This document shows, one piece after another, positions 1-64,000 of a DNA stretch of 64,000 nt; the first letter of the stretch is position 1; the number at the start of each line of letters is the position of its first letter. The notes beneath the pieces are model-generated. The model did no database searches, was not told where the DNA came from, and saw nothing but the letters and a program-made list of their open reading frames with translations. Position numbers and translations under genes: made by a program. Source of the stretch: Rugalucina vietnamica (taxonomy: Eukaryota > Mollusca > Bivalvia > Lucinida > Lucinidae); NCBI GenBank assembly GCA_964017185.1, contig OZ024876.1:2122418-2186417 (forward strand), written 5' to 3'.

Positions 1-807
1 ACCAGGGGTGTCATTATCTTCCATAGGTTTATAATGGAAATGCATGATAAATAATTCTTCTCTGAAACCGCAAGACCCAAATAGTGTATATTTGGTATGT
101 GCATTAGACCCTGATCTTATTTGATGATTTTTTTTTTTCAAATGAACCAAAATGGTGGACAAGATGATAAACAGTTCATATTCTGTTATTCTGTTGGTGT
201 AAGTAGGGTTTCCAGGACACATGACCAAGATAACCTCAACCACTTTGTCCAGTGACTGTACTTATTGGCTCTAAGGTGAGCAATCGTTGCTTGGGCTACT
301 TGTTTTAAAGTAGACCAGCCTGAATACACCTTAAAATATACGAATGTTTTCTTAAAGTGAATATTCACCACTTTTTTCCTATGATCATAATGCTAGTTAA
401 ATGCATCAGGAATCAAACAGTCCAAAAGGTTTTTCTCTAACTGGCTTAATTAGCCTATTAATTTATTACTTTCACATGCCACTGCAGGCCGCCATTTATC
501 TCCAGAATAATCTGATAAAATCTTCTTTGGCAGCACATTGGTTTTCCAATATAAAATCAGTTGATCGAAGGAAATAAACAGAGTTAAAAAGGTACACAAG
601 GACTGGACTGCTCCAATGTATCCATTCAATAACCAATAGCCAGTGTTTCAATAAGGCAAGACACAAACCAGCCTGGCTATGTGAAAGTATATTTGAATTA
701 TTTGCAGTAGGCACGTAACAGGTACATGCACATGTTTCGCGTATTCATAAAGGTATATGGTAAATAGGCAAGGAGGCTGGTCTACACATTGTTTTTACTC
801 ATTAAGT

Positions 808-855
<48 letters not shown>

Positions 856-1594
856 TGACATTTATCCTTGTTGAAGTTCTTTTTTCCTCTTTGATGCCCG
901 TCACTTAAACATGTTAAATATATTTACGGTACTTATCATGTAGATATTATTCCAAAGCCTTATTTAATTTCATGTAAAACAATAATATGTTAAATATTCT
1001 ATATGATAAGAGGAAATCTATAGCCGCTGGTTCAGGCCAGGTCCCAAGAAAACTAAGCTGTTAAATCAAGTACGCAATAATTATATTAAAATATCATAAT
1101 TAAAATTTCACTTTCAAATCAAAGGCACTGATCAATATATGCAACTGATCTGCACCTTACTACTGCTATCCACAAGTCTTTCGCATATTTGTATTTGTAA
1201 AGAAGGTTTTCTCAGGACACTGAACACTGCACTTTTAATAGTCAGCTAATTGCAATTAATCTCTGGGAGTCACAGTATTCTTCCCCAGTAGCATTCAGCA
1301 CTATAATGATGCCATGTGTTCAGAATCCAGGTAGCCAGGGTCTTGAAATCCAGCTGTTTCAATCAGTTAGACCATCGAGATCAACATAATGTCTGCTGTG
1401 AGAGATTGCTGATAAGAGCAATAAACAGGACTGTAATTACCTTGGCAGATGATTAAATGAGCTATAGAAATTAAATTAGTACATGTCAAGGTGTTAGATT
1501 TTGATATAGACAATAAGAAATGGGAGACCGAACATCACTTTAAGTTAATCATATATTCAAAAGTCATGGACAAAGTGAATGTACCTTTAAGCGC
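1..1594. other. AT-rich non-coding stretch
   Basis: No gene is supported here. The only open frames are 60-75 codons long, have no recognisable protein features and no splice context. The one clear structure is the ATTT microsatellite listed separately. Confidence 0.6.
808..856. repeat. (ATTT)n microsatellite
   Basis: Uninterrupted tetranucleotide repeat of about 12 units in non-coding DNA. Confidence 0.95.
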
Positions 1595-1671
1595 TTTCTA
1601 GTCAACTCTTACCTAAGTTAACTCGTACCTTAGTCAGCTCGTACCTACTTTTGGTCAACTCGTACCTGAAG

Positions 1672-1750
<79 letters not shown>
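1672..1750. repeat. (GATA)n microsatellite
   Basis: About 19 tandem GATA units run to the left end of the mariner-like element. GATAGATAGAG resumes just after that element's right end, so the element inserted into the microsatellite. Confidence 0.95.
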
Positions 1751-1751
<1 letters not shown>

Positions 1752-2763
1752 CGAGGTATGGCAGGAAAGTTCGTAGACACCACTGGTATTTTCAACAGGA
1801 AAAGAAATTCAGTCAAAATGAATATATCTAGGTTTGCAAAAATATTTCATGAGCAGATAGACGAAATTTTATGAAAATCTGGCCAACACGACATCTTCTA
1901 CAGCCTTTTATGTGCACCTCCCTAATCGGGAGCGGGGCAAGGGTCAACGTCTCAGTGACGTTACTTGAAGTTTATTGCCGTCAGTGCTTTATATATTTTT
2001 AACAAGTTTAACCGATGTTTCAGAGTTATTCCACATAGGGTCCTTAGATATCGGTACAATTTTATTATGTGTATCCAGCTGTCAAATGCAGATCTGTGCC
2101 AACTGTCCTCAGCAGTTGAACATATGAAACCATTTTCATTCGCTGAGAATGTAAGACGAGTACCCTTCCGCAGCCGTTTATCATCTTAGATGATCTATAG
2201 AGCATCCAAAAATCAACTCTGCCACTTGTAAACTAGTGACAGACAAGCTGATAGCATTTATGTTGTTGTTTATATCATTTCCATCGTGTTTGTTGGCCAT
2301 TTCCATATCAAAAGCACACAATTTTATGGTTATCGGCTGTTCTCCGACGTCAAAATTACGCCATTTTTTCAAACAATTTTTTCCTCGGACTGCATCTGAT
2401 ATTTTATTCTTAGATATCAAATTGTACTGCCGCCAAGGCCCAAACATTCAGAAAACGTTGCTGATTGAACATTCTTTCAGGATCAAAATATTTTAACGTT
2501 ACAGCACACTTCCGTGCCGTTTCACAAGCAAAAACAGAATGTGAAAATCTTCACATTTTATCACGTTTAGACACCTGCCCCGCACGGCCCTACTCTCAAG
2601 CAGAAAAGTGGCCATATCAAGTGTGTTATTACTTCAAATTGCACAAAATTTCTGAAATATACTCATAAGATATTGCTGCTTGAAATTATGCAAAACGTAT
2701 CTTCAACAACGCGTTACTTTTTCTGATAGCTGAAGTGTCTACGAACTTTCCTGCCATACCTCG
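1752..2763 (-). mobile_element. Mariner-like DNA transposon, non-autonomous (copy 1)
   Basis: Terminal inverted repeats of about 28 bp (left end begins CGAGGTATGGCAGGAAAGTT; the right end is its complement) are flanked by TA on both sides, the target of Tc1/mariner elements. The insertion splits a GATA microsatellite, which fixes the ends to the base. The interior parallels the element at 31307-32298, whose minus strand keeps a transposase C-terminal remnant. No intact transposase is present. Strand is assigned from that remnant. Confidence 0.8.
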
Positions 2764-2782
2764 TAGATAGATAGAGGATATT

Positions 2783-2936
2783 CAAGTTTTTGGAGTGAAT
2801 ATGAGTTTTATTTCATTGAGTGAAGTGAAAAAATTTTATATTTCATGAGTGCCGAAGGCACGAATGAAATATATAATTTTTCACTTCACGAGATGAAATA
2901 AAAGTCATATTCACGACAAAAACTTAAATTTTCTTT
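2783..2936. repeat. Foldback palindrome
   Basis: Near-perfect inverted repeat of roughly 75-bp arms centred on GTGCCGAAGGCAC. The outer arms carry GAATATGA and TCATATTC and the inner arms ATGAAATATA-type sequence. It would form a long hairpin. No coding content. Confidence 0.8.
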
Positions 2937-3309
2937 TTATTATATTGCATGTAGTCATTGTAACGTTGCGCGCTAAAGCATATGACGTCAAAATCTTAAA
3001 TGACGTTATTACGTCACGTCATTACGTCGCTATTTTGTGTGAACGTTCATTGCGTCAACAAAAGCATAGATTATAAAATTTAGTTATGTATAAATTAGAA
3101 ATGAAACGGTGGAATCGTTATTTGCGTATTCCCAAATCTTATATTTTCATATGTGAAAATATAACTTTTTTATATTTTCACATGTGAAAATATAACTTTT
3201 TCAAATATTGGTTATATTTAATACATATTTCTCTATATTTCATCACTTGTCATATAATAAATAGATTTCTTTAATTAGATGTCTTTCACTTGAATATTAG
3301 TTTGATGTT

Positions 3310-3580
3310 ACTTATCTGTCTGCCTGCCTGTCTGTCCGTCAGTCCCGGTGTCCACCTACCCATTTATTTATTTATTATTTATCCCTCCGTCCTTATTTAA
3401 CAGACTATTAATAATTTTGATATATATCACCCTGGTAATCCAATCAGTTTCGCCGATAATTAAGTTAACGCATGCACGTGCCAAATGTAATATTAGTTTG
3501 ATGGTAATTATCTGTTTGTATGCCTGTCCGTCAGTCCCGGTGTACATCTACCTATTTATTTCTTTATTTATTGGTGACAG
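3310..3580. repeat. Tandem duplication with CTGT/TTTA-rich tract
   Basis: The phrase CTGTCCGTCAGTCCCGGTGT followed by CTACC and an ATTT-rich run occurs twice, near 3330-3385 and 3525-3575. It directly precedes the acceptor-like ACAG of the exon-like ORF at 3581. Confidence 0.7.
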
Positions 3581-3738
3581 AACACCAGTTGACCCGCTTC
3601 CAGCGACGCCAGTACCGAACCATGCAGGGACAGATCCTGGGACTCTGGAACCGGTACAGCAGAGGAGAGGTTACAGCAACTGACCTGCTGAAACAGATCT
3701 CGACGAAGTTCAAGCCGTCTGTGAGCATGAGAGACTGA
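3581..3738 (+). pseudogene. Orphan terminal-exon-like ORF inside the composite element
   Basis: After TTGGTGACAG, which reads as a splice acceptor, an open frame of about 52 codons runs to a TGA. It contains RFQRRQYRTMQGQ, LGLWNRYSRGE and TATDLLKQISTKF, is rich in charged residues and looks helical. Its codons look coding-like, unlike the surrounding AT-rich DNA. I do not recognise the protein and see no upstream exon to splice to it. It may be an exon captured by the surrounding inverted-repeat element, the last exon of a gene extending elsewhere, or a remnant of a transposon protein. Confidence 0.35.
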
Positions 3739-4868
3739 AATAGTGATAGAGACTGAGATTACTGAATCTGAATAGTTACTGGTGACACGCCAAATGTGAA
3801 TGTGAATTTAAAAAAAAACTGTGTTGTAGAAGGGTCTCCATAGAAAAAATCCAGACTGAGATTAAACTGAATGTGAATTACAAAAACTGTGTTTTAGAAC
3901 GATCTCCATAGAAAATAAATTATCAATATGATTTTCAAAATTGGTTTTTCAAATATGGATTCATAAAATGTCATTTTAATGTAAATATTAGTTTGTAATA
4001 TAATAAAATAATAATATTGATAAAATAAATCTAACAAATAGGTATGAAAATTACAGAGGTACGAGTTGACTAAGGTACGACTTAACTAAGGTACGAGTTG
4101 ACCAAAAGTAGGTACGAGTTGACTAAGGTACGAGTTGACTTAGGTACGAGTTGACTTGTCATTCCGGTCATTTCCGTAAGTTTAAGCAGAACTCGGCAAT
4201 TTCCGTAGAAATTTCGTTCAAGTTCGGTTCGGTCTCAATTTTGTCTATTATTCATTTGCTATTTTTAGCATTTGATGTCTATGAAACCGTAAGGGGTGTC
4301 CTACACGGACAAGTTAGTAATTAAGCTATTTTAACCAAAAACCAGAATTCATGGAATGTTAAAGTTTATAACTTATCAATATCAACTTTGCAACTGTCAC
4401 ATTTACAAAACGGAATAACTATCTCGACAAACGCTTATAATAAGGAGTGACCAACTGGACATGGAAAGTTTTAGCCGACCCTCAAGAAGAATCCTATTTT
4501 CAGAAGTGACTAAAATAACATTACTCTTAATTAAAAATCCGTCAAATTTCCCATTAAGCCGAATAACGCCCATCATATACAAATCAAATCAAAATATTTT
4601 GCCATAATTATCTTAAAAGAGTAAGTAGACCTTTCTTTTTATTTGTTTCAATGTTGTTTATTTTCGAATGCACACAAAACTAGGCATATATAGTGTAGCG
4701 GGTGCTTGTGATTGGTACGTCGTATTTTCTCTGGCAGTGTAGGCCTAATTTAATGGTTGTCCTCGAAAAAATTATTAAGAAATAAATCAGCTCTGGGGAA
4801 GTGATTGTTATGGCGATTGGAGCCCTCCTTTTTCACAAGAACTTTTCCCTTTCAGGTTTTGTGATACA

Positions 4869-5348
4869 ATGGGTGTAGGCCGTGCCACAGACGAAAACTT
4901 GGCTTTCCCGGAGCATCTAGACGCTGCGGTGACACAAGTTCGCTCATCCCAGGGCTTTCCTGACTTATTCAACGACCATCGCGGACCTTCAACATGTCAG
5001 TCAGCAGGTGAAAACGGAGAGACTCAAAATTACTGTAAAACTGAGACAGATTCGGACGAGTTCAACTCGGACACCACAATCAGTGTACATGTTCATGACA
5101 AAATGGCGACGAATTTCACACATGGAAATGAACTTTTATCTCGTGAGAGACAGTGTCATTCAAGTTGTGGTAGGATTTCTAGAATAATGGGAGACGAACA
5201 GACGAGCAGAACAAGTGGCAGACTTTTAAGATCAATGGGGGACGAAATATTCTGCCGTTACGCCATAAGACGCAGTTTTGGCCATTTGGTTAAAGCGGTG
5301 GCCAATGAACAAGACAGCTCAAAACCACAGAGACCCTCGTCAAGTTGA
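4869..5348 (+). CDS. Candidate BH3-only-like protein, 159 aa
   Basis: One uninterrupted frame starts 13 bp after CCCTTTCAG, which could be the acceptor of a 5' UTR intron. Residues 117-128 read GRLLRSMGDEIF, matching the core BH3 pattern L-x-x-hydrophobic-G-D-E-hydrophobic (L120, M123, G124, D125, E126, I127). A weaker relative, GRISRIMGDE, sits 16 residues earlier at 101-110. Residues 1-90 are polar and probably disordered. No membrane helix or other Bcl-2 homology region was seen. In known BH3-only proteins this helix binds the groove of Bcl-2-type survival proteins at mitochondria and promotes apoptosis. The family call is inference: the motif lacks the first hydrophobic BH3 position. It could instead be an unrelated helical repeat protein. 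Confidence 0.5.
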   Translation: MGVGRATDENLAFPEHLDAAVTQVRSSQGFPDLFNDHRGPSTCQSAGENGETQNYCKTETDSDEFNSDTTISVHVHDKMATNFTHGNELLSRERQCHSSCGRISRIMGDEQTSRTSGRLLRSMGDEIFCRYAIRRSFGHLVKAVANEQDSSKPQRPSSS

Positions 5349-5472
5349 TACTATATATTAAACTTTGCGCATACCGGGTCCGACATAGTGTGTATTTTTG
5401 CTCAAACATTAACAGTGTTTCTACCAAAAATACAAAAAAATTTATACCATGACACACGGAATCAGTCCGCAG

Positions 5473-5478
5473 AATAAA
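5473..5478 (+). terminator. Possible poly(A) signal AATAAA after the BH3-like gene
   Basis: AATAAA lies 125 bp downstream of the TGA stop at 5348. Use is not shown. Confidence 0.4.
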
Positions 5479-5619
5479 ACCAGAAAGAGGCATTAAAATG
5501 GCTAAAACGCATGCGGTTGAGCACCTAATGTTGCATGGCTTGTTGTAGGCCATCTGTATATGATATAGGGAGTGATTGTAACGTTACATAGACGTAAAAA
5601 ACAACTAGTCTTTTGATAA

Positions 5620-5781
5620 AAACCAGGAAACAGGCGTGCATTAACCCCCGTTTTTATGTAGAAAAGCTGGGGTTTGCAGGGGTATACCTAATTTTCTTAT
5701 TTGATTCTTTGATTCAAAATATACATTGTGGGTACTCGTTAGAACCGCCTCGCCGCGGCGGTTCCAACGTGTATCCACAAT

Positions 5782-5829
<48 letters not shown>

Positions 5830-5950
5830 TTTTATTTTTTTTTTTTTTTTTTTTTGTAAAATATTAAAAACATCATATTTTTTCCAATGAAATTTTCAAT
5901 TAAAAGCTGAAAACAAATCTCTGTTTATTGCATAGGCAAGTTTTTGTAAT
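5620..5950. mobile_element. MITE family B copy, expanded by a poly(T) tract
   Basis: Carries the family landmarks: GGGGTTTGCAGGGGTATACC, the inverted pair GAACCGCC/GGCGGTTC, CAATGAAATTTTCAAT and GCATAGGCAAGTTT. The right arm after the hairpin is replaced by the T-run at 5784-5855. Confidence 0.75.
5784..5855. repeat. Poly(T) tract
   Basis: About 70 bases of nearly pure T with two A interruptions, inside a MITE family B copy. Confidence 0.95.
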
Positions 5951-6009
5951 GGTCACCATTTTTCTTCTTTGCAATTAAAGTTTTATTAAACATTATGCTT
6001 ACTCGTATT

Positions 6010-6090
6010 ATTTGTTTGTTTGATTATTTTCTATACGTCCTAGTCAAAGGCTATTGCCATGTCGGGGCGTTAAATCCATTTTATGGAAAG
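6010..6090. repeat. Family D interspersed repeat fragment
   Basis: TTTGTTTGTTTGAT, an ACGTCC-AGTCAAAGGCTA stretch and GTCGGGGCGTTAAATCC match the end of the dispersed repeat seen whole at 36645-36958 and 37695-37985. Confidence 0.6.
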
Positions 6091-6370
6091 CCATGAGGAA
6101 AACATATCCGTGTAATATATACCCCCTTAAACCACCCTTTTTACATGTGTATATCTTTGCTTACTTTTGATCCCAAACATAGATTGTGGGTACTCGTTAG
6201 AACCGCATCGGCGAACTGGTTCTAACGTGTACCAAAATCGATGTTTTGAGTAAAAATGCAGTTTGAAATATTATCATAAATTTTCTAATGAACTTTTTCT
6301 GATGACAATTTTCAATTTTTGCAGCTTTAAAATCTTGTATAATTGCCTGGGCATGTTTTCGTAATGCTAC
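6091..6370. mobile_element. MITE family B copy
   Basis: Has GGAAAACATATCCGTG at one end, AACATAGATTGTGGGTACTC and GTTAGAACCGC at the hairpin and GGGCATGTTTTCGTAATG at the other end. The hairpin has decayed. Confidence 0.75.
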
Positions 6371-6469
6371 CTAAAATTGGGATGTCATGGCATGCTCGAT
6401 GTGCTTTAAAATGCACATCCACCCAAGAAATTCAATAAGAGACAACCAAAGCTTATAAATATGTTTATC

Positions 6470-6685
6470 TGTTTGTTTGTTTCAGTTGTGGTTTAGCGCC
6501 CCAGTCATCAGCTATGGTCATGCCGGGACGTTGCCTCCATTTTATGGGACCTTTACCAAAATTTAGGATGTCATGACATCCAAAATGTGTTTCAAATATA
6601 ACCACCCACCAAAGCCAATAAGGTGGTTTGACTTAAACCACTTTTCCTGGGCAGGCTCAGACCTGAGCGGTTAACCAGTAATCAG
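6470..6685. repeat. Family D repeat, interrupted by the CR1-like LINE
   Basis: Reads GCTATGGTCATGCCGGGACG, TGCCTCCATTTTATGGGAC, CCTGGGCAGGCTCAGACCTG and GGTTAACCAGTAATCAG. The sequence that should follow in the family (ATGGTCAG, compare 37745-37795 on the other strand) resumes at 14740, so the LINE at 6686-14738 inserted here. Confidence 0.7.
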
Positions 6686-7054
6686 AGCGGAAGAGCGGAA
6701 ATGACGTCGCTTCAATATGGCTGCGCTTTCAAAACAACTTAAAGAAAAATATGTAAAATAAATTATTAAGAAGAAAATAACGATTTATTCATACGGAAAA
6801 AGGCAAATTCAAGTGCGCTTAGGACAGTTCTTTCAAGATCTTGTGTTAATAGTGTAATTCTTTTGAGGAAATTCGCAGAAAATGAGGTAACATTTTTTAC
6901 AGATATGTAAACATTTTCGGTGACGGTCATTTGCTCAACAGTTTTCGCTTTGTGTAGTCCGTATATGACAGTCTGATAATTCGTTCCTTGCGGAAAGAAT
7001 TCCTACAACTTTGCTGTATGCTTATACTGACATCTTCTACACAAAATCCTGAAA

Positions 7055-7858
7055 ATGAATGGCCCTGAGAAAGCAGTTGACTGTGAAAACAGCGTAGAAA
7101 CAACCCAAATCATTCCTGATCATGAGTTAAGTGATTTGAACGGAACAGAACCGTCCACAAAATCTGAATCATCACTCAGTTTGAGTTTCCAGTCAGATTT
7201 GTCAAATTTGTCCAACAGCCAACTAGATTTCAATGATCCGTTTGAGGGAATATTATATAGAACAGACGTGTTGGAATCAAAATATAGTATCTCGTTTGTT
7301 TCAAGCGTGCTCTTTGACTCGTTTAAAAATAAGATGCACGCAGATTATATGAGCAGTGTAGATATTGACGAGACCACTTTTATGTCAAAATGCGCAACAC
7401 ATATAAATGGTGTTAAATGCGACATCAAATTAGATGCTCATTTTAAAACAGTAGAGCTCAGCGGCATGGGATTCCAAAAATGGAGAGAGGAGCGGTTTCC
7501 TAGAATTACGCAGTTTCTCCTCAAAAGGGTGGTGCAGAAAATGGACAGTATTGTCGAAGGGAGCATCAAGAGTGAGCAGGGACCAACAGAATCGACAGAA
7601 TCGGCAGAATCGGCAAATATAACGTTAAATGGTATACCAATTAGTGACGGGACATCTAAACAGCAATGTGACGTCAACGACAACGTAGCGCCAAGATGTA
7701 ACGTCGCGCAGTTAAACGACGACATAAATGGCGCGCTAAACGGTACCAATGAATTAATGAACGCCGTAGAGGACGACGACCTAGAAGAGAACACTTCTAC
7801 ATCTAACACAAAAAAAACAGGAATGTCTCCAAGCACCGCAGCAAATAATAGATTTTGA
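7055..7858 (+). pseudogene. LINE ORF1, N-terminal part (frameshifted)
   Basis: A 267-codon frame, acidic and Ser/Asn rich, starting at the first ATG after the leader. No named domain was seen. Around 140-160 it has FQKWREERFPRI, then TESTESAESA. It ends early because a run of seven or more A near 7808-7818 appears to have slipped. The adjacent frame continues downstream without a stop into the ORF at 7920, so both pieces were probably one ORF1 of roughly 790 residues. In living elements ORF1 protein binds the RNA and forms the retrotransposition particle. Confidence 0.65.
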
Positions 7859-7919
7859 TGTAGCCGGAGAAGAGTATACTGCGGAAAATATTACTGATAG
7901 GTATAAGCGGACTGAACTT

Positions 7920-9446
7920 TTGGATGGCTCTCAGAAAGTAAACCGACAGCTTGTTCAAGACTTTCAAACCCAATATCTAGACAACACATCAGTTCCCCCA
8001 TTCACGTCTACTCCGAATGTACAACGTTTAGATGGCGCAAATCATGCTACTGCTTCAGCCAGTGAGAATGTCTGTTGGTTAATGAACAGAATACAGCAAC
8101 TTGATAACGACATAAAGACAATCAAACAAGATGTTATTAAACAGATGGAATGTAAGCTCACTGAACTCAAAGCTTCCTTGATTGCAATGATCGAGAAATC
8201 CAGTTCACAGAAAACATATGCCGACGCTATCGGAAGCCCAAAACCGGTATCTAGAACAGAAAACCAATCCACTGAAAACAGTCAAAATATTGAAGATTCC
8301 TGTTTTATTGATGAAGGCTACGGAGACCAGTCCGGAATAGATGCTAAAAGAAGTTCGTCCGAGACTCGTCTGAAAACTGTGTATGTCGCTGATGACAGAG
8401 AAAATACCCAACAGCAGATTCACATCCTGACACCGATAGCCCCATCAGAAACTCAACAACGTGATCAAGCGATGGCGATTCAACATCACGGGCCAGCAAT
8501 ACATACTCAACGCCATGGGCCAGCGAATATAGCTCAACGCCATCGGCCAGCGATTAGAACTCAACGCCATGGGCCAGCGATCAGAACACAACACAATGTG
8601 CCAACGACCAGAACTCAATTACCTGTAGAAAATCCTCAGCCAGTAACTGTACGAGTGACTAACAGAAACCAGTCATTTAGTCGGTCACTTCCAAATACCA
8701 GCCGGAACTTTTCAGGTTTTGCACCCACAACTAGAGATAAAACTTTAATTGTAGGCGATTCAATAATGAAGGGGATCAATTACAGGGGATTACAGAAGGA
8801 TGTTAAGATATGCACAAGAAGCGGTGCTACCATTGGTGATTTATGGGAAGAGATATCCATATATGATCTGAAGTCTTTTGCGCGAATCATAATCTGTATA
8901 GGGGGAAATGACTGCTCTAGCAGAAGGGATACCACCGAGTTCGAAGAGAAGTATGACCAGCTGATAGGATTTATCAAAAGTGTCAACAAAGATTGCTTGG
9001 TTTATGTTAGTAAAATAGTACCCAGAGGAGACGTTGATGTTTCATCATATAACAGCTCGATCCTGCGAATTGTGGACCACTGGGCAATGCATAACGTTTA
9101 CTGCATTGGTGATTCGCATGAACTTTTCTTTGGAAAAGATCGGATGCCCTTGAGTAGATACTACTATAAGGACGGTGTACACCTATCACACTCAGGGACA
9201 AAACGATTACTGGATGCGTGGAATAGGCATGTACCGATTGTTCAGGACTATACTCAGTGTGTATATAAAGCCTCAAGATCTCCGAGAGTGATGAATAGAC
9301 AAAGGCCGACCAATAATCCCGGAAGACATGATGACTACAATACAGGGCGTTATAGAAACAATGGACAAAGGGGAAATGGTAATCGTCGATGTTACGGTTG
9401 CCACATGCAAGGACATATTTTGGCCGAATGCTGGAACTCACAATAG
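7920..9446 (+). CDS. LINE ORF1, SGNH hydrolase and CCHC zinc knuckle part, 508 aa
   Basis: Residues about 55-95 form a coiled coil (RIQQLDNDIKTIKQDV). Residues about 185-230 carry 11-residue repeats of the QRHGPAI type. Residues about 277-440 form an SGNH/GDSL hydrolase: LIVGDSIMKG (block I, nucleophile Ser), CIGGNDC (block III, Gly/Asn) and KDGVHLSHSG (block V, Asp/His). Near the C-terminus CYGCHMQGHILAEC is a CCHC knuckle. All catalytic blocks look intact. Esterase domains are known in ORF1 of CR1-group LINEs; their substrate is uncertain. The start shown is only the first Met in a frame that stays open upstream to the frameshift near 7815. Confidence 0.8.
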   Translation: MDGSQKVNRQLVQDFQTQYLDNTSVPPFTSTPNVQRLDGANHATASASENVCWLMNRIQQLDNDIKTIKQDVIKQMECKLTELKASLIAMIEKSSSQKTYADAIGSPKPVSRTENQSTENSQNIEDSCFIDEGYGDQSGIDAKRSSSETRLKTVYVADDRENTQQQIHILTPIAPSETQQRDQAMAIQHHGPAIHTQRHGPANIAQRHRPAIRTQRHGPAIRTQHNVPTTRTQLPVENPQPVTVRVTNRNQSFSRSLPNTSRNFSGFAPTTRDKTLIVGDSIMKGINYRGLQKDVKICTRSGATIGDLWEEISIYDLKSFARIIICIGGNDCSSRRDTTEFEEKYDQLIGFIKSVNKDCLVYVSKIVPRGDVDVSSYNSSILRIVDHWAMHNVYCIGDSHELFFGKDRMPLSRYYYKDGVHLSHSGTKRLLDAWNRHVPIVQDYTQCVYKASRSPRVMNRQRPTNNPGRHDDYNTGRYRNNGQRGNGNRRCYGCHMQGHILAECWNSQ

Positions 9447-9557
9447 GGGTTTGGCACAATAGCCACTAGTGTAAATACACACTCACATTCATTTTATGAC
9501 AGAAATCAATTTGAAGTTCTTGAAAGTATATGTAATGCGTGTAATACTTTACAGTGT

Positions 9558-9800
9558 TTGTGCCATGACACTTCTTCAGAGCTGGACTTGTTGAGTTACG
9601 ATGTCGTATCAAAAAGTAATGACGAAAATGAATTATCAGAAAAAGTTTCATTTACTACTTGTATTAGTCAAGAAACATGCTCAACTCAGCAACATTTAAT
9701 TAATGCAAATGACGATGTTGAAATTGTTTTTGATGATGACCGTTTACTGCCTCCTCCTACTCCTTCTTCTTCTTCCTTTTCTTCTTCTTCTCTTTCTTCT

Positions 9801-9832
<32 letters not shown>

Positions 9833-11558
9833 TTCTTCTTCTTCTTCTTCTTCACAGAATTCAAGTAGATTGACGTCTTTAAATACTATCACAAATTCTG
9901 AGAGTAAAAATGAATTCACATGTACGTCTAATTTGAGACCTGAAAATCCACTTTCGCTGAATTTAAAGAAAAAAGGTTTTAACATAGGTCATTTAAATAT
10001 ACAAGGTTTATGTGGAGATCATCTAAATAAGTTTTCAGAAGTTTCGGCATTGCTAACAAGTAAAGATAATGAAAAGTTACATATTTTCGGTATGAGCGAA
10101 ACTAAGTTAAAGAATCACAAATTGACAAGAACGTTTAAAATTAAAGGTTTTCATACTCCTTTTAGAAAAGATAATGACTCTAATGGCGGTGGAGGTATTA
10201 TTGTATATGTTAGAGATAATATTAATGCAAAACGACGGGAAGACTTGGAAACGAATGGTATTTCATGTTTATGGCTTGAGATTTCGCCTGATAAAGGTAA
10301 ACCATTTTTAGTTGGAAATATGTATAGGCCACCCGATTCTAGAATTGAATATAATGACAGGTTTGAGGAATTTATAGATACTGTTTTGAATGAAGAAAAA
10401 GAGTTTATTCTGATGGGCGATATAAATAAAAATTTACTCAATAGTGATACTGACCGGGAATGGGGAAATTTCACAACATCCTTAGGCCTAACTCAGCTAG
10501 TAAATGAACCAACTAGAGTAACTAGCGACTCTAGAACTCTTATTGACCATATATACACTAATAATGAAGATAATATACAATGTATTAAGGTTGAGAAATT
10601 GTGTCTGAGTGACCATTATGGTATATTTTGCAATCGATCTGCTCACGTCTCTTTTGAAAAGAATGATGAACATCAATATATTACTTACAGGTCATTTAAA
10701 ATGTTTGATGAACCTCGCTTTCTGAACGATCTTGCTATGGTTCCTTGGGAAATAATTGAAAGTTTTGATTCAATCGATGATATAGTCTCAGTGTGGACAT
10801 CGCTGTTCACAGAAATTCTTGACAAACACGCGCCTGTTAAAACTCAAAGGGTCAAACATAAATATCAGCCGGAATGGCTGACTCCAGAAATATTGGATTT
10901 AATGAAAGAACGCAATAAATGTAAACTAAATGGTAATATTTCTGCATACAAAATTCTAAGAAATAAGATCTCAACGTTAATAGGTATAGCAAAAAAGGAT
11001 GCGTATAGATCGAAAATTGAAGATGGCAAATCTGATCCTAGAAATATCTGGAAATTATTTCAAGACTTTGGTATGAATAAAAAGGAAAGTGAAAATAAAT
11101 CCAATATAAAGTTAAAATCAGATGACAAACTTGTTACAAACCAGATAGACTTGACTGAAGTTTTCAATGATTACTTCGTCAATATAGCATCGAAATTAAA
11201 AGAACCCCCAGCTAAGACGGATTTTGCCAAGCTAAATAATTATGTTTCTGCTAAGGTCCCACTTGGTACGGAATTCAAAATTCCATTGACAAATCATATT
11301 TTCGTTAAAAAGTTTTTGACAAGTTTAAATGTAAACAAATCTACAGGTCTCGACAATATAGGTCCAAAAATTCTAAAATTGTCTGCAGATGTCATAACAC
11401 CAAGCATTTTATACATGGTTAATAAAAGCATATCATTAAGTCAATTCCCAGATTTATGGAAAGAAGCTAAGGTAAAACCATTGTTTAAATCTGGAAATAA
11501 AGATGATATTAATAATTACCGACCAATTTCAATATTGCCAACAATTTCAAAACATTGA
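9558..11558 (+). pseudogene. LINE ORF2, endonuclease and start of reverse transcriptase (frameshifted)
   Basis: Residues 1-115 contain a run of about 30 Ser from a TTC/TCT repeat (about 9757-9852). The apurinic-type endonuclease follows at about 140-375: GHLNIQGL, GMSETKLKNH (catalytic Glu), NMYRPPDS, ILMGDINKNL (Asp/Asn) and CLSDHYG (Asp-His). A linker with RNKCKL and IWKLFQDFG leads to the RT at about 590 (LDNIGPKIL, NNYRPISILP). The frame then shifts near 11550 and continues at 11503-11949. The endonuclease nicks target DNA and the RT copies the RNA at the nick. Confidence 0.85.
9757..9852 (+). repeat. TTC/TCT triplet repeat encoding poly-Ser in ORF2
   Basis: An almost pure CTT/TCT repeat inside the LINE ORF2, read as a Ser run in frame. 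It also creates a long Glu-run frame on the other strand, which is not a gene. Confidence 0.9.
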
Positions 11559-11939
11559 AAAATGGGTGGAAAAGCAGTTTTCTCAATATTTGAATGATTT
11601 TAACTTATTACACAAGTCTCAAAGTGGATTTCGTCCGAGGCACTCGACTGAATCCGCTCTAATTCTCATGGTAGATTCTTGGCTTAAGGCTATAAACGAA
11701 GGAAAGATAGTAGGCTGTGTTTTAGTTGATTTTCGTAAGGCTTTTGATTTAGTGGACCATGAAATTCTTTTAAGAAAATTAAAATGTTATAAATGCAATG
11801 ACTCGTGCTTATCTTGGTTTGAATCTTATTTATGTAATCGGAAACAGCGTGTATCTCTGAATAATCATCTATCATCTACATCCGATGTTATACATGGCGT
11901 TCCCCAGGGGTCTATTTTAGGTCCATTACTATTTTTGAT
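11503..11939 (+). pseudogene. LINE ORF2, central reverse transcriptase
   Basis: Continues the RT after the frameshift: SQSGFRPRHSTESAL, VLVDFRKAFDLVDH (first catalytic Asp), HGVPQGSILGPLLFL. The frame breaks exactly where the second LINE is inserted, and the next expected block (FINDLPLYL) resumes at about 13390. The boundary falls at the 12-bp target duplication. Confidence 0.85.
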
Positions 11940-13396
11940 GTTTCAATAGACATGATCTTCACAGCAAGACAGCTTCAGGAGAAATGCCAAGAACAGAATG
12001 TAGATCTATACATGACGTTTGTTGACCTCACCAAAGCTTTTGACACTGTTAGTCGTGATGGACTCTGGAAAATCATGGCCAAGTTTGGCTGTCCACCCAG
12101 ATTCATAGCTATGGTGCGGCAGTTTCATGATGGCATGCAGGCACGTGTGCAAAATGATGGAGAGTTCTCTGAACCATTTGAAGTAACAAATGGGGTCAAA
12201 CAAGGCTGTGTTCTGGCACCAACACTGTTCAGCATGATGTTTTCTGCCATGCTTATGGATGCTTTTCAGGACAGTGACACTGGTTTTCCAATCAGGTACC
12301 GTTTTGATGGCAACATATTCAACCTCAGAAGGTTGCAAGCCAAAACTAAGGTCCAGACTGATGTGCTAGATGAGCTCCTCTATGCAGATGATATGGATAA
12401 GAATGCCAACACAGAGGCAAAAATGCAAAGAGCCATGGATCAAGTCTCACAGTCATGTGATAACTATGATCTCACAATCAGCACAAAAAAGACAGAGGTT
12501 GTACACCAACCAGCCCCCGGAAAACCATATAATGAACCAACCATCACTGTGAATGGGCAAAAACTGAAAGTTGTTGACAAGTTCACCTACCTGGGAAGCA
12601 CTCTCTCCAGAGCAGTGCATATTGATGATGAGATCACTGCCAGAATTGCAAAAGCTAGTGTGGCATTCGGAAGACTCCGTGCAAATGTCTGGGAGCGAAA
12701 TGGAATCAAGCTTGACACCAAGCTGAAAGTCTACAAGGCTGTGGTACTGCCAACCCTCTTGTATGCATGTGAGACCTGGACAGTATACCAACGCCATGCA
12801 AAGAGACTTAACCATTTCCACTTAAGCTGTTTGAGAAAGTTGTTAAAAATCAAGTGGCAGGACAAGATTCCAGACACAGAGGTCCTGAGGAAAGCAGGGA
12901 TGCAAAGCATGCATACAGTCTTAAAGCTAGCACAGCTAAGATGGACTGGCCATGTTATAAGAATGCCTGATGCGCGACTTCCAAAGAAAGTTTTCTATGG
13001 AGAACTACAGGAAGGAAAGCGCTCTCAAGGTGGCCAGAAGAAACGCTACAAAGACACCCTCAAAGCCTCTCTGAAGGATTTCGAAATACCAATGGGGTCC
13101 TGGGAACAGACTGCACAGGAGCGATCAAAGTGGCGAGGTCTCATCAACAAAGGAGCAGCTCTCTATGAAAAGAAGAGAATCTGTGAAGCTGAAAGAAAGC
13201 GAAGAGAGCGCAAAGCCAAAACAAATGTGCCACCAGCAGACTCTATGACATTGACTTGCTCTACTTGCAACCGACAGTTTAGAGCCAGAATTGGCCTAGT
13301 CAGCCATCAAAGAACTCACCAACACACATCAGCACAATTCAAGAAATAATGATGGTCTTTCTCATTAGTGAGAGACGAACTATCACTATTTTTGAT
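11928..13396 (+). mobile_element. Second LINE, 5'-truncated, nested in the CR1-like LINE
   Basis: The 12-mer ACTATTTTTGAT occurs at 11928-11939 and 13385-13396, a direct target-site duplication. The inserted DNA is 11940-13384. Its 3' end GAGACGAACTATC is the same as that of the related element at 50864-53356. The 5' end is cut inside the RT domain, as expected for incomplete target-primed reverse transcription. Over the shared part the two copies differ at only a handful of residues, so both are recent. Confidence 0.9.
11952..13349 (+). CDS. Truncated reverse transcriptase with C-terminal C2H2 finger, 465 aa
   Basis: An open RT frame lacking the endonuclease and the first RT blocks. It shows TFVDLTKAFDTVSRDG (catalytic Asp), GVKQGCVLAPTLFS, ELLYADDMD (the YADD box), KFTYLGSTLSR and an ARLPKKVFYGE-type tail. 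It ends with CSTCNRQFRARIGLVSHQRT, a C2H2 zinc finger. The first ATG is just the first Met inside the truncated element. The catalytic Asp residues are intact, but without endonuclease it could not move by itself. I do not assign a clade with confidence. Confidence 0.85.
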   Translation: MIFTARQLQEKCQEQNVDLYMTFVDLTKAFDTVSRDGLWKIMAKFGCPPRFIAMVRQFHDGMQARVQNDGEFSEPFEVTNGVKQGCVLAPTLFSMMFSAMLMDAFQDSDTGFPIRYRFDGNIFNLRRLQAKTKVQTDVLDELLYADDMDKNANTEAKMQRAMDQVSQSCDNYDLTISTKKTEVVHQPAPGKPYNEPTITVNGQKLKVVDKFTYLGSTLSRAVHIDDEITARIAKASVAFGRLRANVWERNGIKLDTKLKVYKAVVLPTLLYACETWTVYQRHAKRLNHFHLSCLRKLLKIKWQDKIPDTEVLRKAGMQSMHTVLKLAQLRWTGHVIRMPDARLPKKVFYGELQEGKRSQGGQKKRYKDTLKASLKDFEIPMGSWEQTAQERSKWRGLINKGAALYEKKRICEAERKRRERKAKTNVPPADSMTLTCSTCNRQFRARIGLVSHQRTHQHTSAQFKK

Positions 13397-14294
13397 TTTT
13401 ATTAATGACTTGCCTTTATACTTACAAAACAATACATCTACAATTGATTTGTATGCTGATGATACTACTATATATTATAGTGGCAGTGATAAATTAATGC
13501 TAGAAAGAAATTTGCAGAAGTCTCTTGACTGCCTTCAAATATGGTGTCGAGAAAATGGCATGATTTTAAACACAGATAAAACCAAAGTCATGCTTATAAC
13601 CAGCAGGCAAAAGCGAATTAACTTGAATAATGCGGTTTTGAACCTCCAGTACAATGATATTGATATAGATATTACCACGTGTGACAAAATCTTGGGTATT
13701 CATGTTGACAATAATCTGACGTGGAACGATCACTTTAATTTTTTGTCTAAAAAGTTGTCCTCACACTTGTGGCTTTTGAGCAAAATAAGAATTTATCTAT
13801 CTATTGAACACAGAGTACTTTTCTACAATGCGTATATCAAACCTCACATTGACTATTGTAGTTTAATCTGGAGTAACACGTCCAGCACGAATATAAGCAA
13901 AATAACTAGATTGCAAAGAAGGGCATGCAAGCTGATTTTGGGGCATGAATATAATGGCTTGCCCGAGGCACTCGAAAAATTAAAGATGTTGTCATTTGAT
14001 CAAAGTATTTTCCTCAGTAAAGCAAAAATTATGTATAAAATTCACAACAATTTGGCCCCTAGTTATTTGAATGAAATGTTTTTAATGCGAGATGCAAATC
14101 TTGATAATACAACTTCCAATTTAAGGTCTGTCGCAAATAAAAATTTTGTAGTTCCACTAGCAAAATGTAATCTTTTTAAAGGTAGCTTGACTTATTCAGG
14201 TGTAATTATTTGGAATAGTATCCCTGTCAGTATAAAGGATTCCTCATCCTTACAAATTTTCGTTAATAGGTGTACTGAGTGGCTTCTACATTAA
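13385..14294 (+). pseudogene. LINE ORF2, C-terminal reverse transcriptase part
   Basis: RT resumes after the nested LINE: FINDLPLYL, then LYADDTTIYY (YADD catalytic box), LNTDKTKVMLI, KILGIHVDNNLTW, YNAYIKPHIDYCSLIW and RACKLILG. It ends with SGVIIWNSIPVSIKD and a TAA. These blocks are in the order usual for CR1/L2-type ORF2 C-terminal halves. Confidence 0.85.
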
Positions 14295-14365
14295 TTGATA
14301 GTTAGTTATTAATCTGTACCTCCACCGCAAATGAGACGTATATTGTACGCATATACTGTCATTAT

Positions 14366-14491
14366 GTCTGTCTGTCTGCCTGTCTGTCTGTCTCACTCTG
14401 TCCGTCAATCTGTCTGCCCACCTGTCTGTCTGTCTGTCTCCCTTTCTGTCTATCACTCTCCCTTTCACTGACTGACTGTCTGTCTGTCTGT

Positions 14492-14540
<49 letters not shown>

Positions 14541-14567
14541 TGTCTGTCTGTCTGTCTGTCTGTCTTA
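14366..14567. repeat. (CTGT/CTGC)n microsatellite in the LINE 3' UTR
   Basis: About 200 bp of CTGT and CTGC tetranucleotides, including about 11 pure TGCC units. Confidence 0.95.
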
Positions 14568-14710
14568 TTTCCTATCAAGTTTCACATTTTACATGCTTTT
14601 GAATTTAATGCTTTAATTGTATATTGCCATGTTTGTTGTTACATGTACCATGTTTTGAGGGCCCCAAGGAAGATTGGTTCTGCCAATTGGGTCACCCTCG
14701 TTAAATAAAG

Positions 14711-14738
14711 AATTTACTTACTTACTTACTTACTTACT
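14711..14738 (+). repeat. (TTAC)n 3' tail of the CR1-like LINE
   Basis: AATAAAGAATTTACTTACTT followed by more TTAC units marks the 3' end of the retrotransposon. Confidence 0.85.
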
Positions 14739-14761
14739 AGATGGTCAGCCAGGTGTTTTGA

Positions 14762-15040
14762 TGTATACATCAGGAAAACATGCCCGTGCAATATATACCC
14801 CCTCAAACCCCACTTTTATATAGCAAAACTGCGGTATGCAGGGCTATACCTATTTTCTTATTTTTGCTCCAAAACATAGATTGTGGGTACTCGTTAGAAC
14901 CGCCTCAGCGAGGCGACGTGTACCCACAATCTATGTTTTGAGCAAAAATAAGAAAAATATCAAAATTTTTCTGATGAAATTTTCATTTTTTAAAACGGAA
15001 AAAATCTCTGTATATTGCATGGGCAAGTTTTCGTAATGAA
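14762..15040. mobile_element. MITE family B copy
   Basis: CATCAGGAAAACATGCCCGT at the left end, the hairpin around GAACCGCCTCAGCGAGGCG with ATAGATTGTGGGTAC arms, and GGGCAAGTTTTCGTAATG at the right end. Confidence 0.85.
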
Positions 15041-15532
15041 CGCCCAGGGTTTTAAAATCATTACTTCGAATCCCATGGGGGAAGGCCAAGGCCTTCTAGG
15101 AGCTTAACTGACGTAATCAGGTCCCGTTTAGCTGAGAATATTAAACTTATACGAGTATAGGAAAATTACTATTTGCCTGGACAAGCAGTCCATCTATTTT
15201 TCACGGTCCCAATGTGCGGATGCCCTATACAAGTATTAGATTTTTGACATAACCGAACTTTACAAATAGTCTACCACGGGATATTGGATTGCATTACTGC
15301 ATTAGACTGTTAGAAAGGTCAGTAAATGAAATACAGGGGTTTGGGTATTTATACCGTCCAAGGTTGTTGTTTTTTGGCAAGTCGCTGCTGTGTACAGACA
15401 AAATGGTTTGTGTTCGGCATACTTTTAATGATTTGATTGCCCTTATATGTAAAATATACCCGTTTTGTGTTTCGTAAGTAACACGGGTCGTGTTGTCTTG
15501 GTAGGGTCATTGTCCACTGACCGGATTACGAA
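15041..15532. other. Non-coding stretch with a family D fragment
   Basis: No gene seen. About 15185-15222 resembles the family D phrase CCATCTATTTNTCACGG...CCCCAATG. The remainder is unassigned. Confidence 0.45.
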
Positions 15533-15748
15533 TGCGTCAGAAAACCAACAATCTGCGTAAAACAGCTACTGCACATCTGATCAGCGTCTTAGTTTACGCG
15601 ACACAGATAGAATAATCCCTCGGGTAATCCCTCTTGTACTTAAACCCGAAATTTCAAGCTTCTATCCAGCTTCTGTGACTGTACAGGGCGGTTTATTGTC
15701 GGACCAGGTCGGAAATCTAAATTGTTGTTTTCTCATGCGAAGGCTCGC
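15533..15748. mobile_element. MITE family A, degenerate copy
   Basis: Keeps AGAAAACCAACAATCTGCG, CTGATCAGCG, GAAATTTCAAGCTTCTA, GACCAGGTCGGAAA and TTGTTTTCTCATGCG in family order, but the central hairpin has decayed and both ends are eroded. Confidence 0.65.
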
Positions 15749-15909
15749 GTAATATCGATACTATGTAACGGCGTAAGAACAAATTTATTGGTATTTTGGA
15801 TTTGTTTTCTGTGTCAAGTTGCAATTTTTAACAAACTATGTGCCACAAATTTTTGATAATACATCGATAATGATCATCATGGAAGAGGTTGTCTTGCCAG
15901 AATAAAAAA

Positions 15910-16146
15910 TGAGCCAGTGCGTGAGAAAACCAACAATTTGGGTTTCCGACCAGGTCTGACACAAACCAGTCTGTACAGTCACAGAATAAAGCTAGAAGCT
16001 TGAAACTTTGGAAATAGGTAGAAGAGGAATTGTACTATCCGTGTGGCGAAAATAAAGACGCTGATCAGCCGTGCAGTTACTGCACGGCTGATCTGCGTCT
16101 TTGTTTTCGCATATGCAAATTGTTTGTTTTCTCATGCACAGGCTCA
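15910..16146. mobile_element. MITE family A copy
   Basis: Ends TGAGCC and GGCTCA with inverted GAGAAAACCAACAATTT/AAATTGTTTGTTTTCTC. The hairpin is CTGATCAGCCGTGCAGTTAC and its complement. The loop variant CCGTGCA/TGCACGG differs from other copies on both arms together. Confidence 0.9.
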
Positions 16147-16409
16147 AATAGTTTCATATTCCTAGCAGGCGTATATGAAGCAACTAATTACACGTATTCG
16201 GGAGCAGAAAAACAGCTTTCTCCTACGCATTTACATTAATATTGCACAAGAAATAGGCATCAATATAAGCAAGCAAAATCTTCTGCAAATTGCATCCAAG
16301 TGTTCAGACCATTAAGGATAATATTTTCCCATAATACGAGACCTCGGATCCAAAATATTTTATTGTATCCGAGCACGAAGCCAAACGTCATATTCAAGAC
16401 GCAAAAAAA

Positions 16410-16455
16410 TGAAAATAAATAAATAAATAAAGAAAGAAAGAAAGAAAGAAAGAAA
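16410..16455. repeat. AAAT and AAAG microsatellites
   Basis: AAAT units (about 16413-16431) adjoin AAAG units to 16455. Confidence 0.85.
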
Positions 16456-16895
16456 AGGTAAGCGGAGTACCCGTCACGCCAAATTATCTCCGTCAATGTA
16501 ATACAGCAATGACTTGGTGTTGTATTGTCACAGTGTAAACAAATGCAGTATACAATATACAAGCCCAGTATAGCAAGAAAATTCCATTTCCATTCTCTGG
16601 CTGTACTGGAGCACTAACTGACCAGCTGGCCTGATTAAGAGGCCTATTCTCATTCCAGAGTTAGCGCATTCCCTGTATATAACTTTATATTCAAGCTGCA
16701 ATTCCAAGCCCCATGGCGGCCCAGTCCGGCTGTGTCAGATCTGATCGAAAACTTCAATGAAACATTTTATTGTGACACGGATCAATGAATGAACCCTGAG
16801 CTTTGAAAATCCGATTTCTTTATTTATAGATGAAAACATACCCGATTTTTAACCCATTAACCCATTTCGACACGATTTTGCTGGAGTAATATTAA
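16456..16895. other. Non-coding stretch upstream of the EXPERA-like gene
   Basis: No coding feature or known repeat is recognised. It could hold promoter sequence for the gene at 17624, but no motif was convincing. Confidence 0.4.
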
Positions 16896-17132
16896 TGAGC
16901 CGCATCGTGAGAAAACCGGATTTTTGCCTAGGCGAAAACAAAGGCGCAGATCAGCTTCGCGGTAACCGCGAAGCTGATCAGCGCCTTTGTTTTCGCTACA
17001 CGGATAGTATATTTCCTCTTCTTCTTAAATCCGAAATTTCAAACTTCTAGCCTGCTTCTGAGCTTGTACAGCCCGGTTTGTGTCGGACCTGGTCGGAAAT
17101 CCCGAAGACCGGTTTTCTCGCGTCGCGGCTCA
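16896..17132. mobile_element. MITE family A copy
   Basis: TGAGCCGCATCGTGAGAAAA at the left end and its complement at the right. The central hairpin GATCAGCTTCGCGGTAACCG and complement is perfect. Confidence 0.92.
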
Positions 17133-17373
17133 TTTTGTGATTGCTCTCGGATAACGCCAATTATCGAGGTACGTTTATTGTTATTAACATTTTATAATCG
17201 TTTTTTTTCTACGATGCCCTGATACAGCACACATGTATTGTGCATCGAGCACATATTACAAAAAAACTTTCGTCGTAGACTCACGTCACAGATTCAGTCG
17301 TATGTGTGATCTGTGTAGATTTTTGGTACCGGTGTAGATGACCAAGAGGACGACCAAAAACGGGGAAATAATT

Positions 17374-17606
17374 TGAGCCGCCTCATGAGAAAACCAACAA
17401 TGTGGTTTCCGAACAGGTCGGACACAAACCGAGCTGTACAAGCACATAAGATGACTAGAGGCTCGACATTTCGGATTTAGAAAAGTACTATCCGTGTAGC
17501 GAAAACAAAGGCGCTGATCAGCTTCGCGGTCACCGCGAAGCTGATCTGCGTCTTTGTTTTCGCCTATGCAGCCTGAATGATTATTGGTTTTCTCATGATG
17601 CGGCTC
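17374..17606. mobile_element. MITE family A copy just upstream of the EXPERA-like start codon
   Basis: TGAGCCGCCTCATGAGAAAA and complement at the ends; the hairpin is CTTCGCGGTCACCGCGAAG. It ends only 17 bp before the ATG at 17624, so it must form 5' UTR, promoter or the end of an intron of that gene. Confidence 0.92.
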
Positions 17607-17623
17607 AATTTTATATTAGCTAG

Positions 17624-17768
17624 ATGGCACCCAGTATGAATGAGATGCCCAAATGGATGGTGTCATGGTTCTACGCCACCGCTATAATCTGTACGATAGA
17701 TGCCACATTCGTTGTTTTCCGACCGCTCACACTGCCAGGGGGAGCATGGTTTAAATTCTTTTATCCAT
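17624..17768 (+). CDS. EXPERA-like gene, exon 1
   Basis: Codes residues 1-48 plus one base, including the first helix (WFYATAIICTIDATFVVF). Ends CCAT|GTAAGTACTG, a strong donor. The last about 18 bases and the donor are repeated downstream at 44-bp spacing. Confidence 0.75.
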
Positions 17769-20700
17769 GTAAGTACTGTACATTCACTTTTGGTTTAAAT
17801 TCTTTTACCCAAGTACTGGACATGTATTCACTTTCGGTTTAAATTCTTTTACCCATGTAAGTGCTGTACATTTAAGAATTGGCTTAAATTCTTTTACCTA
17901 TTTAAGTACTGTACATTCACTTTTGGTTTAACATGTGCATGTACTATAATTTTCAGACAAATGGTATATAACAGTTGACCAGCGGTACAATGACATCACA
18001 GATTCCTACTCCTATACACAGAGCCTGTAAGTTCACTGACAAATTTAGATTTATGAGTCTGTGGTTTTGTACTTTATACAATTGACTTTTTTTTATTCAG
18101 TTTAACGTCCCTTTCAAGATAACTTCAGCTCATACAGTAGTCGGGGAGAAAACGGGAGAACCCCTGTATACGTTTAGCGAAAACAAAGGTGATGATCAAC
18201 TGTGCAGTTACTGCACAGCTGATCTGCGCCTTTGTTTTCGTCATAGGCAAAAGTCCGGTTTTCTCGTGTCGAGGCTCACTTATGGTCGTGGCGATATGTG
18301 GAAACAGCCTGCCTTCGATTCTTATTTGCGCAGCCATTACATGTATTCTGTGTTATCGGCCAAACGTGGCTCATTTGTTGAAATAAGTGATTATTTTGAA
18401 GTATTTTCGAAAACATAACATTACATACGTTTTTGTGACTAATCAGGCTATGAAATTGTATTCCACAGGATGAACTATGCAGAGGTTGTTCTAAATATTG
18501 TCACACTGATTTTGGTAAGTACGGAAGCTCATTACGAAAACTTGCCCATGCAATATACAGAGATTTTTTAGCTTTAAAAATTGAAAATTTTCAGCTGAAA
18601 AATTTTGATATTTTTCTTATTTTTGCTCAAAACATAGATTGTGGGTACACGTTAGAACCGCCTCGCCGAGGCGGTTCTAACGAGTACCCACAATCTATGT
18701 TTTGGAGCAAAAATAAGAAAAATAGGTATACCCCTGCATACCCCAGTTTTTGTATATAAAAGTGGGGTTTAAGGGGGTAGACGCTTCACGGACATGTTTT
18801 CCTGATGTCATAACTCAGCCTAAAAAGGTTCAGCCAAAATGGCCGTCAAAGGTTCAGCCAAAATGGCCCAGGTTCGATATGGTTTCAATATGAACCGCGT
18901 CGTGGGAAAACTAACAATGAGGATTTTGTTAGGTTCTACACAAACCGACTAGAGGCTTGAGATTTCGGATTTAAGAAGAAGAGAAATTGTACAATCCGTG
19001 TAGCGAAAACAAAGGTGCTGATCAGCTTGGTGGTAAATACCACGAAGCTGATCTGCGTCATTGTTTTAGCCTATGCAACTTGAATTGTTGGTTTTCTCAT
19101 GATGCGGCTCAATTATGTAGTCTAATACGAACTTATTTGTATCTTTTTTTCAACGAGCATTTTGACGCAACGACAATATGCTGTAATTATGGGATCAAGC
19201 GATCGCGCAAGTAAATACGATTTGGCGCTCATGTCACACCAAAGTCCTGGCATTTACCGTCTCAGTAATAACCTCCCATCTCTTTCAGCACTATAGGCGA
19301 TCATGTTACACCAAAGTCATGGCATTTGCCGTCTCAGTAATAACCTCCCATCTCTTTCAGCACTACAGGCGATCATGTCACACCAAAGTCATGGCATTTA
19401 CCATCTCAGTAATAACCTCCCATCTCTTTCAGCACTACAGGCGATCATGTCACACCAAAGTCATGGCATTTACCGTCTCAGTAATAACCTCCCATCTCTT
19501 TCAGCACTACAGACGATCATGTCACACCAAAGTCATGGCATTTACCGTCTCAGTAACCTCCCATCTCTTTCAGCACTACAGGCGATCATGTCACACCAAA
19601 GTCCTGACATTTACCGTCTCAGTAATGACCTCCCATCTCTTTCAGCACTACAGGCGATCATGTCACACCAAAGTCCTGGCATTTACCGTCTCTGTAATGA
19701 CCTCCCATCTCTTTCAGCACTACAGGCGATCATGTCACACCAAAGTCATGGCATTTACCGTCTCTGCAATAACCTCCCATCTCTTTCAGCACTACAGGCG
19801 ATCATGTCATACCAAAGTCATGGCATTTACCGTCTCAGTAACCTCCCATCTCTTTCAGCACTATAGGCGATCATGTTACACCAAAGTCATGGCATTTACC
19901 GTCTCAGTAATGACCTCCCATCTCTTTCAGCACTACAGGCGATCATGTCACACCAAAGTCACGGCATTTACCGTCTCAGTAATGACCTCCCATCTCTTTC
20001 AGCACTACAGGCGATCATGTCACACCAAAGTCATAGCATTTACCGTCTCAATAATAACCTCCCACCTCTTTCAGCACTATAGGCGATCATGTCACACCAA
20101 AGTCCTGGCATTTACCGTCTCAGTAATAACCTCCCATCTCATTCAGCACTACAGACGATCATGTCACACCAAAGTCCTGGCATTTACCGTCTCAGTAATG
20201 ACCTCCCATCTCTTTCAGCACTACAGGCGATCATGTCACACCAAAGTCATGGCATTTACCGTCTCAATAATAACCTCCCATCTCTTTCAGCTCTACAGGC
20301 AATCATGTCACACCAAAGTCCTGGCATTTACCGTCTCAGTAACCTCCCATCTCATTCAGCACTACAAGCGATCATGTCACACCAAAGTCATGGCATTTAC
20401 CGTCTCAATAATAACCTCCCATCTCTTTCAGCTCTACAGGCAATCATGTCACACCAAAGTCCTGGCATTTACCGTCTCAGTAACCTCCCATCTCTTTCAG
20501 CACTATAGGCGATCATGTTACACCAAAGTGATGGCATTTACCGTCTCAATAATAACCTCCCATCTCTTTCAGCACTACAAGCGATCATGTCACACCAAAG
20601 TCATGGCATTTACCGTCTCGGTAATGACCTTCTGGAAGACTGTGCTCTATATCGCCATGTTCTTTGAACTGGCCGGTGGCAAAGACTACCGCCAGGGGAA

Positions 20701-20905
20701 TACCCTGGTACAGGAAATATTCATTGTGTACCTCACCAATGGTGCTTGGATTCTGTTTCCCTACCTCTGCATGGCATCACTGTGGAAGGGGTTGGCGACG
20801 GGAGGTGGCGGTAGTGAGAGGTCGGTTGATAAAGGTTACGTAGAGGTGAAGACGTCACATGGTGTTATGAGAGACCAAGAAGCTAGGCACCGGAAAGGTG
20901 TTTGA
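17624..20905 (+). CDS. EXPERA/emopamil-binding-like membrane protein, four exons
   Basis: Joining 17624-17768, 17957-18026, 18469-18514 and 20573-20905 gives 197 residues with matching phases (1, 2, 0) and GT-AG introns. Four hydrophobic segments lie near 13-33, 73-88, 97-118 and 135-158. ITVDQRYND near 53-61 and NGAW at 143-146 fit EXPERA-type proteins. Human EBP, a sterol isomerase of the endoplasmic reticulum, uses Asn193 and Trp196, with the same spacing. An enzymatic role here is unproven. The ATG follows an in-frame TAG directly. The last exon boundary is amplified upstream (19222-20640), so isoforms with extra 23/24-residue repeats are possible. Confidence 0.75.
17751..17930 (+). repeat. 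44-bp tandem repeat of the exon 1 donor boundary
   Basis: Four imperfect copies of TTAAATTCTTTTAYCCATGT start at 17751, 17795, 17839 and 17884. Copy 1 is the exon end with its donor. Copy 3 keeps GTAAGTGCTG; copies 2 and 4 have lost the GT. Reading on from exon 1 meets a stop at 17840-17842, so unlike the acceptor array these extra donors would not give a longer protein. Confidence 0.8.
17957..18026 (+). CDS. EXPERA-like gene, exon 2
   Basis: Acceptor ATTTTCAG and donor GTAAGTTC. Codes YKWYITVDQRYNDITDSYSY and TQS plus two bases of Leu. Acidic and aromatic, predicted luminal loop or helix cap. Confidence 0.75.
18085..18165 (-). mobile_element. SINE fragment
   Basis: TTTAACGTCCCTTTCAAG, TTCAGCTCATA and GGGGAGAAAACGGGAGAACC match the tRNA-derived SINE at 55687-55926. 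It abuts a truncated family A MITE. Confidence 0.6.
18166..18278. mobile_element. MITE family A, right part
   Basis: Central hairpin CAACTGTGCAGTTACTGCAC and the right end GTTTTCTCGTGTCGAGGCTCA are kept. The left end is missing, replaced by the SINE fragment. Confidence 0.8.
18469..18514 (+). CDS. EXPERA-like gene, exon 3
   Basis: Acceptor TTCCACAG and donor GTAAGTACGG. Codes MNYAEVVLNIVTLIL, the second hydrophobic segment, and ends in phase 0. Confidence 0.75.
18530..18808. mobile_element. MITE family B copy in intron 3
   Basis: One of the best copies: CGAAAACTTGCCCATGCAAT at the left, hairpin arms ATTGTGGGTAC and GAACCGCCTCGCCGAGGCGG around a perfect centre, and CGGACATGTTTTCCTGATG at the right. 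Confidence 0.92.
18891..19111. mobile_element. MITE family A copy in intron 3
   Basis: Left TGAACCGCGTCGTGGGAAAA and right TTTTCTCATGATGCGGCTCA. The hairpin tip is CTTGGTGGTAAATACCACGA, a variant that still pairs. Confidence 0.88.
19222..20640 (+). repeat. 69/72-bp tandem array of the intron 3/exon 4 acceptor boundary
   Basis: About 20 units, each with CTCCCATCTCTTTCAG followed by CACTACAGGCGATCATGTCA and ending ACCGTCTCAGTAATAACC. Nineteen copies of the TTTCAG acceptor were counted by eye; two have CTCATTCAG. Units are 72 bp, or 69 bp where TAA is missing, so all keep one frame. That frame is open from at least 19319 through the real exon 4 to 20905 (528 codons), including the intron-like parts. 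The last unit at 20573 is the true exon 4 start by continuity with the third helix. Confidence 0.9.
20573..20905 (+). CDS. EXPERA-like gene, exon 4 (terminal)
   Basis: Begins after ATCTCTTTCAG and codes the last 110 residues: HYKRSCHTKV, a third helix ending TFWKTVLYIAMFF, FELAGGKDYR, then VYLTNGAWILFPYLCMASLW and a charged tail ending RHRKGV. The Asn and Trp of NGAW and the following Pro fit the EXPERA family end. Confidence 0.8.
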   Translation, partial: HYKRSCHTKVMAFTVSVMTFWKTVLYIAMFFELAGGKDYRQGNTLVQEIFIVYLTNGAWILFPYLCMASLWKGLATGGGGSERSVDKGYVEVKTSHGVMRDQEARHRKGV

Positions 20906-21201
20906 TCAGGACTATGTACGATGATGTTTTAAGTTTGTAAAAAGTTCATGTGACACGCTGGTTCTAAATAACATGCAGAACAGATACAGTAGTAGGTCAT
21001 TGCTAAAATTCCGACTTACGATTGAAGTATGTGAAGGGGATCTAGTGTAGTGTCATTTGCGAAAATCTTGCTGCTTAAAGGCCTAAGTCAGCCTGGCAAG
21101 AGATTAATACCTTTATTGAGACAGGTTATACAGGTAGAGAAATGCTACTGTGCAGTTACTGTCATATTTATTGTCTTATCCCCCAAGACACTACCTGTTT
21201 G

Positions 21202-21217
21202 AATAAAGTGCAATAAA
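21202..21217 (+). terminator. Poly(A) signals of the EXPERA-like gene
   Basis: AATAAA at 21202-21207 and again at 21212-21217, about 300 bp after the stop codon. Confidence 0.6.
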
Positions 21218-21219
21218 AT

Positions 21220-22319
21220 TAATCACAAGTATGGGCATTTAGGTATTTATGGTTATCTATATTACAAGCAAGCATATTTTAGTTATTCCATAGGTAGCAG
21301 CCACAGCCAATCAAATGCTGCGCGGTAGATGTTAACCCTTTGGTGTCTAGACAAATACTGAGATAAGCTACCTAATTTTGCCTTTTATAGTCCGCCTATA
21401 CACGCCAAAGCTAACTTACCAAACTGCATACGCCCGTTATTGCATTCCGGGATCATGAGTTGCCGATTCATATGTATAATTCGGCAAATAGGTTACTGTA
21501 TGGGCGTTACCTCATGAATACATTATTGGGTATGGTCTACCTTTGACTTAGGTAAAAGTTAGAAGTATACATTTAAACGATTAAACTCACGTTACCAGAA
21601 AATAAGTTGCAACATTTTTCATCTTGTAAAATGCCTTATGAAGATTAGAATATATTGTTACCTCCCTTTGACCGTTATCCTTTGTAACTGCGGTGGAGCT
21701 TATTGTTATAGCTTGATTGGTCACATTCGCTCACTTTAAATATTTTTTGAGGACAAAGGAATGTTTTCCCTACTTGAACAGATGGACTAGCCGACCACGC
21801 CCAGATATGAATATTAAAGTTGCCGCCTATACAGTAACCTATTTGCTCAAGTATACATATATGGTTCTATGTTTGACGACTCTTAGCCGATTGTTTCAAT
21901 GAATCGCATTTTATTTTGCATAGAACATGGTATAAGCAATGGTTGGTTGGTTGATTCAGGTTTAACGTCCCACCAACAGCTAAGGTCATATGGAGACGGG
22001 ACCTCGCAATGGAAGCATGTCACCATTCAGCCACTGATACCCGGTTGGATTGCACTGGTTTGTTGCTTTGCAAAATGATTTTCAAACAACAGTGTATAAT
22101 TATTTTGCTTTATTGCTTGTAAAGATAGTTGTTCTAAAAATCTCAAACAATTATATTAGTGTACAATGTGGTTATATATACATAGTAAAATTATACAGCT
22201 GTATTAATATCAGTACAGTAACACCAACTATAGTAAAATTGATATGGATATGCAACTACCTTGGTCAAAGAGTCCCCACTCATGAGTGACCACATATACT
22301 CAAAGGTGTCTAAGTAATA
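21220..22319. other. Non-coding stretch after the EXPERA-like gene
   Basis: No gene recognised. Around 21950-22020 GGTTTAACGTCCCACCAACA and AGCTAAGGTCATATGGAGAC resemble the conserved phrase of mollusc SINE-like repeats. Confidence 0.5.
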
Positions 22320-22464
22320 GTTAGAGTATGGAGGTGAGCTCAATACGAAAATTATAGACCCGGGCACGTGAACTTAAAGCCGACCGAGCGCAGCGAGGGA
22401 GGCTTTAAGTTCACGTGCCCGGGTCTATAATTTTCGTATTGACCGATACCGACATACTCTAACT
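22320..22464. repeat. Foldback palindrome with 41-bp perfect arms
   Basis: 22341-22381 and 22401-22441 are exact inverted copies (CAATACGAAAATTATAGACC onward) around GACCGAGCGCAGCGAGGGA. Outer arms add GTTAGAGTATG/CATACTCTAAC. Confidence 0.92.
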
Positions 22465-22467
22465 GAC

Positions 22468-23389
22468 TTATATACTAGCTCCTTTGTTTCGCTATAACAA
22501 ATGCTACACAGCGAGCCGATTGACCAAACCTTGCGCAGTATGCTTAGACCAATTATATTCTGTTAAAGCGTGTTTTCTCGCGACATGAATATTGGCCAAA
22601 AATCCCACGGACTAACTGTGAACGATATTTTCTTTCCTCGTGCAGTCATGTCCAAAAATAACTTTCACAGTAGCTTCCCCTTAAAACGTCGTCGAGGTTA
22701 TTAAGCGATCAAGATTTAATGCAAATAATTCAATACCATTTAAGTATGATTTTTGTATATCTATATATTGTGCGTAAACTGATTTGAAAGTGTAGATCAC
22801 TTCTACTTGGATCTGTCATAGGCTAATCCCCATGCTGAAATGACAGAGGACCATTTACTGAATTTTACTGAATGCCCGGCTGTTTATGGGGGAAACAGCT
22901 GGTCAAAACTAACTTTGTGAAGTTCGTTCCTACTTCCGTGGTTTCTCATTAACCTCACACTAACCCTAACCTTCTACACTACCAATGAAACCATGGGGCG
23001 AGGAATATTTTCACACAGAAATGTACGTGCAACGGTACGTTTGAAATAATACAATTTTGCCTCATCTGAAAGAATTTCGGATACTCAGTAGGAAGACAAT
23101 TTGTATTTACCTTTACCATGATTTGCTGGGAAAACGTACAATCAGCATAAGCATGAATACAGCGAAAGCATTTTTTGCGGTGCAGCTGAACCGTTACATA
23201 AACTTACTGTTGTGTCTAATATATAACAGCGTACATCTACGGGAGGTTTATAAGTTTCCCGCCAGATATTATCAACCGGTTGATAATAAAAAGCGCGAAA
23301 CTTATCAACCTCCCTCCTAAATTTCCTTTGTTTAGCAGGTCAATACGTTTGTTATAGACCTGTTCGAAACAAAGGAGCCAGTATATAAA
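22468..23389. mobile_element. Inverted-repeat element, about 0.9 kb
   Basis: Left end TTATATACTAGCTCCTTTGT and a TTTCGCTATAACAAA stretch recur inverted at 23345-23389 with a few-base difference. No coding content. A smaller palindrome with AACCGGTTGATAAT lies near 23270. Confidence 0.65.
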
Positions 23390-23461
23390 GCATGTCATCG
23401 TGCAAATCTTAATGATTTCTACAAAACAAGGTAACCCGATTGCGAAGAGTGCAGACAGATA

Positions 23462-23696
23462 TGAGCCGCCTCATGGGAAAACCAACAATCTGCCTAGGCG
23501 AAAACAAAGGCGCAGATCAGCTTCGCAGTAACTGCGAAGCTGATCAGCGCCTTTGTTTTCGCTACTCGGATAGTACAATTCCTCTTCTACTTAAATCCGA
23601 AATTTCAAGCTTCTCGCTCTTTTCCGTGACTGTACAGGTCGGTTTGTGTCGGACCTGTTCGGAAACCACATTGTTGGTTTTCCCACGAGGCGGCTC
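23462..23696. mobile_element. MITE family A copy
   Basis: TGAGCCGCCTCATGGGAAAA and its complement at the ends; perfect hairpin GATCAGCTTCGCAGTAACTG and complement. Lies between the convergent gene ends. Confidence 0.93.
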
Positions 23697-24042
23697 AACA
23701 TGCGAGTATGCTTTACAAAATCTTAAAATCATGATTATAGACAAACATTATATGGCTTTTGCACTGTAGATTTTAAGGTATGGTAAAATATGATGTGCCC
23801 CTTGATAAAAACATGTAATGTTAAACAGAGATATGGAATTTGATATGCTAGTTGCCTATCTACACCATCTGTAATACTAATAATAGTTATAAAACAATGT
23901 TATTTAGCCCACCTCAATGAGGAGACTGTAAAACTGAGCCCCATTGACGAAAAACAATCCCAGGACTAAACACACTGTGTATCAAGAAAACTAGTCGCCT
24001 CTTGATCAAGAAATACATGGATAGGGCTAAACACAACGTGTA
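23697..24042. other. Intergenic stretch between convergent genes
   Basis: Nothing coding recognised. Contains two phrases with CTAAACACA-CGTGTAT, near 23965-23982 and 24027-24045, a small direct repeat. Confidence 0.4.
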
Positions 24043-24048
24043 TTTATT
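24043..24048 (-). terminator. Poly(A) signal of the MCT-like gene
   Basis: AATAAA on the minus strand 85 bases after the TAG stop at 24133. Confidence 0.65.
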
Positions 24049-24132
24049 TGTGTTTTGTCCATTATGAGATTCTGTAACATGACTGTCCTTTGATGAAAAT
24101 CGCCCCTAAGCACGGTAAAACACAGTGACAGT

Positions 24133-24232
24133 CTATCTATATTGGTAGTTATAGTAAAATCTCTTCTGGTCGTCCTCTCGTCGAGTCTCCCGTAGCTCCC
24201 CCTCAGTGATGTAGTGGGACTTCCCTCGACGT
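24133..24232 (-). CDS. MCT-like gene, exon 9 (terminal)
   Basis: Acceptor TCCCTCTCTTGAG. Codes the cytosolic tail RRRGKSHYITEGELRE and a Tyr-rich end YYNYQYR, then TAG. Phase matches exon 8 (AG plus A giving Arg). Confidence 0.8.
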
Positions 24233-27200
24233 CTCAAGAGAGGGACATCTTTTTCAAGGTTCATATCCTTCACCCTAAAATGAAATGGCAGCATGTATTT
24301 TTATCTAATGTACATGTGACACAAGGTCAAGGTCAAACATCATTTAGACCCATGGTCACAGGTGTCGGTATAAACTACTCATTACGAAAACAAATCTTTG
24401 TTTTGGATCAAAACTTAAATAATTATGTACCCTTCTATCTCCCAGTTTTTAAACTAGATGATAAAAATGAGGTATCATTTGGGTATACATTTCACGGACG
24501 TGCTTTCCTGAAGCTACCATGCAAGTAACACCTTGAATTTTATACAGTTGAAATGTTAGTTTTTGCAATTACTTTGTTTTCGTTTAACGTCACACCAACA
24601 GCTTAGGTTATATTGAGACGGTACCTCGGAGTCAACTCTTAAAAAATGTCTACGTATTTTTAAGACAGCACTTAAATTGGCGTCAGCCTAACAAACAGCT
24701 ACAAGTGTTTTGAATGATTATAAGAAACACAAATGAGCCTTTGCATGAGAAAACCAACAATTTGCATATGCGAAAACAGATCAGCTGTGCAGTAACTGCA
24801 CAGCTGATCAGCGCCTTTGTTTTCGCCACACGGATAGTACAATTTGTCTTCTACCTGTATCCAAAGTTTCAAGCTTCTTGCTTTATTCAATAACTGTACA
24901 GCCTGGTTTATGTCAGACCTGGTCGGAAGCCCAAATTGTTGGTTTTCTCATGCGCAGGCTCAAATAAAATTGTCATTTTCAATGCAATGAAAATCCCCGT
25001 CATTCACATGGTGAGATATTCCAAAGGTAGAGGAATAATTAGTCTTCTTCGGTTCTTAAGGACTCGTCACACATATATAATACGCGAAAATCTCTCAACG
25101 CAGACGTGCGTTTTCGAAAAATAGTATTTGTTCGTTTGATTCATTGCTAAAACGTCCCGGTCAACAGCTATGGTCATGTCGACACGTTGTCAGTTGCAAG
25201 GGACGTAAAGCAATAAATCAAACGAACAAGAATTCCATTTTGCAATAAAACGCAAGTCTACGCAAGTTTACGTTTGTGTGACGAGGCCTTTAATGTTAAA
25301 CAATGCACTATCTCGATAAGTTTCAAGACAGCCAGAGTACTTTTATGCATTATACTATAACTTACCTGAAGCATCGTTTTACGTTGATAACAACGACGGC
25401 TATTAAACCGGCTAGCAGGAAGGCAGATCCGGCGAAGTAGAACACGTTATCTATGCCGCCCTCCCTCTCATCTAGTGAATCTAAGATGTACAAGAACAGA
25501 AAAATATTAGTTCCGCACATTCTGCTTGGTTCTGGTTTAATGTCACAATCAACAATATTTCAGTCGTGTCGACCCGGACCCACCGGTTGTTGTAATTTGA
25601 GAAGCTCAAGTCACTATACGGCGGAGGTAGATATCGAAACTACCACTTCTACATCTGGAGTCCTGTATTCCATCAGACTACGAGGGTTATAAAAGTATTT
25701 TATGCTCAACTCAGCTAAGCATAAATTTTAGGCAGTGGCTAGGGATACGGTACCGTATCTGTAGACTATATATAGGAAATGGCTAAAGGTACGGTATAGA
25801 TTAAAAATCGATAATATAATATTTTCAGGTGAGTTTTAAGTTGAATCATCGCAAGTATCCGAAATGGCTAAAGGTACGGAAGACTAGAGACACAGACTTA
25901 AGGAAACAATGCTAATGTATAAAGTTGAGAGATTTCAATTTATTTCTAACCTCGTGGAACGAAATTTTCAATTGTTATATTTGAGTGTGTGTTTGTGCAA
26001 TATCACCATTATCTACAATTATTTGACCGACATCAAAGGATATAAAGCCAACTCGCAGTAAGAAAGTTTCTAACGATGCGTGAAGATAATAACAAGATAA
26101 TATTAGCCTCAATTAGTTGCTTAACCATCAATACGATGTCCGCGCCTCAATGTGCGAACAACAAACAAGACAGTAATGAAGTGAAGAATTCTTTCCGTGA
26201 TTTATGATATAATTTTACGCTTTGTTTACACGTTTTCTTGTTCTTATGATTGTTCTTTATGCGCTTATTTTAAGTTTGAAATCATGTCGATCGATTTTTT
26301 TCTTGTTGCGTCGAAATGACTGAGATACATGTATGTTCCTTTTTTTAGGAGCTTTTTTTTTATTTAAAAGTTTACAAGCGATTTTCCATTAAAATCAAGT
26401 AATAAATTGCCTAAAACGCAATCGAAATATAACATTTTTATACCAGATCTAATGACCAAGACTAGCCAAACTGCATATACATGTATATGCATAATTTCCC
26501 AAGCAATTAAAAACAATTAACGCTAAGTACTGTTAAGATTATTGTGCATGTGTAAAGCTTGCCCAACCATGAAACTGTGAGAAAAGTAAGACACCCGTAA
26601 ATGTTTATTTTTATGATATGTGAATAGTCAACACATATTCGGTTTTTGGAGAATCCTTCATTATGATTCATTGGGAAACTTGCAATGCTTCAACTTAAAA
26701 CTCACCTGAAAATATTAAATTATTGATTTTTGATCTATACCGTACCTTTAGCCGGCTACAGATACGGTACCGTATCTCCAGCCACCAGGCTAGGGATACG
26801 GTACCGTATCCCTAGCCCACAGGCTAAAGATACGGTACCGTATCCCTAGCCACTTCCTAAATTTTAAACTGCTCATAAATACAAAAGTAGCTCGGATACA
26901 TTGAAATTTTATTAAATCACCAACACCCATGATAAATGTTTCATGTCCTTAGAAATAAAAGGAAAATGTAAGCAACTAGAAAAAGTGCCTTGAGAGGCAC
27001 GTATACCCCCGGCTGGTATATATGAGCCATTGTATCAGAAAACTTGACCAACAGTATGCATATGCGAAAACGAAGGCGCAAGTACTGCGAAGCTGATCAA
27101 CGCCTTTGTTTTCGCGACAATTCCTCTACTTTATAAATCTAAAAATTTCCAGCCTCTAACAATCTTCTATGACTGTTCTGCCCAGTTTGTGTGTGACTTG

Positions 27201-30200
27201 TCGTAAACCCAAATTGTTAGTTTTCTCACACGATGGCTCAGTTATGGTATTGTCACGTTTTCAATGAACAACTACCATCAGGAAAACATCCATGAAAAGT
27301 ATAACCCCTTGAACCCCATTTTAATATATAGTAAGATAGGGTATAGAGGGGTTACAACTTTTCTTATTTTTGATCCAAAACATAGATTGTGGGTACTCGT
27401 CGAGGGGCCGCGGTGCACCCGCAATGTATGTTTTGAGCAAAAATATTGAAAATGTAAAAAAATCTACTGAAAATTTTCAAGTTTTACAACTTCTGAAAAA
27501 TCTGTGTAGTACATGGGCATGTTTGCAAAAAGTGAAGGATCTCTAAAACTAACCTGCTATGAAATTGTTGGCAATAGTGGTAGAGCCGGCAAACAGGCCC
27601 AGTAGACCCTCTACCCAGCGGATATACTGTCGACTGAAGGCTATCGGAATAACCCACCGCAGTACGGTCTCGAACACAACTGTCAAAACAAGTAAAAGAA
27701 AGTGGTTACACAAAGCAAAAATTAATAATATTGACTCACAGGCTTTCGGGCCAGTCGTAAACGGTATAGAGTGAATGTCTTTCGATCAATCAGAATTGTT
27801 TAAGATTCTTTTTCGAGTTCTTTTGTTTTCCTTCCGAATTTTAGGAGCATGATCCTAGTTTTCGCAACAACTTGAAACTTTCACCCTAATGCTTACGAAT
27901 GCTTGCAAATGCTACTTTCTAGCGATTAATGCGAATCTGCGCAAAACTGCATTCGGAAGGGCATTCGCAAGGGAAATTCGGTACATGTGAGAGCAGTATA
28001 ACAAAGTGTAACGTTACCTTGTAGGGCTCCCAATATGGCGGTATATGCCGCGATATACGACACATATGGACTGTAGAACATAGGTAGCTGCACCGTCAGC
28101 AGTCCGAGAACCAACCCAATACAGCCCATAGCAATCATGGTCCCGTGGAACCTCTTCTTGGCCGGCCAGAAGGCGAGGGCGATGTAGCCCAGGGTGGCAC
28201 CACACGGGTACAGGAAGATGGCAATGAGGATGTGCTGGGTCGTGAACGGGGACCCGGACCCGAGGAGATCGAAGAACCCGGCGTCCATCCAGTAGATAAG
28301 TTCGGTCATCGGCAGGCTCTCACCTGAATGATATGTGTGGTACATTTAACTTAGTTGTGTCACGGTAGCGAAAAAAATACTTTTCTTTAGTAGACCATAT
28401 TTCTATCTATCTATCTTCATATACTGAGTCGATCAATTGCCACATGCACATTGTCAATAAAGCTTATGATATTGCACGTCTCATTAATTAAAATGTTAAA
28501 GGTATAATTGGAAGGTGAGGTACCACCACTTACCGAAGTAATAAATCCCGTAAACAAGTAAGGTCAAGATAAGAATTCCTCCGCGGCAGAATGACAGGGA
28601 CCGCAGCTTGAGCGCGTCCACACAATCCCTGATGTGTCTGTGGTCCTTGATGAGGGGGAGAGGCGCTATGACAATACTGGTGAAGAAGGCCACCCCCGCG
28701 GGGGCACAGACACACTTGTAGTAGATATGCCAGCCAGTCATGTCCTCTATGTCGGCTCGAGTAGCGTCTCCCTGACAAAATAAATACATAATGTAGTATG
28801 AAGACTGTGTGACACACTGAAATATCGTCTTATTCTCTCTAATTCACACAGCATATCAACTAATTCCAACAAATATAATTCCTGGCTATAGAACGGACCA
28901 TAGTGGCATTACAATGGATTTGGTTTTAAATTACAACAATGAACGTGGAAAGGGATATTGGAAATTTAATAACTCGTTACTTAAGGATCAAGAATACATT
29001 AAACTAGTTAAAGATACAATATCAGAAGTCAAATTAACGTACACCAAGAACAATAATAATAACAATGATAACACTAATTCAGAACAAACAGAATTCAACA
29101 TAAATGATCAACATTTTTTGGAAACACTTCTACTTATTATTCGCGGAAACACAATAAAATACAGCTCATTTAAAAAGAAACAACATCAACAAGAAGAATT
29201 GAAGTTAGAACAAGAAATTAAGATACTTGAAAATGAAGTATATAAAAATTTTGAAAAATATGTCCGAGGAAACTTTAAATAACCTAGATAGAAAGAAAAC
29301 AATGTTATATGATATTCAAAAAGCTAAGATTGAAGGAATGATGCTGCGCTCTAGAAGCAGGTATGAAGAATTAGGAGAAAAACCTACCCATTACTTTTTT
29401 AATTTAGAAAAACGAAATTATACTAGTAAAGTGATTCAAAAATTAATTAATACAGAGGGAGAAGAGTAAAAATACAAACACAGCTGACATTTTAAAATGC
29501 CAAGCAAATTTTTATAAAGATTTATATACGCAAGAAAAGTTAGATAGAAATATTTCAATTAGCTCAGTCTTAGGGAAAAATGATAAAAAATTATCAGATA
29601 AGGAATCGCAGGAATTAGAAGGTGAGATATCTTACTCAGAATTAACTTTCGCACTGAAAAACATGAAAAATGATAAAAGTCCCGGTCTGGACGGATTTAC
29701 GGTGGAATTTTTCAAGTTTTTTTTGATCGACATTGGTTGTTTTATTCTTAAATCCTTAAACTATGGTTATTGTACAGGCTCGTTGAGTATTACACAGAAA
29801 CAGGGTGTGATTACTTGTATACCCAAACCAAATAAATCTAAATTTAATTTAAAAAAAACTGGCGGCCTATTTCTTTACTTAACGTGATCTATAAACTTGC
29901 ATCAGCAGTCATATCTAATAGACTTAAGAAAGTACTAGATAATTTAATTAACGAAAATCAAAAAGGCTTTATCGCGGGAAGATTTTTAGGGGAAAATGTT
30001 CGATTAATCTACGATATACTATTTGAGGCGAAAAAAACAAAATGTACCTGGCTTAATGTTGTCTATTGACTGAAAAAGCATTTGATACAGTATCATGGGG
30101 TTTTATTTCTGATGTCCTAGATTATTTTAATTTTGGAAATTCGATTAAAAAATGGATAAGTCTATTTCAACAAGGGTCCGAGACACGTATTTTACAAAAC

Positions 30201-33200
30201 GGTTTTATGTCAGATAGTTTTTATTTAGGAAGAGGTTGTAGACAAGGAGACCCTATCTCCCCTTATTTATTTATACTATGTGCAGAAATTTTAGGAAAAA
30301 TGATATTAAAAAACAATGACATTAGAATGACATTAGAATATAAGTTATCACAATATGCAGACGACACTCAACTGATATTAGATGGCACAGAAAAATCGTT
30401 AAAAGCAGCTATGGAAACACTTAAACAATTTTATATTATGTCAGGTTTGAAAATAAATGTTGAAAAAACAAGAGCGTTATGGATCGGTTGGTCGTGCGGC
30501 TCTCATGAAACACTCTGTGAAGAATTAGCATTAGATTGGTCCCAAGAACCCTTAAAAATCTTAGGTGTTACATTCTCACCATTAGTTTTTAACATATGGG
30601 ACTTAAATGTTAATGAAATTTTGAGAAAAGTTAAACATCTGCTGAATCAGTGGTCGAAACGTAAATTAAGCCTCTCAGGGAGAATTACAATAATAAAATC
30701 TCTTGCGATATCCAAATTTGTTCACCTATTCATCTCGTTGCCAGACCCACCTAATGCATTAATAAAGGAACTTGAACATATATTTTACAAATTTCTTTGA
30801 AATTCTGGACCGGATAGAATAAAAAGAAAAAATATTGTTAAGAATATTGCTTGTGCTGGTCTCAGAATGGTTGAACTAAGATCATTTATTAAAGCATTAA
30901 AGGTATCCTGGCTCAGACGAATATTGCAACAATCAAAGCAAATGGAATGGATAAACCTATCCCAAATTAATTTTCAGATGCTCTTTTCTGTCGGAGGTTC
31001 CTATGCAACTAAATTAGATAATAACCTGTATAATCCATTTTGGAAAAATTTAATGGCAAATTGGGCCGAATTTTGTAAAATTTTACCGGTTGAAAAGGTA
31101 TCTCATATGCTTGAATCGCCTATTTGGTATAACGAAAATATAGGGCGAGGAAAACTCTTTATAAACAAGAAAAGATATGACACAAGTGTCATATCAATAG
31201 CTTCAATTTTCTATCGCAGTCAATAACGTATAAAAGACAAAGCGCGCACCGAGCGTGTGGAAAAATATGCCGCAAATTCAACCAATGTATTCCCATAGAC
31301 ATACATACGTGGTTTGTCAGAAAAGTTCGTGTACACCATTTATATTTTCAACAGAAAAATGAATATATCTGCTTTTGCAAAAGTATTTTATAAGCAAATA
31401 TACAAGAAATTTTATTGAAATCTGACAAAAACACGTCATCTACAGCCTTTTCCCTGCACTTCCGAACCGAGTGCGGGGCAAAGGTCAACGTCTCTATTTG
31501 ACGTTACTTGACATTTTAAGCCGCCAGCGCGTAATACATTTGTTTCAGGGTGTTTTTTTTTTTTAACAAAAGATCCTTGGCTATCAACATTTTTATGTCT
31601 GTGTATCCAGCTGTCAAATGCAGATACGCCGTACCAATTCTCGCAAAATTGTTCGTCCACCTGTTGAACATGTGTAACAATTTCTTGCGGCGAGTATGCC
31701 AGACAGGTGATCTTCCGTTTATCAACATAGGTGGACTTCTGAGCAGCTGAAAATCGTCTGTGCCACAACTACTGAGAACTAAATAGTAACTGACAGACCG
31801 ATGACGTTTCTGTTGTTTGTAACATTTTCATCGTATCTGTGGGTGATTTCCTTAACGAAACATACAATCGGCGTCGGCTGTTCTCCGACGTCAAATTACG
31901 CCATTATTTCAAACAGATTTTTCGGTCTGCTTCTGATTTTTTTCACATAAATCAAACAACACTGCCGCCAAGTCGGAATCTTTCTGAAACTGAAGTCAGT
32001 GTTATTTGGTTTTAGGACGAGATGTTTTAATGTTATAACATATTTAAGTGCCGTTTGACAGGGAAAAACACAATATGAAAATCGTCACATTTTGTTGACG
32101 TTTTGGCACCTGTCCCGTGTGGCCCTACGTACGCTTAAGTAGAAAATATGTCATATTTAACGTGTTGATACTTCAAATTGAAACAAATTCCTCAAATATG
32201 CTCATAAGATATTGCTGCTTATATTTATACAAAAACAAAAAAAAACTTAAACAACAGCACTTTACTTTTCCTGCTAGCCAAGGTGTCCACAAACCTCGTA
32301 CATGTGCGTTCTGTACGCTTGGTGTACGTTAAAGTATTTTAAGCATGCAGCATGCTTAAAGCTCGACGTGTCTCGGGTATGTGTCTTATACGAATAAGTT
32401 CAACACGCGTTACATTAAACGTTTGATACGCGCCTATACTGTATTGTGTGCTTAACATAACTGTACAAAAGTACATGCAATCCAAAATTTTCAGCATGCT
32501 GAGATTATTATACGACCTGTACACACCTTAGACACACGCTAATCATTTGTGACTGTTATTTTCACCATAGAGACTATGGGCCCCCCTCCCATTGGGGCCT
32601 AAAGAAATAGATATAGGCTACTTGTGCCTTCAGGTAAAGCTAAAACCACTGCTGTCTGGTTAACCGCGCTTGTCTGAGCCTGCCCAGGAAACATTTCAAG
32701 TCAAACCATCCATACGTATAAGCCTTTTGTGTCTTAGTTGGATAGTTATATTTCAAGCACTTGTTGGATGTGATGACATCCTCATTTTGGGTAAAAGTCC
32801 CGTAAAATGGAGGCAACATCCCAACATGACAAGTCCCTGAAGCAGCATAGAAGCTTGAAATTTCGGATTTAATAAGAAGAGAAAGTGTACTATCCGTGTA
32901 GCGAAGTTACTGCGAAGCTGACCTGCGCCTTTGTTTTCGCATAGGCAAAAATCCGGTTTTCTTGTGACGCGGTTCATTTGATAATGCAACATTCATCTGT
33001 CTGGGTCTACCAGTTATCGCCAGTACTGAACAACTTCTTTCAGCGTACTGCTTAATAGACTCCATAAAAAAGGAAGAATAAAAACGAATGAAGAAAGAAA
33101 AGAGGCTTATTATGATAACAAAAAAAAAAATGAATAGCGGATACTCGGCGAGATTCGAACCTGTAAGAGTCTGATTAGAAGATCGATGCTTAACACACTA

Positions 33201-36200
33201 AATAATAATCTAAAAATAGTTGCCATTATCGGCTGGTTTCCCGTTATCAGGTTTATGTTATATGTAAATATATTCGGAATAGGAACCAGTGCCATGCTTA
33301 ATTGATACCGAATCATTTTCCCGCCCTTGATTAGAAGAGAAAAGAGAATCAGGCTATCTCGGCTTCATTCGTACCTTCGAGGTTATCATAAAAACTATTG
33401 AAGTGACCACGGCAGTTTAGCGCTAAATACAAACGGCGATGAACTATTATTATTATGAAGAACAGACAGGCACTACAGGCATAATCAATGATAGAAATCA
33501 TGTCTTAAGCATGTCGTTTATCGATTAGAAACCGAAATAACAATTTGTATCGAAATAATTGGGGACGAACATGCCTAAGGCTTGCAAAGACCGCAGACTG
33601 ATGACCGCCGACCGAATCACTACCCATGGCCTCTAAGCAGTCTTTTTAATTTGAAACGTTAGTAACTTTCAAACTTTTAAGTGTCCCAGTTGAAAAAACA
33701 ATCTATTTACTTTTTGTATGTCTACAGCTTTACATCCTAAAATAATCATATTGACGAATAAACAATCTTTTAAAACCGGACTTCTTTTTTTTCTCGGATG
33801 GATATCTACATGGAACTTTTCCATTACAGTTATAGCTATAGAATAATACATTGAAGGGTTGAAGCTATAAAAATTGGTATGATAAGGGTATTAGAACAAT
33901 ACAAGACATTGTAGCTGAAACTGGGAAATTTTATTCTTTTGATGATTTGAAAGCCATGTATAATCAGTAGGGCACAACCGTTAAATCGATATATAATATC
34001 TCCTTTTTCATATAGTATCTAAAACTAGATATCATATCTAAATCTAGATATAAACACAAAATATTTGAATTTACATATAGTATCTCCTTCTAGATATATA
34101 ACTCTACGTCCGGCTTATCTATATTTCGTTTTACATATTATATCTACATTGACATATTTTGTCAAAATATCCCCTTTTTAATATAGTATCTAAAACTAGA
34201 TATCATATCTAGATCTAGATATAAACACAAAATATTCGAATTTAAATATAATATCTACTTCGAGATATACAGCTCTACATCCGGTTAAAATATATATTTC
34301 GTTTGACATATTATGTCTCAATTGACAAAAATTTTCAAAATTTTTCGCCCCATAGCAACATGTATACGTAATTTGTAGTCAGGATGTTCCCATCGGTGTT
34401 CCTTGATAACTCTCCACACCACGCGGAAGTAGAGCTAGGTGACAAAGTGAAACGGATTGCGGCTTATCTAGCTGATCTACGTAATTTGTTGATTTAGATA
34501 TACTATGGATTGGAATATGCCCGCAACTTAGTCTGCAACTAACATGGCCTAGTTCAACCTGGCGACGGACAAACATCTTAAATATCATCTTGTTGGTGTT
34601 TAAACGATTCCATGTGTTCAGATTTTATCTGACAGTCAGGTCTGAAGACTAGTTCCCTTGGACTTAACAAAAGGTCACAAAGTCTGTAGCCTCGTCACAA
34701 TACGTCCTTGTCATCTGTTTATCATGGAAGATTGTCGTGGGACCTCGGCTTAAAGTCTCACCCGGAGGAGTGGAGAAGGATGGGATCGAACTCATGACTC
34801 CTTTTTTTACAGTGCATTTAGCTTATCCGCTGTGCCTGTATTACCCCGCCACGCGAACACGATCATCGAGTTGCTTATTTTTGAAAACTCCAGTGTGCTA
34901 GAACTCGCCAAGATACATGAACCATATCATCGTATGAAGCTTTGCCATCGGTAAACAAGTCCCCACTCCGTTAATAATGCTGGTTCATGACCTACTTGTT
35001 TTTTAGCAATCATTCTTATATATTTCCTTCTCTCGTTTCAATATGTCAGGGGATATCAAAAAGTTGAGGCATCCAGACGCAGGAAGCATAAATTTAAATT
35101 GGTTCACCGGTACCAGCACCATTCCAATAACGTGTTGATGCTCTCGACATGGGTGATAGCCTTGCTGTACCGCTTTTTTAATTTCACATTTGTGTAAAAA
35201 TAGGTACCAACAAGGCACATTTTGGAAGTGTGACATTTGTGTATGTTAAATTTCGATGGCGGGGTGGAGGCGGTGAAATTAATACTAAAACTTCAAATGT
35301 CTTCAAGATCGATCCAGGCGATACTTCTGTTGTGGTTCTAATTGTTTTGTGTTTTGGAGTCGAATTTTTGTGCTGTTTGACCCTTATGTGCGTTTTCATA
35401 TTTTTAGTTCAGTTCGGGTAACTGAGTGGCCGCCTATTGGGGAATAGCTGCTCACTCGCCTTACGACACATTTTCATGGTATAAGTACCTAAGTGTCATT
35501 TAAGTTTTTCCCACCCCTCGGTTTATGGAGTGGGAATTTCTTTCTGATTGCCCCTTTTCCTGATCATTGCCTATTCGTATTTTTTCTGTTTCTGACGGTA
35601 CGAATCTATATAACGTCTGTGAAGAACTGGTATGATTTTTTCCAGATGTGTAGAATTGACACAAATCGGTACTAAATCTTCTAACACACGAAAACACGTT
35701 CTTGAACCACAATTTTCACATTTCGCAAAGTTCTTATGTGAACTATTAGTACCAAATTCTCCCAGCCGGCGAAGAATTGGTAACAAATTGGTATGTAACG
35801 AATTTCATTCCATTTCACACGCATGTGAGATAGGCGCATGTAATCAAATTTCATGTACGTATTCTTCGCACTCACGAAAACCACCCATGTGAAGTGGTTT
35901 TGCCTTTAATTCCACTGTTTCTTCAATATTTATAGCATTATATGTGAACATTTAGTACCAAGCTTTCACATCTGAGTAAAATTGATACCAGTTCTTCAAA
36001 GATGTGATGAATCCAAACCAATTCTTCCTGACTCGTCCCGCATGTGAAAATTTGGTACAAATTTTTCACATATGAAAATAATACCAGATATTCACAGATT
36101 TTATGATTAAGTGCCGCCTATTTCACACGTGTGAAATCTGCGATTCAACAACGCTTGGAAAACGTAGATAAAAGGAGCAAAACATAAAACAAGTAGGACT

Positions 36201-39200
36201 ACAACACAAGTACCGCATCGGAGCGGTCAGTAATATAAATTTACTGGGTGGTACAAACAGTTTTATATATTTTCCATTATCTTTGTTGAACTCGAGCCAC
36301 AAGACAAGCTTTTCATCTCGGTCTGATACAAAATGCATGATTTTGCAAGCACCGGGCGGTCTCGGGAGATACAACGTTATAATTTATAAATCCGTGGTTT
36401 CCTGCAGATAGAACAAAAGCGTATAACCCAAACGCGCCCCGGGTGTATGAAAAATCTCAACACGCTGAAGATTTTGGACGTATAAAAATAATTTGTTTCT
36501 TAAACTCGCTTTAGCAGTCACACAAAAGCGCGTGACTGAAGCGTCTGTCAGACGTATGAAAAAAAATCTAAAAACGCAAAAAGAAATTAAATAAATAAAT
36601 AAAATAAAGTACGTTTTGTATTACGTCGCAGACACACTAAGCAGGAAGACCCCGCCCATTGGGACTTAAAGAAATATATGGGCTGCTTGGGCCTCCAGGC
36701 AAAGCTTATTCCACCTGATTACTGGTTAACCGCTCAGGTCTTAGCTTTCCCGGGAAAAGTGGTTACAAGTCAAACCGTCCACACATATAAGCATGTGTGG
36801 CTTTGTTGGATGGTTATATTTTAAGCACTTGTTGAATGTCTTGACATCCTCATTTTGGTTAAAAGTCCTATAAAGTGGAGGCAACGTCCCGACATGACCT
36901 TAGCTGTTGACTGGGACGTAAAGCATCAATTCAAACAAACAAACAAACAAACAAACACTAAGCAGGTGCTATAGGCGCGCAGCAAACGTTAAACGCGCGT
37001 CTCATACACGCTTGAGGCACGTTACTCAACAAATATTTGTTTAAAATATGCGACAAACGCGTTCAAAGCATATTCAACGCGCCTGTAACGCGCGTGGAAC
37101 TTATTCGAAACGTATTTAACTGGCTAAATTGTTGTAGATGGTACTAACCGAGTGACGGTGATTTCCAGCTTAGACACACGACCGATTCACGCCGAGATTC
37201 GAGAACATTTTTAAGCATGCTTAAAAGGTCTATTGAGCCCATACGCGCGTGGAGTGCGCACCGACCTACAGCGACGTCCCAGCAGGCACATGGCGTCAAG
37301 TTGACGTCACATTAGGGTTACATTATGGTGGTCACGTCGTGCGACGTTATAACTACGTCAGTGTGACGAAAATATGATGACCTAAAGTGACGTCAGGCGT
37401 ATAACCTTCATGCAACGTCAATATGACAAAAATATAATAACCTAATGTGATGTCATAATTATACCCTACATGTAACGTATTTTCATGGTTGCATTTATGT
37501 CATGAGCAATCACCTGGCGTGTGAAATGCATATACTATATCAGCGTACACCGAGGCGTACACCAAGCGTACAAAGCGCGCATGTAACGTGCCTCCGATGT
37601 GCTCCTGTGTCAACACACCCGGCACGCGTTTGGCTTATATGCTAATGTGTGTCAGCTATTTTCCTCGTTTCCTGTGTGTTGAGACCTCGTTTATTGTCCT
37701 TCCATTGGGACCTAAAAGAAATAGATGGGCTGCCTGTGCCTCCAAGCAAAGCTTCTTCGCTACTGACTGACCATCTGATTACTGATTAACCGCTCAGGTC
37801 TGAGCCTGCCCAGAAAAGTGGTTCGTTTGGTGGTTATATTCGAAGCCCTTATTGCATGTCATGACGTCCTAATTTTTTGGTAAAAGTCCCACACAACTCG
37901 AGGCAGCGTCCCGACATGACCATTAGCTTTTGACTGGGACGTTAAACACCAATTCAAACAAACCAACAAACAAACCAACAAACATAAAATAAATAGGGAG
38001 CGTGGTGACGTAGTGGTAAAGCATGGGAATCCGAATCGAGAGGTCATGGGATCGATCACCGTGGCACTGGAAGCACCGTGTTGTCCTTTAGCAAGGCATA
38101 TTAACTCCCCGGAGGACGAGGAGCCATGCAAATAATGTACCCATCGCCATTTAGCGTAACTGCAACCGAGTTTGACTGTCCCTTGCCGAGTTGCATCATG
38201 GTACCGCTCTGGCCAGTCTTGATTCGAGCCCCGCGCCGAGCATTTGTGAGACGAGTGTGAATATGCTGTTTGATCCCGGGCTTCGATCATATAGGTTTAT
38301 TGTTTGAATGTGTTGCTTTACGTTCGAGTTAACATCTATGGTCATATTGGGATGTTGCTTCCTTTCAATGGGACTTCTACCCAACATTGAGATGTCGTGA
38401 TATGCTTAAAAATACGTGCTGAAGACATATAACCACAACTAAAGCTTATAACTTTTCCTAGGCAGTTTCAGACCTAAGTGGTTAACCAGTTATCGTGTGA
38501 TCGATCACTCAGTTATAAGCTCTGTCTGGCAGCCCATCTATTTCTCACGGCCCCAATGGGCGGGGATGGGCAAAGTCGCATCGGTTTGCCGCCGTTATCC
38601 GTTTAGATTAGTTAACATTGAGAGACCAGTGGTTTCATTTGCAGTCACGCTCTCATTGAACAGTCTATTCATCGAGGTAAATGCTTGTTGCCTGACATTG
38701 TGGTAGAGTCGCTCTTTGAAAGAAGAAGAAGAAGAAGAAGAAGACGAAGAAGAAGAAATAGAAGAATGATTTATTTACGTACAGAGAGGTTCCCGGCGAG
38801 ATCGTACGTTATCTTGTCGTGAAGAGCCATTGGGCAAAATTTTAAGCTCCCTTGACTTCTGGTTTACATACAGAAAGCGTTGGCTCCTTCCAAATATGAC
38901 TGAAAAATTGCTAATATGGACGTTAAGTCATATAATCTAACCAGTCCAAACATTTTAGATATAATTAACACTTCTTGGAGCTTCCCTAGTGCTTTATGTC
39001 GTTATGTTGAGCAAGTAAAATAGTGTTTACTCATGTCAATCGGACGACGAGCATATTCAAATCCAAACTGTACATAACTTCCCTGGTGAACTTTTCGATG
39101 ACGCTGGATTTTTTGTTGGAAATTTGTTTCTGCACAAAATTCAAACCTTCGCGCTATGCGAAACTCGATGAGAGACTGCGCATTACGCAAAATGATCACG

Positions 39201-42200
39201 TGTTCAGATGAAGGAAATAATATACCTCGATCGAAATATATAATGATATTTAGATTGACATATTATATGTCAATTTAGATATATTATAATAGGGTATATT
39301 TCGTTCGAAATATATGGTAATTAGGCATATCTCCTTCTAGATATAATATATCGATTTAACGGTTGTGCCCTACTGATAATGTAAATGGAACCTTTTTAGA
39401 TTATCAACATTCCTCCGGTATGGACAATCGAATTAAATGAGAACCCGGTTCATGTTTTAGAAAATAAAACAAATGTAATATGTAACGTTTATGTTCAAAA
39501 ACTAATTCAGACTAAGAAAGGCAGTAGAATATTTTATGATGTTTGGGTAAATGTAAACGAATATATACCACAGGGCAAGTGGCAAGCAGAGATAGGTAAT
39601 ATAAGTGAAAATGATTGGAAATCATACTTTAGAAATATAAAACATTGGCATGAAGTTCAAATTAGAGATTTTCAATATAAAATAAACAATAAGATTTTGG
39701 TTACAAATTCGTTTCTATTCGAGATAAATAAAATCGATAGTGATGTATGTTCTTACTGTAGGGAGCAGCCAGAAAAAATACACCATTTATTCTTGACATG
39801 CCCCAGGGTAAAAGCTTTTTGGAGTGACCTTAGAACATGGCTTATAACAAACGTTAATATTGATTTACCTTTAGACGATAGGCCAGTGCTTTTTTCATAC
39901 TCTGGTAACAATGAACTTCTAAATTATATTTACGTTTTAGCTAAGTTGTTTATCTACAAAAATAAATTTAATTCAAGAACTATTTATATCCAAGGTTTTA
40001 TAAACTTTTTAAAGAAAAAAAATGCTCAGTGAGAAATACATTTCCTACATAAATAATAAATTTAACAAGTTTATGAAGAAATGGTCACCGCTTTATCATT
40101 TTTTCTTCCCAGTACAAATGAATGAGTAATATTCACTGTCCTTGACAATATTTTTATTTTATTTTATTTTTTCTTCTTCTTTTTTAAGATTTTCTGTTTT
40201 TGTCCCCCCAAAACCAATTATCTGCCTCTGATGAGGCTTCCATGCTTCAGAATAGATTCTCTGCATGAGTAATAAACTGCATGCAGGATCTCTATTCTCT
40301 TGCATGTTTGTTACAATTTCTCAATGATATTAATTTAGAAAGGTAATTTGAAAATAATATACCCTGCTAAAATACTCAACGTTTTAAATACAGACCCTTT
40401 GCCTGCTCTTCTCTCTGTCTTCTCCTTCTCATTAAGCAAGCACTTGGTATTTACACATTATATATTGTTTATATATTCATATGTTCTGGCATCTTTCGTG
40501 TATCATTGTCAATTGTATTGTTTGAACAATGTTTATTCTAAATAAAAAAAAAAATAATTCCATCTTTTTGCCACTTTCCTGCGTTTGGAGTTCTCCTTTC
40601 ACAAAACAAGAATGTCTCGTGTTCAAAAAATGAATTATGAATAAAATGTACTTTCGTAGTAGGTTATATCCAAGAAAAGAACCGTGACGTGGGTACCAGT
40701 CCGGTCTTTCCGGGCATCTGTATATATTTCTTGACAAAACTCACCATGCTGAAAAATCAGGTTTCCTCGTACAAAAAACAAACAAACAATTTTTTTGTTC
40801 AATTTTACGTCCCTTTCAATATTATTTCAGCTCATATGAGACGGGCCAATCAGTAGGCGAGGCGAAAACTGGACAGCCCCGAGAAAAAACACCTGGCACA
40901 CCCGCAAGCAGAACATGCCTTGTCTTACATGTGCCCCGTATGGTGCTCCAGCCCACACCAGACATGGCGGTGAGAAAGAATACTTACGTCCCGTAGTTTG
41001 GTTAGCGGCGCCGAGAGAATGGCATATCCTATGAAGATACCGATGACCCTGCCGAACCCAGACAGTATGAGGGCGGTCATCCGCCACTTCTTGAAGTATT
41101 CCATGACAGCCACTATTGCCGTGAACCGCCAGAACGCACATCCCAATCCTAGAGTCAGGAAATATAAAATCAGTGAGTGAGTGAGTGAGTGAGTGAGTGA
41201 GTGAGTGATAAAAGTCCCAAAACCCGCTCGTAGTATGGTTATTTATAACCACAGGGAGAGCGGATATCTCTTACCCTCCCCTGTGTCTGGGGAAGGGGTT
41301 ACAAATGACTTGTGCATTAAGCTCAAGTCCTGATCCTTAATAGGATGATAAAACATCAAGTAACATCTGGTTTAGAAGCTAAATTCTATGAATAAATATA
41401 ACATTAAGTAGGCGACAAATGTTGTTGGTCCTCTGTATAATCATTGAGTCTCAAGTAGCGTATAACATTTTGAAAGTAGCAACCCGGTGCCGTGTGGGTC
41501 TATCCCGACATAATTGAATAGTTGTTGAATGGGCAAACAAACATTTATTAAACACATGACTGAGCCGCGTCGTGAGACAACAGGATAATTGCCTATGCGA
41601 AAACAAAGGCGCAGATCAGCTGTGCAGCTTTGTTTTCGCTACACGGATAGTGCAATTCCTCTCCTTTCTCAATCCGAAACTTCAAGCATTCAAGCATTCC
41701 TGGAACTGTACAGGCCGGTTTCTGTCGGACCAGGTCGGAAGCCCAGAAGACCGCCTTTTTCGTGTCGAGGCTCATGTAATGGTATGTCGCCCTACCTCCG
41801 AGGAATCCGACTAGAAATCCCATGAGTTCTATATTGTCACCGGGGTGGACGAAGGACGCTGACAGGAAGCCGGCCAGAACCAGCAGGGACCCGAACATCG
41901 CCACCACTCGGTACCCGATGAATACAGAGGCAATGGCAGCAATGAATACTGAAAAATAGACAGAAATAAATAGACCGTAATACAAACGAAACACGAGAAA
42001 TAAGGTCTTATATCGTCCTCCTTTGGTGCTACTGGAGTCTGTGAAAATAGCGGCAACACCAAGTGCCGTCGCGTGTATCAATGGGTTTATTCAGAGCTCC
42101 TATAGTCATCAAGCCAAAGGTCCGGTTCTGCATGACTTCGTTTGTTGGAGGGATGCATAACAGTAGCAAGTGTAAATATTTTCGTTAACATTATAACTGA

Positions 42201-45200
42201 CAACAAATACAAGCATGGACCTTTGACATGTGCAGATCCAGAAATTTCCATGAGAGGGGGTCCAACGAAAATGGTAATTTTTGGTCACCCCCCACCCCCC
42301 CCTCTGGATCCGCGCATGTTTGATCTGCTTTGAACTTTTCCCTACCCATGTTGGTATATTCGGCTATCCCTAAATTTGTATTTTGAGATGTTCGTACCTA
42401 AAGTAATGTCTTTACAGTAAAATTGGGCATAGAAATGGCATTTACGAAAACACGCCCATGCAATATACAAAGACTTTCAAAGTTGTAAAAAATGAAAATT
42501 TTCAGTAGAAACTAAAAACTTATTTTTGCTCAAAATATAGATTGTGGGTACACGTTAGTACCGCCTCGGCAAGGCGGTTCAAATGAGTACCCAAAGTCTA
42601 TGGTTTGTAGCAAAATAAGAAAAATAGGTATACCCCTGCATACCCCAGTTTTACTATAAAAGTTAGGCTAGACGGTCAAAAGCTCATTAGAGCTTATGTT
42701 TATTGTTATGTACTGTCATGCCGTCTTAAAATAAATTTTCTTATCTTATCTTAGGTGTGGGGTATTTATTTCACGGACTTATTTTATGATGGGATATCGG
42801 TTGATGTACCTCCGGCTAATCTGACATCCTCAAACACTTGGAAATCTTCATAAGTTGACTCCGGTGCCAGTCCATATGCGACCAGTCTCAGATTCCGGAA
42901 CCTGCCTATCACGATCGTGTCGTAGAATATGTAATACACGAGCTCGGAACAAAGATGGAGCACTCCGCAGGCAAGAACGATAATCCATGCCCATACCCCG
43001 CCATCTGGTGGATCTTCTACGGTCCATTTCTCTCTGGAGATGGTAGTAGTCTCGCTGTCACTCACACTGTCCTGAAATAAACAAGAAATTAGCCGTCTCG
43101 TGGGAAAACAAACAATGTGGTTTCCGAACAAGTCCTGCACAAACTGGGCTGTACAAGCACAGAAGATGGCTAGAGACTGTAAATTTTGGACTTAGAAAGT
43201 AGAGGAATTGTACTATCTGTGTAGCGAAAACACAGGCACTGATCAGCTTCGCAGTTACTGCGAAGCTGATCTGCGCCTTTGTTTTCGCCTAGGCAGATTG
43301 TTGGTTTTCCCATATGGCGGCTCAAATGGTATTTTTGTCCATTCCCACAGAACATTGTAGTATCTTAGCCTTCGAAGGCTCCTGCGACTGAAATCGGCAA
43401 ATTATTACCGTGTCGTGGTTAGAAACACGGGCGTGGTAGAGCAAGTTGAGAAAATTTAAGTAGATCTAGTCATTAATGTCGCCGTATTATTTAAACCAAT
43501 ATTTGTAGTCCCTGCCCCGGGTGTGTTAGGCAACACCAAGTGCCGTCGCGTGCACCAATGAGTATATTCTGAGCCCCTATAGTAATCAAGCTAAAGGCCC
43601 GCTTCTGCATGACTTCGTTTGTTGGAGGGATGCATAACAGTAGCAAGTGTACGAAATTCGTTTTATTCAAAAATAATTTTATCGGACAATGCATTCATAT
43701 AGCATCTTTACGTGCGTATACAACAACATAAAATAATAGTAGGCTCATATGACAATGCAACAAAAGTTTGTATTCAAACGTACTGGGCGTAACGGTAATA
43801 TTATACAGTCTCATTGTTACTGAGGCCAAACATCACGATAACCTGCTTCCTACCACAACATTTGACTGGAACAAACAATGCTGGACGTGACGGAGCCACG
43901 TTTACGTTGATGCGTAGGATCTGACGTCTCGTAGTACTTCAAGCAGTGACGTCACTTAGAGCTCACGTCAGCTGCTGCAATTCAACTAAAGGGGGCATTA
44001 TGCGTGTCTCTAAATCACCCTTTTAAACCGCACATGTGTACATTCATAAAGAATTTAAAATGAGGAATACTGTTCATAACAAAAGTTACTAAGGAATACC
44101 TTTCAACTTTGTTTACGACTATTTTACTTCTGACGAATGATGCATATATTTGCGCTCCGTGAGGGACGATTTCAAGTACCATACATTCTAAGGTGTATGC
44201 ATTATAATAAGGCGCCATTTATTTTGTTGTACATCTTAAAAAACCGTTTCATAGCTGCGTGTCTGTCCTTCCCCACAAATTATGTTTTTTTGGCTGGGCG
44301 ACAAAGCATTATACTCCAAACTCACCAACTAGCAACATTTTACAGCAACAAGAAATTGTATCTTGTCGTAACTTTCAAAATAATCAAATTAAATATTGTA
44401 CAGTTCTGATGACCTTAGTTTAGGAGGTCACCCACCTCTTCTCAGCGTAACATTTTAATTACAATTTTATAATTTTGCAAAAGAGATTGGCAAATAGATA
44501 TAATTTGACCGTGTTTGACCATAAAAAATCCACCCAAGTATGTGATTCTTTGAACCTCTGTGTTTACTTAAATCATGATCTCCCGTTCATCAGAATAACA
44601 TGTCCACGTTATTCTATGTATTGAGCAAAAATAAGAAAAATATAAGAAACAAAATCTATTGAAAATTTTTTCAATTTTAATATCTTAAGGGGTTTCGATA
44701 GTAATAAATGAGACAAATGTAATGAGCTCAAAAAGCAAGTTATCGTTATTTGGTTCTTGTGAAATTTGGACAACATAGATTGTGATGAAAATCATACGGT
44801 ATACGAAATTTGCATATGTCATCAATAGAAGAAGCAAGAAGAATAGAAAAATGAAAATGAATCGAAATTGCTTGCTTTGATCTTTTTTATTTAAAAAATA
44901 TTAATATTTATCAGAATTTAATAATTTTGGTATCATCAGACTGGCAATTTTCTAACCTTAACATCCGTATATCACATGCTTTAAAACGTATTTTTATAAA
45001 AAGTTTTATGAGGTTTGATTATACGCCGGAATATGCATCTTTGTAAGAGGTGGGTGTGGGAAAATGCTTATAGCAGCTTAAAAAGCATGGAAAGGCCTAT
45101 CAGTTTATACGTTATCTTATTTGGTAATCCCTATTCAAAAATCAGTTTTTGTCTTTCTAAGAGTATATTATCGGAGATGAACTAAACAATTATGTTCAAA

Positions 45201-45802
45201 AATGTGATGAATTAATGAATAAACGGAACATAAATACTATCTCAAATCTGTCAAAATTCATATATTATGCATTTAAATCAAGACAATTGTCATTGCTAGA
45301 TGTTTAAGTTCAATTATATTAATATCATGTCTGCTGTGTATATGCTCCTCGGTAAACATACTGTAAACTCATTGACCATTGTTGTATATAGTACTGTTTT
45401 TGTTGTATTTTGTCCTCACCAATGTATATATGTTATTGTAGGCTATAGGCATGTGTATGCTTAATGCTGAATAAAATTATTTGTATTTGTATTTGTATTG
45501 TTTAATATGTTTTAGGCTTAAATTTTAGAGATGAATTGTTAAAATATGATATACCGGCATATCTTTTATTATGCAGTGAGCCGATCGGTGCGTCATGGTA
45601 CAGATTATTAAAAGCTCTGTAAAATAGAGTATATAATGCATTTAAAATGATATAATCACACACGAAAAAAACTTATTCTTACCCTTCGTCTTTCATGATA
45701 TCGTCTCGGTCGTTCAACCTCAGCCTGGACAGTATATACCGGGGGTGGAATCCTGGAGGCATACAGCGCCGAGCCCCTACCGTCGTAACCTCTGTTGTCC
45801 AT
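24133..45802 (-). CDS. Monocarboxylate transporter-like (MFS, SLC16-type) protein, nine exons, 526 aa
   Basis: Coding exons in order are 45802-45683, 43071-42810, 41948-41796, 41148-40988, 28771-28534, 28323-28018, 27679-27554, 25480-25366 and 24232-24133. The nine sum to 1581 bases; every intron is GT-AG and all phases agree. PPDGGVWAW at 61-69 opens the first helix and is close to the PDGGWGW signature of MCTs. MEYFKKWRMTAL near 194-205 fits the MCT motif at helix 5. About twelve hydrophobic segments follow, ending with a helix near 465-490 and a basic tail. Expected role: proton-linked or facilitated transport of small organic acids at the plasma membrane. The helix 6-7 loop is short for an MCT and the substrate is unknown. 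Upstream non-coding exons are possible. Confidence 0.85.
24376..24520. mobile_element. MITE family B, degenerate
   Basis: CATTACGAAAACAAATCTTT, TTTTGGATCAAAAC and TTTCACGGACGTGCTTTCCT match family ends, but the hairpin is lost. In MCT-like intron 8. Confidence 0.5.
24734..24962. mobile_element. MITE family A copy in MCT-like intron 8
   Basis: TGAGCCTTTGCATGAGAAAA and complement at the ends; hairpin GATCAGCTGTGCAGTAACTG and complement. Confidence 0.92.
25129..25232. repeat. Family D fragment, self-complementary
   Basis: TTGTTCGTTTGATTCATTGC at one end and AATCAAACGAACAAG at the other, with GTCAACAGCTATGGTCATGT inside. A short relative of the dispersed repeat. Confidence 0.55.
25366..25480 (-). 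CDS. MCT-like gene, exon 8
   Basis: Acceptor TTGTACATCTTAG, donor GTAAGTTATAG. Codes residues 456-493: DSLDEREGGIDNV, then the last helix FYFAGSAFLLAGLIAVVVI and basic NVKRCF. Confidence 0.85.
25722..26867. mobile_element. Inverted-repeat element with GATACGGTACCGTATC palindromes, in intron 7
   Basis: Ends (TAAATTTTAGGCAGTGGCTA left; complement right) are inverted copies. The perfect 16-bp palindrome GATACGGTACCGTATC occurs at 25744, 26761, 26795 and 26829. Inner arms ATATTTTCAGGTGAGTTTTA also recur inverted near 26700. About 1.15 kb, no transposase. Confidence 0.8.
27023..27240. mobile_element. MITE family A, diverged
   Basis: TGAGCCATTGTATCAGAAAA at the left and TTAGTTTTCTCACACGATGG at the right; a partial deletion shortens one hairpin arm. 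Confidence 0.8.
27277..27535. mobile_element. MITE family B, diverged
   Basis: CATCAGGAAAACATCCATGA to CATGGGCATGTTTGCAAAA, with AACATAGATTGTGGGTACTC at the hairpin; its tip is shortened. Confidence 0.8.
27554..27679 (-). CDS. MCT-like gene, exon 7
   Basis: Acceptor GTTTTGACAG, donor GTTAGTTTTAG. Codes residues 414-455, including FETVLRWVIPIAFSRQYI and GLLGLFAGSTTIANNFIA, two helices of the C-terminal half. Confidence 0.85.
28018..28323 (-). CDS. MCT-like gene, exon 6
   Basis: Acceptor CATATCATTCAG, donor GTAACGTTAC. Codes residues 312-413: an extracellular-type loop (GSGSPFTTQ), helix LIAIFLYPCGATLGYIALAF, WPAKKRF and helices to YTAILGALQ. Confidence 0.88.
28534..28771 (-). CDS. MCT-like gene, exon 5
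   Basis: Acceptor TTTATTTTGTCAG, donor GTAAGTGG. Codes residues 233-311: GDATRADIEDM, helix 6 (CVCAPAGVAFFTSIVIAPL), a short basic central loop with KDHRHIRD, and helix 7 LILTLLVYGIYYF. Confidence 0.88.
28914..29469 (+). pseudogene. LINE ORF2 fragment before the RT
   Basis: Two overlapping frames (28914-29282 and 29227-29469) carry the post-endonuclease linker: GKGYWKFNNSLLKDQEY, an Asn run, then RSRSRYEELGEKPTHYFF and LEKRNYTSKV, which precede the RT in L1/Tx1 elements. Frameshifted. Confidence 0.75.
29510..31226 (+). pseudogene. LINE reverse transcriptase, broken
   Basis: Frames at 29663, 29884, 30066 and 30867 carry the RT in order: DKSPGLDGFTVEFFK, ITCIPKPNK, NENQKGFIAGR, EKAFDTVSWGF (catalytic Asp lost or shifted at a TGA at 30069), GCRQGDPISPYLFILC and QYADDTQLIL (YADD box). 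A final frame to 31226 runs into inserted DNA near 31173. Confidence 0.8.
31307..32298 (-). mobile_element. Mariner-like DNA transposon (copy 2) with transposase remnant
   Basis: Left end CGTGGTTTGTCAGAAAAGTT, right end GGTGTCCACAAACCTCG, TA on both sides. The minus strand at 31436-31768 has an open frame with AYSPQEIVTHVQQ and AFDSWIHRHKNVDSQGSFVK, resembling the C-terminal end of mariner transposases (W..R..kC....G.Y..K). The catalytic region is absent. Same family as 1752-2763. Confidence 0.75.
31550..31768 (-). pseudogene. Mariner-like transposase C-terminal remnant
   Basis: The frame spans 31436-31768; its useful part is the first 70 or so residues. It ends after VDSQGSFVKKK, where intact transposases stop, and then reads on in non-homologous sequence. 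No DD(34)D catalytic residues are present. Confidence 0.45.
32299..32575. other. Unassigned repeat-like DNA
   Basis: Contains the palindrome TTTTAAGCATGCAGCATGCTTAAA and GTACGCTTGGTGTACG. Related wording recurs near 37000-37600, so it is probably part of a dispersed element. No gene. Confidence 0.4.
32576..32845. repeat. Family D interspersed repeat
   Basis: CCATTGGGGCCTAAAGAAAT, GGTTAACCGCGCTTGTCTGA, CAAGCACTTGTTGGATGTGA and TAAAATGGAGGCAACATCCC follow the family order. A partial MITE family A follows directly. Confidence 0.8.
32849..32976. mobile_element. MITE family A, right part
   Basis: Starts mid-element (GAAGCTTGAAATTTCGGATT), has one arm of the hairpin deleted, and ends TTTTCTTGTGACGCGGTTCA. 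Confidence 0.75.
32977..33869. other. Non-coding stretch
   Basis: Short frames only and no recognised repeat apart from A-runs. Unassigned. Confidence 0.4.
33998..34350. repeat. Subterminal ATATCTAGAT-rich repeats
   Basis: Two tandem copies, about 180 bp apart, of CATATAGTATCTAAAACTAG with an ATATCATATCTA stretch. The far end of the element (39225-39350) has related ATATATTTCG/ATATCTCCTT blocks. Confidence 0.75.
34351..36640. other. Interior of the 5.4-kb element, no recognised gene
   Basis: About a dozen short frames, none with a known domain. 35600-36070 has repeated phrases such as TTGGTACNAATTTTTCACAT and ATGTGAA, a loose direct-repeat region. Confidence 0.45.
36645..36958. repeat. Family D interspersed repeat
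   Basis: From CCCATTGGGACTTAAAGAAA through GGTTAACCGCTCAGGTCTTA and GGCAACGTCCCGACATGACC to a (CAAA)n tail. The A-rich microsatellite end suggests a retroposed SINE-like repeat. Confidence 0.85.
37695..37985. repeat. Family D interspersed repeat
   Basis: From CCATTGGGACCTAAAAGAAA to CAATTCAAACAAACCAACAA. Contains TTCGCTACTGACTGACCATC, the part missing left of the CR1-like LINE. Confidence 0.85.
37997..38310 (+). mobile_element. tRNA-derived SINE
   Basis: GGTGACGTAGTGGTAAAGCA fits a pol III A box and GGTCATGGGATCGATCACC, about 35 bp on, a degenerate B box. Both lie at the head of the repeat, as in tRNA-derived SINEs. The body has no ORF of interest. Confidence 0.6.
38312..38566 (-). repeat. 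Family D interspersed repeat, reverse orientation
   Basis: TATGGTCATATTGGGATGTT, CCTTTCAATGGGACTTCTAC, CAGACCTAAGTGGTTAACCA and CCCATCTATTTCTCACGGCC. Confidence 0.8.
38722..38760. repeat. (GAA)n microsatellite
   Basis: AAGAAGAAG run with one GAC interruption. Confidence 0.9.
39390..40032 (+). pseudogene. L1/Tx1-type LINE ORF2 C-terminal part
   Basis: Resumes after the 5.4-kb insertion: PPVWTIELNENPVHV, VYVQKLIQTKKGSRIFYD, WHEVQIRDFQYKINNKIL and the Cys/His knuckle CSYCREQPEKIHHLFLTCP, a feature of L1/Tx1 ORF2 ends. A frameshift near 39690 separates the pieces; the tail reads FINFLKKK. Confidence 0.8.
40790..40975 (-). mobile_element. SINE fragment next to the exon 4 donor
   Basis: TTTTACGTCCCTTTCAATAT, AGACGGGCCAATCAGTAGGC, CACCCGCAAGCAGAACATG and CCACACCAGACATGGCGGTG match the SINE at 55687-55926. 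The tRNA-like head is missing; the matching part stops about 12 bp from the donor of MCT-like exon 4. Confidence 0.75.
40988..41148 (-). CDS. MCT-like gene, exon 4
   Basis: Acceptor TCCTGACTCTAG, donor GTAAGTATTC. Codes residues 179-232: GLGCAFWRFTAIVAV, MEYFKKWRMTALILSGFGRV and GIFIGYAILSAPLTKLRD; helices 4-5 with the MCT-type YFxKxR motif between them. Confidence 0.9.
41172..41210. repeat. (TGAG)n microsatellite
   Basis: About nine GTGA units, 25 bp upstream of the exon 4 acceptor. Confidence 0.95.
41561..41774. mobile_element. MITE family A copy in MCT-like intron 3
   Basis: TGAGCCGCGTCGTGAGACAA to CTTTTTCGTGTCGAGGCTCA. The hairpin has lost one arm's inner part (CAGCTGTGCAGC remains). 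It ends about 20 bp from the exon 3 donor. Confidence 0.88.
41796..41948 (-). CDS. MCT-like gene, exon 3
   Basis: Acceptor TCTATTTTTCAG, donor GTAGGGCG. Codes residues 128-178: FIAAIASVFIGYRVVAMFGS, LLVLAGFLSASFVHPGD and the start of the next helix LMGFLVGFLG. GYRVVAMFGS fits the MCT loop 2-3 region. Confidence 0.88.
42054..42170. repeat. Duplicated about 120-bp segment, copy 1
   Basis: CAAGTGCCGTCGCGTG to GATGCATAACAGTAGCAAGT recurs at 43528-43650 with roughly 85% identity. Same orientation; both copies lie in introns of the MCT-like gene. Confidence 0.85.
42440..42788. mobile_element. MITE family B copy, interrupted by a LINE tail
   Basis: TTACGAAAACACGCCCATGC, hairpin TACCGCCTCGGCAAGGCGGT, GGTATACCCCTGCATACCCC. 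The right part is split by 42663-42753 and resumes GGTGTGGGGTATTTATTTCA. It overlaps the end of MCT-like exon 2 region only in intron sequence. Confidence 0.82.
42663..42753 (+). mobile_element. LINE 3' tail with (TTATC)n
   Basis: A 90-bp insertion ending AAATAAATTTTCTTATCTTA, typical of a severely 5'-truncated LINE or SINE end. It splits a MITE family B copy. Confidence 0.6.
42810..43071 (-). CDS. MCT-like gene, exon 2
   Basis: Acceptor GTTTATTTCAG, donor GGAG|GTACATC. Codes residues 41-127: a Ser/Thr-rich cytosolic stretch, DPPDGGVWAWIIVLACGVLH (MCT signature and first helix), FYDTIVIGRF and ESTYEDFQVF. The chosen donor gives phase 1, matching exon 3; reading on meets a stop eight codons later. 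Confidence 0.85.
43090..43324. mobile_element. MITE family A copy in MCT-like intron 1
   Basis: Left end starts TTAGCCGTCTCGTGGGAAAA (TTAGCC for TGAGCC) and lies about 20 bp upstream of the exon 2 acceptor. Hairpin GATCAGCTTCGCAGTTACTG and complement; right end TTTTCCCATATGGCGGCTCA. Confidence 0.9.
43325..44590. other. Intronic stretch of the MCT-like gene
   Basis: Apart from the duplicated segment at 43528-43650, no gene or known repeat is recognised. Confidence 0.45.
43528..43650. repeat. Duplicated about 120-bp segment, copy 2
   Basis: Partner of 42054-42170. On the minus strand both can be read as CIPPTNEVMQ followed by a similar 25-residue stretch, but without clear splice sites. Confidence 0.85.
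44600..44690. mobile_element. MITE family B fragment
   Basis: GAGCAAAAATAAGAAAAATA and TTGAAAATTTTTTCAATTTT are family wording; the rest is absent. Confidence 0.5.
45170..45500 (+). mobile_element. LINE 3' end fragment with (ATTTGT)n tail
   Basis: A short frame ending VQKCDELMNKRN ... RQLSLLDV and stop, about 160 bp of 3' UTR, then AATAAAATTATTTGTATTTG. Layout fits the 3' end of a truncated LINE. Confidence 0.6.
45683..45802 (-). CDS. MCT-like gene, exon 1 (first coding exon)
   Basis: ATG at 45802, 40 codons in phase 0, donor GAAGG|GTAAGAATAAG. Codes a polar N-terminus starting MDNRGYDGRGSALYASR and rich in Arg and Pro, predicted cytosolic. GGTTGCAG just upstream could be an acceptor, so a 5' UTR intron is possible. 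Confidence 0.75.
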
Positions 45803-45810
45803 ACTTGCCT

Positions 45811-46616
45811 GCAACCACGCCCTGTCGATGGAAGAAAAAAATCCTATATCAAAGTCCTTGTTTTAAGGTAAAAGCGGTTATGGTAAACTAAAATCTTTAT
45901 TTTGCTTCACAAACACACAAATATGTGTTTGTAATATACACCGTTGCGCAATTGTTAGGTGTTTTAATCCTTTCTTTTGTCATATGTTTATGTCTATTGT
46001 TAAAATTTGAAACTTTTCGCAAAAACTGCGAAAACTACCTGTATTTTCTACCGGGTGTAAACACTGAATATCGAAAGACTATCCCATTCACCTACCAAAC
46101 ACGAAATGTGGAAACATAATACCCTAGACTTAACTATGAATAACAGTCAATACTTGCCACCCGATATTTCTATTCAAAATACTAGCATTATTTAAGCTTT
46201 GTCACAACATTTTTGCCGTATGACTCTTAAAAACGAGGAAAGAGAGATACACATGGCTTAATTGTCCCACCCTCCTTCAATATTCCAAACTGTTATCGTT
46301 ATTTTGTCACCTGAGACTGGCAGATAATACTCTAGGAGTTGTTTTATGCTCAGAATCACGTTAGGACACGTTATATTTTTGTGAAAAAGTAAAATAGACG
46401 TTTAATTGTTGTATAGATTTTCTATAATGATTTCTACACAGTTCCTAGAGGACTACTGAAGGAAGACCAATGAATTATTGAACTTTCTTTATTGCTCGGA
46501 GAATTGATTATCCTATTAACCAACCAGAGAACTGTACAACTGCTCATCTGAAGAATGATTTCCCTACCCTGTGCACACAGTATCATGTTTCCCTCATGTA
46601 TTTACAATTTTAAGTA
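45811..46616. other. Stretch upstream of the MCT-like gene
   Basis: Possible promoter or 5' UTR intron of the minus-strand gene. No TATA-type or other motif is convincing, and no ORF has a recognised domain. Confidence 0.4.
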
Positions 46617-46893
46617 ATCAGGAAAACATTTTGTGACATGTATATCCCCTTAACCCCACTTTTATAAAGAAAAACTGGCGTATGGAGGGGTATACCTGTT
46701 TTTTCTTATTTTTGCTCTAAACATAGATTGTGGGCACTCGTTAGAACCGCCTCGCCGAGGCGGTTCTAACGTGTACCCACGATCTATGTTTAGAGCAAAA
46801 ATAAGAAAAATATCAAAATTTTTCTGATGAAATTTTCAATTTTTATAGCTGAAAAAAATCTCTGTATATTGCATGGGCATGATTTCATAATGG
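46617..46893. mobile_element. MITE family B copy
   Basis: ATCAGGAAAACATTTTGTGA, perfect hairpin TTAGAACCGCCTCGCCGAGG and complement, GCATGGGCATGATTTCATAA. Confidence 0.92.
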
Positions 46894-47351
46894 GGAGAGA
46901 GCATCCGTAGTCAGGTGTAGATCTAAACTTGAAACGATATCACTACCTAGGCACGTAGGTCTTTTGTCTTCTTTTTATATTTTGTTCGATTTTTAAATGA
47001 CCACCTTTTTGGGAAGAAGCTGGAGACACGGTTTACCGTTATGTTCTATGTTAGTTTTGGCATACCCTGGGTATATGTCTACTAACAAAAAATTTTAAAA
47101 CTTGTCTGACATAGCACTAGAAGTAGAGAAATGTACACCAGAATGTTACTTTTTCATTATTAATTTTGGCACCCCGAGAGCATTATATTTGTCTGTTTCC
47201 AGTTCGTTTTTTTTTGTGTGCACATTTCCTTGTCATTGATAAAGTATTGTAGCGATATTCAGTTCTGTGATGTAGGTTACGGGAACCTTCGGAGAGTAAC
47301 GAGCGCTCACGGAAACAACCCTGCTGTGTAAACCCCGGACTATTTCAGGTA
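46894..47351. other. Non-coding stretch
   Basis: No gene or recognised repeat. Confidence 0.4.
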
Positions 47352-47632
47352 TGAATTTCTTGAATATTGGATATTCATGTGTGTTGGTGAGTTCTTTGAT
47401 GGCTGAGTAGGCCTATTCTAGCTCTAAACTGTCGGTTTGAAGTAGAGCAAGTCAGTTAGGAATCTGCTGGTGGACCATTGGTATTGGCTTTGCGTTCTCT
47501 GCTTTCTTTCAGCTTCACAGATTTTCTTTTCTTCATATAAAGCTGCTCCTTTATTGACGATTTGCCACTTCGATCGCTCCTGTGCAGTATGTTCCCAAGA
47601 CCCTATTGGTAAGAGAAGCTTTGAGGGTGTCT

Positions 47633-48757
47633 TAATATACTCATGTCCAATGAAAACGTATCACTCCTCGGATGCTCTTAGTTGCGGGACATCAAAACCT
47701 TTGTGCACATATGATGTTTCCTTATGTTATATAGGTTGAATACAATGTTTCTACGCCAAAAGTTTATCCCCCCGCGACGGTTTGTAAGCGACGTTACGTC
47801 AGACTACAAATTACGTTTATTCAATTTTACGTAAGCTATGACTGATCCAAAAATCCCGGAAATGATTTTCCCGTATGCGAGTAGCTCTACGAACTATTCG
47901 CCGCCTAGTAAACCATTACATCGCATCACAACACACGGTAAAAGCGCTCTACGCGTCACCATGCACGCCTAAAAAACGCAAAGTCTTGCAAATTCGGTCA
48001 AAAAACGTTCACAAACGGTTTCTTTGATACAGATATCCCAAAAACAGTTTATTTTGGGAAAACGAATCTTAACATATGCAAAACGTCACCGAAATCATTT
48101 TCTAGAATGACGTTCGATGACTGACGTCAATTTTAAGCTTCTCTCCAGCCGCTTCTGGAAACGCTATCGAGTCAGAATTTCTGAAAATCGTTTTTGTTTG
48201 TCGAGATGAATATAAACGTACAATAAAAGATGAACAGGTCATTTAGGTTCAACGTCTTTGCGATTTTAAACGCTTTACGTTAGCCATTAAACGTCAAAAT
48301 CCTAAGCCTTTATGATGTAATGGGCAAGATTCCTGGACAAAACGGCTAACATTTTTTATTTAATCGCAATTTTGCTACAGACATTTGATTGCCTTTTTAA
48401 TGTCTCTGTTATTGTGCAGTGGTCAAAATGTTGCTTATGACGTCAAGAATTCCACGTTGACGTTTTCGAAGCACACTGACTGTCGAATTCTTCATGTTTC
48501 GACGTTATGCATCTTCTAGGCGCGAGTCGATGCGTGATTGAAAATTTCTTCACATCTGGCGTATTCAAATACAGGGTGTGTGATTTTCTTTTTGATGGTT
48601 AACGTCTTGGTTGCTTTATCCTCGGAGTATCACTTATCAGACTGATTTGCGAACGTGCCATGATTTGGACAGCTTATCACAGTACTGAAATGTTCAGTCA
48701 AAAACATATTTTTTTACACTTTTGTAGGTGGTACGTTTTCATTGGACATTAGTATAT
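47633..48757. mobile_element. Inverted-repeat DNA element inside the old LINE
   Basis: ATGTCCAATGAAAACGTA (47643-47660) and its exact complement (48732-48749); the match extends about 8 bp outward with one mismatch (ATATACTC/TAGTATAT). LINE sequence (GAGGGTGTCTT ... TAGCGTTTCTTC) joins across it. No transposase; many ACGTCA phrases inside. Confidence 0.85.
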
Positions 48758-48816
48758 ATAGCGTTTCTTCTGGCCACATTGAGAGCGCTTTCCTTCCTGG
48801 AATTCTCCATAGAAAA

Positions 48817-48820
<4 letters not shown>

Positions 48821-48863
<43 letters not shown>
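48821..48863. repeat. Poly(T) tract in the old LINE copy
   Basis: 43 bases of T replacing AAACTTTC-type LINE sequence. Confidence 0.95.
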
Positions 48864-48864
<1 letters not shown>

Positions 48865-49122
48865 AAGTCGCTCATCAGGCATTCTTATAACATGACCAGT
48901 CCATCTTAGCCGTGCTAGCTATATGCATGCTTTGCATCCCTGCCTTTTGCAGGACCTCTGCGTCTGGAACATTGTTTTGCATGCCACTTGATTATAACAG
49001 CTTTCGTTTGCATTTTTGCCGCTGCGCTGGCATTCTTATCCATATCATCTGCATAGAGGAGCTCATCTAGCACATCAGTCTGCACCTTAGTTTTGGCTTG
49101 CAACCTCATAAGGTTAAATAAA

Positions 49123-49358
49123 TGAGCCGCCGCATGGGAAGACCAACAATCTGCATATGCGAAAACAAAGACGCAGATCAGCTTCGCGGTAACCGCGAAG
49201 CTGATCAGCGCCTTTGTTTTCGCTACTCGAATAGTACAGTTCCTCCTCTACTTAACTCCAAAATTTCAAGCTTCTAGCCTGCTTCTGTAGCTGTACACGC
49301 CGGTTTGTGTCAGACCTGTTCGGAAACCACATTGTTGGTTTTCCCACGAGGTGGCTCA
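49123..49358. mobile_element. MITE family A copy inside the old LINE
   Basis: TGAGCCGCCGCATGGGAAGA to TTTTCCCACGAGGTGGCTCA with perfect hairpin GATCAGCTTCGCGGTAACCG. LINE sequence GGTT-AAT is present on the left and TTGTCATAAAAGCGGT on the right, so the MITE is the younger insertion. Confidence 0.93.
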
Positions 49359-50903
49359 AATTGTCATAAAAGCGGTATCTGATTGGAAAACCAGTGTCAC
49401 TGTCCTGAAAAGCATCCATGAGCATGGCAGAAAACATCATGCTGAACAGTGTTGGTGCCATAACACAGCCCTGTTTGACACCTATTCGTCACCTCAAAGG
49501 GTTCAGAGACCTCTCCATCATTTTTCACACGTGCCTGCATGTCATCATGAAAAGGCCGCACAATTGCTATGAATCTGGATGGACAGCCAAACTTGGCCAT
49601 GATTTTCCAGAGTCCATTACGACTACCTGTGTAAAAAGCTTCGGTGAGGTCAACAAACGTCATGACTGTATACCTCGGCATTTCTTCTGCAGCTGTCTTG
49701 CTGTGAAGATCATGTCAATTGTCCCTCTGTCTTTTCTGAACCCACATTGACTTTCTGGGATAAGTCCCTTCTGATCAAGATGAACATTCAGACGATTCAA
49801 CAGAACATTTGCCAGTATCTTCCCAGCAATGCATAGAAGGGAGATGCCTCTGTGGTTGTCACAGACTTAAGGATTTCCTTTCCGCTTGTATAGGTGGATT
49901 ATGGATGCATCCTAAAATTTCCCTCCTCCACATACAATGAAACAAGTCTGTCTGTTTCTCTGCTATGGGTAGCCCTCCACCCCTACCCCACCTCACACCC
50001 CCACAACCTTATAGACCTTGGTAGGAATTGCATCTGCACCTGGAGCTCTGTCAGGTGACAGTTGTTGAACTGCTTTTCTTGTTAGCTGAGAAATAATTGA
50101 CGTGAGCTATGAAATTGTATTAAAGTGAGGAAGAGGTTCTCAGCATCAACCTCAGTCGCTCGTCCTCATCCGACTGCGCCAGAGGCAAGACACAGGTCAA
50201 GGTCTGGAGTTGGGTTTGGGTGCAGTGTATGACCGTAACATCTTTAGTGTCTTGTCGCGCTCTGCATAACAACATGTAGCTGTATTACTTTCCGGACCGT
50301 TGAATCAAAAGATGATTTCTTACGCTCCGTATATCAAATAGTCCTTGCACATCTGGACTAGGCATATCCAGACACACAGGTTTTAGTTTGGAATAACCTT
50401 TTCCTAGATGAATTGCTGGCCACAGCTGAAGAGAACTCAATCTACCCTTTTTAGCTCATCTGAGCCGTTAGGCTCACAAGGTGAGCTTATAGTATACTAG
50501 TACCCGTCGTCATCCACAATGTTCAAACGTCGAAACCGCTGTGCCAATCAAAGCCAAACTTCATCTGGAGCATCCTTAGGAAGGGGGAACGAAAGTTTGT
50601 ACAAGTTGGCTTCTTTAAAAAGAAACTAATGAAAAGGTCAGCAGCCGTTTGTTATAAGATATTCCTTTTGCTATAGATTTCAGTGTTGTTGATTCTCTGG
50701 TTTGTCATTAATTTCGATTTTCATACGTTTCAGTTTCGTTTCCTATACATGAATGTCGTTTCTTGTTATGAACGCTTGACCAGTGTGTGTATCTGTCACT
50801 CAATGCATTGACCAAAATTTCTGATGTTATGGAATCAAAGCCAATACTAAAGGGAACACGATTGATAGTTCGTCTCTCACTAATGAGAAAGACCATCATT
50901 ATT

Positions 50904-52857
50904 TCTTGAATAGTGCTGATGTGTGTTGGTGAGTTCTTTGATGGCTGACTAGGCCAATTCTGGCTCTAAACTGTCGGTTGCAAGTAGAGCAAGTCAATGT
51001 CATAGAGTCTGATGGTGGCACATTTGTTTTGGCTTTGCGCTCTCTTCGCTTTCTTTCAGCTTCACAGATTCTCTTCTTTTCATAAAGACCTGCTCCTTTG
51101 TTGATGAGACCTCGCCACTTTGATCGCTCCTGTGCAGTCTGTTCCCAGGACCCCATTGGTATTTCGAAATCCTTCAGAGAGGCTTTGAGGGTGTCTTTGT
51201 AGCGTTTCTTCTGGCCACCTTGAGAGCGCTTTCCCTCCTGTATTTCTCCATAGAAAACTTTCTTTGGAAGTCGCGCATCAGGCATTCTTATAACATGGCC
51301 AGTCCATCTTAGCTGTGCTAGCTTTAAGACTGTATGCATGCTTTGCATCCCTGCTTTCGTCAGGACCTCTGTGTCTGGAATCTTGTCCTGCCACTTGATT
51401 TTTAACAACTTTCTCAAACAGCTTAAGTGGAAATGGTTAAGTCTCTTTGCATGGCGTTGGTATACTGTCCAGGTCTCACATGCATACAAGAGGGTTGGCA
51501 GTACCACAGCCTTGTAGACTTTCAGCTTGGTGTCAAGCTTGATTCCATTTCGCTCCCAGACATTTGCACGGAGTCGTCCGAATGCCACACTAGCCTTTGC
51601 AATTCTGGCAGTGATCTCATCATCAATATACACTGCTCTGGAGAGAGTGCTTCCCAGGTAGGTGAACTTGTCAACAACTTTCAGTTTTTGCCCATTCACA
51701 GTGATGGTTGGTTCATTATATGGCTTTCCGGGCGCTGGTTGGTGTACAACCTCTGTCTTTTTTGTGCTGATTGTGAGATCATAGTTATCACATGACTGTG
51801 AGACTTGATCCATGGCTCTTTGCATTTTTGCCTCTGTGCTGGCATTCTTATCCATATCATCTGCATAGAGGAGCTCATCTAGCACATCAGTCTGGACCTT
51901 AGTTTTGGCTTGCAACCTTCTGAGGTTGAATATGTTGCCATCAAAACGGTACCTGATTGGAAAACCAGTGTCACTGTCCTGAAAAGCATCCATAAGCATG
52001 GCAGAAAACATCATGCTGAACAGTGTTGGTGCCAGAACACAGCCTTGTTTGACCCCATTTGTTACTTCAAATGGTTCAGAGAACTCTCCATCATTTTGCA
52101 CACGTGCCTGCATGCCATCATGAAACTGCCGCACCATTGCTATGAATCTGGGTGGACAGCCAAACTTGGCCATGATTTTCCAGAGTCCATCACGACTAAC
52201 AGTGTCAAAAGCTTTGGTGAGGTCAACAAACGTCATGTATAGATCTACATTCTGTTCTTGGCATTTCTCCTGAAGCTGTCTTGCTGTGAATATCATGTCT
52301 ATTGTCCCTCTGTCTTTTCTGAATCCACATTGACTTTCTGGGATAAGTCCCGTCTGATCAAGATGAACATTCAGACGATTCAACAGAATTTTTGCAAGTA
52401 TCTTCCCAGCAATTGATAGGAGGGAGATGCCTCTGTGATTGTCACAGACTTGAGGATTTCCTTTCCGCTTGTATAGGTGGATTATGGATGCATCCTTAAA
52501 TTCTTGTGGGATAGCCTCCTTTCTCCACATACAGTGAAACAACTCTGTCTGTTTCTCTGCCATGGGTAGCCCCCCAGCCTTGTAAACTTCGGCAGGAATT
52601 GCATCTGCACCTGGGGCTTTGCCAGATGATAGTTGTTGAACTGCTTTTCTTGTTTCCGTAACGGTAGGAAATTCATCTAACAGAACATTGCACTCTATCT
52701 GTGGAAGTCTGTCGATTGCATCCTCATTGATGCTTGATGGTCGATTAAGCACACTATTGAAGTGTTCTGCCCACCTTTCCAAGATAGCTTCTTTATCTGT
52801 GAGAAGTGTTTCCATCTGCACTGAGCAATGTGGTGGCTCCAGAACTCTTTGGACCAT
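50904..52857 (-). CDS. Reverse transcriptase with C-terminal C2H2 finger, 652 aa
   Basis: Complete RT domain: SSGKAPGADAIPAEVYK, DASIIHLYKRKGNPQVCDNH, RGISLLSIAGKILAKILLNR, CGFRKDRGTIDM, TFVDLTKAFDTV (Asp), GVKQGCVLAPTLFS, LLYADDMDKN (YADD), KFTYLGSTLSR. The tail ends CSTCNRQFRARIGLVSHQRT. The first about 20 residues are out of frame with the element: true ORF2 enters from the frame at 53254 near 52815. Makes cDNA from LINE RNA; without endonuclease this copy is not autonomous. The stop follows LFKK at about 50899. Confidence 0.88.
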
Positions 52858-53345
52858 AAATGGTTTTCAGTGCATCATGAAATTTCTTCATGTCCTTTCT
52901 ATCCGCAAAAGACTGAATTTCTTCTGTTTTCTTCCTCAGCCAAGAATCTTGCATGTCCCTAAGCTTGGTCTGGACTGTCTTACAAATGTTGCTGTAGGCT
53001 GCTTTCTTTGATACTGAGCTAGTATCATCTTGATGTGCCTTGTGCAATCGGTGCTTTTCTTCAAGAAGCCTCTGAATTTCGTCATCATTCTCATCAAACC
53101 AGTCTTGATGTTTGCGAGATGGATGGCCTAAGGTGCTTGCAGCTGAAAAAAGAACTGTTTTATGGAAAACTGTCCAGTTTTCTTCGGGGTCCTCTGAACT
53201 GAGATTCATTGCATCCAGTTGGTTGCAAATGTCTGTTAAGAAATCTTGTCTCATGCTGTCTTTATTCAGCTTTGAGACATCCAGTCTCTTAGGAGCTTTC
53301 TTGCCTTGAGGTCGCCTCGCAGGCTGTATTCTTAGGTTGAGTTTG
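52793..53345 (-). pseudogene. LINE ORF2 segment between endonuclease and RT
   Basis: Open from the element's 5' end: VSKLNLRIQP, RRPQGKKAPKRLDV, then (from Met at 53254) QDFLTDICNQLDAMN, HPSRKHQDWFDENDDEI, YSNICKTVQTKLRDMQDSWL and MKKFHDALKTIYGPKSSG. These are the linker blocks of this LINE type. A frameshift near 52815 separates it from the RT frame. Confidence 0.8.
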
Positions 53346-53370
53346 CTGACAACACGAAGGGAACACGATT

Positions 53371-53800
53371 ACAATCAATATGTCGATGTGTAGAAAACCA
53401 TTTTGCAGTGCAGTCAATTTGTGACAGAGTTCTGAATTTTGACCTATACCCACACTACCAGAAACAGACCCATGGGACCGATGTGATGGACTAAAAGTCA
53501 GCCATATAGAGTTCCTATAGTTTCTGTACCCCTCGTCAGGGTATCTACGATCTAAACCTAGATGCGCTATGATAAGCAGTCACCACGATCGAGACTACTT
53601 GCTAGATTTTACCGCTATTTGACGGGGAGTGTCAAAAATGGATAAATTTAATTGATTGCGGTTAACTGTCTAGTCAGTATAGACGGATTCACTAGTTTTT
53701 ATTAAGCGCTTTATGTAACAAAACGCGTAATTGAGAGAGAGCAGTCGATCATGGGTAGAATTTTCTTCATATTCAAAGTAAACACTGTGGAAAAGGGACC
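53371..53800. other. Non-coding stretch
   Basis: No gene seen; probably part of the surrounding dispersed repeat. Confidence 0.4.
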
Positions 53801-54124
53801 TTTTCCAATAAATGGTCCAGGTCACATGACCAAGACAGCCGCCGGCTATAAATAGCAAAAACCTTTCAAAATCTTCAAAAAGGTCAAGGTCACGTGACCA
53901 AAATGGTCGCCATGGCTGTAACTAGCAAAATCATTAAAAAATCTTCTTCTCCAGAACCAGAAGGCCTATGATTTTGAAACTTGGCATGAAGCATCGGGCA
54001 ATGGAGCTCTACATTGTTTGTATAAATCATGACCCCGGGATGATCTTGACCTATTTTACGGCAATGTCAACTCAGGTCGCTAATGCATTTTTAATGGGGA
54101 AAATAAGTAAAACGTAATTACATA

Positions 54125-54140
54125 GGGGGGGGGGGGGGGG
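54125..54140. repeat. Poly(G) tract
   Basis: About 15 consecutive G. Confidence 0.9.
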
Positions 54141-54595
54141 CTTGCTAGGAGTATGCAAATGGACAGAAGAGTTTATGCTTATGAAAAAAATGACCACAGG
54201 GGTTTGTCTGCCCCTGTTCCGGGTCAATATACATGTATATGACCATAATATTCAAACATCTTCTTCTCTGACACCGCTAGGCAAATTAAAGCCAAACTTT
54301 ATGTGGAGCATCATTAGATAGGGGGAATGAAACTATATAAAATGTCAAGGTCACATGACCAAGATGGCCGCCATGGCTATAAATGGCAGAAAACATTTAA
54401 AAATCTTCTTCTTCAGAACCGGAAGGCCTATGATTTTGAAACTTGGCATGACGCATCAGGGAATGGAGCTCTGCAAAGTTTATATAAATCATGACCCTGG
54501 GATGACATTGAACTGTTTTATGGCAAGGTCAACGTAAGTCGCATATCCCAGATCTCAGGTGAGCGTTTACAGGACCATTGGTCCTCTGGTTTAGG

Positions 54596-55041
54596 TTTTG
54601 CTTTCTGTAAATTCCCAGGAGGACTGTTGACCAAAACTAATGAGTTCCCCTGCCCAGATTGATTTTTTGTACAATCCCTAGCAAACTCCTATATGAATTG
54701 TCGGCCCAGGCTAACGAGCCCCATCCGCCGACCTGAAATAGTCTGGACACTGCATTAACTATTGGACCAATCAGAGCCTTGGAGACATAACATGTTTAGT
54801 TACTCTTGATGAAGCAGCACAGGGTTCGTTTGCTGGCAGTTGGAGGGATAGGACGTGCATGTGAAGTGGGCAACGTTTTCGTCGAATTACTCTTGTGAAA
54901 GAAGACTGGTCAGTGTACAGACTAAGGCAAGTAACACTATATATTATATATTATCGAAACAGAAACACCATCTTCGAACATTTTATTGTCAGAACCCCAT
55001 CTTGGATTCGAGTTAAAGGAAGGAAATAAATATTTTCATGC

Positions 55042-55101
<60 letters not shown>

Positions 55102-55680
55102 TAATAATAGTAATAAAATTCGAAGTTATTCATTATGATTCCTAAAATTCTTTTTATTAAAAGCGACTTAATTTAAACGTGATTGAGAGCAAATTTTCAA
55201 GTAAAATGTTTCAAATATTATATTTTTACATGACCATGGAAGTGATCATGGATCTCCATTGCCAATGCACATTTTATTTTCGGACAGATTTACAAAATTC
55301 CTAATAGGACAAAACTTAGATGAAGATCCTGGCAAGAAAATGACTTTCCTCCAATCCTACAGACAAAATGGTTCTGCGAAAATTTATTATCAAAGGCCAG
55401 GATTTACTATAATTCGGAAAATGGGTTCTTTTGAACTTTATTTCAATGGGCATCTTTAAGCAGCATGACGAAATATACTCGACAAAAAAGAAACGCATTG
55501 GTGAGATTTTCTCGTAATTAAGTTCTTCATAAATCAATCAAATCCAAAACGTCATAGAATGCCTATTTCTAACTAACCTTGCTTAAATTCACGTTTGGGA
55601 TACATGCAGGTGTGTTCTATACCAATACATTTCCGCAACGGGCGAGCATCTCTAGGAGGTGATTTTTCAAAGGTACCATA
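54596..55680. other. Non-coding stretch with an AAT microsatellite
   Basis: The (AAT)n run is at about 55043-55110. No other recognised feature; frames are short and featureless. Confidence 0.5.
55043..55110. repeat. (AAT)n microsatellite
   Basis: More than 20 AAT units with few interruptions. Confidence 0.95.
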
Positions 55681-55686
55681 AATAGA

Positions 55687-55926
55687 TTTTTTTTTAATTC
55701 AGTTTTACGTCCCTTTCAAAATTATTTCAACTCATATGAGACAGGCCAATCAGTAGGTGGGGCGAAAACGGGAGAACCCCGAGAAAAACCACCTGATATA
55801 CCCGCAAGCAGAACTTGGGTTGTCTCACATGTGGCCAGAGCGGGGCTCGAACCCACACCAGACACAGCGGTGAGATGATCGAGTGATTAAGAAATAGCGC
55901 TCTTAACCGCTCGGCCATGGGGGCCG
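55687..55926 (-). mobile_element. tRNA-derived SINE, full length
   Basis: On the minus strand the head reads GCCCCCATGGCCGAGCGGTT then AAGAGCGCT, close to a tRNA-Leu/Ser 5' half with a good A box, and GGGTTCGAGCCCCGCTC is a clear B box about 75 bp on. The body (GTTCTGCTTGCGGGTATATC) and the end TTGAAAGGGACGTAAAACTG lead to an A-run. Related fragments lie at 18085 and 40790. Confidence 0.85.
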
Positions 55927-55995
55927 CCACAGAAATTTTGGGGATGTTTTTCAATTGTAAGGTGCATAAAACAACAACAATATTTTTTTGCATTA

Positions 55996-56378
55996 ATTTT
56001 CACTGGGTGCTTCCTTCGTCCCGATACAAAAAGGTTTTGTTTGACTTTTACTATAGGTCCCGATAGGATTTGGTTTTGTTTGATTCTGGTATCAGATTTT
56101 TTTCTACAATAATTCCTAGAATTTGGTCAATGATTTGATTTGATTCTCATTTATGACGTCATTGAAAGAATTTCAAGTCATAAAATAGTGCTTTGTATGC
56201 AATTTTATAGTAATTTTTTATTTGATCCGTTAAGAAGGGATATAAATTATGAAATTGCTGTTATTGGCAACTCTGTTTTGTGGAGATTTACTCTGTTAAC
56301 GTAGTAGAAAAAAATCCGGTACCAAAAAGTCAAACAAAACCTTTTTATATCGGGACTAAGGAAGCACCCAGTGATTTT
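55996..56378. mobile_element. MITE with 45-bp inverted repeats, 373 bp
   Basis: CACTGGGTGCTTCCTTCGTC (56001) and its complement (to 56373), then a further inverted CAAAAAGGTTTTGTTTGAC. ATTTT flanks both sides and may be a 5-bp target duplication. No coding content. Confidence 0.88.
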
Positions 56379-57159
56379 TGAAGCTTATGAAGTTGAATAA
56401 TGCTTTTTGTCTATAATAAACTCTACTTTGATCGGTCTTGATCGCTACAAAAACGTTTCATGCTTTAAACGGTTTATCTCCAGTATGCAGTTTTTGTTTA
56501 AAAATGCGGTTTAAAATGAACTGCCAAGTCTTAAGAGTACGTGTTTGAACAAAATGAGGATAAAAGATGGAAAGAGTACGTGTTTGGGGTCCGTCAGGTG
56601 TACTCAAAAGGCTCCAAACATATCTTTGAAATGGTATCCATAATTTTTTGTTAATTCGTATGGGCTTTAAGAAAAAATGATAAGTGCAGTGGCGGACCCA
56701 GGATTCAGTTCTGGAAGCGTGGTGGGGGGGTCAATTTTACATTAATTTTCGTAAATTTCCCAATAAAACTGAAATAATTTGGTCCCAGACGGGGGTTCAA
56801 GCGAATCACCAGAACCCCCTCTAAATTCGCCACTGAAATGGCCGCGACCAATGCGTTTCTTATTTTGTCGGGTAGATCTATAGCAATTTTAAAACGATAA
56901 AAACTAAAATGTAGATTGCATTTAAAGGCATACCTTGACATTCTGTTTATACTATAGCAGGGCAGTTAACTAGATATTTTCCATTTTGTGAATATCATCT
57001 ATACAAACGGTTATTTCACATGCTTGCACATGTATCCAACGCTTTAATGAATCAGGCTGACGTGCTTCGCATATCACTGGACAAAAGTGAATATATTCAG
57101 ACGGTTCGTAAAATGAATAGAAAACATAAACACATACAACGTGTGTGTATTTCCATTAC
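56379..57159. other. Non-coding stretch
   Basis: No gene or known repeat recognised. Confidence 0.4.
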
Positions 57160-57424
57160 GCAAACTTGCCCATGCAATATACAGTTTTTTTTTCTGCTGT
57201 AAAAATAAATTTTTATCGGAAAATTTATGATATTTTTAACAATTTTGTTAAAAACATTGATTGTGGGTACAAATAAGAACCGCCTCGGTGAGGCGGTTCT
57301 TACGGGTACCCACTATGTTTTGGAGCAAAAATAAGAAACATAGGTATATCCCTGCATACCCCAGTTTTGCTGTATAAAAGTGGGGCTCAAGGGGTATACT
57401 TTTCATAGACATGTTTTCCTGATG
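57160..57424. mobile_element. MITE family B copy
   Basis: TACGCAAACTTGCCCATGCA, hairpin GAACCGCCTCGGTGAGGCGG (self-pairing), GGTATATCCCTGCATACCCC, CATGTTTTCCTGATGA. Confidence 0.9.
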
Positions 57425-57495
57425 AATATCGACGGAATATTTTTGGATGCAATTGTTTTATAAACCACGCGGCAGCTGCAACTTAATATCATATT

Positions 57496-57732
57496 TGAGC
57501 CGCGACGCGAGAAAACCGGTCTTCGGGGTTTCCGACCAGGTCCGACACAAACCGGCCTGTACAAGCTCAGAAAAGAGCTAGAAGCTTGAAATTTCGGATT
57601 TAAGTAGAAGAGGAATTGTACTATCCGAGTAGCGAAAACAAAGGCGCTGATCAGCTTCGCGGTTACCTCGAAGCTGATCTGCGCCTTTGTTTTCGCATAG
57701 GCAATAATCCCGTTTTCTCACAATGCGGCTCA
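57496..57732. mobile_element. MITE family A copy
   Basis: TGAGCCGCGACGCGAGAAAA to TTTTCTCACAATGCGGCTCA; hairpin GATCAGCTTCGCGGTTACCT with one unpaired base. Confidence 0.92.
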
Positions 57733-57918
57733 TTAATATCAGCTAAAAGATACATAAGATATTCATCGACTAGGAATATCAAGATGCAGATCAAATCAGT
57801 GATGCAGACTGGTAAAAGTACAATTTTATCAATGCACATAATTATGACACGTCCTAAGAAAAGTAAGAGTAGAGGGTACAAGAACTGATGTGAAAGACAA
57901 CACGAATCATCACAATAT

Positions 57919-58231
57919 CAGGAAACCATGTCCGTGCAATGAAGACCCCCTTAAACCCCACTTTTATATAGCAAAATTGGAGTTTAAAGGGGTACACCTA
58001 TTTTTCTTATTTTTGCTCAAAACATTGATTGTGGATACACGTTAGAACCGCCTCGCCAGGGCGGTTCTAACGAGTACCCACAATCTATGGTTTGGTGCAA
58101 AAAAAAAAAAAAAAAAAAAAAACAATAAAAAAAAAACAACTTTTGATAGGTATATCCCTGCATACCCCAGTTTTATTATATAAGTGTGGGGTATGAGTGG
58201 GTATATATTTCACGGACATGTTTTCCTGGTG
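57919..58231. mobile_element. MITE family B copy with two like ends
   Basis: Both termini are the same end type: ATCAGGAAACCATGTCCGTG at the left and the inverted CACGGACATGTTTTCCTGGT at the right. The hairpin is GAACCGCCTCGCCAGGGCGG with an expanded A-run (58100-58122). Normal copies have two different ends. Confidence 0.82.
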
Positions 58232-58975
58232 AAAGTACATACATGTATATGCAAATTTAACAAAAAAAAAAAAAAAACAGAAAATTTGAAAGCTATGAAA
58301 TAATTCACGCAAGGAAAAGCCAATCTTCCGATAATCAGATCAATATCTAATAGGCTAATGGCCAGTAGGGCAAACCCTCCCCAGGGGGAATTTTCTGCAC
58401 CATGATTTTCTGAAAGTATAGTGAAAAAGCTATCAAATCCTGTTTTCTGCCCTCTGAAAGTGGAAGCGTTTGCATTTTACGCTATGTTTTATTATATGAC
58501 CTGATACCATCAATGGGGGTAGGCGTAGAAAATCGATCATACCTCTGCTGTTACTAATCCTAGACGATTGAACTTGGTCTTTTTTTAAAGATTAGACATA
58601 GCCCTTTCATTCTATGATAAGTAATGCAAAATATCTACTTTGCCTATTCATGAATATTAATGAAAACATGAAAATGATAGAAAATCATTAAAACCCCATA
58701 AATTAACCCATTTCAGGGGTAAACTATTGTTGTGACACATTTATATTGCACCATTTAGACATATTTCATGAATTTATTGTTGTCATGAGCCTATGTGAAA
58801 ATTATCTCATTTGTATATTCATGAATATTAATTAAAAAGTAAAAAATCCTGTAAAAATAGGGTGTATACATATAGTATCATTTGTACCTGGGCTGTTGAT
58901 AAACATGGAACACTAATGTGGAATCAAATAAATATTACATGTTCTATCACCCTTATACATATAATACATAGTAAA

Positions 58976-59118
58976 TAACTACCCCGTGACCAAAAATAAA
59001 CCGATTTATCACGTGAGGATTAGTAAGCAGATGAAAGGGCGAGCTTTTAGCGAGCCCTTTCATCTGCTTACGGTCCGAGCGTGATAAATCGGTTTATTTT
59101 TTGGTCACGGGGTAGTTA
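58976..59118. repeat. Foldback palindrome inside the long-TIR element
   Basis: Arms 58976-59012 and 59081-59118 (AACTACCCCGTGACCAAAAA and complement), with inner arms GCAGATGAAAGGGC/GCCCTTTCATCTGC around GAGCTTTTAGCGA. Confidence 0.92.
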
Positions 59119-59640
59119 TTCACTTTATAATGCAATGAAAGCCGACAAATTTCGCGAAAAAACTAACCCAATGTGAGGAGATTTGCTTTCCGCCATTTTG
59201 TTTATTTAGTCAACAGCTCAGCAATCATTCCGCAGAGCGACTCCTCAAAATTCGCCACCATAGCAGTACATTTTGTTGATAATTTGAATTTTGCATGTCC
59301 ATTGTTTCATCTACGTAACGTTGCATAACAATGGCGGAGATTGACGTCACAAAACGTGACTAAATTTGACGTCACTGGCGCGCTTCTTTTTGTTGCGTTA
59401 AACAAAATCGCAACGCGGTCTTTATTTAGTCAGTAGAGATGGCCTTTATTCGGTCAGTAGCTAAATAAAGCTTCTGTTTATGAACCCCCCTTTATTAGGC
59501 CGATATGTAGGGTTGTTGCATTATAAATGTATTTATGGATATAAGGCTCATCTAAATTTTTTTCATGAATATTAATGAAAACTAGAAATCGCAGAGAAAT
59601 AATGAAAAAATGAACTGGTTTACCTACAGAATGACTTGTA
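59119..59640. other. Non-coding part of the long-TIR element
   Basis: No gene. GCAATGAAAGCC and TTGCATTATAAATG near its two sides are short inverted words suggesting that the palindrome belongs to a small inserted element. Confidence 0.35.
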
Positions 59641-60054
59641 TCTGATCATTTCTGTTCTTTTCATATTTTTTGTGTATAGAATATGATCCTATCAATCAAT
59701 TGATACCAATTTCAGTTCTCTAAAGCTTTTGGTTGCTGAGATACTGTCACTTCTATTGGTATATTCCCTTCATTTGTCTATGTTTTTCTCTTATATCTAA
59801 AGTTTTCTTAAATTTTGGCCACAAGATAGTCAACTTTTTCCTATATCTTATTATATAATAATAAATTATTGTCATATCTATCATTTGATACCATCTTCAG
59901 CTCTCTAGGTTTTTGGCTGTTGAGATATAAATGTTTCCGTTGGTATACCCCTCTATTTTTCTGTGTTTTTTTTTATCTATTTTTAAAGTTCTTGTCAATA
60001 TTCGAACAATAAGAAAGTCTAATTATTCATTAATCATATTATATGATTATATTT

Positions 60055-60475
60055 ACATTTTTCAAAAACCTCCTTAGATGAACCATTAGATATTCATCTG
60101 TGTTCATACTTCCATGAACAACATTGTGTCACGCGACGTGACGTAATCCAAATTTGACGTCAAAAAACATGAATCTCGCCAATCTGATTGGACGTTATAA
60201 ACGTCGACGCCGTTCCGCTGTTTGAACACACACTGTGTGTAGATTCTCTGTTTGCTGGTAAATGTGACCGCCTTGGTGATTTTTCAACAAGCGATAGAGA
60301 GAAATGAATGTAAATATAAGCAATGAGTTTAATTTTTCTGTTGTTCATGGAGCTATGAACCGCAGTGGGTCGCTAGCAAAGCTTACATGAACCCCTTCGG
60401 GGTTCATTCACTTTGCACGCGACCCACTGCGGTTCATAGCTCCATGAACACCAGAAAAATAATATTCATTTCTTA
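60055..60475. mobile_element. Foldback-bearing insertion in the tandem repeat
   Basis: Inverted arms 60342-60372 and 60420-60450 (TGTTCATGGAGCTATGAACC and complement) around AACCCCTTCGGGGTT. A tandem-repeat unit reads on across the segment. Ends were not fixed to the base. Confidence 0.65.
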
Positions 60476-60592
60476 AATAAAACATTATCATAGCAATCAT
60501 TTGATACCAATTTCAGCTCTCTAGAGCTTTTGGTTGCTGAGTTATTAACCTTTTCATTGGTATACCACCTCCATTTTTCTGTGATTTTCCCC

Positions 60593-61547
60593 TTAAGGAT
60601 GTTCGCTGCCAACATTTGACATTTCGGAACTTCCGGTTTTTATTTTGTTGAATATCTCGTAAACGGTTGCAGATATTTTCCTAATATTTTATATTTGGAT
60701 ACTTATTGATGATATGCATTGAATGAGCCATGAAAATTGTCAATCTAAGGAACTTCATTTTTTCACCCCATTTTCTGCACTTTTTCAGAAAATTTTAGTT
60801 GTCAGTAAAATTAAGGGGGTAGGGTAGATTAAACTTGCATATTACACATTTTCAAATAAATTGCACTAGTTCTATGTTTATTTTAGCAGCAGTATATGTG
60901 TACATTGTCTTCTAAGTCAGTCTTTCTGTATTTGGTGTGCTAGTTTTAATATTTTGGGTGGTTTTATGAAATGGGCTTTAAGAAATTAAACAGCCGAAAA
61001 AAGGCTTTAAATGGCGATTTTCAAGTGGTTGGTTCTCTCTTATATGCACACTACCATATATATTTCTTTCTTTTATTCGAACAATATTACCAAGTTCTAT
61101 GTTGTGTGAAAATACAAGAAAAAGTTTGAATCTACAAATATGGGTTTGGCACATTTCAAAATATTGATTTTTTCCGACTTTTCAAGTATGGGGGTAGGGT
61201 TGGAAAACGACTTGTAAAATTTTGTCATCCACTTCAAGTTGCAAATTTTTCCATGCTTTTGGTCCAAAATAGTCTGCATTACGTAAATATTATGACTTTT
61301 GAAAGCTTTCTGGGTGTTTTTTTTTTGTTCAAGACGGTTATGTTTCAAAGAATTAAAAAATAAATTAATTTTACTAAATTTTAAACATGGTGTTCAGAGG
61401 TCTCATTCACAGACCTGTAGCTTGAAAAAATGCACACTACCCTATACTTATTTTGTTTTCAAATGTCTTGTATTGTATTTTTGAATCAAAAAAGAGTGGT
61501 TAGAAAAAAAGTTTGAATACTTTTTCATTGGCAGCGAACATCCTTAA
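60593..61547. mobile_element. TTAA-flanked inverted-repeat element (piggyBac-type ends)
   Basis: TTAA at 60593 and 61544 flank GGATGTTCGCTGCCAA (60597) and its exact complement (to 61543). A tandem-repeat unit continues across it. TTAA duplication is characteristic of piggyBac-like (and Kolobok) elements. About 947 bp, no transposase. Confidence 0.9.
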
Positions 61548-63882
61548 TTAAATTTCAAGTTTTATCAATATTCCAAAAACAAGAAAGTCAGAATGTTTGT
61601 GTGTTTTATCACATGGTTACAGAACATAATCCTAGCAATGATTTGATACCAATATCAGCTCTCTAGAGCTCTTGGTCACCGAGATATTAGCAATTTTACT
61701 GGTATACCTCCTTCCTTTGGTAGTGATTTTTCTGATATAACTTATGTTTTCTTAAATATTTGAGCATAAAGAAAGCAAGCTTGTTTATATATTATATTAC
61801 AGGATTGTAGAATATTGTCATAGCAATCATTTGATACCAATTTCAGCTCTCTAGGACACTGGGTTGTCGAGATATAAACGTTTACATTGGTATACCCCCT
61901 CCGTTTTTCTTTGAGTTTTATCTAATATTAAAAGTTCTCATCAATATTTGCACAACAAAAAAGTTCGATTATTTATATGTCTTATCACATGATTATACGG
62001 AACATTATCATACCAATCATTTGATACCAATTTCAGCTCTCTAAAACTATTGGTCAATGAGATATTAGCAATTTTATTGGCATACATCCTTCCTTTGGCA
62101 GTGATTTTTCTGCTATCTCTTATGTTTTCTTAAATATTTGAGCAACAAGAAAGTAAGCTTGTTTATATATCTTATTACATGGTTATAGAATATTGTCAAA
62201 GAAAGCATTTTATACCCATTTCAGCACTCTAGGACATTTGGTTGCTGCGATATAAACGTTTATATTGGTATATCCCCTCCATTTTTCTTTGATTTTTATC
62301 TAATATTTAAAGTTCTCATCAATATTCGAACAACAAGAAAGTTAGATTATTTATATGTCTAATCACACAATTATAGAACATTATCATACCAATCATTTGA
62401 TACCAATTTCAACTCTCTAGAGCAATTGGTCACTGAGATATTAGCAATTTTATTGGTATACCCCCTTCCTTTGACAGTGATTTTATTCTTATATCTGAAG
62501 TTTTCTTAAATATTTGAGCAACAAAAAGTCAGCTTGTTTATATATCTTATTATAAGGTTATAGAATATTGTCAACGCAATCATTTGACACCAATTTCTGC
62601 TCTCTATGGCTTTTGGTTGCTGAGATATAAACATTTCTATAGGTATACCCCCTCAAATTTCTGTGATTTTTCTACTATATTTATTGACTTCATTAAAAGT
62701 CAAACAGCAGAAAAGTCGGATTGTAAATGTATCTTATTTCAGGGTTTTAGAATGTTATCATAGCAATCATTTGTTATAAGTTTCAGCTCTATATGGCTTT
62801 TGGTTGCCGAGATATAAACCTAATATCTGTAGGTATACCCCCTCCAATGTTCTGTGATTTTTCTCTTCTATTGAAAGTTCTTATCAATATTTGAACATCA
62901 AGAAAGTCAGATTCTTTCTGTATCTCATCACATGATTATAGAACATTATCACAACAATCATTTGATACACATCTCAGCTCTCTTAGAGTTTTTGGTCACT
63001 GAGATATTAGCAATTTTGTTTGGTATACCCCCTTCCTTTATCTGTTTCTTTTCTAATATCTGAACTTCTTTTTAATATTTGAGCATTAAGATAGCCAGTT
63101 GTTTATATATCTTACTACATGATTATAAAACATTGCCAAAGCAATCGTTTGATACCTATTTCAGCTCTCTATATCTATCAGTAGCCAAGATACATGTGGT
63201 AATAGAGGTGTACCACATTAATTCCTCTGCTTATAAGGGGTGGGGGTGATCACTCAAATGGACATTAAAGTGATCCTCTGACCAAATTGGCACCCATGAG
63301 CATTTGGTCTAAGGTTGCAAGGTGCATCCTACAACCCACTCAAACCCTTAAATGGCAATAGAGTAAATTTTGATTTTCGTCATTTTCATTAATATTCATG
63401 AAAATGCAAATGAGAAAATTTTCATTAAGGTCCATGGCGTCAACAAATTTGTCAAATAGTATTATTGGTACAATAACAATGAGTCACAATGATAGTTTAG
63501 GCCTGAAATTAGTTTTACAGAGATAATCAATTTTTAAATGTTTCGTTTTTCATTTTAATGTTTTAATAAAAATTCATGAATAAGCTAATTAGATATTTTC
63601 CATTACTTATTATTGGATAAAAGGGCTATGTCTAAGCATTAAAATGAGACTAAGTTCAATGGTCTAGGATAAAAAACAACTGAGATATCTTCAGTTTTCT
63701 ATGTGTACCCCCATTATTAAAACGCAAAAAAAATGAATAATTAGGGTAATATTATGAAACATAGCATAAAACGCAAACGCTTCCACTTCCATATGGCAGA
63801 AAACAGTGTTTGATAGCTTTTTCAATGTACTTTTAGAAAATCATAGTGTACAAAATTCCCCCTGGGGGGAGGGGGGTATGGG

Positions 63883-64000
63883 TAGCTAGAAGACTATAAT
63901 TTTTGGACATGTCCTAGATCAGTCGCCGTATTTGTACAAGTCTGTCGCTGATTTAGGATTTTTATAGGTAAGAGGCCAGATTGTTTTATAAACTATGTGC
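63883..64000. other. Right edge of the window
   Basis: Unassigned non-coding DNA beyond the long-TIR element. Confidence 0.4.

Follow-up and report, generated by a model that had tools for sequence, protein, structure and literature searches.

When the end of an intron and the start of the next exon are repeated many times in tandem, and all the copies stay in the reading frame of the gene, does the array lengthen the protein or does it simply leave with the intron? This question is raised by a four-exon gene of the bivalve Rugalucina vietnamica, found in a window of 64,000 nucleotides (the whole stretch of DNA that was analysed) on contig C8 of a 1.09 Gb genome. The splice joints of the gene were inferred from the sequence, and the model has the following parts:

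17636-17768, forward strand: predicted exon 1, coding from the first ATG (translation and alignments with exon 1 of the paralogues)
17957-18026, forward strand: predicted exon 2 (gene model and a paralogue match)
18469-18514, forward strand: predicted exon 3 of 46 nt, resembling 46-nt candidates in three of three paralogues
18515-20572, forward strand: intron 3, provided that the last acceptor is used (read from the sequence)
20573-20905, forward strand: authentic exon 4 down to the stop codon, the last of 19 acceptors ending at 20572

The predicted product has 193 residues and four hydrophobic segments, the second of which barely exceeds the threshold used, and the array lies between segments 2 and 3 of this encoded membrane protein. 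The gene had been called EXPERA-like. However, the 193-aa protein did not match PF05241 (EBP/EXPERA) up to an E-value of 10 (hmmscan, Pfam), its two sub-cut-off matches being to other families, and a search of the genome with PF05241 returned six places, the locus of the gene not among them. The label is weakly supported by a local similarity to a single EBP-family locus in this genome (54 aligned positions, 30% identity, E 0.002, a value that refers to a set of six loci, two of which overlap). The protein had no match up to E 10 in a PDB sequence search, and nothing in the window matched Rfam.

Three tandem paralogues were found on contig C1 of the same genome. Two of them show a local identity of 40-44%, the value for one exon 2 being likewise 44%, and the third shows 22-36%. 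A tblastn search recovered exons 1 and 4 in all three, and exon 2 as a separate match in two. Between exons 2 and 4 all three have an exon 3 candidate of the form AG-46 nt-GT[AG], picked by resemblance out of 2, 4 and 1 candidates, the length of 46 nt being a condition of the search. Furthermore, an acceptor of the same phase can be recognised by eye ahead of exon 4 in each of them. The gene model is therefore supported by three paralogues that appear to have a matching exon structure. A gain of intron 3 in this gene is not favoured, as the paralogues have both the same-phase acceptor and the upstream 46-nt exon candidate.

Regarding the array itself, Tandem Repeats Finder (TRF) reported at 19224-20630 a period of 72, with 19.7 copies, 92% matches and a score of 2401; the array is real and well above the chance level. 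When the sequence was cut behind every acceptor, the following parts were obtained:

19222-20572, forward strand: tandem array whose unit joins the final 15 nt of intron 3 to the initial 57 nt of exon 4
19222-19288, forward strand: partial first copy without acceptor, whose 3' end is acceptor 1
19289-20572, forward strand: 18 full boundary units, each with 57 (or 54) exon-derived nt followed by TCCCATCTCTTTCAG

Fourteen of the full units are 72 bp long and four are 69 bp long, the exon-derived part of the latter being 54 nt. In each unit the 57 nt that resemble the start of exon 4 (19 codons) are followed by the 15 intron-derived nt, with single-base variants, and the authentic exon 4 diverges from the units beyond codon 19. 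The original prediction, that the end of intron 3 and the start of exon 4 had been amplified about 20-fold in units of 72 or 69 bp, was thus borne out by the cutting and comparison of the units. Its 48 exon bases per unit were too few, and its total of nineteen acceptors was right although not all of them are TTTCAG: 17 have this sequence and two are ATTCAG, leading to the exon starts at 20147 and 20360.

Units and authentic exon 4 differ at 3-7 positions over up to 57 nt. When the unit was searched against the whole genome, with the best candidates alone being scored, all the 20 matches listed fell within 19224-20630 (19 in the array and one at the exon 4 start). Because of these few differences, and of the matches listed at this place alone, the units appear to come from the host gene's own boundary; a dispersed repeat as their source is not favoured by the same 20 matches. 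The repeat unit straddles the intron 3/exon 4 boundary set by the sequence-derived gene model, as is described for the amphioxus 'mirages', minisatellites that lie across intron/exon boundaries (in the accessible text of PMC3087553 and PMC3902484). Between units the pairwise identity is 94% on average (range 88-99%), and TRF also detected periods of 285 and 357 bp within the array, which are consistent with an unequal turnover.

No TRF array with a score of at least 50 was present at the exon 4 boundary of the three paralogues, and therefore the array is most simply taken as derived in this gene. One paralogue (P2) has about a dozen non-aligning residues at the start of exon 4, which are not a copy of the repeat.

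There is a second array in the same gene, at its first intron:

17747-17923, forward strand: array at the donor-side boundary, in which a unit of about 44 bp (exon 1 end plus intron 1 donor) occurs 4 times

Its TRF score was 204, versus 51 for the best array in 500 Markov shuffles of 17400-18600, among which 96 contained any array scoring at least 30. The copies are degenerate, the GTAAGT-like donor being kept in two and lost in two (by eye), and the unit of about 44 bp is not a multiple of three. Both a 5' and a 3' intron boundary are arrayed in this gene, and arrays of both kinds are a feature of mirages.

The reading frame leading into exon 4 stays open over 19187-20905 (572 residues), that is, across the whole array, and all the 19 acceptors are in frame, so that the use of any of them would place the insert between hydrophobic segments 2 and 3. 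On these points the original prediction, which put the insert before the third membrane helix, was correct. It had also taken the lack of stops in only this frame as a hint of selection or of a real long isoform. Actually, although the three forward frames over 19289-20572 contain 0, 34 and 4 stops, the consensus unit can also be read through in a second forward frame, which is closed solely by one C-to-T variant present in 4 of the 18 units.

We found 20 distinct single-base variants (42 occurrences) in the 18 full units, namely 14 replacement, 6 silent and no stop changes. All the possible changes, with transitions given a weight of 2, would lead to 70.8%, 25.0% and 4.2% respectively (about 14.2, 5.0 and 0.8). 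In 20,000 random placements of the same base changes the mean number of silent variants was 5.2, with a probability of 0.42 for six or more, and no stop arose in 56% of the trials. In these tests every distinct variant counts as one event, and 20 variants give little power; with them, neither an excess of silent changes nor a depletion of stops was detected between the 18 units. Selection for an open frame left no signal in the variant classes of the three frames or in the random placements, which does not bear out the hint of selection or of a long isoform. The changes between units are as expected in the absence of constraint. Thirteen of the replacement variants lie in the exon-derived part; 8 of them change residues common to paralogue P1, which shares 13 of the 19 residues. 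The open frame needs no selection, because 57 of the 72 nt descend from coding sequence and the other five codons, largely pyrimidine tract, would seldom make stops.

Regarding the choice of acceptor, the AG is kept in all the 19 copies. This might be read as selective preservation, but although none of the 20 variants hit the AG, only about 0.6 would be expected to do so by chance (2 of 72 sites). TAATAAC, TAATGAC, CAATAAC or AGTAAC, a motif set chosen by eye, occurs about 18 nt before the exon at all the 19 acceptors, and we take these motifs to be branch-point-like. A plain search for YTNAY finds instead TTTAC 30-33 nt upstream of 18 of the 19. Over the 30 nt upstream, acceptors 15 and 17 do not differ from the last one, and 10 of 18 are identical to it over 20 nt. 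On the other side, the first 47 nt of exon 4 are matched exactly by copy 16. Nevertheless, no copy agrees with the last site when the 30 nt upstream are taken jointly with 3 nt downstream; neither side alone marks the last acceptor, and only the combination is unique. If the last site alone is used, positional or distal cues are therefore probably required. By analogy with the amphioxus and CBS cases described below, we consider it likely that the last acceptor, at 20572, is the one mostly used.

Several known systems resemble this locus, and the following comparisons hold for the accessible text of the papers cited. In amphioxus, mirages are described in the globins BflGb6 and BflGb9, in Adh3 and in troponin C, and PGBD5 has similar imperfect repeats; the BflGb6 repeat consists of the 3' end of an intron and the 5' part of the next exon, with 6 and 3 units of 150-160 bp each in two haplotypes (PMC3087553, PMC3902484). 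Donor-side cases are described as well, AG/GT signals are found in many but not all the copies, and the normal mRNA of the globins, Adh3 and troponin C is reportedly undisturbed (PMC3087553, PMC3902484). Our arrays share with these the tandem repeats across a boundary, on the acceptor side as in BflGb6 and also on the donor side. Unlike BflGb6, this gene has 18 full units of 69 or 72 bp, all of them open in its frame and, unlike the amphioxus mirages as described there, it carries a donor-side and an acceptor-side array together. The statement of the original prediction that no such case had been described therefore holds in detail only, as BflGb6 repeats the same two parts of a gene.

In human CBS, a 31-bp VNTR at exon 13/intron 13 has 16-21 copies and varies among people (PMC2630376, PMC1395315). 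It is likewise a minisatellite spanning a boundary with a similar copy number, but by its coordinates that boundary is a donor, whereas here the array is at an acceptor. Boundary arrays need not be silent, since the title of a paper cited in PMC2630376 ties this VNTR to reduced CBS activity. In the CBS 844ins68 allele a splice junction is duplicated, splicing strongly prefers the distal site and the mRNA remains normal (PMC2630376); the sites are termed donor there, whereas 3' splice site selection is the term in a paper that it cites. That allele has one extra copy, whereas here we have an array. Finally, tandem duplication has been tied to changes of intron structure in cases of intron gain (PMC2891723, PMC4974935). 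Those cases create a new intron position, whereas here intron 3 appears to be common to the paralogues and its acceptor end alone is multiplied. In the literature, with slight mollusc-directed searching and partial subscription coverage, we found no boundary-spanning array for molluscs or for this gene family. The closest kind is the amphioxus mirage; the unusual point of this gene is that it unites 19 acceptors and an unbroken frame with arrays on both the donor and the acceptor side.

Taking these data together, the array is likely a mirage-type minisatellite that is removed with intron 3, leaves the protein unchanged and has a frame that is tolerated rather than selected. We favour this reading because of the anatomy of the unit, the genome matches listed at this locus alone, the array-free paralogues and the donor-side array, and also because the variant classes look neutral and normal mRNA is reported for the amphioxus mirages and for CBS 844ins68. 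A duplication of the intron/exon boundary would have seeded the array, and slippage or unequal exchange would have made it grow. The spliceosome would then join exon 3 mostly to the authentic acceptor at 20572, and the array would leave with intron 3 without altering the protein. The open frame would be a by-product of a 72-bp unit, of which 57 bp are coding by descent, and of a length variant of 3 bp.

It is unlikely that several acceptors are used, so that 0-18 repeats of 23/24 residues would be inserted into the protein between its hydrophobic segments 2 and 3, and that selection keeps the units in-frame and stop-free. The open frame, the unit lengths that are all multiples of three and the near-identical acceptors, of which the last one is unique on neither side, would fit such a series. 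Nevertheless, neither a silent excess nor a stop depletion was detected, the consensus unit lacks stops in another frame too, the three paralogues lack the array at this boundary and several similar loci are reported with normal mRNA in the accessible text of the papers cited above. It is equally doubtful that competition among the 19 near-identical in-frame acceptors of one transcript produces a length series of membrane proteins, with the length of the array tuning that of the protein and the frame staying intact. If this were true, the array length, possibly varying among individuals and perhaps among cells, would set the length of the protein.

An early stage of gene remodelling, in which an inner copy would later be recruited as a new exon, has the same anatomy as the published model for the amphioxus globins (accessible text of PMC3087553 and PMC3902484). 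We regard it as very improbable here: intron 3 looks old, the paralogues having an acceptor of the same phase (by eye), each unit holds only 15 intron-derived nt, and the sequence has no sign of a new exon. Mis-assembly is a common hazard of tandem arrays and might in general inflate the copy number or even create the array, but the units differ from each other (mean identity 94%, range 88-99%) and the array has the periods of 285 and 357 bp, unlike a simple stutter; thus, an assembly artefact is the least probable explanation and hardly credible.

The 19 near-identical serial acceptors allow a natural test of the way in which the spliceosome selects among nearly equal sites. If the normal mRNA is made, position or signals in the downstream exon probably decide, and a variation of the array between individuals would supply natural replicates. 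The 1.09-Gb genome is about twice the size of the amphioxus genome and therefore the mirage phenomenon may reach wider than amphioxus.

We also surveyed with TRF, for boundary arrays, the window and the EBP-family and paralogue loci (L009-L014, L035 and L036), and two arrays of the locus survey were read in context. Neither looked like a boundary array: the 71-bp repeat in L011 comes after a microsatellite located past an exon, and the 48-bp repeat common to L010 and L013 is palindromic (both by eye).

Other repeats lie in and around the gene. Three related imperfect hairpins (GCGAAAACAAAGG...CTTTGTTTTCG) are found at 17489-17562, 18167-18240 and 18993-19066, that is, upstream of its ATG and in introns 2 and 3, and they resemble a miniature inverted-repeat element. 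Intron 3 also contains, at 18611-18721, a 55-nt inverted repeat with a spacer of 1 nt. Elsewhere in the window, LINE-like reverse-transcriptase frames (7785-14294) are apparently broken by a piece of another element at 11865-13349, which by eye is closely like the minus-strand frame at 50899-52866. A long open frame adjoining these LINE-like frames includes a 27-bp repeat of 4.8 copies (8490-8618), and 61552-63178 is a satellite-like array whose periods are 188 and 378 bp.
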